Below, piece after piece: positions 1 through 38,506 of a stretch of 38,506 nucleotides of DNA. Below the pieces are notes generated by a model. That model saw only the letters and a list, made by a program, of their open reading frames with translations. It was not told the DNA's origin and did not search any database. This DNA is from Bacteroidaceae bacterium. GTDB taxonomy: Bacteria; Bacteroidota; Bacteroidia; Bacteroidales; Bacteroidaceae. The stretch is from NCBI GenBank assembly GCA_017547385.1, contig JAFYPU010000032.1, forward strand, positions 1 to 38,506, written 5' to 3'. Position numbers and translations under genes: made by a program. Position 1 is the first letter of the stretch. Each line of letters starts with the position of its first letter.

Positions 1-57
1 GGCCTGCCACAAAAGTGGTAAGCCTCGCCACTTTTGTGGCAGGCCTTGCCACTTTTT
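1..57. repeat. 21-bp-period palindromic array, family I (left copy, cut by window edge)
   Basis: Two complete 21-bp units (16-36 and 37-57) follow a 15-bp partial unit (1-15). The unit core is close to TGGCARGCCTTGCCA followed by a TTTTT or AAAAG spacer. Positions 1-18 and 28-45 are a perfect 18-bp inverted repeat with a 9-nt loop. The same repeat recurs at 25379-25441. It lies downstream of the sprA terminator. Confidence 0.85.
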
Positions 58-72
58 GCGCAACGGGGTCAG

Positions 73-113
73 AAAAAAGGCTTTGCCGCACCTGAATGTG
101 GGGCAAAGCCTTT
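73..113 (-). terminator. Rho-independent terminator of sprA
   Basis: AAAGGCTTTGCC (77-88) pairs perfectly with GGCAAAGCCTTT (102-113). Read on the minus strand, the stem is followed by a run of six T (complement of 73-78). It sits 55 bp past the sprA stop codon and ends the ruvA-sprA transcript. Confidence 0.85.
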
Positions 114-167
114 GGAAAAATCTATGAGCGACTTTCGGCTGCCATTCGTGCCGGAAGGGGGGCTTGC

Positions 168-3100
168 TTATCGGTTGAGAATGAACTTGAGGTTGATGCC
201 GAAATCCTGCGTGGTGATGGGGTAGGAGCTGGAGGTGAGCAAGGGCTTGTTCATCTGACGGTCATAGTAGGCCGAGAGGGTGAGGTAGCGGCTCAAGGCA
301 TATTCGGCCGAGAAGGACACTTGCACGGCTTTGTTGCCACCGGTGGCCTGTGTGAGCGTGGTGATGATGTCGCGGTTGAGGACAGACTGATCGCGGAAAC
401 TGATGTCGAAACGAATGTTGAGGTCGTTGGAGAAACCACGGTTTGCGGAGCTGCTGCTTCCTTTACCCTCGGAGGCTTTTCCGCTGCCTTTTCCCTTCTT
501 CACTTTCTTCTTCGGAGCAAAGAGGTCAAGGCCTGTAATCTTATAACCCAAGCCGATGACAATATCGTTGGAGCGTGTCTCGGTGATTTGCTGTGATGTC
601 ATGCTGAGGGTGAGCACGCGTGTGCGGCGCACTTCGGCTTTGGCCGTGAGGTTGTTGTGCAGTGTAACATCCAATCCCACCAAGGGCGAGAAACTCTCGT
701 TGATGGAAACTGTGCTGATGTCGTAAGGGCACGAAGGAACCGGCATGCCGGTGGCCACATCGTTGACAAAGCCCAAGCCGCCCATGTATTCCATGAAGCC
801 GGTGTAGGTGTTGTAGGAACCTACGGTGTAGATGCTCTTATAGGAATGGTTGATGTTGAAACTCTTGAACAGTTTCTTGATGCGCGGCAGCTTGGCCAGT
901 CCGCTGTAGCTGAGTGTCCAGTTGGGCAAGAGGCGTTTCAGCGTTGGGAAGATGTCGAGCGAATTGCCGCCGGTGGCATAGGCACTGAGGAAAGCCGGAA
1001 TCATCACTTCGGGCGAGTAGGTGCCCACAGCTCCGTTGGTGGGGTCGAACGGCTTGCCGGCCAGTGGAGTTCCGGCGGGATAGGTGGCACCGGCATATTG
1101 TTGCTCCACGCGATCGCGGTTGGTGGCGAGCAATCCCAGGAACTTGGTGAAGCTCTTGCTGCTGTATCCGTTGTCAGCCGAACCCACGCTTTGGAAAGCC
1201 GTACCGATGCTGATGGTTGTCATGGTGAAACTTCCGGTTTCGGTGGTCGGCATGTTGTCGTACATATATTGTATGCTGCGTGTGCTGTTGAGCGTTCGGC
1301 TGGCATTCAGGTCGATTTTGAGGTCGCGCAAAGGCTCCAGGGTGGCGCGAATTTGCAAGTCCTCGGAGGTGGCATAGGTGGCCGGCGTGATGATGCTGTC
1401 GCTGCGCATGAGCCATCCGCGTTCGGCGGCACGGCGAATGTAGTCGTCGCCTGTGAAGCCGAAGGCAAAATCAAGTCCGGGGGCAAAACCTGCCGGTATG
1501 TTGTTCTGACCCAAAATGTCGCCCACCTGCGGAAGGAAGCCGGGCAGAGAGGTGTTGGCCGTGTTGCGATAGGCCACGCTGACATTGCGCACCAGCATCA
1601 AGGCACGGCTGGTGTATTGAAGGGCTTCATACCAGAACTGGTCTTCCTTGCGTTTGCGCGGACTGATGGTTATCTTGAGGTTGGCAGTGTCCTTGTTGAG
1701 AATAAGAATGTTGTTGCCATCCACCACGCGATACTTCAAGGGATAACGCTTTCCGTCGGCAGCAATGGCTATGACGCGCACCTTTTTGTTGCGTTGGTTG
1801 TGTGTTACGGTAGTGGTGGTATCGGCTTTCAAGCGTATTTCCTTTTGGAAGTTTTTGGGCGTGTCTTTCTTTTTTGTGTTCTTGTTGGAGGAGAACCGTT
1901 GGTTGGTTTTCTTGAGGAAAGGCACGTGGTTGTAGAGCGTTTCGAGGTTGAAACGAAGATTACCGTTGATGTTGCGCGAATTGTTGATGGTGTGTCCCAA
2001 GTTTGCGCCGCTCGCCAATTCCGCTCCACGCGTCCAACCATAAGTGGCACTGTATTTGGCATCGGCCACCAGCCAGTCGAAAACGGGTATCTTGTTGAGA
2101 GGTAGTTTCCAGGAGAAGTCGAAATTTTGCTGATAGGTGAGGGGACGTCCCAGGTTCTTGATGCTGGTCCACACAGAGTCTTTCCAGGCAGAATAGCTGT
2201 CGGGATAGAGGTCTTTGTTCACAGCGGTGTAAGGTTGTTCCACCTCAGCGTTGGTGCCGGATGAGAAGTTGAAGTGCATGGCTTTGGTCAAATCCCATCG
2301 CAGACTGAAGTTTCGGTTCCACAAGAAGTCGCTCGACCATGTGAGCGGCAAGGTGGTGTTTTCCAAATTCTCCATGTCGCGTTCCTGCAACTCATAGTAG
2401 TCGCGCATCAGGTCTGTGTTGAAAGTGATGTTCTGCGGAACGTAACTCAGCGAGAAGTCTTTGAGAATGCGGAACCATTTGCTCTTGCTCTTGATGGCCT
2501 TTTTGAATGGTTCGAAGGGCTTGAAGTTGGGCGAGTAAGAGTAGTTGAAATTCCATTTCCAATTGATGTCTTTCTCCCAAGCGGTGGTCTCGCCTGTGGT
2601 GTGGCGATTGCTGTGAGCATAGCTGAAGGTGAAGTTGGCCGGGTCGTAGGGCATGGGATGCCGCTTGGTGGCGATGTTAAAGCGCAAGCCTGAAACACTG
2701 AAGTTGCGATTGATGATCACTTTTTCAGCAATGTTGCGCAATGAATCGCGTTCGTGCTCATCGGCCAATCCTTCGAGGGCATCGTCCATCGACATGTCTG
2801 TGTCGAGCGGATTGTAGCGAGGCACGCTTCTCTCCTTTGAATAAGAATAGTAAATGGGGGCTTGCAGTTTCACGGCAGCCGGAAGGAAACGTCCGGCTTG
2901 CACATTGGTGGTTACGTTGAAGCGATAGAGGTCGTCATCGCGTCGCTGGTCCACTGTTTCCTCCAGTCCGCCAAAGCCGTTGGTCTCAATATGGCCGCTC
3001 AGGTTGACCGTGGCCACGTCGGAGAGTTGGATGTTGAGTGTGCTCTGGGCTGCCCATCCACCGTTGTTGCTGTAGTTCTGCAGTCGCAATTCGTTGGCCC

Positions 3101-6100
3101 AAACTTCCACACTCTGCACGTTGCGCGAATTGTTGCGCACACCAATCATGATGGTTCGCACCTCGCCGAGCGAAGGATTACCCATCACGCTGATACGATT
3201 GGAGGGCTTTTGCGGGTCATACTCGGAATAGATTTGTGAGTAGGAAGCCAATCCGAGCGACTTCTGCTTGTTGCGGTTGCGCTTGATGTCTGTGAGCAAC
3301 GAAAGGTCGATGTCGAGCATGTTTTCCTCGGGCCATACAGCCATGGGACCGGTTCCGCCGGAGGAGTATTGGCCTTCGGGAGTTACGGTGAGGGGGATTT
3401 CGTATTCGTAGAAGTTGCTCTTGTAGTCTGAACCCAAACGAACGAAAAGGCTGATTTGGCCGTCGGACACTTCCTCGGCTTCGGGCAAACTGTTGGCGTG
3501 GGTGTACATTTGCAGATGCTTGTAGCGGCGAAGGTCGAGCTGTGTGTTTTTATACACGGCACGCGCATCGCCAGATGCCAAGTTGTTGACGGTGATGGCA
3601 AGTGCTTGTTCGTTGTTTTGGAGAATTTGTTCCTGTCCCGGAGTGATGACGCGGCTGATGCCGGGAGGTATGACGTAATTGACAGGCAGCTTCTCATTGT
3701 TCTCCTCATAATTGACGGCCGACACACTCAAGGTTCCGCTCACGTCGGGAGCTTTGCCGACATAGAGTGCTTGTTCGTAGTCGCGCCAATCACCGCGTAC
3801 CAAATTCAGTGTGGCGAAACGCAACACCACGGGATGACTGAATCCGGTCATGAACATACGCATGAAACGGATGCTGCTGAAGTCGCTGATGCCGCCCACG
3901 CGACGTTCGTATTGGTTAACGGGGATGCGGAATTGATACCAAGTAACTTCGGGAGATGTTCCGTCGCGGAGGGTGGGACTCGTAACGCGTTTGTCAACGA
4001 TGTAGTTCTGTCCGACATTCATAGCCTCGGGAGAGATGCGAATGCGATATTGGAAATACTTTTCGTATTCGTTGAGGGTGTAATCCTGATTGATGTCCTC
4101 AACATCGGGTGTTGTTTTGTAGGCTGTGCTATACTTCTCAGGCGAATGCTCAGAGTCAACAGAGTTTCCGTTGGGGTTGTTGATGTATTTGTAGCGATTG
4201 AGAATGGAAACTTGTGCTTCGTCATAATCCGAACCTCTGAAGTAGTGGTATTTGTCGCCGGAGGGTGAGGCGAGAATGGAATCGTAGACTTCAGGACGCA
4301 CAATGCCTTTGATTTGGTTCAGATAGGATTGATAAGCCGGGAAGGTGCTTTCTTCCTCACTGCTAAGGCCATTGTAACCCACGTCTTGCCGTTGACGCGA
4401 ACCGGAAGAGGTGTTGAAGGCGTATGTGATGCTGTTCTGATTGGGAATGCGTCCCCAGGCAGTCTCGCTGTAGAGCATCGGATCGCCATCGATGGGCATG
4501 CCGCTCTCAAAGAACTTCTTACCATCCTTCAGAATGTCTTCGCTGATTTCTCCCAGGTTGATATAAAAATCACCACTGAGGTCCGTTCCGTTTTCGCGCG
4601 ACTTGACGAACGGGTCCATAAGCCAGAATTCGATGTATTCAATGTTGGAAGTTTCGAAATCGCTTGTTTCCAACTTGCGCATCATTCCCCCCCATCTGCT
4701 CTGTGGGTTGGAAAGACGACCATTGGCATCGAGAGAAGGGTCAAGGTTGTATGGGCCGCGCTCATCAGGATAGTAGGCAAGGTTGAGCACATTCAGTGTG
4801 CTGGCTTCGCGATAATTGATTTGTTTGTTGGGGAACAGTTCGTTCATATATACCTCACGCACATAGGGATCGGAGAGCTGTTTCAGGTCGCTCTTGATAT
4901 GGCCGGGGGTGAGGGCGGATGAACGGCGTGTGAACAACGGGTCAATGTAGTACCACGCCAAACGAGCGCGGTTGTAGCCATAACGAATATCGTTGGTGTA
5001 TCTTGATTCAGGGAAAAGCGAGGGGCACGAACTCAACACCCATTCTGAGGGAATGCTGATGTCAATTTCGCTTTTCGTGTTTTCGAAGTCGTCGATGTAG
5101 GAAGCATTTCCCTGTGCTCCTTTGTTCTTTCCGGCGATTAACTGCGCAAATTCGGCAGTGAAGTTGATGCTGCTGGGGGCACTGCATTCGAGCAGAGGAA
5201 TTTTGTCAAGCAGATTGGTCAGCCATTGACTTTGTTTCTTCCAAGCCAAGTTCAATCCCCAAATCGTGTTGTTGATAGGTTCACTTCCCATCGACACTTT
5301 TGTGGTGAGCGGCTTCTCGCCCAAGTGCATGAATGTACCGCCCACTTGGAAATCCTTTGAGAAATCGTATTGCCAGTTCAAGCCGAACATCGTCTTACGC
5401 TGCATGCCGTAATCGGTGTCGCTTTCCAAACTAACATTGATCGGTGTTCCGGCATCGAGCAGACTCTTGTTGAGAATACGGACAATGCCTGAGTAATAAT
5501 CTACAGTGTAATCAGAGCCTTCCGAAAGCGTTTGTCCTCCGGCTGTAACCACGACAGAGCCTTGCGGAATGTTCATAGCACCCAGCTGAATTTCATCGTT
5601 GCGTGTCGCCTTGTAATGCCCGGAAATCACATACTTGTTCTTCTCTGCGATTTGTTTGGCAATGGTTTTTGTTGAGTCGTACAACTCTTGGTATACATAC
5701 TTTTCTGCAATGTTGTCGTTGCCGATGGCTTTTCGCATATAGGCACCGAAAGGTTCAGCCACGGGGAAGAACACGCGTCCGGTGCTTGGGTCAATTGTGT
5801 AACCGCTGACGTAGTCGAAATAACCATTGGGATTGTTCTTGTTGTTGTTATCCAGACGGTCCAATCCCAGCAGGGCAATGATTTTTTTGTCTTTCAGTAA
5901 AGGTTCGGGCAGGTATGAGAGATATACGCCGGTGGTGTCGCTGAGAATCTTAATATCTAAACGGAATTTATCCTTCTGCAAGGAAGTGGCTCCAAGCGAA
6001 TAGACATTACGCATCATGAGATGCCAGTTGGCCATCTTGGGTGTGCAAGCTGTGTTCTTGAGTGCTTTGACAAACAGTGCTGATTTATTGTCTTTGATAT

Positions 6101-7580
6101 CGGTTGAAAATTCTCCCACTTGGTAAGTTTGCCCTCTGTAAGTGTATTCAAAGGCAACAGCCAACACTTGGTCTGTTTGCAACGTCTGTTTCAGAGAAAC
6201 GTAGCCCAAACTCTTGTTCAGTGTGTATTCGGAAGACGAAAGTAAGCGAGCATTTTCCAATTTTTCATAGTCGGTGCCGCCTTCCATTCCTGTGGCATCA
6301 AGCAAAGGAGTGGCTTGTGAAATATCTCTGGCTCCTGACAATTGAGAAATCAATGTGCCATACAGATTGTTGGCATTGTTCTCCGGAATATTTGAGGCTC
6401 CGGCTTGCCACATGTTGTTGCCGATTTTTGCATTTTCACCCAAGTCGGCAAATGCCACGATGTTGCGTGTGTTGGTTGTTGCTCCCGTTTTGTTGGTTAC
6501 CCAAATCTCTATGCGGTTAAACGTAACACCGGACAGAATGTTGGGGAGCTGCGCCATGTTCTCGTCATAATGGTCGCGGAAGTAGTGAGCAAGATAGAAA
6601 TGCTTGTTCTCTTCATAGTCGGCAGCCGAGAACTCGAAATCAGTAAGCTGTACGCCGCCTTCGGAACTGACACTTTGGCTGCTGGATTTCTTCTGTGAAA
6701 TGACGGTCTGCAGTTTCAGTTTGCCAAATTGCAAGTCGGTGCGTATACCAAACAAAGAAGAAGCCCCACGAATGAGGGAAGAGTTGGTTGGCATCGAAAC
6801 ATTACCGGCTTCGATGAGTTTGATTATTTCATCTTCCTTGCCTTCGTAGCGAAGCTTCAGTTTCTGAGCATCAAAATTGAAAGTGGCTTCCGAATTATAG
6901 TTGAAATCAAGGTTCACTTTGTCGCCCACCTTACCGCTGACACTAAGATTGATTTTTTCATTAAAGTCGAAGCCGAAAACGCGACGGTTGCGCTGTGCCA
7001 GCGACGGGTTATCAACAAAACGTGTGTTGGCACCGATTTTCAGTTCGGCAGAACCTTGGGTCTTGATACGCACACCGCCGGGACCGAAAATTTTGTTGGC
7101 AGGGCCAAGATCGAAATGCATGTTTGTGAAATCGAACTTGTCTTTTCCTTTCGCCTTATATTCTTCTGCATTTTTATCGCGGAAGTAGGAGCGAAGGCTG
7201 CGTTGCATTTCCCATTCGTTGTATTGCTCGGGCGACATCAAGAACGGCGTTTCCAAAAAGTTGTCGCCTAATTTTGTACCGAGACGATATACTCCGGCCA
7301 CTTCATCATAATAGACCTCGGTTTTCAGGTTCTCAGGTTGACGCAAATCGGCTGAGTGGGGCTGCTCGTCCTCTTGTTGCAGCGTGGTGGTTGCCACACT
7401 GAAGCGAGGTTTGAGTGTGTCGCTTGTTGAAGGCGGTGTGATGGATGATGGCTGAGCTACGTTTCGGGGAGTTTCGGAAACCGTGGCAAAATGTCGGCGT
7501 GCCTGTGTGGCCGAAGCCAACAGAACTGTCAGCACGGCACAGAACAAGATGTATATTTTGCGATAGGGTTTCTGAAACAT
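168..7580 (-). CDS. sprA: SprA/Sov, type IX secretion system outer-membrane translocon
   Basis: 2470 residues, within the family's usual size (about 2400-2500). The N-terminus has a signal peptide (basic MFQKPYRK, then a hydrophobic stretch to about residue 28). The long remainder is rich in alternating beta segments and ends in an aromatic barrel-type strand (FGINLKFILNR). The early block around residues 150-220 (FGPGGVRIKTQGSAEL) is the SprA N-terminal family signature, and a related segment recurs later. In this family the protein forms the very large barrel that exports folded proteins bearing C-terminal sorting domains, working with PorV and a plug protein. It starts 30 bp after ruvA, a neighbour commonly seen in Bacteroidetes, and is closed by a terminator at 73-113. 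Two candidate cargo proteins are in this window (14567-19477 and 28446-30743). Identification is by family resemblance and size. Confidence 0.95.
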   Translation of the reverse strand: MFQKPYRKIYILFCAVLTVLLASATQARRHFATVSETPRNVAQPSSITPPSTSDTLKPRFSVATTTLQQEDEQPHSADLRQPENLKTEVYYDEVAGVYRLGTKLGDNFLETPFLMSPEQYNEWEMQRSLRSYFRDKNAEEYKAKGKDKFDFTNMHFDLGPANKIFGPGGVRIKTQGSAELKIGANTRFVDNPSLAQRNRRVFGFDFNEKINLSVSGKVGDKVNLDFNYNSEATFNFDAQKLKLRYEGKEDEIIKLIEAGNVSMPTNSSLIRGASSLFGIRTDLQFGKLKLQTVISQKKSSSQSVSSEGGVQLTDFEFSAADYEENKHFYLAHYFRDHYDENMAQLPNILSGVTFNRIEIWVTNKTGATTNTRNIVAFADLGENAKIGNNMWQAGASNIPENNANNLYGTLISQLSGARDISQATPLLDATGMEGGTDYEKLENARLLSSSEYTLNKSLGYVSLKQTLQTDQVLAVAFEYTYRGQTYQVGEFSTDIKDNKSALFVKALKNTACTPKMANWHLMMRNVYSLGATSLQKDKFRLDIKILSDTTGVYLSYLPEPLLKDKKIIALLGLDRLDNNNKNNPNGYFDYVSGYTIDPSTGRVFFPVAEPFGAYMRKAIGNDNIAEKYVYQELYDSTKTIAKQIAEKNKYVISGHYKATRNDEIQLGAMNIPQGSVVVTAGGQTLSEGSDYTVDYYSGIVRILNKSLLDAGTPINVSLESDTDYGMQRKTMFGLNWQYDFSKDFQVGGTFMHLGEKPLTTKVSMGSEPINNTIWGLNLAWKKQSQWLTNLLDKIPLLECSAPSSINFTAEFAQLIAGKNKGAQGNASYIDDFENTKSEIDISIPSEWVLSSCPSLFPESRYTNDIRYGYNRARLAWYYIDPLFTRRSSALTPGHIKSDLKQLSDPYVREVYMNELFPNKQINYREASTLNVLNLAYYPDERGPYNLDPSLDANGRLSNPQSRWGGMMRKLETSDFETSNIEYIEFWLMDPFVKSRENGTDLSGDFYINLGEISEDILKDGKKFFESGMPIDGDPMLYSETAWGRIPNQNSITYAFNTSSGSRQRQDVGYNGLSSEEESTFPAYQSYLNQIKGIVRPEVYDSILASPSGDKYHYFRGSDYDEAQVSILNRYKYINNPNGNSVDSEHSPEKYSTAYKTTPDVEDINQDYTLNEYEKYFQYRIRISPEAMNVGQNYIVDKRVTSPTLRDGTSPEVTWYQFRIPVNQYERRVGGISDFSSIRFMRMFMTGFSHPVVLRFATLNLVRGDWRDYEQALYVGKAPDVSGTLSVSAVNYEENNEKLPVNYVIPPGISRVITPGQEQILQNNEQALAITVNNLASGDARAVYKNTQLDLRRYKHLQMYTHANSLPEAEEVSDGQISLFVRLGSDYKSNFYEYEIPLTVTPEGQYSSGGTGPMAVWPEENMLDIDLSLLTDIKRNRNKQKSLGLASYSQIYSEYDPQKPSNRISVMGNPSLGEVRTIMIGVRNNSRNVQSVEVWANELRLQNYSNNGGWAAQSTLNIQLSDVATVNLSGHIETNGFGGLEETVDQRRDDDLYRFNVTTNVQAGRFLPAAVKLQAPIYYSYSKERSVPRYNPLDTDMSMDDALEGLADEHERDSLRNIAEKVIINRNFSVSGLRFNIATKRHPMPYDPANFTFSYAHSNRHTTGETTAWEKDINWKWNFNYSYSPNFKPFEPFKKAIKSKSKWFRILKDFSLSYVPQNITFNTDLMRDYYELQERDMENLENTTLPLTWSSDFLWNRNFSLRWDLTKAMHFNFSSGTNAEVEQPYTAVNKDLYPDSYSAWKDSVWTSIKNLGRPLTYQQNFDFSWKLPLNKIPVFDWLVADAKYSATYGWTRGAELASGANLGHTINNSRNINGNLRFNLETLYNHVPFLKKTNQRFSSNKNTKKKDTPKNFQKEIRLKADTTTTVTHNQRNKKVRVIAIAADGKRYPLKYRVVDGNNILILNKDTANLKITISPRKRKEDQFWYEALQYTSRALMLVRNVSVAYRNTANTSLPGFLPQVGDILGQNNIPAGFAPGLDFAFGFTGDDYIRRAAERGWLMRSDSIITPATYATSEDLQIRATLEPLRDLKIDLNASRTLNSTRSIQYMYDNMPTTETGSFTMTTISIGTAFQSVGSADNGYSSKSFTKFLGLLATNRDRVEQQYAGATYPAGTPLAGKPFDPTNGAVGTYSPEVMIPAFLSAYATGGNSLDIFPTLKRLLPNWTLSYSGLAKLPRIKKLFKSFNINHSYKSIYTVGSYNTYTGFMEYMGGLGFVNDVATGMPVPSCPYDISTVSINESFSPLVGLDVTLHNNLTAKAEVRRTRVLTLSMTSQQITETRSNDIVIGLGYKITGLDLFAPKKKVKKGKGSGKASEGKGSSSSANRGFSNDLNIRFDISFRDQSVLNRDIITTLTQATGGNKAVQVSFSAEYALSRYLTLSAYYDRQMNKPLLTSSSYPITTQDFGINLKFILNR

Positions 7581-7610
7581 ATAGTGTGTTGTGTAATATC
7601 TTTTGTCTGA

Positions 7611-8210
7611 TTAGAGCATTTTCAAGGCAGTCTTGATGATTTGCTCCACACTCAATGCGGGATTTTCTTTGACAATGTGTAATACGGTTTTCTGGGTAGG
7701 AGCAGGAGGGAAGCCCAACATGGTGAGAGCAGCCACAGCTTCTTCTACAATTTCACGAGGAGCACCGATTTCTGTCGATGCGGTTGAATGGTCGTTTCCG
7801 GCTTCGTATTCCAATGAAATCTTGTCTTTCAGTTCCACGATGATGCGTTGAGCTGCTTTGGGACCGATACCTTTCACACTTTTCAGCATCCCTGCATTTT
7901 CAGTGCGAATTATGTTAGCCAATTCGGCAGGTGTGAAAGCCGACAGTATCATGCGAGCCGTTTGTCCACCTACTCCCGACACACTGATGAGTTGTGTGAA
8001 GAGCATGCGCTCGGCTTTGTTGAAAAAACCAAAAAGTTGGTAAGCGTCTTCACGTATGGATTCGTAAACATAGAGTTTGCCTTCTTTCTTGCCTTGCAGT
8101 GCCGAATAAGTGTTGAGGGATATATTGAGCAGATAACCCACTCCGTATGCCTCAATAACGGCTTCGGTGGGGGTTAGTTCGTCTATGTTTCCGCGGATGT
8201 ATTCAATCAT
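7611..8210 (-). CDS. ruvA: Holliday junction branch migration protein RuvA
   Basis: 199 residues, normal RuvA length. It starts [14 protein letters not shown], the RuvA OB-fold domain I. Domain II carries two helix-hairpin-helix motifs: [12 protein letters not shown] (about residue 79) and [20 protein letters not shown] (about residue 113). After an acidic, variable linker, domain III (from about residue 150) is the small helical domain that contacts RuvB. RuvA tetramers hold the Holliday junction while RuvB drives branch migration during recombinational repair. The gene lies 30 bp upstream of sprA and 62 bp downstream of the phosphopantetheinyl transferase, all on one strand, so cotranscription is likely. 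Confidence 0.97.
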
Positions 8211-8272
8211 GGTTGAAAACTGTTTTGGCGTTTTATATCTTTAAGAAAACGAAGAAAATGTGTTTTTATTGT

Positions 8273-8953
8273 TTATAGTGATTGAAAAGCATCTATAATA
8301 TCACGACACGTCAGGTGTATATCCTCTCCAAGTGCTACGGCAATGACATAATTACCGTGCAAAAAATGAGCCACGTGGCACGTCTCTTTATTCAGCGATT
8401 GCAGGGAAAAGATGTCTTCGTTTACTTTGGTTAATCGTGTGTCAGCCAGTAGTTTTATGGGCGTGGTCTGCGAGTAATACTTGAAAGCGGCTTCTTTGGC
8501 AGCCCAAGCCTGGACACAAGCTGTCGCTCGTTGGTTTGTGCTGAGGCTTTCTGAGAGTGTTGTTTGTTCTTGCGAAGTGAGAAAACGGCTTTGCAGTCGA
8601 TGTGCTTTTTCGGTAATCAATTCAATATCCACTCCCACAGGGAATTCAGAAACTATGACTGCCACTTTTCCTCTTGAGTGGGACACGCTGATGTGCAGAG
8701 AACATTCTTTTAGATAGGGACTTCCGTTCTCACGGTAGTCGATAGGAACTTCAATGCCTAAACTGTGGTGCACGCTCACCCGAGTGGCCAACCATTCCAT
8801 GCGTCGTTCTTGGTGGCTGAATGTCTGCAACGGGTCGTCATAGTGCTGTCGGAGAAATGGTGGCAGCATAGCCATGAGTTCCTCCTCCGTTTCATCAATT
8901 TTCCAAAGGACAAAACTGAGTTTGGGTAGTCGGATATGTTTCAGCAATGGCAT
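8273..8953 (-). CDS. 4'-phosphopantetheinyl transferase superfamily protein (Sfp-like)
   Basis: 226 residues with the Sfp-type motif series: NGSPYL (76-81), ISVSHS (89-94), the metal-binding VGVDIE (106-111) and WAAKEAAFKYY (150-160). The enzyme moves the phosphopantetheine arm of coenzyme A to a serine on an acyl or peptidyl carrier protein. The size matches Sfp/EntD-type enzymes rather than the ~120-residue AcpS type. No polyketide or peptide synthetase gene is nearby, so the carrier protein it serves cannot be told. It may act on the primary acyl carrier protein. It lies between ssb and ruvA on the same strand. Confidence 0.88.
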   Translation of the reverse strand: MPLLKHIRLPKLSFVLWKIDETEEELMAMLPPFLRQHYDDPLQTFSHQERRMEWLATRVSVHHSLGIEVPIDYRENGSPYLKECSLHISVSHSRGKVAVIVSEFPVGVDIELITEKAHRLQSRFLTSQEQTTLSESLSTNQRATACVQAWAAKEAAFKYYSQTTPIKLLADTRLTKVNEDIFSLQSLNKETCHVAHFLHGNYVIAVALGEDIHLTCRDIIDAFQSL

Positions 8954-9047
8954 GGGGAAAGCGCACTTGTTTGTTGGTGGGTGAAGTGAGGGAGGAGAGG
9001 TAAAACGAAAAAGGGGTGTTTCTCAATCTGCAGACGATGCAAAATGT

Positions 9048-9106
9048 TTAGGAGTTTAAGAGACTGTGTGGTCGGGCTTTTCCCGAACAGACTCATAAAC
9101 TCCTAA
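9048..9106. terminator. Long imperfect stem-loop, possible terminator after ssb
   Basis: TTAGGAGTTTA (9048-9058) pairs with TAAACTCCTAA (9096-9106), and an inner TCGGG (72-76 of this line) pairs with CCCGA around a short CTTTT loop. It lies in the 240-bp gap between ssb and the phosphopantetheinyl transferase. Neither side has a strong T-run, so a terminator role is only possible. The rest of 8954-9193 shows no gene. Confidence 0.45.
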
Positions 9107-9193
9107 GAAACCGAAACCATCTTCACAACCGAAGACAGTCTGTTTAATGAAATTCCCCATCGTTCCCAATATGTTCAGAAGCTTTCTGTGTGT

Positions 9194-9616
9194 TCAGAAA
9201 GGGCATTTCTCATCATCATCATTGGGGAGAGGTGCTGCAGTTGCAGGGGCAGAAGTTGTCGGTTGGGGGGCTCCCGAGGCTGCGCGGGGTGTCAGCATTT
9301 CCATGTTTTCCGCCCAAATTTCGGTTACGTATTTTGTTTTTCCCAACTTGTCTGTGTAACTGCGTGTGCGCAACGAACCTTCGATGTAGAGCTTGTCGCC
9401 TTTGTGAACATAGCGTTCCACAATTTCAGCCAAGCGTCTGAACAACAACACACGGTGCCATTCAGTGCGCTCGGGCACTTGTGTTCCGCTGGGCAGTGTA
9501 TATCCCGGAGTGGAAGTGGCGAGGCTCAGTGTGGCTGTTGCCACACCGGCTTCAATATAGCGCACTTCGGGATCTCTGCCTACATTGCCAATCAGCATTA
9601 CTTTGTTGAGGGACAT
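9194..9616 (-). CDS. ssb: Single-stranded DNA-binding protein
   Basis: 140 residues. The OB-fold runs from MSLNKVMLIGNVGRDPEVRY to about residue 110, with the typical WHRVLLFRRLAEIVERYVHKGD segment. A short Pro/Ala-rich linker follows, then an acidic tip ending DDDEKCPF. SSB coats single-stranded DNA and recruits repair partners through its acidic tip. The usual tip ends DDLPF or similar. Here a cysteine replaces the residue before Pro-Phe, while the terminal Pro-Phe that partners recognise is kept. It is on the same strand as the DUF4293-rpoZ-bamD cluster, 34 bp downstream of it. Confidence 0.95.
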   Translation of the reverse strand: MSLNKVMLIGNVGRDPEVRYIEAGVATATLSLATSTPGYTLPSGTQVPERTEWHRVLLFRRLAEIVERYVHKGDKLYIEGSLRTRSYTDKLGKTKYVTEIWAENMEMLTPRAASGAPQPTTSAPATAAPLPNDDDEKCPF

Positions 9617-9650
9617 GGCTTGGCTTTTTTAGAGAAATCGATGGATGATT

Positions 9651-10109
9651 TTAGCGAATTCTGTCGGCCGAACGAACCAACTCGTCATCCCTGCGAATGC
9701 CACGATAAGCCAAGAATGCAAAAATGGCAGTGAGCAAAGGGAAAGCGATGCCCGGTCGGATGTCGAGGAGAGTGCCACCGGACAGCCGTGTGAAGTAGGT
9801 ATAGGTGTAGGCACCGATAGCAATGTAGTTGAACAACACGAGCCAAATAACTGCTTTGGTCATCTTCATTTGCGCTCGGCGATTCTTGTATGAGAAAATG
9901 GCCTTTAAGGCTATTCCCATCGAGAGGAAAGTGAACACCATGATGCCCCAAGGATGTCCCAAGGTGGCGGCATCATCGGCACTCCACACTTTGCAAGCGT
10001 TGATGCCCATCGCATGAGGATTTCCCCAACTTGCAAAGTCCACGTAGAAGCAAAGCAGAGAGCAAATGGCTGCAAGCAGTAGATAGATGCTCTGAATACG
10101 TTGTATCAT
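9651..10109 (-). CDS. DUF4293 family integral membrane protein
   Basis: 152 residues with four hydrophobic helices: about 5-24 (IYLLLAAICSLLCFYV), 53-72 (WGIMVFTFLSMGIALKAIF), 83-103 (AVIWLVLFNYIAIGAYTY) and 118-138 (GIAFPLLTAIFAFLAY). The tail is basic. It matches the Bacteroidetes-specific DUF4293 family, whose function is unknown. Its ATG overlaps the end of rpoZ by 4 bp (10106-10109), implying translational coupling. The overlap with rpoZ is a recurrent arrangement in Bacteroidales. Confidence 0.85.
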   Translation of the reverse strand: MIQRIQSIYLLLAAICSLLCFYVDFASWGNPHAMGINACKVWSADDAATLGHPWGIMVFTFLSMGIALKAIFSYKNRRAQMKMTKAVIWLVLFNYIAIGAYTYTYFTRLSGGTLLDIRPGIAFPLLTAIFAFLAYRGIRRDDELVRSADRIR

Positions 10110-10453
10110 GAAAATTCGTTGTTAATCTTCTCCTTTTCCTTTGACGGGTTGCGGAAGTAGATTTTGTTATTTCTGAATTCCTCGGCTGCAATGAGGGTGG
10201 GTTTGGGCAACGTTTCGTAGTAGCGTGAAATTTCAATCTGTTCACGGTTTTCAAAGGTTTCCTCCAAGTTGTCTGTGCCTGAAGCAAATTCCTTGAGTTT
10301 GCGTGAAAGGTCTTCTTTCATCTTTGCCGAAATTTGGTTGGCGCGTTTCGACATGATTGCTACGCTTTCGTAAACATTGCCTGTCTCTTCGCAGAAGTCC
10401 ATGAGGTTGTGCGTAACGGTGTTGTTGGGTGCTTTGGTTTTTTTGTAGTCCAT
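10106..10453 (-). CDS. rpoZ: RNA polymerase omega subunit (Bacteroidetes type)
   Basis: 115 residues. Central ETGNVYESVAIMSKRANQI is the omega fold core (the helix that clamps the beta-prime C-terminus), followed by the Bacteroidetes-type extension with LPKPTLIAAEEFRNNKIYFR. Omega helps assembly and stability of the polymerase. It lies 56 bp downstream of bamD and overlaps the DUF4293 gene by 4 bp. The 5' leader (10454-10480) is strongly A/T rich. Confidence 0.85.
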   Translation of the reverse strand: MDYKKTKAPNNTVTHNLMDFCEETGNVYESVAIMSKRANQISAKMKEDLSRKLKEFASGTDNLEETFENREQIEISRYYETLPKPTLIAAEEFRNNKIYFRNPSKEKEKINNEFS

Positions 10454-10509
10454 AGCTTGTATTTATATTATATGTATGTTTTTTTCTTTGCTGTTTGGGT
10501 TGCCTGAAG

Positions 10510-11343
10510 TCAGTTCTTTACATACCGCTTGGCCTTTTCATATAATTCCTTGGCTTGTGGCATGAATGTAGATTCGGGATATTCGTTGCAAAATCCGTAG
10601 TATTCATCGATGGCATTGTGGTAGCGTTCCTCTTGTTTGTCAAGCACGCTTTGTGCTGCAAGCTCGAATTTCGCTTTCAGTATCAAGATGGCAAAATTTT
10701 CGCGTCTTGAGGAGTAGGGATAATCACTGATGGCGTTTTGCGCCGTAACGATGCACGCTTGAAAATTGTTACCGCCATTGGTGCAGTTGCCGAAATAAGT
10801 TCCGAGGTCGTAATACATTTTTGCATTCAGATATTCCTTTTCCACCAATACGTCTTGCAAGTCGAAGATGAGGCGTTGCACTTCTTCGCGGTAGGAGCTA
10901 TTGGGGTGTTCTTCCAGGAAATTCTGAAATTCAGTCAATGCTTCATACGTAGCCGTCTGATCCAATTTGGGTTCGGGGACGTTGTGATAGAGCGAAAGAC
11001 CTGTGTGAAAACGCGCTTCTTCGGCATAGATGCCACGCGGATAGGTCTCGTAGTATTTCTTAAACACCTCAGCGGCAGCTTCATAGTCTTCTGCTTTGAA
11101 ATAACTCATTCCAAGCAAAAACAGACTGGCTTCGCCATCTTCAGTGCCCTTCAGCATGGCAATGACTTCACGCAGCAACACGGACGCACGGTTGTATTCT
11201 CCCTCCGCATAACTCTGTTTGGCCACTTCATACTTCAGGCCGTAGTCCGATGTCTTCAATACCTTGTTATAGTCGCTGCAGGAAACAAGCGCACACAAGG
11301 TAATGCCACATATAACAGTCAATGCACGATTTCTCATAAGCAT
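10510..11343 (-). CDS. bamD: BamD-family outer-membrane assembly lipoprotein
   Basis: 277 residues. Lipoprotein signal peptide: MLMRNRALTVICGITLCALVSC, with the lipid-attachment cysteine at about residue 22. TPR-like helical pairs follow (YEVAKQSYAEGEYNRA, AEDYEAAAEVFKKYYETYP, YSSRRENFAILILKAKF, CNEYPESTFMPQAKELYEKA). BamD is the essential lipoprotein partner of BamA in inserting beta-barrel proteins into the outer membrane, which here would include the huge SprA barrel. The gene heads a bamD-rpoZ-DUF4293 cluster and has a well-formed promoter just upstream. The start at 11343 is preferred, although the Met two codons later is also possible. Confidence 0.9.
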   Translation of the reverse strand: MLMRNRALTVICGITLCALVSCSDYNKVLKTSDYGLKYEVAKQSYAEGEYNRASVLLREVIAMLKGTEDGEASLFLLGMSYFKAEDYEAAAEVFKKYYETYPRGIYAEEARFHTGLSLYHNVPEPKLDQTATYEALTEFQNFLEEHPNSSYREEVQRLIFDLQDVLVEKEYLNAKMYYDLGTYFGNCTNGGNNFQACIVTAQNAISDYPYSSRRENFAILILKAKFELAAQSVLDKQEERYHNAIDEYYGFCNEYPESTFMPQAKELYEKAKRYVKN

Positions 11344-11353
11344 AATTTGGCTG

Positions 11354-11384
11354 CAAATTTATAAAATCTCTGCGAATGCTCCAA
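11354..11384 (-). promoter_or_regulatory. Bacteroidetes-type promoter of bamD
   Basis: On the minus strand, TAAATTTG (complement of 11354-11361) matches the -7 consensus TAnnTTTG. A TTG (complement of 11382-11384) lies exactly 20 bp upstream as the -33 element. The transcript would start within about 5 nt of the ATG at 11343, so its leader is very short. Confidence 0.7.
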
Positions 11385-11546
11385 CACCCTTTGCATCTTT
11401 TAGGTTTTGTGGCTATGTGCGGCATGTCTTTGCCAATCTTTCCTTTCTGTGTTGCAGATTTCGTGTGTCGTGTTTGAAAGAGTTTGAATGTCCTTGCAAT
11501 GTTATGCCTCTAATTTTGATTAACGGCCAAGCTTGCCGAAGCAAAA

Positions 11547-11609
11547 TCTGCAAGCACTGCAGAATTTTTTACGAGCACCGCAGAAATTTCTGCAAGCACT
11601 GCAGAATGA
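11547..11609. repeat. 21-bp-period palindromic array, family II (copy 1)
   Basis: Three units start at 11547, 11568 and 11589. The outer two are identical over TCTGCAAGCACTGCAGAA; the middle one is degenerate (ACGAGCACCGCAGAA). Each unit is itself nearly palindromic (TCTGCA...TGCAGA). Other copies are at 19661-19723 and 36372-36434. The rest of 11385-11997 shows no gene; it becomes AT rich towards the nuclease gene. Confidence 0.85.
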
Positions 11610-11972
11610 CATGGCAGATATATGGCAGTTTTTTCCAGCAAAAGGGGCTTCCTGTTATACTTTCTGTCATTTTTAAGTACTTCATATTCTGACTTCTAAT
11701 GCGTATGAGTGGCAGTGTGGCAGTAGATTCCATAAAAAAACAACTGATGCGTGTGTGCGAGAGATAAATATATAAGGCAATAACTTGTGAGCACTTGTTG
11801 GGAGTTTCTATGAATTTAGGGCTTCTTCTTGTTTAAATTTGAATGGGCAAACACTTCAAAATGGAACAATGTTTCAGGAAATACGTACGTAGGCATAAAT
11901 GACTTAAGCACTCGATGCCTTAATGGTTGTATTATTTCTTAATATCTGAGAAATAAGATGATGAAAATTTAT

Positions 11973-11980
11973 TAACTTTG
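11973..11980 (+). promoter_or_regulatory. -7 promoter element of the nuclease gene
   Basis: TAACTTTG fits TAnnTTTG, 17 bp before the ATG at 11998. No good TTTG -33 element is seen about 20 bp upstream, so this is a partial match. Confidence 0.5.
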
Positions 11981-11997
11981 GCACAAATTGTAAGTAA

Positions 11998-13313
11998 ATG
12001 ATAAAAAGTATGTCAGACTTGAATGAAATAAAGACGATATTGGCATTACTTAAGGCTTACGATGCAGCAATTAAGGAAGAAATCTTTGAGAATCTTGTAT
12101 TGTCCGGACAATTAAAGGATGTGATAGACAGTTCTGAGAATAAGCCTAAGTATTCCTTAAACTTACTTGACGTATTCAATGTTGCAGAGCCTTTGATAAG
12201 CAAAATCATTTCCTTGATATTTAAGTACAAGAGAGGGCATGACTATGTCCTCTGTCGTTCCTTTGTTGAAGAGTTCCTTGTGGATTGCGGATTTGATTTA
12301 GAATGGATAAAAAGGCCCTCCATTACAGCCGAGACAGGTAGGATTGATATTGGTATAGAGGAAAATACACAATCATAATAGAAAATAAGCTAAGAGGCGC
12401 ATGTTTTCAGCGTAATCAGATAGCTCGTTATATTCAGAAGAAGAGGAAATCGGGATACTTGGATGATAGCATCTTCGTTGTGGTGTTGCCGAATTACGTC
12501 GATGATTCATTTTTTGACCACATCAATAAATCCGTATGGTGTCTTCCTCAGGATTGGCAAAGTTCTAATCAAATCCGTAGGTGCTCCTATAAGGACGACA
12601 TCAGTTGTTTATGCGATTTCGGAAGAGAAGACGTGATGTGTCAAGACTGCGAAAATCTTAAGCATAAATTCATCAAACAAACTGTTGTCCTTGATGTTGA
12701 TTTTATCAATTGGTTGGAGTATAAATGTTTGCCATTGCTTCCTTTGGATGAGTGCTTGCTGCGTTCCGCCATTGTTCAGTTTGTGGATTTCCTTAAAGGT
12801 GTTTTCAATAACAGACTAAATCATAAATTAATGATGGATATACAAAGATTTTTGCGTGAACAGTTGATTGATTCCAATGAACCTCTGATGGAACAGTGGA
12901 AGACAATTGCCGAGAAAAAGGAAGAGGTTGAAAAACTAATGAAAGGCCTTGATCAGTTGCAAACCTCAATCGGTAAGGAGCAGATTGATGAATGGAGAGA
13001 GTTGCTCATGCCGCAATGGGGGCGTTGGTTAAAGTTTGAAAAGAGAGAATCCTTTGGCATCAACATTCAAGGTGTATGGTGTGGATGTTGGTGTGGAGAG
13101 GGAGAAAAACCTTATTGGGGATTTATGTGGCCCAATGCCAAGGAAGAACCTGCGCAGGAGCAAAAAGATATGGTTAAAAACATATTGAAAGAAACAGACA
13201 ATCCCCAACCTAATACAGAACGAGGTTGGTTTGCATGGTGCTACACTTGGCATGGGGATGAGCGTTGCAACATGTTTTATGAAACAGCCTTAAGACTTGG
13301 ATATCTCAAATAG
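11998..13313 (+). pseudogene. PD-(D/E)XK nuclease family gene, split by a -1 frameshift
   Basis: The first reading frame gives 126 residues ending GRIDIGIEENTQS, then stop (12378). The next frame continues without interruption from about 12363 as KYTIIIENKL, then SGYLDDSIFVVVLPNYVDD, to a stop at 13313. Adding one base near 12358-12362 (GAGG to GAGGG) restores a 438-residue protein. In it, D117 of GRID and the E-x-K of IIIENK form the catalytic core of a PD-(D/E)XK nuclease. The order helical N-terminus, nuclease core, then variable C-terminal half resembles the PDDEXK_4-like family often found in accessory regions. The second part alone could start only at TTG 12459, which lies after the catalytic ENK, so neither fragment would be an active nuclease. 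The gene sits alone between bamD and the convergent RNA methyltransferase and is AT richer than its neighbours. A sequencing error cannot be excluded. Confidence 0.75.
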
Positions 13314-13340
13314 GGCAAGTTTGCAACAAGCGTTTGGGGA

Positions 13341-14138
13341 TTACTCTTGCTCCACTGCTTGTCGGCGAAATTCCGAGCAAATAATGGCTGTGGCCACTGA
13401 TACATTCAGGCTTTCGCTGGTGGCGCGTCCTGCCGGATAGTTGGGGATAAGCAAACGATGCGTGCACAATTTTCTGATCTCGGGAGAAATGCCATTGCCC
13501 TCGTTGCCCATCACAATTAGTCCATTGGTGGTTAAGGGTTGAGTGTATAGGTTTTCTCCGTCCAAGAATGTGCCATAAATCGGTGTGCCTTCTTTCAAAC
13601 GTTGGATGAAGGAGGGCAGAGGGGTGTAGTGCAAGCGGACACGCCCCAAAGCACCCATGGTGGCTTGCACCGTTTTGGGCGAGAAAGCATCGGCTGTTGC
13701 CGGTGAACAAAAGATGTGTTCGATGCCAAACCAATCGGCCAAACGGATGATGGTGCCCAGGTTGCCGGGATCTTGGATGTCGTCGAGAGCCAGGGCTAAG
13801 GACTGCGTTGGAATGTCTTTCCAAAGTGCCACGTCAGTAGCTTCCTGGGGACGTTGGAACACGGCTATCACGTCGTGCGGCGTTTTTTGCAGAGATAGCT
13901 GCGACAATTGGGTGTCATTGATTGGGATAATTTCAGCGATGTGTTGTGCTCCATGCATGGCCGTCTGCGCTGAAGCACTTTCCAGATAGCGATGCGTACC
14001 GAGCAAAGAAAGACATACAAACTTATCCAAAAGTTCCTCCACTACTTTCGGTCCTTCAGCCAAGAATACGCCTTCTGCGTCACGTACTTTTTTCAGTGCG
14101 AGCGAACGAATGAATTTCTGTTTGTTTTTTGTCAGCAT
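13341..14138 (-). CDS. TrmH/SpoU-family RNA 2'-O-methyltransferase
   Basis: 265 residues. The N-terminal substrate-binding domain starts FIRSLALKKVRDAEGVFLAEGPKVVEELL, the usual SpoU substrate-binding pattern. The C-terminal SPOUT domain has the three family motifs: ALDDIQDPGNLGTIIR (about 120-135), GLIVMGNEGNGIS (about 212-224) and the knot-forming IPNYPAGRATSESLNVSVATAI (about 236-255). It methylates a ribose in rRNA or tRNA using S-adenosylmethionine; the exact site cannot be assigned. It is convergent with the broken nuclease gene (27 bp between stops). A TAACTTTG element (complement of 14167-14174) is a candidate -7 promoter. Confidence 0.92.
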   Translation of the reverse strand: MLTKNKQKFIRSLALKKVRDAEGVFLAEGPKVVEELLDKFVCLSLLGTHRYLESASAQTAMHGAQHIAEIIPINDTQLSQLSLQKTPHDVIAVFQRPQEATDVALWKDIPTQSLALALDDIQDPGNLGTIIRLADWFGIEHIFCSPATADAFSPKTVQATMGALGRVRLHYTPLPSFIQRLKEGTPIYGTFLDGENLYTQPLTTNGLIVMGNEGNGISPEIRKLCTHRLLIPNYPAGRATSESLNVSVATAIICSEFRRQAVEQE

Positions 14139-14312
14139 GGTTGATAAACTCCTTTTTACGTTGCGCCAAAGTTACGCATTTATCGTGAAAAGCGTGAAAG
14201 CTGAGCGTAAAAAGCCTTCTTGCCAATTCAAAAGAAGGAACGGTAGGATGAAAGTTTTATGCTTTATCTGCGCTGACCAACACATCAGACAGTCAGCATT
14301 TTTCCAAATGTG

Positions 14313-14356
14313 AAAAGACCGGAGAACTTCCTGCTAAGGAGCGTCTCCGGTCTTTG
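14313..14356 (-). terminator. Rho-independent terminator after the glycosidase/small-gene unit
   Basis: AAAGACCGGAGA (14314-14325) pairs perfectly with TCTCCGGTCTTT (14344-14355), with an 18-nt loop. On the minus strand the stem ends in TTTT. It lies just past the 54-codon gene, supporting cotranscription of that gene with the glycosidase. The remaining 14139-14312 shows only the methyltransferase promoter region. Confidence 0.75.
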
Positions 14357-14377
14357 TGTTGTGTTGTTGGGATGATT

Positions 14378-14542
14378 TTATTCCCAAGCGTCTGTCCAGA
14401 TGCTTTGTTTCCGCTTTTTGCTCATGACTGCATCGTCGTTGGTGATTTCGTCTGAGATGTTTACCGAACCGGCAAGCATGTTGGCAGTATTTATTTCCAC
14501 GAAGCTCAAAGCGGGTGCTTCATATTGATGTTTCTTCTTCAT
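14378..14542 (-). CDS. Small conserved-looking protein, 54 residues
   Basis: An ATG at 14542 opens a 54-codon frame ending TAA at 14378. The product begins MKKKHQYEAPALSFVEINTA, continues with a NMLAGSVNIS segment, and ends with a basic patch (SKKRKQS) and IWTDAWE. It has no signal peptide or membrane segment. It starts 24 bp after the glycosidase stop and is followed by a terminator, so it is probably in the same transcript. Small proteins with a lysine-rich start, a proline around residue 10 and an AGS-like segment are common beside other genes in Prevotella and Bacteroides; their role is unknown. The leader-like look could suit a peptide precursor, but no maturation enzyme is nearby. The gene assignment rests on context and codon pattern only. 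Confidence 0.6.
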   Translation of the reverse strand: MKKKHQYEAPALSFVEINTANMLAGSVNISDEITNDDAVMSKKRKQSIWTDAWE

Positions 14543-14566
14543 TGTGTTTGTTGTTTCTTTGGTTTA

Positions 14567-17500
14567 TCAATACACCACTTTCTTTCCCCCTACGATGTAG
14601 ATACCCTTTCCAGGTGTTTGAACGCGGCGGCCTTGCAAGTCGTACACCGCTTGCTGCTTTGTGTCACCCAAGATAATGTCCGGGATGGCAGTCGGATCAC
14701 TTTCTTCACCGAAGCGAATGCGAAGCGCATTCATTGTGTTCTTGGGTACTTGCAGGTAAGATTTGTGGTTATACACCTTGAAGGCAGCATCTTTCTTGTA
14801 GAAACCTGCAGTGCCGTTCTTTACGCTAAGGATGTAAGTGCTTGCATCCTCGGGAAGTGTTACTGTTTCATATTGAGCAGCACCGGCATAACCCTTCATG
14901 AGGTTACCTTCAATAGGTGTACCCGCATCAGTTGTGCTGGTAAAGTAATAAGTGCCTTGTTCGCCACAGATGAGAACGCCGGTCTTGGCAGGAACGATGC
15001 CGTCCATGATTGGGGTCATGGTGATAACACCGGTGGCATACTCTTCGGTTCCTTCTTGTTCCATCACAGGGTTGGAAAGGGCTACATAGGCTGTTACACC
15101 AGCGGGGATTTCAACAGCTTCGTTAGCGTAGAAAGTACCTACTTTGTGTTCTGAGATGATAGCAGGAATAGTTACTTTCGGTGTGTTGTCGCTACCGTCA
15201 AACACATACACTGATGAACCGGGGAGGGTTACTGTGAGTTCAGTGTCAATATTGATAGCCTGGCCTTCTGTCAAACCTTCAAGTGCAAGTTGATCAGCAA
15301 ATGCCTTTGTGAATGTGATTGTAGTATTCACATACGCAGGAATGTCAAGCGCTTCGCGGAGTGTGAAAGTATATTCCTGGGCATTGTTCGCACCATTACG
15401 TAAGGTAAGTACAGCTTTTTGAGCATTCCAAGCAGCCCAACCGTAAACTTCAGCCTTAGCACCTGTCCAAGGATTACCACCCACCCAGTGAATGTCGGGA
15501 AGCACATCGGCATTCTTGCGCTGCCATTGCATACACTTGGCAATCTCGCCCCAGAGTTCGCCTGCATTACCTGTTTCGGGATTCACAAGACTGTTGGTCA
15601 ACTTGTAGTCGTTGTAAAGTTCTACCATACCCGAACCACAAGCGAAGGCGCAACGCAATTCGTTAATCACAGACTTCCAGTCGCGACTGAAACCTGCGGG
15701 GCCGCCAAACTCGGTCAAGATAAAGCCGTGGGTCATCAAGGTGTTGATGGGGCAGAGGGGTGAGTTCTGTACGTAGTTTTGGTATACGAGGCGGTCGCGG
15801 TAGGTAATCCAGTTCTCACGATTATTGCTATTGTTACCAATAGTACCATCGTCCTTTTCCTGACGCCAAATAGCATCTGTGTGCTGGAACCAGAAGGGTG
15901 ACGCCCAAGTACCTACTGTAGTGTTGAGGAACACATCTTCCTTAATACCACGGAGCACCTTTTCAGCCATGATAATTGCCTCAGCATTCTCATTACCCGT
16001 AGCACCTGCATCGGGACCTACAGATGAGAACTGAGCAGAGATACCGTCGAACTTGAAGAAGCGGAAGTCGTAACCCTTGTCTCTAAGCAATCCAGTAACA
16101 GCATTTACAAACACCTCATAATAGAGAGGGTTAGAAAGTTGCATACCACCAGTCTTGGTAGAATTCCAATAGTTGCGGCGATAACCACCGGAAGTTCCAT
16201 ATCCACCCACAGGACCGAGCCAAGCACCTTGGCCAGCGCCCATCTCACGACCAATATTATCCATATTGGTAAAACCATTGGGGAAACCACTGTGGAACTG
16301 CCATTCGCCATAAGTATCCCAACCATCGTCCCAAACGAAAGCATAAGGTGCTTCACCATACTTGTCATAAAGTTGTGTCTTCCACTCGCGGAGGATGGGC
16401 AAACACTGTTCTTCAGTAAAGTTCTCATGCTCATGACCAGGAGCAGCATTGTTGCGGTTAATGTTGAGTTCGTACCAAGAAATATAGGCAGGTACTGCAC
16501 GCCAAGGCACTGCACGCTCGCGCTCTGAATAGCAGAGGAAAGAACGACGCGCCTGTCCAGGAGCAATAACGCCCACAACAGCACTGATATTCCACTCTTC
16601 ACCAGCAGCCAATGTAGTGATGCGACTCCACTTACCCACAAGAGGTGTAGTGGCAGGAGCCACAAGGTGGAGCGTATAATCAACAGTAAGCTTTAAGTTG
16701 ATGTTACCCGTAGAGTTGATAGTCTCCGAATTATCAGCAAAGTAGCGAATGGTATATGTGCCAGGAGCAAACACGTTGAACTTATATACATTTCCGCTCT
16801 TTTCTGTTCCAGTATAACCGGCATGATAGTCATCCACAGCTACACTACCTGTTGCATCTACGAGATCCACACCCACCATATTGAGACGAGCACTTCCTGT
16901 TGCATAAAGGAACTCTACGCTCAAAGTACCAGCAGAAGTAATTGTAATCTGTTGCTCAATCACACGAGCATTCGCATCGCTACAACCCACTTCATTCACA
17001 CGGTTAGGAACTTCTTCTGCAGGCATTGTCTTCCAATCCGAGGGTGTCCATGCATCAGCAAGTGTTTCGTCTTCACCAATGGTGCCGAGTGTCTTAACCA
17101 CAATTTCTTCGAGTGAGAGGGTGATATCACCGTTGGTGTCTGTACCACCGTTGCGATAGTCTGCAATATAGCGTACGGTGTAGATGTCCTCTGCAGGAAT
17201 CTTCATGCTATAAGTTACGGTACTATTTGTGCCGGTAAATCCATTCTTGAATTCTTGTGCAACTACTTTGCCCTTACCATCCAATACCTGAACACCCAAA
17301 ACGTAGAAGCCGTGAGAGCCACCCGTGTAATCAAAGAGTACACTGAGTTTACCGTCTGCAATGTGGTACTTCTTATCAATGTACTTTGCAGTACCAGTTG
17401 CAGTAGTTCCTTCGGGGAGTGTGCCTGTCCAATTTTCAAAGCCTGTCCATGCAGAAGTCCAAGTATCTTGCTGACCAGCCTCTGTGGTGATGCTATTGAT

Positions 17501-19477
17501 TGCTGCGAGCGAGAGGGTAATATCACCATTGGTTACAGTACCACCATTGCGATAGTCAGTGATGTAGCGTACGGTGTAATATCCTGCCTTGGGCACGGTA
17601 ACAGTATAGGGCACAGTGCTGTTTGAGCCGGTGAAGCCGTTCTTGAACTCCTCAGACACCACATTGCCCTTGTAATCCAACACTTGCACGCCCAACACAT
17701 AAAGTCCGTGATCACCACTTGTGTAGTCGAAGAGTACGCTCAATGTTCCTACACCAATGTAATAGCCTTGGTCGCGGTATTTTGCAGTGCCTGTTGCAGT
17801 TGTTCCTTCAGGGAGTGTGCCAGTCCAATCTGCAAAACCTGTCCATGCCTGAACCCATGTGTCTTTCTGACCTTCTTCAGCACTGATCTTATTGGAAAAT
17901 TCTGTCAAAGTGAAGTCTATGTTACCTCTACCATCTACACCATCAGATTTCTTGTCTACAAACATACGCACAATGTAGTTGCCTGCTTGAGGAACAACAA
18001 GAGAATAAGTGTTGTTTCGGTCAGAACCGCCAGTGAAGCCGACATGATAGTCTTTGCTTATCACGCCTTCTGTGCTGATGAGTTGCACACCGAGTATATT
18101 TAAACCGTGGTTACCGTCGGTCCAGTCAAATACTACGTTCAAGTTACCCGCCTCAATAGTGTAATGCTTATCAAGGTAGATAGCAGAAGCAGTAGGTGTG
18201 CTCATTCCTTCGGGAATAGCACCTGTCCAATTCTGGAACTGACTGAGACCTGAAGTCCACTGTGTTTGCTTGCCCTGTGATGCGGTAAGAGCACCTTCTT
18301 CGGGAATGATCTCTATCAACTTCTCGGGTTCCTTAATTTCTGGAGACACAGAGGGAGTTTCCGTAGATGCTAAGTCGTACACGAGAGAAGGAAGCGTTAC
18401 CTTCTTGCTATAAGCAATCGTACCCTTGCTACCATATCCTTCGCCATTACCGGCATTGGTTACAAAGATGCGCACCATGTAAGCACCTACTTTGGGAATT
18501 GTTACAGTGTAATCGCGATTGTTGTCGCTACCACCAGTAAAACCAAAGTGATAATCAGAATCAATGACGGTACCCTTAACATCAAGAATGTCTACACCCA
18601 AAATCTGCAAACGGTTGCTGCCGTCGGTGTAGTCGAGCGTAATAGTGCAATCGCCAGCCTCGCGGAAGATGACATAACCGCGTGAGGCATTCACTGCGTC
18701 TGCGGCATACTGAGAAAGGCCCTTAATGTCTGCGGGAATATCGTTTTCTTCGGGAGTCCATGCCCATGAAGAAGCGCCATCCCATGCTTTGAACACGAAC
18801 GATTCCAAGTCTGTAGCCTCACCTGCCATGTTATAAGCCGTGGGAGTTTCTACACCTGCAAAAATCTTGTCGCTGGCAATCACGGCACCGCGTGTGTTAC
18901 CCACAACGACGGGAGCCTTTTCGCCATCCACATTCTGCACGGTGTACATCATGGGATAGATGCTGTTCATGTTGATGCCTTCACTGCCGCTATTGAGAAT
19001 GTCCATCTCGGTGCGGAGGTAGTGAGAACCGTCACGAAGCACGGCGCGCCACTCGATTTTAAGACCACTACTATGCGTAAAGGTTGCCTTAATCTGCTGA
19101 CCGTTGTAGCGACGCGATGCCTTCACGGCAGCACTATTGCCGGCAAGACTTTCTACCTCTACATCACCATCAAGCGTAAACGCTGATGCTGGGATTTCTG
19201 TGCCGTCACCTAATTGCACTTTGAAGATTTCGCTGCCGGCAATAAGGCCGAGCTCTTCGCAGCCGCCAAAGGTGATTTTTCCGTCAGCCTTCACGAATTT
19301 AGCAATGAAGAGGTCGTTACCTATGGTATAGCCATCGACAACTTCTTTCACCACGGCCGTTCCGGCTTGCTTTTCTTGCGGAAAAATCACAGCCTGTGCT
19401 GCCATTTTGATGCTTGTGCCAAGACACACAAGCAATGCCAAGACTGTTGCCAGCCTTTTGAAGCAATTTTTTCTCAT
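14567..19477 (-). CDS. Secreted GH36-like glycosidase with five tandem beta-repeats and type IX C-terminal signal
   Basis: 1636 residues. Order: signal peptide (1-28); a beta-sandwich N-domain (about 35-270) as in clan GH-D enzymes; five repeats of roughly 130-165 residues, each with a G-x-LSV-x-F-x-Y-T core and a GFTG motif (GFTG-type centres near residues 311, 479, 614, 746 and 887); a TIM barrel (about 990-1310) with WDDGW (about 1055) and FFKFDG (about 1144). The latter two resemble the substrate-binding and nucleophile motifs of GH36/GH27 alpha-galactosidases. A C-terminal beta domain follows, and the end (VYDLQGRRV...GIYIVGGKKVVY) looks like a type IX sorting domain. The repeats are probably carbohydrate binding (inference). 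Repeats 3 and 4 are near copies. Many Bacteroidetes relatives are labelled enterotoxin-like. The likely substrate is an alpha-linked glycan, not determined. No susC/susD pair adjoins it. Confidence 0.8.
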   Translation of the reverse strand: MRKNCFKRLATVLALLVCLGTSIKMAAQAVIFPQEKQAGTAVVKEVVDGYTIGNDLFIAKFVKADGKITFGGCEELGLIAGSEIFKVQLGDGTEIPASAFTLDGDVEVESLAGNSAAVKASRRYNGQQIKATFTHSSGLKIEWRAVLRDGSHYLRTEMDILNSGSEGINMNSIYPMMYTVQNVDGEKAPVVVGNTRGAVIASDKIFAGVETPTAYNMAGEATDLESFVFKAWDGASSWAWTPEENDIPADIKGLSQYAADAVNASRGYVIFREAGDCTITLDYTDGSNRLQILGVDILDVKGTVIDSDYHFGFTGGSDNNRDYTVTIPKVGAYMVRIFVTNAGNGEGYGSKGTIAYSKKVTLPSLVYDLASTETPSVSPEIKEPEKLIEIIPEEGALTASQGKQTQWTSGLSQFQNWTGAIPEGMSTPTASAIYLDKHYTIEAGNLNVVFDWTDGNHGLNILGVQLISTEGVISKDYHVGFTGGSDRNNTYSLVVPQAGNYIVRMFVDKKSDGVDGRGNIDFTLTEFSNKISAEEGQKDTWVQAWTGFADWTGTLPEGTTATGTAKYRDQGYYIGVGTLSVLFDYTSGDHGLYVLGVQVLDYKGNVVSEEFKNGFTGSNSTVPYTVTVPKAGYYTVRYITDYRNGGTVTNGDITLSLAAINSITTEAGQQDTWTSAWTGFENWTGTLPEGTTATGTAKYIDKKYHIADGKLSVLFDYTGGSHGFYVLGVQVLDGKGKVVAQEFKNGFTGTNSTVTYSMKIPAEDIYTVRYIADYRNGGTDTNGDITLSLEEIVVKTLGTIGEDETLADAWTPSDWKTMPAEEVPNRVNEVGCSDANARVIEQQITITSAGTLSVEFLYATGSARLNMVGVDLVDATGSVAVDDYHAGYTGTEKSGNVYKFNVFAPGTYTIRYFADNSETINSTGNINLKLTVDYTLHLVAPATTPLVGKWSRITTLAAGEEWNISAVVGVIAPGQARRSFLCYSERERAVPWRAVPAYISWYELNINRNNAAPGHEHENFTEEQCLPILREWKTQLYDKYGEAPYAFVWDDGWDTYGEWQFHSGFPNGFTNMDNIGREMGAGQGAWLGPVGGYGTSGGYRRNYWNSTKTGGMQLSNPLYYEVFVNAVTGLLRDKGYDFRFFKFDGISAQFSSVGPDAGATGNENAEAIIMAEKVLRGIKEDVFLNTTVGTWASPFWFQHTDAIWRQEKDDGTIGNNSNNRENWITYRDRLVYQNYVQNSPLCPINTLMTHGFILTEFGGPAGFSRDWKSVINELRCAFACGSGMVELYNDYKLTNSLVNPETGNAGELWGEIAKCMQWQRKNADVLPDIHWVGGNPWTGAKAEVYGWAAWNAQKAVLTLRNGANNAQEYTFTLREALDIPAYVNTTITFTKAFADQLALEGLTEGQAINIDTELTVTLPGSSVYVFDGSDNTPKVTIPAIISEHKVGTFYANEAVEIPAGVTAYVALSNPVMEQEGTEEYATGVITMTPIMDGIVPAKTGVLICGEQGTYYFTSTTDAGTPIEGNLMKGYAGAAQYETVTLPEDASTYILSVKNGTAGFYKKDAAFKVYNHKSYLQVPKNTMNALRIRFGEESDPTAIPDIILGDTKQQAVYDLQGRRVQTPGKGIYIVGGKKVVY
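17081..17884 (-). repeat. Near-identical tandem domain repeat inside the glycosidase (period ~402 bp)
   Basis: Two adjacent 134-codon units share long identical stretches, such as WTGTLPEGTTATGTAKY, the LSVLFDYT block, YVLGVQVLD and TNGDITLSL. The other three repeats are more diverged. The pattern indicates a recent in-frame duplication. Boundaries are approximate. Confidence 0.85.
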
Positions 19478-19534
19478 AGGGTTGTGAATAATGTATGTTA
19501 GATGTGAATTTTTCTATTCCCATGTAAAACATGG

Positions 19535-19542
19535 CAAAGTTA
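19535..19542 (-). promoter_or_regulatory. -7 promoter element of the glycosidase gene
   Basis: On the minus strand TAACTTTG matches TAnnTTTG and lies 57 bp upstream of the ATG at 19477. A clean -33 TTTG is not seen at the usual spacing. A run of eight or nine G lies further upstream (complement of 19561-19569). Confidence 0.5.
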
Positions 19543-19660
19543 CTAACATAAAATAACAATACCCCCCCCAATTAAGTAAAATTAACTTACAGAAAGACGA
19601 AAGCAGGAGTTTAGCATAGGTGTGTCTGAGGATGGTTTTTATGTGCACAAGATGCATAAA

Positions 19661-19723
19661 TCTACAAGCACTGCAGAAAATTCTGAACGCCTTGCAGAAT
19701 TTTCTGCAGTGCTTGCAAATAGG
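19661..19723. repeat. 21-bp-period palindromic array, family II (copy 2)
   Basis: Units start at 19661, 19682 and 19703. Unit 1 and unit 3 are in opposite orientation, so 19665-19685 and 19695-19715 form a perfect 21-bp inverted repeat with a 9-nt loop. It lies between the stop of the SAM methyltransferase gene (19766) and the glycosidase promoter. On the minus strand it could act as a terminator-like hairpin, though no T-run follows. Nothing else is seen in 19478-19765. Confidence 0.87.
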
Positions 19724-19765
19724 TGCCCTTTGCTTAGGTATGAATTTGGGGAGCTGAAAGGGTGC

Positions 19766-20494
19766 TTAAAGTTGCCGCATGATGCGTGCCAGATAGTCGT
19801 AATGCTGTCCGTCGAGCACTTTCTCTGCACGAAAACCGTATTGCAAGGCTTCTCGGGCCAAGGTGTCGAAATCGGCATAAAGCCAATGGAAGCGTGGGCC
19901 GCGAGTGGAACCATAGACCATGCGATAGTCCACCTCGCCATAGTATTCGGCTTCACCGTCATAGCAGAACGTGCCGTCTTCATCCTCAAAGATGTAGCGC
20001 AAGTCCGACGAGTCGGTCAGCAGTTGCCCACCGGGAGCCAGCAGTGTGTCAAGGCGGGCAAAGAAGTCGGCAAAGCAATTCACGCGCCCCACGATGCCGA
20101 TACCGTTCATGAGCATGAGCACAGTGTCAAAGGGAGTGCCCTCGATGCCGTCGGTAAAGAAATTGGCATGCAGGGCTTTCAGGATGCCGCGTTCGCGCAT
20201 GGTCTGCACTGATAGGGGAGAGATGTCGATGGCTGTGGTGTCAATGCCGCGCTGCTGCAACACCCGGCTGTGGCAACCGGCTCCGGCTCCCACGTCGAGC
20301 ACGCGGCCGTGGCACAGGTTGAGGGCTTGGCGTTCGAGCGCGTTCATTTCGCTCTCGGTGCGGAAGAGGGTGCTTACGGGAATTTCGTCCTCGTCAAACA
20401 TGGACGAGAGCACGCGCAGCCGCTTGGCTTTTCCTTTCAGGTGAAAGTCGCGGATGGCTGCGCCCATGGGGTCTTGATGAATGGGAAGTGTCAT
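19766..20494 (-). CDS. Class I SAM-dependent methyltransferase
   Basis: 242 residues. Motif I is VLDVGAGAGCHS (about residues 65-76) and TTAIDISP (about 85-92) gives the acidic residue that binds the SAM ribose. MLMNGIGIVG and LDTLLAPGGQLLTDSSD are motifs IV and V. The substrate is not predictable. The long N-terminus, MTLPIHQDPMGAAIRDF, is seen in Bacteroidetes small-molecule methyltransferases of unknown role. It is divergent from the FKBP gene. A TACCTTTG element ends 4 bp before the ATG, suggesting a leaderless or nearly leaderless mRNA. Confidence 0.85.
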   Translation of the reverse strand: MTLPIHQDPMGAAIRDFHLKGKAKRLRVLSSMFDEDEIPVSTLFRTESEMNALERQALNLCHGRVLDVGAGAGCHSRVLQQRGIDTTAIDISPLSVQTMRERGILKALHANFFTDGIEGTPFDTVLMLMNGIGIVGRVNCFADFFARLDTLLAPGGQLLTDSSDLRYIFEDEDGTFCYDGEAEYYGEVDYRMVYGSTRGPRFHWLYADFDTLAREALQYGFRAEKVLDGQHYDYLARIMRQL

Positions 20495-20498
20495 GGGG

Positions 20499-20506
20499 CA
20501 AAGGTA
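20499..20506 (-). promoter_or_regulatory. -7 promoter element abutting the methyltransferase start codon
   Basis: The complement of 20499-20506 reads TACCTTTG, a fit to TAnnTTTG. The start codon's A is at 20494, so transcription would begin at or within a few bases of the ATG. Confidence 0.5.
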
Positions 20507-20618
20507 AAACGAAATGTCGGAAAGTGCGTGTGCTTTCTTCGGATTTTCGGGTGAGATGGCAGGGTTTGCCTTACCTTATATATTATAATAATGTGTCGTC
20601 CCACTTCTGTCCAATGCT

Positions 20619-20650
20619 TTTGGAGGTTCTGTTCCTGTTTCGTACTTTTG
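20619..20650 (+). promoter_or_regulatory. Bacteroidetes-type promoter of the FKBP gene
   Basis: TTTG (20619-20622), 20 bp, then TACTTTTG (20643-20650) match the -33/-7 consensus closely. The promoter lies between two possible in-frame ATGs (20591 and 20669) and therefore selects the later one. Confidence 0.75.
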
Positions 20651-20668
20651 CAGAAACAAAATGATAAT

Positions 20669-21067
20669 ATGAAGAAACGCGATGTTTATAAATTGGAGAA
20701 TGAGAAATTTCTCCAAGAAGTGGCCGAGCGCGAGGGCGTAGGCACTTTGCCCAAGGGCATTCTGTATGAAGTGTTGCAAGCGGGTGAGGGCAAAACGCCC
20801 AACCCCAACAGCATTGTTTCTGTGTTCTACAAAGGCATGCTCATCTCGGGCAAGGTGTTCGATGACAACACGCGCCAAGCCTGTCCCGACGCATTTCGTT
20901 TGCGCGAGCTCATCACGGGCTGGCAGATTGCCCTTGTGCGGATGCATGTGGGCGACAAATGGCGCATCTATCTGCCGTCGGAAATGGGTTATGGCCCTCG
21001 CGGCACGCATGGCATTCCTGGTCATTCCGTTCTGGTGTTCGAGATAGAATTGGTGAGTGTGGGGTGA
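20669..21067 (+). CDS. FKBP-type peptidyl-prolyl cis-trans isomerase
   Basis: 132 residues from ATG 20669 (MKKRDVYKLENEKF). An upstream in-frame ATG at 20591 is rejected because a good promoter lies between them. The FKBP core is clear: IVSVFYKGMLISGKVFDDN (about 50-68), FRLRELITGWQIALVRMHVGDKWRIYLP and the tip YGPRGTHGIPGHSVLVFEIELVSV. It catalyses proline isomerisation to help protein folding. There is no signal peptide, so it should be cytoplasmic. The helical N-terminus resembles the FklB/FkpA subgroup. A strong terminator follows at 21138. Confidence 0.92.
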   Translation: MKKRDVYKLENEKFLQEVAEREGVGTLPKGILYEVLQAGEGKTPNPNSIVSVFYKGMLISGKVFDDNTRQACPDAFRLRELITGWQIALVRMHVGDKWRIYLPSEMGYGPRGTHGIPGHSVLVFEIELVSVG

Positions 21068-21137
21068 GATGCTCCGCAATGCTCCCGGTGTTATACATAT
21101 GGTATAAATAAAGGCGGAAGTGCCGTATAGAAAAAGC

Positions 21138-21178
21138 AAAGAGCCGAAAGCCACCTCGCGGTGTGCTTTCGGCTCTTT
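21138..21178 (+). terminator. Rho-independent terminator of the FKBP gene
   Basis: AAAGAGCCGAAAGC (21138-21151) pairs perfectly with GCTTTCGGCTCTTT (21165-21178), extended by CACC/GGTG in the loop. The flanking A and T runs make it potentially bidirectional, so it could also stop transcripts leaving the guaA island from the right. Confidence 0.85.
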
Positions 21179-21212
21179 GTGTAATGAGTTTCTATTTTTC
21201 GAAACGCCGGCT

Positions 21213-21227
21213 TTATTCCCACTCGAT
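21213..21227 (-). other. guaA 3'-end copy 3: distal attachment-site-like repeat
   Basis: Read on the minus strand this is ATCGAGTGGGAATAA, the codons for Ile-Glu-Trp-Glu-stop, identical in meaning to the true end of guaA at 23854-23868 and sharing a 12-bp exact core with it. Upstream guaA sequence is absent. It is the far boundary expected for integration at the guaA 3' end. Confidence 0.65.
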
Positions 21228-21303
21228 TAGAATTGTTAAATTGTAGCTAAATATTTTCATTTATTATCAATACTTTAACTCAGATTTCTATTCTGAAAAG
21301 AGT

Positions 21304-21326
21304 GAACTGGTGTTAAGAACTGGTGT
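21304..21326. repeat. Two direct 10-bp repeats next to the distal att-like site
   Basis: GAACTGGTGT occurs at 21304-21313 and 21317-21326, a 13-bp period, inside the module boundary. Such short direct repeats can be integrase arm-binding sites, but no integrase is present to confirm this. Confidence 0.4.
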
Positions 21327-21333
21327 AGAAAAG

Positions 21334-22407
21334 TTACTTGATAGGTTCTACAGTAAATCCTTGTGCAATAGCAAAATCTATGATAGTTCCAATATTATGC
21401 CGACCAATTTGAGTTGTAAAAGCAAAACTTACGCCATCAGCGCTATTCATTAAATCATCTTCAAACCAACGAGTTCCCTTACTTAAGTCTTTTGTATTCT
21501 CCTTCCATTTTTGTATTTCCGAATATTTTTCTATACCAAATGGAATCGCATTGGCAATTTCATCAAAAGTAAGGTTCGGATTGTTTTTAATAAATAACTG
21601 TACTATGGCTAATGCTAAACGGCCTTTACCATAATTACCATACCCATTAAGTTTATAGTGAGTACGGTCTAATTTTTTAGTTTTATTCTTGGTTATAGAA
21701 GATTGGTTAATCAATGGAACAGTTTGGTTTTGTTGTTGTATCGAAATTTGATTTTTACGATGAATATTTATTTCTATTTCAGAGATTATTTTTTCTATCT
21801 GCTCTGTGTTATAACCATCGTTTAGCAATTTTTGAGTTAATAGTTCAAATAGTATTTGCTTTCCCTTATCAGTTACAAGTTCATTGATAAACTCGTTAAT
21901 TTCTTTTTGCTTCTCTTGTATTGCTATTTGTTCGTTGCAGAAATGAGTAAGTTGGTCTATGTTGAAGTTTTCTTGTTTGAAAAGTTGGATGAAATTTCCA
22001 CCAATATTAGAGTTTTCTACAAAATCAATTTTCACAATACTTATAGGCTCTTTGCCAAACTCATAATAAAACAATTCAAGATGTTCTCCCATATATATAC
22101 CAAATTTCGCTGGTAGTAATTTCATATATGAGAAAAGTTGTACTATTTCCTCTTTATTTTGAACGTGGTTGGGCTTCTTCATTTCAATAACGAACATAGG
22201 AATGTCGTTCTTGAAAAAAACAAGATCAGGATACACATAGTTTACAGTACTCCCAACCCTTAATTGATACTGAGTTTCAACACGTTCGCAATACCAACCT
22301 AATAAGTAGCGAAAATGTGTATAGACAAGTTCTTGGTATTCTTTTTCGGTAGCTTGCCTATCCTTCTTGTCTAATATGTCTTTACAAACAGTATTCCAAA
22401 TATTCAT
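21334..22407 (-). CDS. HsdR-N-like PD-(D/E)XK nuclease domain protein with C-terminal helical domain
   Basis: 357 residues from ATG 22407. An upstream TTG (22428) is rejected because it lies inside a good -7 element. The first ~125 residues match the N-terminal nuclease domain of type I restriction R subunits. P60-D61 (VYPDLVFF), then E75-x-K77 (FVIEMKK), complete the catalytic pattern, and a following QLFSYMKLL helix fits. There is no helicase domain and no HsdM or HsdS, so this is an orphan nuclease. The middle (130-240) is helical and Gln/Asn rich. The C-terminal ~100 residues (YGKGRLALAIVQLFIKNNPNLTFDEI...RWFEDD) look like a DNA-binding winged-helix unit. It occupies the left guaA-bounded module alone and is clearly AT rich. 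A defence role is inferred. Confidence 0.7.
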   Translation of the reverse strand: MNIWNTVCKDILDKKDRQATEKEYQELVYTHFRYLLGWYCERVETQYQLRVGSTVNYVYPDLVFFKNDIPMFVIEMKKPNHVQNKEEIVQLFSYMKLLPAKFGIYMGEHLELFYYEFGKEPISIVKIDFVENSNIGGNFIQLFKQENFNIDQLTHFCNEQIAIQEKQKEINEFINELVTDKGKQILFELLTQKLLNDGYNTEQIEKIISEIEINIHRKNQISIQQQNQTVPLINQSSITKNKTKKLDRTHYKLNGYGNYGKGRLALAIVQLFIKNNPNLTFDEIANAIPFGIEKYSEIQKWKENTKDLSKGTRWFEDDLMNSADGVSFAFTTQIGRHNIGTIIDFAIAQGFTVEPIK

Positions 22408-22425
22408 TGTACTATGTTTAATCCA

Positions 22426-22456
22426 CAAAGTTATTTATTTATATTCGTTTAACCAA
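22426..22456 (-). promoter_or_regulatory. Promoter of the HsdR-N-like gene
   Basis: On the minus strand TAACTTTG (complement of 22426-22433) is preceded by a TTGG (complement of 22453-22456) about 20 bp upstream. The leader to ATG 22407 is about 12-15 nt. Confidence 0.6.
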
Positions 22457-22499
22457 GTTATATTTATAAATATAGTTATACTCTGAACTTTAAGTCTGT

Positions 22500-22590
22500 A
22501 AAATATGCTTAAGATAGGTTTTAATTACTCCCACTCAAAGTAGCATTGGTTTTCGGTGATTGGTCGTAGCACACGCGGTTTACGTTGGGC
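22500..22590 (-). pseudogene. guaA 3'-end copy 2: diverged remnant between the two modules
   Basis: The 66 bp at 22525-22590 align with the last codons of the intact guaA, and the similarity continues past the stop codon to about 22500 (ATATGCTTAAGATAGG here against ACATGCTTGAGATGGG at 23832-23847). Differences from guaA include several synonymous ones, so this is not a recent duplicate of the local gene but a 3' end brought from another guaA allele. One base is missing near the end, so the ancestral frame no longer reaches EWE-stop. No start codon or upstream guaA sequence is present. Confidence 0.75.
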
Positions 22591-22596
22591 TACTAA

Positions 22597-23643
22597 TTAT
22601 TTTTTCACATATCCCGTAGCTCGACCTTTGCCAACCTTTTCAATGAAACCAGCTACCAACAAATCTTTCAATGTGCGTTCGATGGTCGTTTCGCTGATGT
22701 CCGGACATAGAGTAGCTATATCTGATTTTTTTACTATTCCAAGTTTCTTTTCAAATACAACTTTTACTCTATCCGCCTTTGATAATTGGCGGTATTTCAA
22801 ATGCTCTATGCGATCTTGAAACTCATTATAACCTTTCAATATGACTCCCAAGTAATATCTTACAAACGAGGTGTAGTCATTTTTGTTGTTATGCCATTCG
22901 ATTGAACTGTTCTGCAAGGCTTCATAATATGTTTCCTTAGTCTTTTCTATCAACATTTCCATGCTGATATATTTCCCTACAATGTAGCCACAACGATAAA
23001 GTAACAGTAACGTAAGTAAACGGCTCATGCGCCCGTTACCATCATTAAACGGATGGATGCAAAGGAAGTCAAGGATAAACATCGGAATTAACAGCAATGG
23101 GTCATATTCGGCTTGCTCAATGGCTTTGTTAAATTCATTGCATAAGTTCTCCATTGCTTCTGCAGTCTGAAAGGCCGGGGTTGGTATAAATCTAACTCGT
23201 TGCTGCCCATCCCTACCTGCTTCCGCAATTACATTATCTGTGTTCTTGAACTTGCCTCCAGTATCGCCACTACTATAACTGTATAAGTCACGATGCAATT
23301 GCAGAATGTTGTTTGGGCGAATAGGGATATACTCGTAACTATTGTGGATTGTTGTCAAAACTTCCTTATAACCGGCTATCTCTTCTTCGGAGCGATTGCG
23401 AGGTTCAGCTTTCTCCATTACCAATGCCTCCAAACGTTCATCCGAGGTATATATACCCTCAATCTTGTTTGATGCCTTCGTACTTTGAATCTTAGCTATA
23501 TCTAACAATGCGGTTAATATATCAGATTCTGCTTCAATATACAATTCTTGCCTTCCCCTAAATTCGTGCAAAGAGGTCAACATCTTAACAATGTCGGGTG
23601 TCAAAAGAAGTTTGGGTGTCTCCTTATAATCAAATGTATGCAT
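22597..23643 (-). CDS. Fic family protein (AMPylase) with N-terminal inhibitory motif
   Basis: 348 residues. The Fic catalytic loop HPFNDGNGRMSR is at 197-208 and is complete, including the catalytic His197. The segment SNKIEG (58-63) fits the (S/T)xxxE(G/N) inhibitory helix, placing it in the self-inhibited class II. The C-terminus (about 295-348, KSDIATLCPDISETTIERTLKDL) is a winged helix, common in Bacteroidetes Fic proteins and possibly DNA binding. The enzyme would transfer AMP, or another nucleotide part, to a target protein hydroxyl. The target is unknown and no antitoxin-like gene adjoins. It lies alone between two guaA 3'-end copies, AT rich, on the same strand as guaA, suggesting island cargo. 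Confidence 0.9.
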   Translation of the reverse strand: MHTFDYKETPKLLLTPDIVKMLTSLHEFRGRQELYIEAESDILTALLDIAKIQSTKASNKIEGIYTSDERLEALVMEKAEPRNRSEEEIAGYKEVLTTIHNSYEYIPIRPNNILQLHRDLYSYSSGDTGGKFKNTDNVIAEAGRDGQQRVRFIPTPAFQTAEAMENLCNEFNKAIEQAEYDPLLLIPMFILDFLCIHPFNDGNGRMSRLLTLLLLYRCGYIVGKYISMEMLIEKTKETYYEALQNSSIEWHNNKNDYTSFVRYYLGVILKGYNEFQDRIEHLKYRQLSKADRVKVVFEKKLGIVKKSDIATLCPDISETTIERTLKDLLVAGFIEKVGKGRATGYVKK

Positions 23644-23797
23644 ATCTTGGCTGATTTATCATTGCAAAATTAATGCATTTCTTTCTGTTTTCTGCCTCAT
23701 AAATGTAAAATCTGCATCATTTTAAGAGCAAATGATGCAGATAGTGGCTAAATGATGCAGATTCCTTGACTTCCAATCAACAAGAAATCTTGTCAAT

Positions 23798-23825
23798 AAA
23801 AAAAGCCTCAACCGAAGTTGAGGCT
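23798..23825 (-). terminator. Rho-independent terminator after guaA
   Basis: AGCCTCAAC (23804-23812), loop CGAA, GTTGAGGCT (23817-23825). On the minus strand it is followed by TTTTTTT. It lies 28 bp past the guaA stop, inside the right module, so the island end supplies guaA's terminator. Confidence 0.9.
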
Positions 23826-23853
23826 ATAGAAACATGCTTGAGATGGGCTTATC

Positions 23854-23868
23854 TTATTCCCACTCAAT
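23854..23868 (-). other. guaA 3'-end copy 1: proximal attachment-site-like sequence
   Basis: This is the last four codons and stop of the intact guaA (Ile-Glu-Trp-Glu-stop). The 3' end of guaA is a known integration hot spot for genomic islands in many bacteria. Copies at 21213-21227 and 22525-22539 lie 2.6 and 1.3 kb downstream. Confidence 0.65.
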
Positions 23869-25161
23869 AGTGGCTGAGGGTTTCGGCGACATGTCGTAGC
23901 AAACACGGTTTACGTTGGGAACTTCCTTGAGGATGCGGTTGGTGATTTTGTCAAGGATGGCCCAATCGATATGTTCGATGCTGGCGGTCATGGCGTCGAT
24001 GGTGTTGACGGCGCGGATGATGACGGGCCAGTCGTAAGAGCGTGCATTGTCGCGCACACCCACACTCTTGAAGTCGGGCACGAGTGTGAAGTATTGCCAA
24101 ACCTTTTTGTCGAGTCCGGCTTTGGCAAACTCTTCGCGCAGAATGGCGTCGCTTTCGCGCACAGCCTCAAGACGGTCGCGTGTGATGGCTCCAAGGCAGC
24201 GCACACCCAGTCCGGGGCCGGGGAAGGGCTGACGGAAAACCATTTCGTGGGGCAGGCCGAGTTCGAGTCCGCAGGCACGCACTTCGTCCTTGAAGAGCTG
24301 CTTGATGGGTTCAACGAGTTCGAACTGCAAGTCCTCAGGCAGACCACCTACGTTGTGGTGGCTCTTCACGCACTTGGCTGTCTTTGTACCGCTCTCCACG
24401 ATGTCGGGATAGATGGTGCCTTGGCCGAGGAAATCGATGCCTTCGAGTTTGCGTGCTTCCTCTTCGAAAACGCGGATAAACTCTCCGCCGATGATCTTAC
24501 GCTTTTCTTCGGGGTCGGCAACGTTTTCGAGTTTTGTGAGGAAGCGTTCTGTGGCATCCACATACACGAGGTTGGCACAGAGCTGGTTGCGGAACACTTC
24601 TACAACGTTTTCGCTTTCGCCTTTGCGCATCAGTCCGTGGTTTACGTGCACGCAGACAAGATTGTCGCCAATGGCTTTGAGCAACAAAGCGGCTACAACG
24701 GAAGAGTCAACGCCTCCGGAGAGTGCCAAAAGCACTTTCTTGTTGCCTACTTGCTGACGGATGAGTTCCACCTGGTCGGCCACGAAATTCTTCATGTTCC
24801 AATTGGTTTCGGCTTGGCAAGTGTCGAATACGAAACTCTTCACGGCTTCCTTGATGGCAGCTTCGTCGTTTTCGAACTGCGGCAGGCAGGTTTCGCACTT
24901 GGCAGCAGCATGGCCGGCAGCCATGATGGGGAAACCGGCTTCGTAGATTTCGGGCAACACGTCGATGGTCACGCCGTCAATCACGTTGTTGGGGCCTCCG
25001 TTGATGATGATACCTTTTACGCCCGGCAGCGCCTTGAGTTCGGCTGCGGTGATGTCGTGCGGATAGATTTCGCTGTAAACTCCCAGGGCGCGGATGGCAC
25101 GTGCCACCACGGTGTTCTCGTGGCTTCCCAAGTCCAGGATAACAATCATGTTTTGTTTCAT
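23854..25161 (-). CDS. guaA: GMP synthase with degenerate glutamine amidotransferase domain
   Basis: 435 residues, against about 510-525 for usual GuaA. The ATP-pyrophosphatase domain is intact, with the P-loop SGGVDSS at 148-154, followed by IGGEFIRVFEEEA, GTIYPDIVES and the dimerisation domain ending PKPSATIEWE. These parts make GMP from XMP, ATP and ammonia. The N-terminal ~115 residues keep the start of a class I amidotransferase (VILDLGS, GIIINGGPNNV). The nucleophile elbow, normally GICYGMQ, reads AAGHAAAKCE (81-90), and about 85 residues including the His-x-Glu pair are missing. So it should not hydrolyse glutamine and would use free ammonia or a partner glutaminase. The frame is uninterrupted and well conserved, so this looks functional rather than decayed. 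A TAACTTTG -7 element lies at 25200-25207. The 3' end is an integration site. Confidence 0.9.
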   Translation of the reverse strand: MKQNMIVILDLGSHENTVVARAIRALGVYSEIYPHDITAAELKALPGVKGIIINGGPNNVIDGVTIDVLPEIYEAGFPIMAAGHAAAKCETCLPQFENDEAAIKEAVKSFVFDTCQAETNWNMKNFVADQVELIRQQVGNKKVLLALSGGVDSSVVAALLLKAIGDNLVCVHVNHGLMRKGESENVVEVFRNQLCANLVYVDATERFLTKLENVADPEEKRKIIGGEFIRVFEEEARKLEGIDFLGQGTIYPDIVESGTKTAKCVKSHHNVGGLPEDLQFELVEPIKQLFKDEVRACGLELGLPHEMVFRQPFPGPGLGVRCLGAITRDRLEAVRESDAILREEFAKAGLDKKVWQYFTLVPDFKSVGVRDNARSYDWPVIIRAVNTIDAMTASIEHIDWAILDKITNRILKEVPNVNRVCYDMSPKPSATIEWE

Positions 25162-25199
25162 AATTCCTGTGTATTTAATTAGGTTTTGTTTCTGGGCGA

Positions 25200-25207
25200 C
25201 AAAGTTA
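25200..25207 (-). promoter_or_regulatory. -7 promoter element of guaA
   Basis: On the minus strand TAACTTTG fits TAnnTTTG, 38 bp upstream of the ATG at 25161. No matching -33 TTTG is evident. No purine riboswitch-like structure was recognised here. Confidence 0.5.
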
Positions 25208-25378
25208 CGTTTTTATGAGAAAAAGTTTTTGGCTGTGGGGCGAAAAAATGTGGTCGGAGATGAAGAAAATTTGTAAGTGCTGCGCGCGGAGACGCAAGCC
25301 TCTTCTGCAACGGGCTGTGGGCTGTGTCGGATTTTGCCGGTGCGTGGCATGAATTTCGAGGTGCTTTCTCGATGTTAG

Positions 25379-25441
25379 TGGCAGGCCTTGCCACTTTTTT
25401 GGCAAGGCGTGCCACAAAAGTGGCAAGGCCTGCCACTTTTT
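25379..25441. repeat. 21-bp-period palindromic array, family I (complete copy)
   Basis: Three units start at 25379, 25400 and 25421. Each contains TGGCARGSCKTGCCAC followed by TTTTT or AAAAG. The outer arms 25377-25398 and 25416-25437 form a perfect 22-bp inverted repeat. Same family as 1-57. The stretch 25208-25500 contains nothing else that looks genic. Confidence 0.88.
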
Positions 25442-25506
25442 GCAGAAATGCACGGGTTTTCTGCAGGCTTAGGGTGGGAGTTGCGCCAATGTTGGGATTT
25501 TATTCG

Positions 25507-25568
25507 TACTTTTGCGCAGATTTGCGAGGAGTGTGTTTCTGCGGAAGCACTTGCCTCGCACAAGTGCT
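25507..25568 (+). promoter_or_regulatory. -7 element and leader hairpin of the 25574 gene
   Basis: TACTTTTG (25507-25514) matches the -7 consensus. In the leader, AGCACTTG (25546-25553) pairs perfectly with CAAGTGCT (25561-25568), ending 5 bp before the ATG. The hairpin could affect ribosome access; that is inference. Confidence 0.5.
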
Positions 25569-25573
25569 GAATT

Positions 25574-26500
25574 ATGACAAAAGAAATGAAGAAAAAGCAA
25601 GAGGGCGTGGCTGAAGAGCCTGTGAAGAAACGCCGTGTGTGGCTCAGTGTGCTGATATGGCTCGTGGTGCTCCTGCTGCTGGGCGGCGGAGGGGCTGCGT
25701 TCTATTATCAAATGGAAAAGCAGAAGCAGAGTGAAGCGGCTTGCTATGACATATTGGCGGGCAACTATGAGGTGGCCGACTATGAGGACTTTCTGCAACG
25801 CTTCCCGGGCAGTGTGCATGCTGAAGAGGTGCGCAAGCGAATGGGAGCACTGAAGCAAATGCTCAATGCCTGGCATGCCATCGAGCAAAACGGTACGAAG
25901 AGTGACTTTGTGAACTTCAAGAACAATTTTCGCGACCCGCGCTATGACCATCTTTGCGATGCGAAAATCGATTCGCTCGACTGGATGAGTGCGCAGGGTA
26001 TCGGTACGGTGGCTGCCTATGAGACTTATCTTCTGCAACACGCTGAGGGGCGTTATGTGTTCGAAGCACAGGTGGCACTGGAGCAGGCACGTGCCGTGCA
26101 GGTGCATCCCGGCGAACAGGCTTCCATCAGTGATGCGCTCGAGGGCTTTCTGCGCGCTTTCGGCAACAATGACGAGATGAGTTATCGCCTCTATCTGGCA
26201 CCCACGCTCAGCAAATTTTTGAGCAAAAACAATGTGTCGCAGGATGAAGTGGCTGCCATGATTTCGGCCATGTATAACGGACACATCATGTCGTGCCTCT
26301 TTTCGCTCGGCGACACGCTGAACGTTACGAAGCAGATTGTGGAAGATGGCAAGTTCACCTATCACGCTTCCTTCTCCATCGATCAGCACATCGAACGCGA
26401 CAACGATGGTAAGACCTACGGACAATATGCAGCCGAGGCCACCTTCGACAATCGATATCTCATCACGTCGTTCACCATGAGCGAGGTGTCGCGTCGCTAA
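25574..26500 (+). CDS. Single-pass membrane protein of unknown function
   Basis: 308 residues. A lysine-rich cytoplasmic head (residues 1-22) is followed by one strong membrane helix (VWLSVLIWLVVLLLLGGGGAA, about 22-42). The rest should be periplasmic. It is predicted helical with repeated A/E/Y-rich segments (YEVADYEDFLQRFPGSVHAEEVRKRM; VAAYETYLLQHAEGRYVFEAQVALEQA) that resemble TPR-like or spectrin-like pairs. The C-terminal ~120 residues (SDALEGFLRAFGNNDEMSYRLYLAP to the end) look like a small alpha/beta domain. I do not recognise a named family. The start at 25574 follows a promoter element and leader hairpin. The MaoC-like gene follows 63 bp later. Confidence 0.8.
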   Translation: MTKEMKKKQEGVAEEPVKKRRVWLSVLIWLVVLLLLGGGGAAFYYQMEKQKQSEAACYDILAGNYEVADYEDFLQRFPGSVHAEEVRKRMGALKQMLNAWHAIEQNGTKSDFVNFKNNFRDPRYDHLCDAKIDSLDWMSAQGIGTVAAYETYLLQHAEGRYVFEAQVALEQARAVQVHPGEQASISDALEGFLRAFGNNDEMSYRLYLAPTLSKFLSKNNVSQDEVAAMISAMYNGHIMSCLFSLGDTLNVTKQIVEDGKFTYHASFSIDQHIERDNDGKTYGQYAAEATFDNRYLITSFTMSEVSRR

Positions 26501-26563
26501 AACATCCCATCTTTGCAGAGACAAACTAACGAAAACATTTCAACAATCATAAACAATTCTGTT

Positions 26564-27025
26564 ATGAGTAAACTGATTATCAATTCCTATGAAGAGTTCG
26601 CTTCGCATGTGGGTGAAGTGATTGGAACTTCCGACTGGGTGCAAGTAACCCAAGAGCGCATCAATCAATTTGCCGATGCAACGCTCGACCACCAGTGGAT
26701 ACATGTCGACACAGAGCGTGCCAAGAACGGTCCCTTCGGTCAAACCATTGCACACGGTTATCTCACACTTTCGCTTTTGCCTTATATGTGGGAGCAAATC
26801 ATCGAGGTGAACAACCTGAAGATGATGGTGAATTATGGCATGGACAAGATGAAGTTTGGTCAAGCCGTACTGAGCGGTCAGAGCGTGCGTCTCGTCACGA
26901 AGCTCCAAAGCATCACCAACCTGCGCGGCATCTGTAAAGTGGAAATCAACTTTACCATCGAAATTGAAGGCGAGCGCAAACCTGCCATGACGGGTGTTGC
27001 CACCTTCCTTTACCACTTCAATTAA
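26564..27025 (+). CDS. MaoC-like (R)-hydratase / hotdog-fold dehydratase
   Basis: 153 residues from ATG 26564 (MSKLIINSYEEF). An in-frame TTG at 26513 would add 17 residues lacking similarity to the family and is not used. The hydratase motif is clear: FADATLDHQWIHVD (about 34-47, with the catalytic Asp and His), then GPFGQTIAHGYLTLSLLP (about 53-70). Members hydrate trans-2-enoyl-CoA or related thioesters. No other fatty-acid genes are close, so the exact substrate is open. Confidence 0.9.
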   Translation: MSKLIINSYEEFASHVGEVIGTSDWVQVTQERINQFADATLDHQWIHVDTERAKNGPFGQTIAHGYLTLSLLPYMWEQIIEVNNLKMMVNYGMDKMKFGQAVLSGQSVRLVTKLQSITNLRGICKVEINFTIEIEGERKPAMTGVATFLYHFN

Positions 27026-27094
27026 GGCACATTCGGGGTGAACGTGTGGCTATGCGCTGCACGTTTTCCCTTATACATTATATAATATATAGTA

Positions 27095-27706
27095 ATGCTT
27101 TCGGATACTTACCGCACCCTTTCGGCTCCCGGCGAAGCCCAATACACGGAGAAGCGCAGTCGCTTCCTCGCTTTTGCCATGCCCGTGGCTGATGAGGCCG
27201 AGGCCAAGGAGCGTGTGGCAGAATACCGAAAGAAGTATTACGATGCACGGCACGTGTGTTATGCCTATGCATTGGGTTACGACGGAAGTGCCACCCGAAG
27301 CAATGACGACGGAGAGCCGTCGGGTTCGGCCGGCAAGCCCATTCTTGGGCAGTTGCGTTCGGCTGACGTAACCTTTGTGCTGGTGATTGTGGTGCGCTAT
27401 TTCGGGGGAGTGAAACTCGGAACGGGCGGACTGGCCGTGGCATACAAAACCGCAGCTGCCGAGGCTCTGGCGGCTGCCGTGATTGAAGAACGTATTGTGA
27501 AGGCCGAGGTGAAAGTGGAAGTGCCTTATGCCGATGCCGATACGGCCATGCGATATGTGCGCGAAGCCGGGGCTGACATCGTGGGCCGTGATTACACAGC
27601 CACCGAAACCTTGTTGACCATCAGTGTGCGCCTCACTGATGAGGCTGCCTTGCGTGAAAGGTTGGGGAAAATCCTTTCGCTGAAATTCTGCGAAGAAGCA
27701 GAGTGA
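27095..27706 (+). CDS. YigZ/IMPACT family protein
   Basis: 203 residues. The UPF0029 domain is clear: EKRSRFLAFAMPV, RHVCYAYALG, NDDGEPSGSAGKPIL (about 69-83) and VRYFGGVKLGTGGL (about 99-112). A short DUF1949-type C-terminal half follows (VPYADADTAMRYVREAGADIVGRDY). The molecular role in bacteria is unresolved; the eukaryotic relative IMPACT regulates GCN2. The 20-bp leader is almost all A and T. The GNAT gene follows after 16 bp, so the two are probably cotranscribed. Confidence 0.9.
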   Translation: MLSDTYRTLSAPGEAQYTEKRSRFLAFAMPVADEAEAKERVAEYRKKYYDARHVCYAYALGYDGSATRSNDDGEPSGSAGKPILGQLRSADVTFVLVIVVRYFGGVKLGTGGLAVAYKTAAAEALAAAVIEERIVKAEVKVEVPYADADTAMRYVREAGADIVGRDYTATETLLTISVRLTDEAALRERLGKILSLKFCEEAE

Positions 27707-27722
27707 TTGTTTCTTCCTTGTT

Positions 27723-28286
27723 ATGAATTTCCCGTTTGATTTTCTTCCTCTCACTCCGGCATCCCGACATGCGGGAAAGGCTTGCCGGCTTTATGAAACA
27801 GCCTTTCCTGAATGTGAACGACGTTCCACCGATGCTTGGTTGGCTTTGATGGAGAACGAACCGGCTTTTCATGCAATGGGCGTCGGTACGGAAACCATCT
27901 TTTCCGGCTTTCTTACTTATTGGGAAATGTCGGGATTTGTGTATGTGGAGCATTTTGCCATCGTGCCCGAAGCCCGTGGCGGAGGCATTGGCGAACACAT
28001 GATGCAGCAATTCCGCCAAGCATTTCCGCGCGTGCTGTTGGAGGCTGAGCCACCCACGGATGAACTGACGCAGCGACGCATTGCATTTTATCGTCGTTGT
28101 GGCTTTGAAGTGTCAGAACGGCCTTACCTTCAACCTCCATATCGTCGGGGAGAGCAGCCGGTGCCTTTGGTGCTGATGAGCACGGATGCCGTGTGGCTCG
28201 AAAAGCATCATGAAGAAGTGAGCCGTGTTCTGGCAGAGCGTGTTTATGGGGTGAAGAGGTTGGATGCCTATTGCAAATCAGAATGA
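27723..28286 (+). CDS. GNAT-family N-acetyltransferase
   Basis: 187 residues. The acetyl-CoA binding motif A is VEHFAIVPEARGGGIGEHMM (about 76-95) with the R-x-x-G-x-G loop. RRIAFYRRCGFEVSER (about 118-133) is the second conserved segment. The acceptor is unknown. It follows yigZ by 16 bp. The end overlaps an antisense 29-codon remnant discussed among the findings. Confidence 0.9.
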   Translation: MNFPFDFLPLTPASRHAGKACRLYETAFPECERRSTDAWLALMENEPAFHAMGVGTETIFSGFLTYWEMSGFVYVEHFAIVPEARGGGIGEHMMQQFRQAFPRVLLEAEPPTDELTQRRIAFYRRCGFEVSERPYLQPPYRRGEQPVPLVLMSTDAVWLEKHHEEVSRVLAERVYGVKRLDAYCKSE

Positions 28287-28445
28287 GTCATTTTCAAATT
28301 CTTCAGATAAGGATCTCCAAACTCCTGAAACAATGTCGTAATATCGGGCTGCAACATTTTGTTGATTATTTATGTGGCTTCAATATTCTCTGCATCGGCA
28401 AATGTAAATTGCAATGAGTTGAATGGAGACTATTCTTGATGTGAT

Positions 28446-30743
28446 TTAATTTAAGAGGATTTTGAAACTTTGTTCACCACACATAACGATATATATGCCC
28501 GGAGTCATTGGAATGTGCATAGGGGACGTATGGCAGATATTATTATATAGAAGTGAACCTGTTGGAGAGTATATTTTTATGGTTTTATCTTCCGCATTCA
28601 TAATGCAGATATTTCTGTTCTCGATTGATACTTGAACATTTTTTGCAAAAGTTTCATCCCAACCGGTCGCGTCGTCCTCAATGATGTTTTTATAAGAAAA
28701 ACGCTTGATCGTTTCTTTTTTATAGATAAAGCTCCAATCTTCTTTCAAAGAATCAAGCCATTTTTTGTATGTGTCGTAAGTTCCATAAGGCACAATGATG
28801 TTCTCAATATATAGAAAGCCTTCGAAGCCGGGTGCTGATATGTTAAGTCCGTTTTTATATTGGTCTTGATTAAAAAATGGACCGTAAAAGTAGGTATCTG
28901 CAAAAAGTTGATTCGTGTAATTAGGATTTGTCGGAGGGTTGGGGGTATAGGTGCTAATGGGAGGAGACGGACACAGAAAACGTGCCTCTTTTATCCATAA
29001 ATCGCGTAATCCCTTAAAATTTATAGTGGTTGTTTCTTGGGGAACTTCAAGATATTTTAAGGTCATATGTCTTGTTACCGGGTGAACACACCTGTCTGTG
29101 ATACTATGGGTGCCAGGTTCGGGAGCATAAGGATTATCATACCTTACGTGGTACCATACGATACCTGTGGTGCTCATTCCATGCTCATAATAACTACAGC
29201 CAAATGGTCCACTCGGAGCTACTTCAAGATCCTTAGGAAGTATCAATGTGTCAATGTTGCATCGTGCGTCTGCAGCTGAGATGTAGGGTGGCCAAACTGT
29301 AACCCCCTCTTCGATGGTGTATCCTTTCTTTGAGGGGGGTATATACAATAAGTATTTCCCGGTTCTATCGAATAGTACACCATCTTTCCATAGGAAGTTT
29401 TTATTGTCTCCTTTGAATTGTATTTCCATGGCGTACGGAAAAAAAGTGCCGATGGTGTTGATTAATCCGATTGGATTAATAACTTTTAAACTATTGTTGG
29501 TTGTTTGCCAATCTTCATGAAGCTCTTCTTGTTGGGGAGTATATATGTATGTTATGGTATCTTCCGGATAGAAAGTTATGGCATTTTCGGAATCTTTTTC
29601 TACAAAAGAGAAATTCCTGGGACTTCGATTGTGTGGATAATTATTCTCGGGTCTACAGTATAAGTCTAAATTAACAAACGTTTCTCTTATAGTATTAGTT
29701 ACAAGGCCATAGTCATGCATGTGTAACTTGAATTTAGGGTTGTTAGAAAGTGTGTCTTCCCATAATAGTGGGCAGATGGTTGAATGTCCGGTACTGTTTT
29801 CATCATACTCATATATATTATCATTATAAAAATTCCATGTGCCATCTTCGTTAAAGGTGATACATTTCTTGAAATCACCTTGCATAACATATTCTCTTCG
29901 CTTAAATGAATGATAATTGTCTATGTCGGAAACAACTTTTAAACTGGGGAAATCTTCCGGAAGAATCAATTTTTTTATTTTGGTGCCTCTAAAAGCCATG
30001 ATTGACATATCAATGTCGCTACTGCAAATCTCTAATGTGTCTATCATGCACCGGAAGAAAGCATATTCTTCAATATGTTTTATGCTACTTGTGATTTTAA
30101 GGGTATTTCTAAATCTACAGCCAACAAACGAATAACTTCTTATCGTATCTCTGCTTTCGGGTATTTCCAATGTGTCAATCCAAACTTGTGCTAAATTAAT
30201 GGCGGAAGTAGGGATTGATGGTAAAATAAGTTTCTTTATCTCAAATAAATGTTTATATCCTGTAAAATCGTAGTTGTCTGCTTTGATTTCCCCCCAAGAG
30301 ACATGTAAATCTCCTTTGTAATAAAAATCCGTACGAGTTGAACGACCAAAATACAAGGCGCAATCAGAGTCTCGTAAATTAGTGTACTTTATAATTTTAT
30401 TACCGTAACTCCATGGAAAATCTATGTACCAAGGTGTGTCTTTTTGATGATATCCGGTAACGGTAAAACTATCAACATCATAACCTGTGCCATATAGTTC
30501 CCTAAACTTATCTCTTTCTCTATTGAAAGCATCTTCAATGTTCATCAATGTGTCGAGATGTATTTTGGCGTGGATACTTGTTTGGGCATCAGTTGTGATT
30601 GAACTGAACAAGAACATGAGCAATAATACAGAAAAGCGAGCATGGTGGTGGGAGATGTCCTTGCAAAAATTAAAAAACTTGCCAGAGGCACTTCTGCTTT
30701 TTTCAAAAGATGAAATCAGATGATTGTTCTTGTTGCTTTTCAT
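28446..30743 (-). CDS. BspA-like leucine-rich-repeat secreted protein with type IX-like C-terminal tail
   Basis: 765 residues from ATG 30743. An ATG at 30785 overlaps a -7 element (TATATTTG, complement of 30775-30782) and would precede transcription. An unusually long basic N-region precedes a hydrophobic segment (FSVLLLMFLFSSITTDAQ), which serves as the signal peptide. LRR_5/BspA-type units occur around residues 185-275 (LEIPESRDTIRSYSFVGCRF, HIEEYAFFRC, DMSIMAFRGTKIKKLILP) and again later (RCNIDTLILPKDLEV). The final ~75 residues (VSIENRNICIMNAEDKTIKIYSPTGSLLY...PGIYIVMCGEQSFKILLN) have the pattern of a type IX sorting domain. BspA-like proteins are surface adhesins. The gene is visibly AT richer than its neighbours, which suggests transfer. 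It is divergent from the TCA operon. Confidence 0.78.
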   Translation of the reverse strand: MKSNKNNHLISSFEKSRSASGKFFNFCKDISHHHARFSVLLLMFLFSSITTDAQTSIHAKIHLDTLMNIEDAFNRERDKFRELYGTGYDVDSFTVTGYHQKDTPWYIDFPWSYGNKIIKYTNLRDSDCALYFGRSTRTDFYYKGDLHVSWGEIKADNYDFTGYKHLFEIKKLILPSIPTSAINLAQVWIDTLEIPESRDTIRSYSFVGCRFRNTLKITSSIKHIEEYAFFRCMIDTLEICSSDIDMSIMAFRGTKIKKLILPEDFPSLKVVSDIDNYHSFKRREYVMQGDFKKCITFNEDGTWNFYNDNIYEYDENSTGHSTICPLLWEDTLSNNPKFKLHMHDYGLVTNTIRETFVNLDLYCRPENNYPHNRSPRNFSFVEKDSENAITFYPEDTITYIYTPQQEELHEDWQTTNNSLKVINPIGLINTIGTFFPYAMEIQFKGDNKNFLWKDGVLFDRTGKYLLYIPPSKKGYTIEEGVTVWPPYISAADARCNIDTLILPKDLEVAPSGPFGCSYYEHGMSTTGIVWYHVRYDNPYAPEPGTHSITDRCVHPVTRHMTLKYLEVPQETTTINFKGLRDLWIKEARFLCPSPPISTYTPNPPTNPNYTNQLFADTYFYGPFFNQDQYKNGLNISAPGFEGFLYIENIIVPYGTYDTYKKWLDSLKEDWSFIYKKETIKRFSYKNIIEDDATGWDETFAKNVQVSIENRNICIMNAEDKTIKIYSPTGSLLYNNICHTSPMHIPMTPGIYIVMCGEQSFKILLN

Positions 30744-30774
30744 GTGTTTTGTTGTTTGAAAGTCAAACTTTTTG

Positions 30775-30782
30775 CAAATATA
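30775..30782 (-). promoter_or_regulatory. -7 promoter element of the LRR gene
   Basis: On the minus strand TATATTTG fits TAnnTTTG. It lies about 32 bp before ATG 30743 and overlaps the codons of the longer alternative start, deciding between them. Confidence 0.5.
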
Positions 30783-30943
30783 CATATTTGTATAATATAG
30801 GTATTTATATGTGGGGAATATTTATACGAAAATGCGAATTGTCCAAGTTTAAGTGTTTCGTGAGTTACGTTAATGTTGAAAAACGTTCTTTGAATGACAT
30901 ATTTTTCGTATCTTTGTCAACGATTAAAGCAATTTGATGACTT

Positions 30944-30977
30944 TTTGAAAGCCTGAAACATTTATTTCTTACTTTTG
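30944..30977 (+). promoter_or_regulatory. Candidate promoter of the aconitase operon
   Basis: TTTG (30944-30947), 22 bp, then TACTTTTG (30970-30977). A second -7-like TATCTTTG is at 30909-30916. The spacing is slightly long, so confidence is moderate. The leader to ATG 31054 is about 70 nt. Nothing else is seen in 30786-31053. Confidence 0.5.
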
Positions 30978-31053
30978 CTTAGATGGTCGGACTTAACAGA
31001 AAGCTATGGGTGAAGTGGGGAATGGCGTGTGGTAAAATTAAAGAAACAAAGCA

Positions 31054-33306
31054 ATGATACACGACATTGAAATGCTGCGCAGTTTTTATGCAGCTTATGC
31101 AAATAGGGTGGCAGAAGCCCGTAAAGTCCTGGGACGTCCACTCACCTTGGCCGAGAAGATACTCTACGCGCATCTTTATGATGGAAACCCGAAGGCTACC
31201 TATGAACGTGGAGTGGACTATGCCAATTTTCGCCCCGACCGTGTGGCCATGCAGGACGCAACGGCGCAGATGGCTCTTTTGCAATTTATGAATGCCGGTC
31301 GCGAGCATGTGGCAGTGCCCTCTACCGTACATTGCGACCACTTGATATGTGCTTGCGATGGTGTGAAGAAAGATTTGCCTACGGCTTGCAATGCCAATCG
31401 TGAGGTGTATGATTTCTTGGCTTCTGCTGCAGCTCGTTATGGTATCGGTTTTTGGAAGCCCGGAGCAGGCATCATTCATCAGGTGGTGCTTGAAAACTAT
31501 GCTTTCCCCGGTGGTATGGTGGTGGGCACCGACTCTCACACACCCAATGCCGGAGGCTTGGGAATGGTGGCCATAGGTGTGGGAGGTGCAGATGCCGTTG
31601 ACGTGATGGCGGGTATGGAGTGGGAACTCAAAGTGCCGCGCATCATCGGTGTTCGGCTTACCGGAAAACTTTCGGGATGGGCTTCTCCCAAGGATGTGAT
31701 ACTGTGCTTGGCCGGTATCCTTACCGTGAAAGGCGGTACGAATGCCATTATCGAATACTTTGGTCCGGGAACGGCTTCGCTCTCGTGCACGGGAAAAGCT
31801 ACCATCTGCAATATGGGGGCTGAGGTGGGTGCCACCACTTCGCTCTTCCCCTATGACGAACGCATGGCGGCTTACTTGAAATCCACAAGCCGAGCCGAGG
31901 TGGCAATGATGGCTTCGGGCGTTGCGGCAGACTTGTGTGCCGATCCTGAGGTGGCCATGCAACCGGAACTGTATTACGACCGCATTATTGATATAAACCT
32001 TTCAGAACTCGAACCTTATGTGAACGGACCTTTTACGCCCGATGCTGCTTGCCCCATCAGCGGAATGAAAGAACGGGTGAAGCAGGAGGGTTTTCCATCG
32101 AAAGTGGAGGTGTGCCTCATAGGTTCGTGCACCAATTCTTCATATCAGGATTTGGCACGTGCTGCATCAGTGGCGCGACAAGCTGTGAATGCCGGACTGC
32201 AGCCCAAGGCACAACTTATCGTCAACCCTGGTTCGGAACAGATTTGTGCCACTGCCGAGCGCGATGGCCTTTTGCCCATATTGCGCGAAGCCGGGGCTGT
32301 GGTGATGACCAATGCCTGCGGTCCGTGCATTGGTCAGTGGCAACGCAAAACCGATGACCCCACACGCCGCAACAGCATCGTTACTTCATTCAATCGCAAC
32401 TTTGCCAAGCGAGCCGACGGAAATCCCAATACACATGCTTTTATCGCTTCACCGGAAATGGCTGTGGCGTATGTGTTTGCCGGAGAACTGGGTTTTAATC
32501 CCGCCACCGATCCTCTGGTTGCGCCAGATGGTCAGGAATTCTTCTTCTCTGTCCCCGAAGGATCGGAACTGCCTATCGAAGGATTTGCTCCGTGCGAAAT
32601 GGGGTATGTAGCTCCTGCAGAAGGAAGTGCAGAACCCGTGATTCGTTCCGACAGTGAGCGTCTGCAAGTGTTGGCACCCTTTGCCCCGTGGGATGGAAAA
32701 GACCTTGAAGGTGTGAGCCTGCTCATCAAGACACAAGGCAAGTGCACCACCGACCACATATCAATGGCCGGACCTTGGTTGAAGTATCGAGGACATCTTC
32801 AGAACATTTCGCGCAACATGCTTATGGGGGCTGTGAATGCTTTCAATGGTAAGACCAATGCCGTGAAATGTGCTTTGGATGGAGAAGAGCGTCCCGTGTG
32901 GGAAGCGGCTAAGGCTTATCGCGATGCTGGGTGTGGCAGTTTTGTTGTGGCAGAGGATAACTATGGCGAGGGTTCCAGTCGCGAACATGCAGCCATGGAA
33001 CCGCGTTATCTCGGTGTGCGTTTTATTCTTGCCAAGAGTTTTGCCCGTATTCACGAAACCAACCTGAAAAAACAAGGTGTGCTGGCACTGACATTTGCCA
33101 ATCCTGCCGATTATGACAAAGTGCGTGAAGGCGATACTGCTTCGGTCTGTGGACTTGCGCAGTTCGCACCGGGGCAGTCGTTGAGTGTGGTGCTGAAGCA
33201 TACAGACGGCACAACCGAAAATATAGAAGCCTGCCACACTTACAACGAAATGCAGATAGCCTGGTTTAAGGCCGGTAGTGCGTTGGGTAGTTTGCGCTTG
33301 GGATAA
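31054..33306 (+). CDS. Aconitate hydratase
   Basis: 750 residues, the size of the mitochondrial-type aconitase. It converts citrate to isocitrate through a [4Fe-4S] cluster. Cluster cysteines lie in IGSCTNSSY (about 356-364) and [10 protein letters not shown] (about 418-427). [13 protein letters not shown] (about 160-172) and [20 protein letters not shown] (about 635-654, swivel domain) are classical substrate motifs. The order aconitase, isocitrate dehydrogenase, citrate synthase with ~64-bp gaps is an operon for the oxidative branch of the TCA cycle, ending at 2-oxoglutarate for glutamate synthesis in an organism otherwise fermentative. Confidence 0.97.
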
Positions 33307-33369
33307 GTGTTGAGCCGTGTCGACGAAACAGTATATACAATATATAAATATGTAACATCAGAATAAACA

Positions 33370-34569
33370 ATGTCTAAGATAGAAGTAAAACCCGACGGCA
33401 CGTTGGTAGTGCCTCACAATCCCACCATTCCGTTTGTAACGGGCGATGGCGTTGGGGTTGAAATAACTCCGGCCATGCAACAAGTGCTGAATGCAGCTGT
33501 TGAAAAGGCCTATGGCGGAAGCCGCAAGCTCGACTGGATGGAAGTGCAAGCCGGAGGAAGAGCCTACGAAGCACTGGGCACTTATCTGCCCGATGAAACG
33601 ATGCAGGCCTTCCGCGATTATCACATCGGCATCAAGGGACCGCTCACCACTCCTGTAGGTGGAGGTATCCGCTCGCTCAATGTAGCTTTGCGACAGGGCT
33701 TGGATCTTTATGTGTGCTTGCGCCCTGTGCGTTGGTATAGCGGTGTGGTTTCTCCGGTGAAGCATCCCGAACTTGTGGATATGGTGATATTCCGCGAAAA
33801 TACCGAAGATATTTATGCCGGTATAGAGTGGGAAACGGGCACACCTGAGGCTAAGAAGTTCTATCGCTTTTTGAGCGAAGAGATGGGCGTGAAGAAAGTT
33901 CGTTTTCCTGAGAGCAGCTCGTTTGGCGTGAAGCCGGTATCGCGTGAAGGTTCTGAACGTTTGGTGCGTGCCGCTTGTCAGTATGCTTTGTCCAATGGAT
34001 TGCCTTCGGTAACGCTTGTGCACAAAGGAAACATCATGAAATACACCGAGGGAGGCTTTAAGCGTTGGGGGTACGAAGTGGCCGAACGCGAATTCGGTGA
34101 GGCCATAGCTTCGGGCAAGCTGGTGATAAAAGACTGCATTGCCGATGCATTTTTGCAGAATGCTTTGCTGAAACCGGAAGACTATAGTGTGGTGGCAACA
34201 CTCAACCTTAATGGCGACTACGTCAGTGATATGTTGGCCGCACAAGTGGGGGGCATCGGCATTGCGCCGGGGGCGAATATCAATTATGCCACCGGCAATG
34301 CCATCTTCGAAGCTACTCACGGCACCGCGCCCGACATAGCCGGACGCAATGTGGTGAACCCTTGCTCGCTCATACTCTCGGGTGTGATGATGCTGGTTCA
34401 TTTGGGATGGACCGAAGCGGCAGCTTGTGTTGAGCAAGCCCTGGAGCGCTCGTTCGCAGCCGGATATGCCACGGCGGATTTGGCACGTTTCATGCCTGAG
34501 GGCAAAGCCTTGGGAACACATGAGTTTGCAGAGCACTTGGTGTCGGAAATAATGAAAGCAGAAGCTTGA
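33370..34569 (+). CDS. icd: Isocitrate dehydrogenase (NADP-type)
   Basis: 399 residues. [15 protein letters not shown] is the start of the Rossmann-like fold. [13 protein letters not shown] (about 97-109) holds the substrate-binding and, in E. coli, phosphorylated serine. [12 protein letters not shown] and [15 protein letters not shown] are the metal and catalytic segments. The end reads [21 protein letters not shown]. It oxidatively decarboxylates isocitrate to 2-oxoglutarate. The family assignment (E. coli Icd-like) suggests NADP use. No isocitrate dehydrogenase kinase gene is in the window. The 63-bp gap from aconitase is very A/T rich. Confidence 0.96.
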
Positions 34570-34633
34570 TGCTGCTGCACTCACTTCCGAATGACTTAAT
34601 TGCATGATAAGAATTTCATAATTCCTTTTTCCT

Positions 34634-35983
34634 ATGACTACAAAGAAAGAATACTTGGTATATAAGCTCTCTGATGAAATGAAGAGTTGCATCAAAATAG
34701 ATGCCGACTTGTTTAAGAAATTAGACGTAAAGCGCGGACTGCGTAACGAAGATGGTACGGGTGTGCTGGTGGGACTGACCAACATTGGTAACGTGGTGGG
34801 ATATGAGCGCACCGAAGAGGGGTTGAAACCGGTTGAGGGTAAACTCTACTATCGTGGTTATGAAATTGCCGACCTCTGTCATGCCATCATGGCCGAGAAG
34901 CGTTGCGGATTTGAAGAAGTGGCTTATTTGTTGTTGTCCGGTAAGTTGCCTGATGCCGAAGAGTTGCAGGCTTTCCGCGAACTCATCATTGACAATATGC
35001 CTTTGGAGCAGAAAACCATTCTGCACATTATCGAACTTGAGGGAACCAACATTATGAACATTCTGGCACGCAGTGTGCTCGAAATGTATACCTTCGATTC
35101 TGATCCTGACAGCACGGAACGCGACAACCTGATGCGTCAGAGCATTGAACTCGTTTCGAAGTTTCCCACCATCATTGCGTATGCTTACAACATGCTGCGC
35201 CACAAGCAGCTGGGTCGCTCGTTGCACATCCGCCATACACAAGAGAAATACTCACTGGCCGAGAATTTCCTATATATGCTCAAAGGACCGCGTTTCACAG
35301 ACCTTGAAGCCCGTACGCTTGACTTGCTCCTGATTTTGCACGCCGAGCATGGTGGTGGTAACAACTCTACGTTCACGGTGCGTGTTACTTCTTCCACGGG
35401 TACGGATACATTCTCCTCGATTGCGGCAGGCATCGGTTCGCTCAAGGGTCCGAAGCATGGTGGTGCCAATATCAAGGTGTGCGACATGGTGGCGCATCTC
35501 AAAGAGCACATTCACAATTGGGAAGACGAGGCAGAGATTGCAAAATATCTGCGCTGCATTCTGAATAAGGAGGCCTACGATCGCAGCGGACTTATTTATG
35601 GCATCGGACATGCCGTCTATACGCTTTCGGATCCGCGCTCGGTGTTGCTCAAGGAGATGGCCCGTGAGTTGGCAAGAGAGAAAGGGCGCGAAAGCGAATT
35701 TGCTTTCTTGGAAAGAATTGAACGTGTGGCCATCAAGACTGTCTATGAGATAAAGGGAGAGAAAAAGAAACTTTGTGCCAATGTGGACTTCTATTCGGGT
35801 TTTGTGTACGAACTTATAGGTTTGCCGCAGGACATTTACACACCGCTTTTTGCCATGGCGCGTATTGTGGGTTGGTGTGCACATCGCAACGAAGAACTCG
35901 GCTTCGAGGGTCGTCGCATCATCCGTCCGGCGTACCGCTGTGTGGCAGACGAGAACGAATACGTAGCCATCGACCAGCGCTAA
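34634..35983 (+). CDS. gltA: Citrate synthase
   Basis: 449 residues. The catalytic triad of the family is visible: His in LHAEHGGGNNSTF (about 235-247), His in GPKHGGAN (about 271-278) and Asp in NVDFYSG (about 381-387). It condenses oxaloacetate with acetyl-CoA. The N-terminal ~60 residues (MTTKKEYLVYKLSDEMK) are longer than in the short citrate synthases and typical of the Bacteroidetes form. It is the last gene of the TCA operon, 64 bp after icd, and is followed by a strong hairpin. Confidence 0.95.
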   Translation: MTTKKEYLVYKLSDEMKSCIKIDADLFKKLDVKRGLRNEDGTGVLVGLTNIGNVVGYERTEEGLKPVEGKLYYRGYEIADLCHAIMAEKRCGFEEVAYLLLSGKLPDAEELQAFRELIIDNMPLEQKTILHIIELEGTNIMNILARSVLEMYTFDSDPDSTERDNLMRQSIELVSKFPTIIAYAYNMLRHKQLGRSLHIRHTQEKYSLAENFLYMLKGPRFTDLEARTLDLLLILHAEHGGGNNSTFTVRVTSSTGTDTFSSIAAGIGSLKGPKHGGANIKVCDMVAHLKEHIHNWEDEAEIAKYLRCILNKEAYDRSGLIYGIGHAVYTLSDPRSVLLKEMARELAREKGRESEFAFLERIERVAIKTVYEIKGEKKKLCANVDFYSGFVYELIGLPQDIYTPLFAMARIVGWCAHRNEELGFEGRRIIRPAYRCVADENEYVAIDQR

Positions 35984-36027
35984 GGATTTTTCCCTTTTAC
36001 CACATTTGAAAATATAAAAGGTTAAAC

Positions 36028-36079
36028 AAGAACTTCTCGATGATTAATCGTCAGCGATTAACTCATCGGGAAGTTCTTT
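36028..36079 (+). terminator. Terminator of the TCA operon
   Basis: AAGAACTTC-T-CGATGA-TTAATCG (36028-36050) pairs with CGATTAA-C-TCATCG-G-GAAGTTCTT (36055-36078), with only small interruptions and a TCAG loop. TTT then CTTTG follow. It lies 45 bp after the citrate synthase stop. Confidence 0.8.
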
Positions 36080-36188
36080 CTTTGTGAGGGTGAAACCGGA
36101 AATGGGTGCTGAACTTTTCAGGGTAGGGGAGCTGTTTTTTCAGAGGTGCCTGTGTGAAGATCAATGTCGCAGAAAAAAGAATGAAACA

Positions 36189-36219
36189 TTTGCCTTTAAT
36201 GAAATAATCTCTATCTTTG
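36189..36219 (+). promoter_or_regulatory. Promoter of tRNA-Thr
   Basis: TTTG (36189-36192), 19 bp, then TATCTTTG (36212-36219): an excellent match to the Bacteroidetes consensus. The tRNA starts 27 bp downstream. Confidence 0.8.
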
Positions 36220-36246
36220 CACCGCTTTCATGAGGGAAGCGTGATT

Positions 36247-36319
<73 letters not shown>

Positions 36320-36322
36320 CAC

Positions 36323-36364
36323 AAAAACGAGGCGCAACATTTCTCAATGTTGCGCCTCGTTTTT
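36323..36364 (+). terminator. Terminator of tRNA-Thr
   Basis: A perfect 19-bp stem: AAAAACGAGGCGCAACATT (36323-36341), loop TCTC, and AATGTTGCGCCTCGTTTTT (36346-36364). It is a textbook hairpin with a U-tract, 3 nt after the tRNA, and can work in both directions. Confidence 0.95.
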
Positions 36365-36371
36365 ACGTTAA

Positions 36372-36434
36372 TCTGCAGTGCTTGCAGAAATTTCTACAAG
36401 CACTGCAGATTTTTCTGCAAGCACTGTAAAAAAA
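36372..36434. repeat. 21-bp-period palindromic array, family II (copy 3)
   Basis: Units start at 36372, 36393 and 36414. Units 1 and 2 are inverted with respect to each other, so 36371-36410 is a 40-bp palindrome with one mismatched pair. Unit 3 (TCTGCAAGCACTGTA) is in the orientation of unit 2. It follows the tRNA terminator. The remaining 36435-36552 shows no gene. Confidence 0.87.
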
Positions 36435-36552
36435 CGACTGTCCGCAAGGTGCTCGTTCGGATGCCGGCCGTAAAAATTGCATAGGCTTTGCTAAGAACAG
36501 CGAGCCGGCAAGAAAACTTTAGGTTCCTGTTAAGCGGTTTCTTAGATGAATA

Positions 36553-36984
36553 CTAATAATAAGTGCGCACGAGCCGTAAGTTGTAGCGTGCTACATATCC
36601 ATTGATATAGTCCCGTACGTCAAGTACCATATACCCTTCGTCCATTTGTTCGATGTAGGCATAAAGATCGGTTCGGTAGTCGCCATTGAAATCAATCTCG
36701 ATTTTTCCTTTCCGCACTTGCCAGTAACCTCTCTCGTTCAGGTCAAAACCGATGGTTCTCATGGTGCCATTATGGAAAAATTCCATGATGTCATCTCGCA
36801 TATAGGGACAGTCGCCGGGATGCGCCTCGTGAGCTTCCACAATGCGCCATGCCCCAATCAAATTATCGGTTATCCATAAATCGTCGCCGTCTCCGTACCA
36901 CCAATCTTCTGTGCATGAAGTGAATGAAAGGCTACTCATCAGAATAACAAGCAGGAGTGTGGTTTTTGTGAAAAGGGTTTTCAT
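36553..36984 (-). CDS. Small lipoprotein of unknown function
   Basis: 143 residues. The lipoprotein signal is MKTLFTKTTLLLVILMSSLS ending at the lipobox FTSC, with the lipidated cysteine at residue 24. An acidic spacer (TEDWWYGDGDD) follows, then a beta-rich domain: LIGAWRIVEAHE, MEFFHNGTMRTIG, GYWQVRKGKIEIDF, YNLRLVRTYY. This is the lipocalin-like pattern of many Bacteroidetes lipoproteins. Function unknown. Its promoter lies partly inside the 85-bp repeat upstream. Confidence 0.78.
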   Translation of the reverse strand: MKTLFTKTTLLLVILMSSLSFTSCTEDWWYGDGDDLWITDNLIGAWRIVEAHEAHPGDCPYMRDDIMEFFHNGTMRTIGFDLNERGYWQVRKGKIEIDFNGDYRTDLYAYIEQMDEGYMVLDVRDYINGYVARYNLRLVRTYY

Positions 36985-37033
36985 AATCGAATGTTAAGTG
37001 TGTTAGTTTGAAGTAACAATTGTGATATGGCTA

Positions 37034-37065
37034 CAAAGTTAGTGCAAGGCGAGAGAAAAGCCAAA
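37034..37065 (-). promoter_or_regulatory. Lipoprotein promoter overlapping the 85-bp repeat
   Basis: On the minus strand TTTG (complement of 37062-37065), 20 bp, then TAACTTTG (complement of 37034-37041). The -33 element and spacer lie inside the first repeat unit. Confidence 0.65.
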
Positions 37066-37189
37066 CTTGTTTGAGCTTTTCCGAGCCGCAGCCTAACTTC
37101 AACTGAACGAAGAGCAGAAAAAGATAGTGCAAGGCGAGCGGAAAGCCAAACTTGTTTGAGCTTCCCCGAGCCGCAGCCTGTCTTGCGCC
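37040..37189. repeat. Tandem direct repeat, two units, 85-bp period
   Basis: Unit 1 starts at 37040 and unit 2 at 37125. Over the first ~62 bp they differ at about four positions (shared: TAGTGCAAGGCGAG, GCCAAACTTGTTTGAGCTT, CCGAGCCGCAGCCT), then diverge. Similar intergenic elements are, from memory, widespread in Prevotella and Bacteroides genomes. Confidence 0.85.
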
Positions 37190-37316
37190 GAATGAAAATC
37201 GGAAACAGACTGTGCACATACGTGTTGAGGCGTTGAGATTTTAAGTAGTGCTCCGAAAATAATGGTGGTGGGTCAGAAAGGGCTTGGGCGGTGTGTCTGT
37301 GGTGTGAGAAACAAAT

Positions 37317-37354
37317 AAAGCGGAAGTTGTTCTTGCTGAAACAACTTCCGCTTT
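37317..37354 (-). terminator. Perfect 15-bp hairpin, probable recombinase terminator
   Basis: AAAGCGGAAGTTGTT (37317-37331) pairs with AACAACTTCCGCTTT (37340-37354). On the minus strand the stem is followed by the T-rich ATTTGTTTC. It lies 170 bp past the recombinase stop. Otherwise 37190-37525 shows no gene. Confidence 0.65.
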
Positions 37355-37525
37355 AGGGGGTGCAACGACGCGCATGAGGTGAGCGTCTGCATGGGTGGAG
37401 CATTAGCGAACTGATAGCAATCTCCTTATTTTATTGATAATCTTGATGTTTCAAAATCCTATTTTTAGATTGGTCTCAGATTTTGACCAATAAAAAGCAC
37501 TTTTTTACATACTGATGATTTACCT

Positions 37526-38233
37526 TTATATACAGAACTCTCTTTTTAATCTTTTCACGGTGCTTTCGGATACATCTGTGAGTTTCGCCACTTTTCTTAT
37601 CGGATAACCTGCTCGTAGAAGTTTCAGGGTCTCCTTATATTCTTCTCGTTTCTTATCTATCGGTTTGCGGTATCCTACCTTTCGCCCTAAACCTGATTTA
37701 CCTGTTTCAGCGAGGTTCTTATCAACATAGACCTTTCTGCCGCTCTGCAAACGATAGTATATATTCTCACGCTCAATCTGCGAGCAAACGCATAATACTG
37801 ACAGCATCACCGCAAGATACACATTTTCGCTGCCATCCTCCGAGAACAAAGACAATCCCTCCTTCTGAAAATAGGCGTTGATGCCGTTATCTTTCAATGT
37901 GCGGATAGTGTCCAATACCTCCCAAACGGCACGCCCACAACGAGAAAGTTCAGAGAATAAAACTACATCTACACTATTGCTGATAGCATACTCTATACAC
38001 TCTGATAGCACTGCACGCTCATCATTGCGTTTTGCTCCTGATATATGCTCTTCAAATGTCTTGCATATAGTTATCCCGTTCTTATCGGCGTAATCTGTCA
38101 AGTCTATCACTTGTCTTTCGGTTGATTGTCTCTCTCCTGTTGAAGATACACGAGCGTATATTGCTGCTCTGATATCTGTCGTCATATATGGGTTCATTGT
38201 TATGTTGGGTTCATTTAAGTGGGTTATGCTCAT
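37526..38233 (-). CDS. Serine recombinase (resolvase/invertase family)
   Basis: 235 residues from ATG 38233; Met at residues 13 and 17 (38197, 38185) are equally possible starts. The catalytic domain begins AAIYARVSSTGERQSTERQ, with nucleophile Ser30. SELSRCGRAVWEVLDTI is the conserved arginine segment, and a long helix with SQIERENIYYRLQSGRK leads to the DNA. The C-terminal helix-turn-helix is LLRAGYPIRKVAKLTDVSESTVKRLKREF (about 206-234). It is the short resolvase/DNA-invertase type and cuts DNA through a phosphoserine intermediate. It may belong to an element running past the right edge, or invert a local segment; no inversion sites were recognised here. A short inverted repeat (38235-38240 and 38253-38258) lies just upstream. 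Confidence 0.9.
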   Translation of the reverse strand: MSITHLNEPNITMNPYMTTDIRAAIYARVSSTGERQSTERQVIDLTDYADKNGITICKTFEEHISGAKRNDERAVLSECIEYAISNSVDVVLFSELSRCGRAVWEVLDTIRTLKDNGINAYFQKEGLSLFSEDGSENVYLAVMLSVLCVCSQIERENIYYRLQSGRKVYVDKNLAETGKSGLGRKVGYRKPIDKKREEYKETLKLLRAGYPIRKVAKLTDVSESTVKRLKREFCI

Positions 38234-38234
38234 T

Positions 38235-38258
38235 TGACCCTATTCGTTCTTGGGGTCA
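38235..38258. promoter_or_regulatory. Inverted repeat upstream of the recombinase
   Basis: TGACCC (38235-38240) and GGGTCA (38253-38258) are inverted across 12 bp and begin 1 bp upstream of the longest start. This could be an operator or a recombinase binding site; the evidence is the symmetry only. Confidence 0.35.
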
Positions 38259-38272
38259 TATCTAACAAAGAA

Positions 38273-38467
38273 TTATCTGGTCTCACGGGAAGAAAAAAAA
38301 ATAATTATTTTTTTTTTTTTTGGAACACAGCGAAGCATCTCCTCCTTGATTTCGGTAATGTCAAGAATGAGTGCTGTCCGTTGCTCTTCGGACATATCAT
38401 CCAATGCTCCGTCAGTTATGCAGTAGGCGAATAGATGCCGCTTGCCTGATATGAGGGTGTTGTCCAT
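38273..38467 (-). CDS. Short hypothetical protein at the right edge
   Basis: 64 codons from ATG 38467. The product begins MDNTLISGKRHLFAYCITDG and continues ALDDMSEEQRTALILDITEIKEEMLRCVPKK. The last ~14 codons come from a poly-A/poly-T tract and are unlikely to be conserved, so a frame change in the homopolymer may have altered the end. No family is recognised. It lies just upstream of the recombinase on the same strand and may belong to the same element. Confidence 0.4.
   Translation of the reverse strand: MDNTLISGKRHLFAYCITDGALDDMSEEQRTALILDITEIKEEMLRCVPKKKKIIIFFSSRETR
38289..38323. repeat. Homopolymer palindrome (A-run, TAATTA, long T-run)
   Basis: A run of A, then TAATTA, then about 15 T. 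The inner part is a perfect palindrome. It could act as a terminator for the 38467 frame, a phase-variable tract, or a place of sequencing or assembly uncertainty. Confidence 0.6.
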
Positions 38468-38506
38468 AGTTTTGATAGTTATGTTGATTTCTTATGCAAA
38501 GATAAA

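Follow-up and report, generated by a model that had tools for sequence, protein, structure and literature searches.

A probable eroded member of a guaA-targeting integrative element family of gut Bacteroidales, with a Fic gene probably added separately

In the Bacteroidaceae contig analysed here (the window, meaning the whole stretch of 38,506 nucleotides), the end of guaA is followed by an insert that we consider likely to be an eroded member of a family of integrative elements targeting guaA in gut Bacteroidales, with a Fic gene added separately. The locus would comprise one such module, holding an HsdR-like gene, and a Fic gene that, together with a stub of guaA beside it, would have arrived by another route. 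Related genomes with and without an insertion enzyme of their own suggest that stripped-down versions of few genes have spread with borrowed help, and comparison across genomes, rather than the window's own genome, suggests that the modules are mobilised by an integrase encoded elsewhere. The features of the locus are as follows.

23854..25161, minus strand: guaA, the target gene, encoding a short GMP synthase of 435 aa (Pfam GMP_synt_C, 1e-37; NCBIfam glutamine-hydrolyzing GMP synthase, 8.5e-163)
23854..23868, minus strand: proximal core (attL), the present guaA end ATTGAGTGGGAATAA, one base off the ATC allele of locus L031 and of the distal copy
23793..23850, minus strand: element-like left end with a terminator hairpin, a weak match (nhmmer, profile of five left ends, 20.9 bits, E 3.5e-4)
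22597..23643, minus strand: Fic protein of 348 aa with HPFNDGNGRMSR and SNKIEG motifs (PF02661, 4.1e-17)
22525..22590, minus strand: displaced guaA 3'-end stub (the middle copy), 66 bp with a 1-nt deletion
22500..22524, minus strand: left-end stub following the middle copy; 17 of its 25 bases agree with those after guaA
21334..22407, minus strand: HSDR_N-domain nuclease-like protein of 357 aa (HSDR_N, 3.2e-6; PADLOC candidate defence family PDC-S57)
21228..21330, minus strand: right arm (blastn 78% over 127 bp to L070, 2e-20; 75% over 119 bp to L090, 2e-14)
21306..21327, minus strand: arm repeat pair TACACCAGT-N4-AACACCAGT
21213..21227, minus strand: distal core (attR), the ancestral guaA end ATCGAGTGGGAATAA, identical to the last 15 bases of the L031 guaA

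The first-pass annotation had described three copies of the guaA end framing two intervals, and the copies are real: ATYGAGTGGGARTAA, with at most one mismatch, occurs three times in the window, always on the minus strand (23854-23868, which is guaA itself, 22525-22539 and 21213-21227), and never in 100 shuffles. Its coordinates and stop-to-stop spacings (1329 and 1312 bp) were right, as was its account of one gene per interval on the guaA strand (Fic and the HSDR_N protein), of an AT-rich insert (GC 34.5% vs 54.9% in guaA) and of intervals in which no integrase is recognised. The similarity it saw past the stop codon of the middle copy extends over about 25 bp with 17 of 25 positions identical, a level reached by 1 in 20,000 random window positions (a draw that could include the middle copy itself). 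Two of its statements about the middle copy failed: the differences from guaA are not only synonymous, as they include the 1-nt deletion and altered codons, and origin from another allele is not borne out, since the copy lies about equally near the best sampled allele (81%) and the local guaA (79%).

Attachment at the 3' end of guaA, which had likewise been proposed, is supported by an empty site in a close relative, where such a site had been suggested as a check. We compared the best 80 of at least 573 guaA loci confirmed in a genome collection sampled at one genome per species, with fragmented assemblies (L-numbers denote loci and G-numbers genomes). Among these 80, the nearest relative is L031 (genome G008), with a GuaA 96% identical to that of the window, and its guaA joins the window's distal flank directly, at 91% identity over 822 bp in a match that includes a convergent gene (20591-21067) that by eye looks FKBP-like. 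Because the L031 guaA ends in ATCGAGTGGGAATAA, as the distal copy does, whereas the window guaA ends in ATTGAGTGGGAATAA, the best reading of the sequences is that the distal copy represents the original gene end and that the insert measures 2641 bp. The L031 record belongs to another species, and loss of the insert there may be an alternative to a never-filled site. The two genes are also not fixed in position, as neither the Fic nor the HsdR-like gene was found at the 80 other guaA loci (best of at least 573), and of 58 genomes in the genus, the one that holds the window is alone in having the HsdR-like gene at close range. A further copy of the HsdR-like module in the genus was sought and rejected, the two matching genomes of 58 being the window's own and one at 27%.

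The target gene has features of its own. The amidotransferase domain match of the window GuaA spans only about positions 1-76 of 190, and the protein reads AAGHA where the full-length GuaA of L182 has GICYG (by eye), for which reasons the enzyme may rely on free ammonia. All 435 residues are matched in 79 of the best 80 loci (of at least 573), and longer frames of about 515 aa or more hold many other same-genus GuaA matches. Closely spaced palindromic motifs, GGCAAGGC/GCCTTGCC, lie 5' of guaA at window positions 25380-25440 (by eye), and L095 has a second guaA-end-like match about 130 bp upstream of its guaA.

Elements with an integrase beside guaA are found in other genomes. L161 and L154 are complete, with a tyrosine integrase adjoining guaA, repeats at both ends and a serine resolvase; outward from guaA, their order is core, paired GACACCAG-type repeats, tyrosine integrase, NUMOD3-like peptide, Rep-like protein, serine resolvase, cargo, right arm and core (domains were assigned from the proteins of L069, L045 and L154, and the small NUMOD3-like peptide was seen by tblastn only in L154). 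In L152 the genes follow the same order, with a right end consisting of a repeat pair fused to the resolvase piece of the next module, so that this complete-type element is without a right core of its own. L069 and L045 hold only the first part of an element, with one stop in the L045 integrase frame, and L182 holds a diverged 13.4-kb element (integrase 57% identical) with both cores and both repeat pairs beside a full-length guaA. A different guaA-adjacent integrase (42%), without GACACCAG-type repeats, is present in L094. The window has no guaA-adjacent integrase, as opposed to these seven loci (L161, L154, L152, L069, L045, L094 and L182); its core is duplicated at both ends of the insert, as is that of L182.

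A complete element would insert through its tyrosine integrase at the last 15 bases of guaA, rebuilding the gene end on one side and leaving the old end on the other. The paired GACACCAG-type repeats inside both of its ends resemble integrase arm sites and are putatively bound by the integrase; an arm-binding domain is present in CTnDOT-group integrases of Bacteroidetes, according to the available part of that source (PMC8138268). Modules without an integrase would move in the presence of a related one. Of the L069 and L045 proteins scanned, none was recognised as a relaxase. No Pfam or PHROGs family, and no convincing relative in the PDB, was found for the Rep-like protein that the complete elements encode; one plasmid ORF matches it at 28% over 61% of its length, and an AlphaFold model built from two sequences was unusable (pLDDT 35.5). 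A phage vehicle was considered and rejected on scans of viral contigs that reach close relatives only: the right-arm and repeat-pair patterns have no exact match there, and neither the integrase nor the Rep-like protein has a relative. In a phage collection, 47 records hold related integrases, all below 60% identity. Near the contig end, at 37526-38233, the window encodes a serine recombinase that shares 47% identity with the resolvase found in complete guaA elements.

The family is defined by its right end. In the window this is the right arm, a 118-bp stretch ending in the distal copy, with paired ACACCAGT repeats, that is present 3' of guaA in other genomes (876-994 bp past guaA in L070 and 1453-1571 bp past it in L090). 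A sequence-only model of it (R1) was built from the window, L070 and L090, and the window's score of 102.9 bits is by construction, the window being inside the model. The model was applied to an order-wide sample of 393 genomes, in which, beyond the model sequences, 1 of 392 carries the arm, namely G414, at guaA, and none was found in seven other genomes of that genome's family. In the family of G432, the arm was detected at E 1e-3 in 21 of 399 genomes (20 of 398 without G432, which is in the model). Right arms of at least 59 bits occur there in 17 genomes, 10 with guaA upstream, 5 cut by a contig end and 2 elsewhere, a count that includes G432 and excludes the low scorers G463, G558, G536 and G793; G463 itself carries a diverged complete element. 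Of the genomes most closely related to the window's, G001 carries a strong right arm, G003 and G018 have weak ones (11-18 bits) and G008 has none. Two strong right arms (G635 and G579) lie away from guaA. Right arms at L163:4690-4795 and L164:7329-7442 (guaA-strand orientation) have an altered core, with no guaA in the stretch fetched, and are possible secondary insertion sites. On the left side, the window's weak left-end match begins 4 nt past the guaA stop; left-end-like sequence follows both guaA and the middle copy, and the earlier proposal of related ends is supported.

Integrase-less modules hold one or two genes ahead of a right arm and stand in tandem in L154, L152, L149 and L153. Many of them, though not all, visibly descend from complete elements: apart from the full-length copies, 3' fragments of the resolvase gene remain at 18 places spread over 17 loci. 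Contig ends truncate several of these loci, and in L072 and L084 no right arm was recognised. The complete elements have both integrase and resolvase, related modules retain resolvase remnants, and at E 1e-3 none was found in the window insert, L151, L156 or L165, among others. In seven genomes (L032/G001, L070/G432, L072, L105/G434, L149/G572, L152/G706 and L154/G831), an arm repeat joins the resolvase gene at one and the same point, give or take a few bases, and a second deletion junction is common to L050 and L152. Cargo behind the shared junction is visible in five of the seven and differs among those five, which argues for a non-autonomous lineage. Such a lineage, marked by arm repeats and a resolvase scar, may have spread through gut Bacteroidales carrying one or two swappable genes and using integrase from complete elements, a MITE-like arrangement for tyrosine-integrase islands; we regard this reading as tentative and short of likely, because two units are fused at the L152 junction and cargo can be seen in just those five of the seven genomes.

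Among the 23 genomes that carry a full or partial arm, 4 have an integrase like that of L069 (E 1e-40), and its absence from the other 19 may, in fragmented genomes, reflect missing sequence. Those 19 carriers would also agree with ordinary accretion, in which independently decayed elements (CIMEs) share att sites and nothing moves in trans; the resolvase remnants show descent from complete elements, as that account would have it, and CIME accretion is described in the literature (PMC5704250, in the part available). The account is compatible with our main reading, and we rate it as rather unlikely, as genomes whose cargo differs share a deletion junction, a second junction is found at two places, and near-identical cargo occurs in hosts with guaA genes as different as those of G001 and G775.

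A cargo pair common to G001 and G775 is about 98% identical over the first 1.2 kb (93-100% per 100-bp block over the first 1.3 kb), with guaA genes 76% identical, and to judge by these values it probably moved recently between distant hosts. The near-identity fades about 360 bp before the core, blocks towards the core being 74-90% identical, so that movement of the cargo as an exact unit is not demonstrable. In G001, one contig has the cargo and right arm, and a second has guaA with the left junction; the cargo contig showed no gene from the window's flanks, and we infer that the two contigs form one module, wrong binning being possible. That the identity tract stops inside the module and that the arms are more diverged than the cargo would be explained if cargo spread by homologous recombination between arrays, with the arms as shared homology only, and the apparent fusion of element and module at an arm repeat in L152 points the same way, as does the middle guaA stub, which suggests a homologous or illegitimate event at guaA. 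Such spread is unlikely, in our judgement, given the 76% identity of the two guaA genes, the lack of any blastn similarity between G001 and G775 beyond the core, and the use of the same ends by complete elements that bear an integrase.

The cargo of guaA arrays is mixed, with DUF4405, DUF2335, PAD_porph, cupin, SHOCT and BspA-type LRR proteins, so that a defence-only cargo was ruled out and defence is not the general theme of the element family. Several arrays also contain a structured repeat of about 90 nt (L165:4912-5426, L157:5760-7973, L156:6081-6169 and L167:27-756, guaA-strand orientation), in which, across 10 copies, both partners have changed in 10 of the 31 predicted pairs; its best matches are at guaA arrays, with weaker partial ones elsewhere and none in the window's own genome. 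It has no Rfam match in the loci scanned (including L156 and L157, with L165 and L167 outside the scan), and nothing reached the gathering score in the 11 array loci searched against Rfam (L159, L162, L165, L090 and L105 being outside that scan).

Within the window, the two intervals differ in how they relate to this family. By its sequence, the HsdR-like interval fits the guaA modules: relatives of its gene, at 73% and 78%, immediately precede the right arm at L158 and L162, two loci that retain resolvase remnants, whereas the window module has neither remnant nor left arm. The Fic interval, which has an element-like left end, falls outside the pattern, because it has no right arm, because its homology to the guaA-less L179 ends at the Fic stop, and because it ends in a 66-bp guaA stub seen in none of the other arrays scanned. 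The Fic DNA is 79% identical to L179 across 23780-22596, a match whose far end and the Fic stop (22597) are no more than a base apart. The 9.5 kb fetched at L179 showed no guaA, and neither did the stretches fetched for two further Fic relatives, L180 and L181; no other stub of this kind was found after guaA in the 80 loci (best of at least 573), the arrays or L179-L182. The Fic protein has HPFxDGNGRxxR and SxxxEG motifs, which bear on Fic activity and autoinhibition.

The first-pass annotation had instead read the locus as tandem cis-mobilizable modules. The guaA-end site, the related ends and the empty site uphold part of this; that the two modules are equivalent is not supported, as only the HsdR-like interval has a right arm. 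Two equivalent tandem cassettes without integrase, each with its own att sites and served by an integrase elsewhere, would account for three core copies at similar spacing and for the sequence resembling a left end that follows guaA and the middle copy alike, and true tandem modules do occur in the four loci named above. We nevertheless find this quite improbable, since the Fic interval ends without a right arm, its junction is 66 bp of guaA rather than the 15-bp core, and the closest fetched Fic relatives lie in stretches without guaA.

Under our preferred reading of one eroded module with a separately added Fic gene, the window's HsdR-like gene, right arm and core would represent an integrase-less module that had already lost its left arm and resolvase remnant. 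Fic would have been inserted between guaA and this module by another recombination event, leaving a guaA end and left end as the middle copy: incoming DNA with a guaA end, a left end and Fic may have recombined into the guaA-HsdR array, displacing the earlier gene end. The array is probably stationary now, because a single arm can be recognised in it and the assembly (86.5% complete) yielded no close integrase. A search of this assembly for a guaA-type tyrosine integrase, which had been proposed as a check, gave no close homolog, the best match being partial at 35% (E 1.7e-7), and the genome has three PF00589 matches.

Small accessory genes of this kind, some encoding a nuclease or Fic protein, can readily pass for orphan insertions if there is no integrase nearby. 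With defined ends, an empty site and a matching integrase in relatives to go by, such genes could be recognised and their trans-mobilisation tested directly, and the deletion junction that recurs provides a natural example of a tyrosine-integrase element that is non-autonomous. Integron gene cassettes are also one- or two-gene units arrayed at one site; the guaA modules share with them the array of small units but differ in their ends, which consist of arm repeats and a guaA core.

Among the matches listed in a literature search, no title or abstract concerned guaA elements of Bacteroidales, which is weak evidence of novelty given thin coverage of subscription papers. Elements known at the guaA 3' end include ATE-1, an IncP island and GIsul2 (PMC5704250), and a cluster of epsilon15-type integrases uses the same site (PMC8138268); as far as the available text of these sources goes, they likewise place a tyrosine integrase at the guaA 3' end, but in other phyla. 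For GIsul2 and the CR2-sul2 unit, in Shigella and other proteobacteria, the part of the source available describes an integrase downstream of guaA that excises and integrates both the island and the smaller unit via att cores, with mobility established by experiment (PMC9376610), whereas the mobility of the guaA modules is suggested by sequence comparison. CIMEs, and their accretion with IMEs, are described in the available portion of PMC5704250 as lacking integration and transfer genes, keeping att sites and forming tandems at the 3' end of a target gene. In the window, the insert holds only the Fic and HsdR-like genes, and 15-bp cores are kept at both ends, with arm repeats on the right side only. 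Measured against that portion of the source, the guaA modules share with CIMEs the lack of integration and transfer genes, the kept att sites and the tandem position at the target 3' end; they differ in that no parental conjugative element has been identified for them, that many hold only one or two genes, and that a deletion junction is common to genomes with different cargo.
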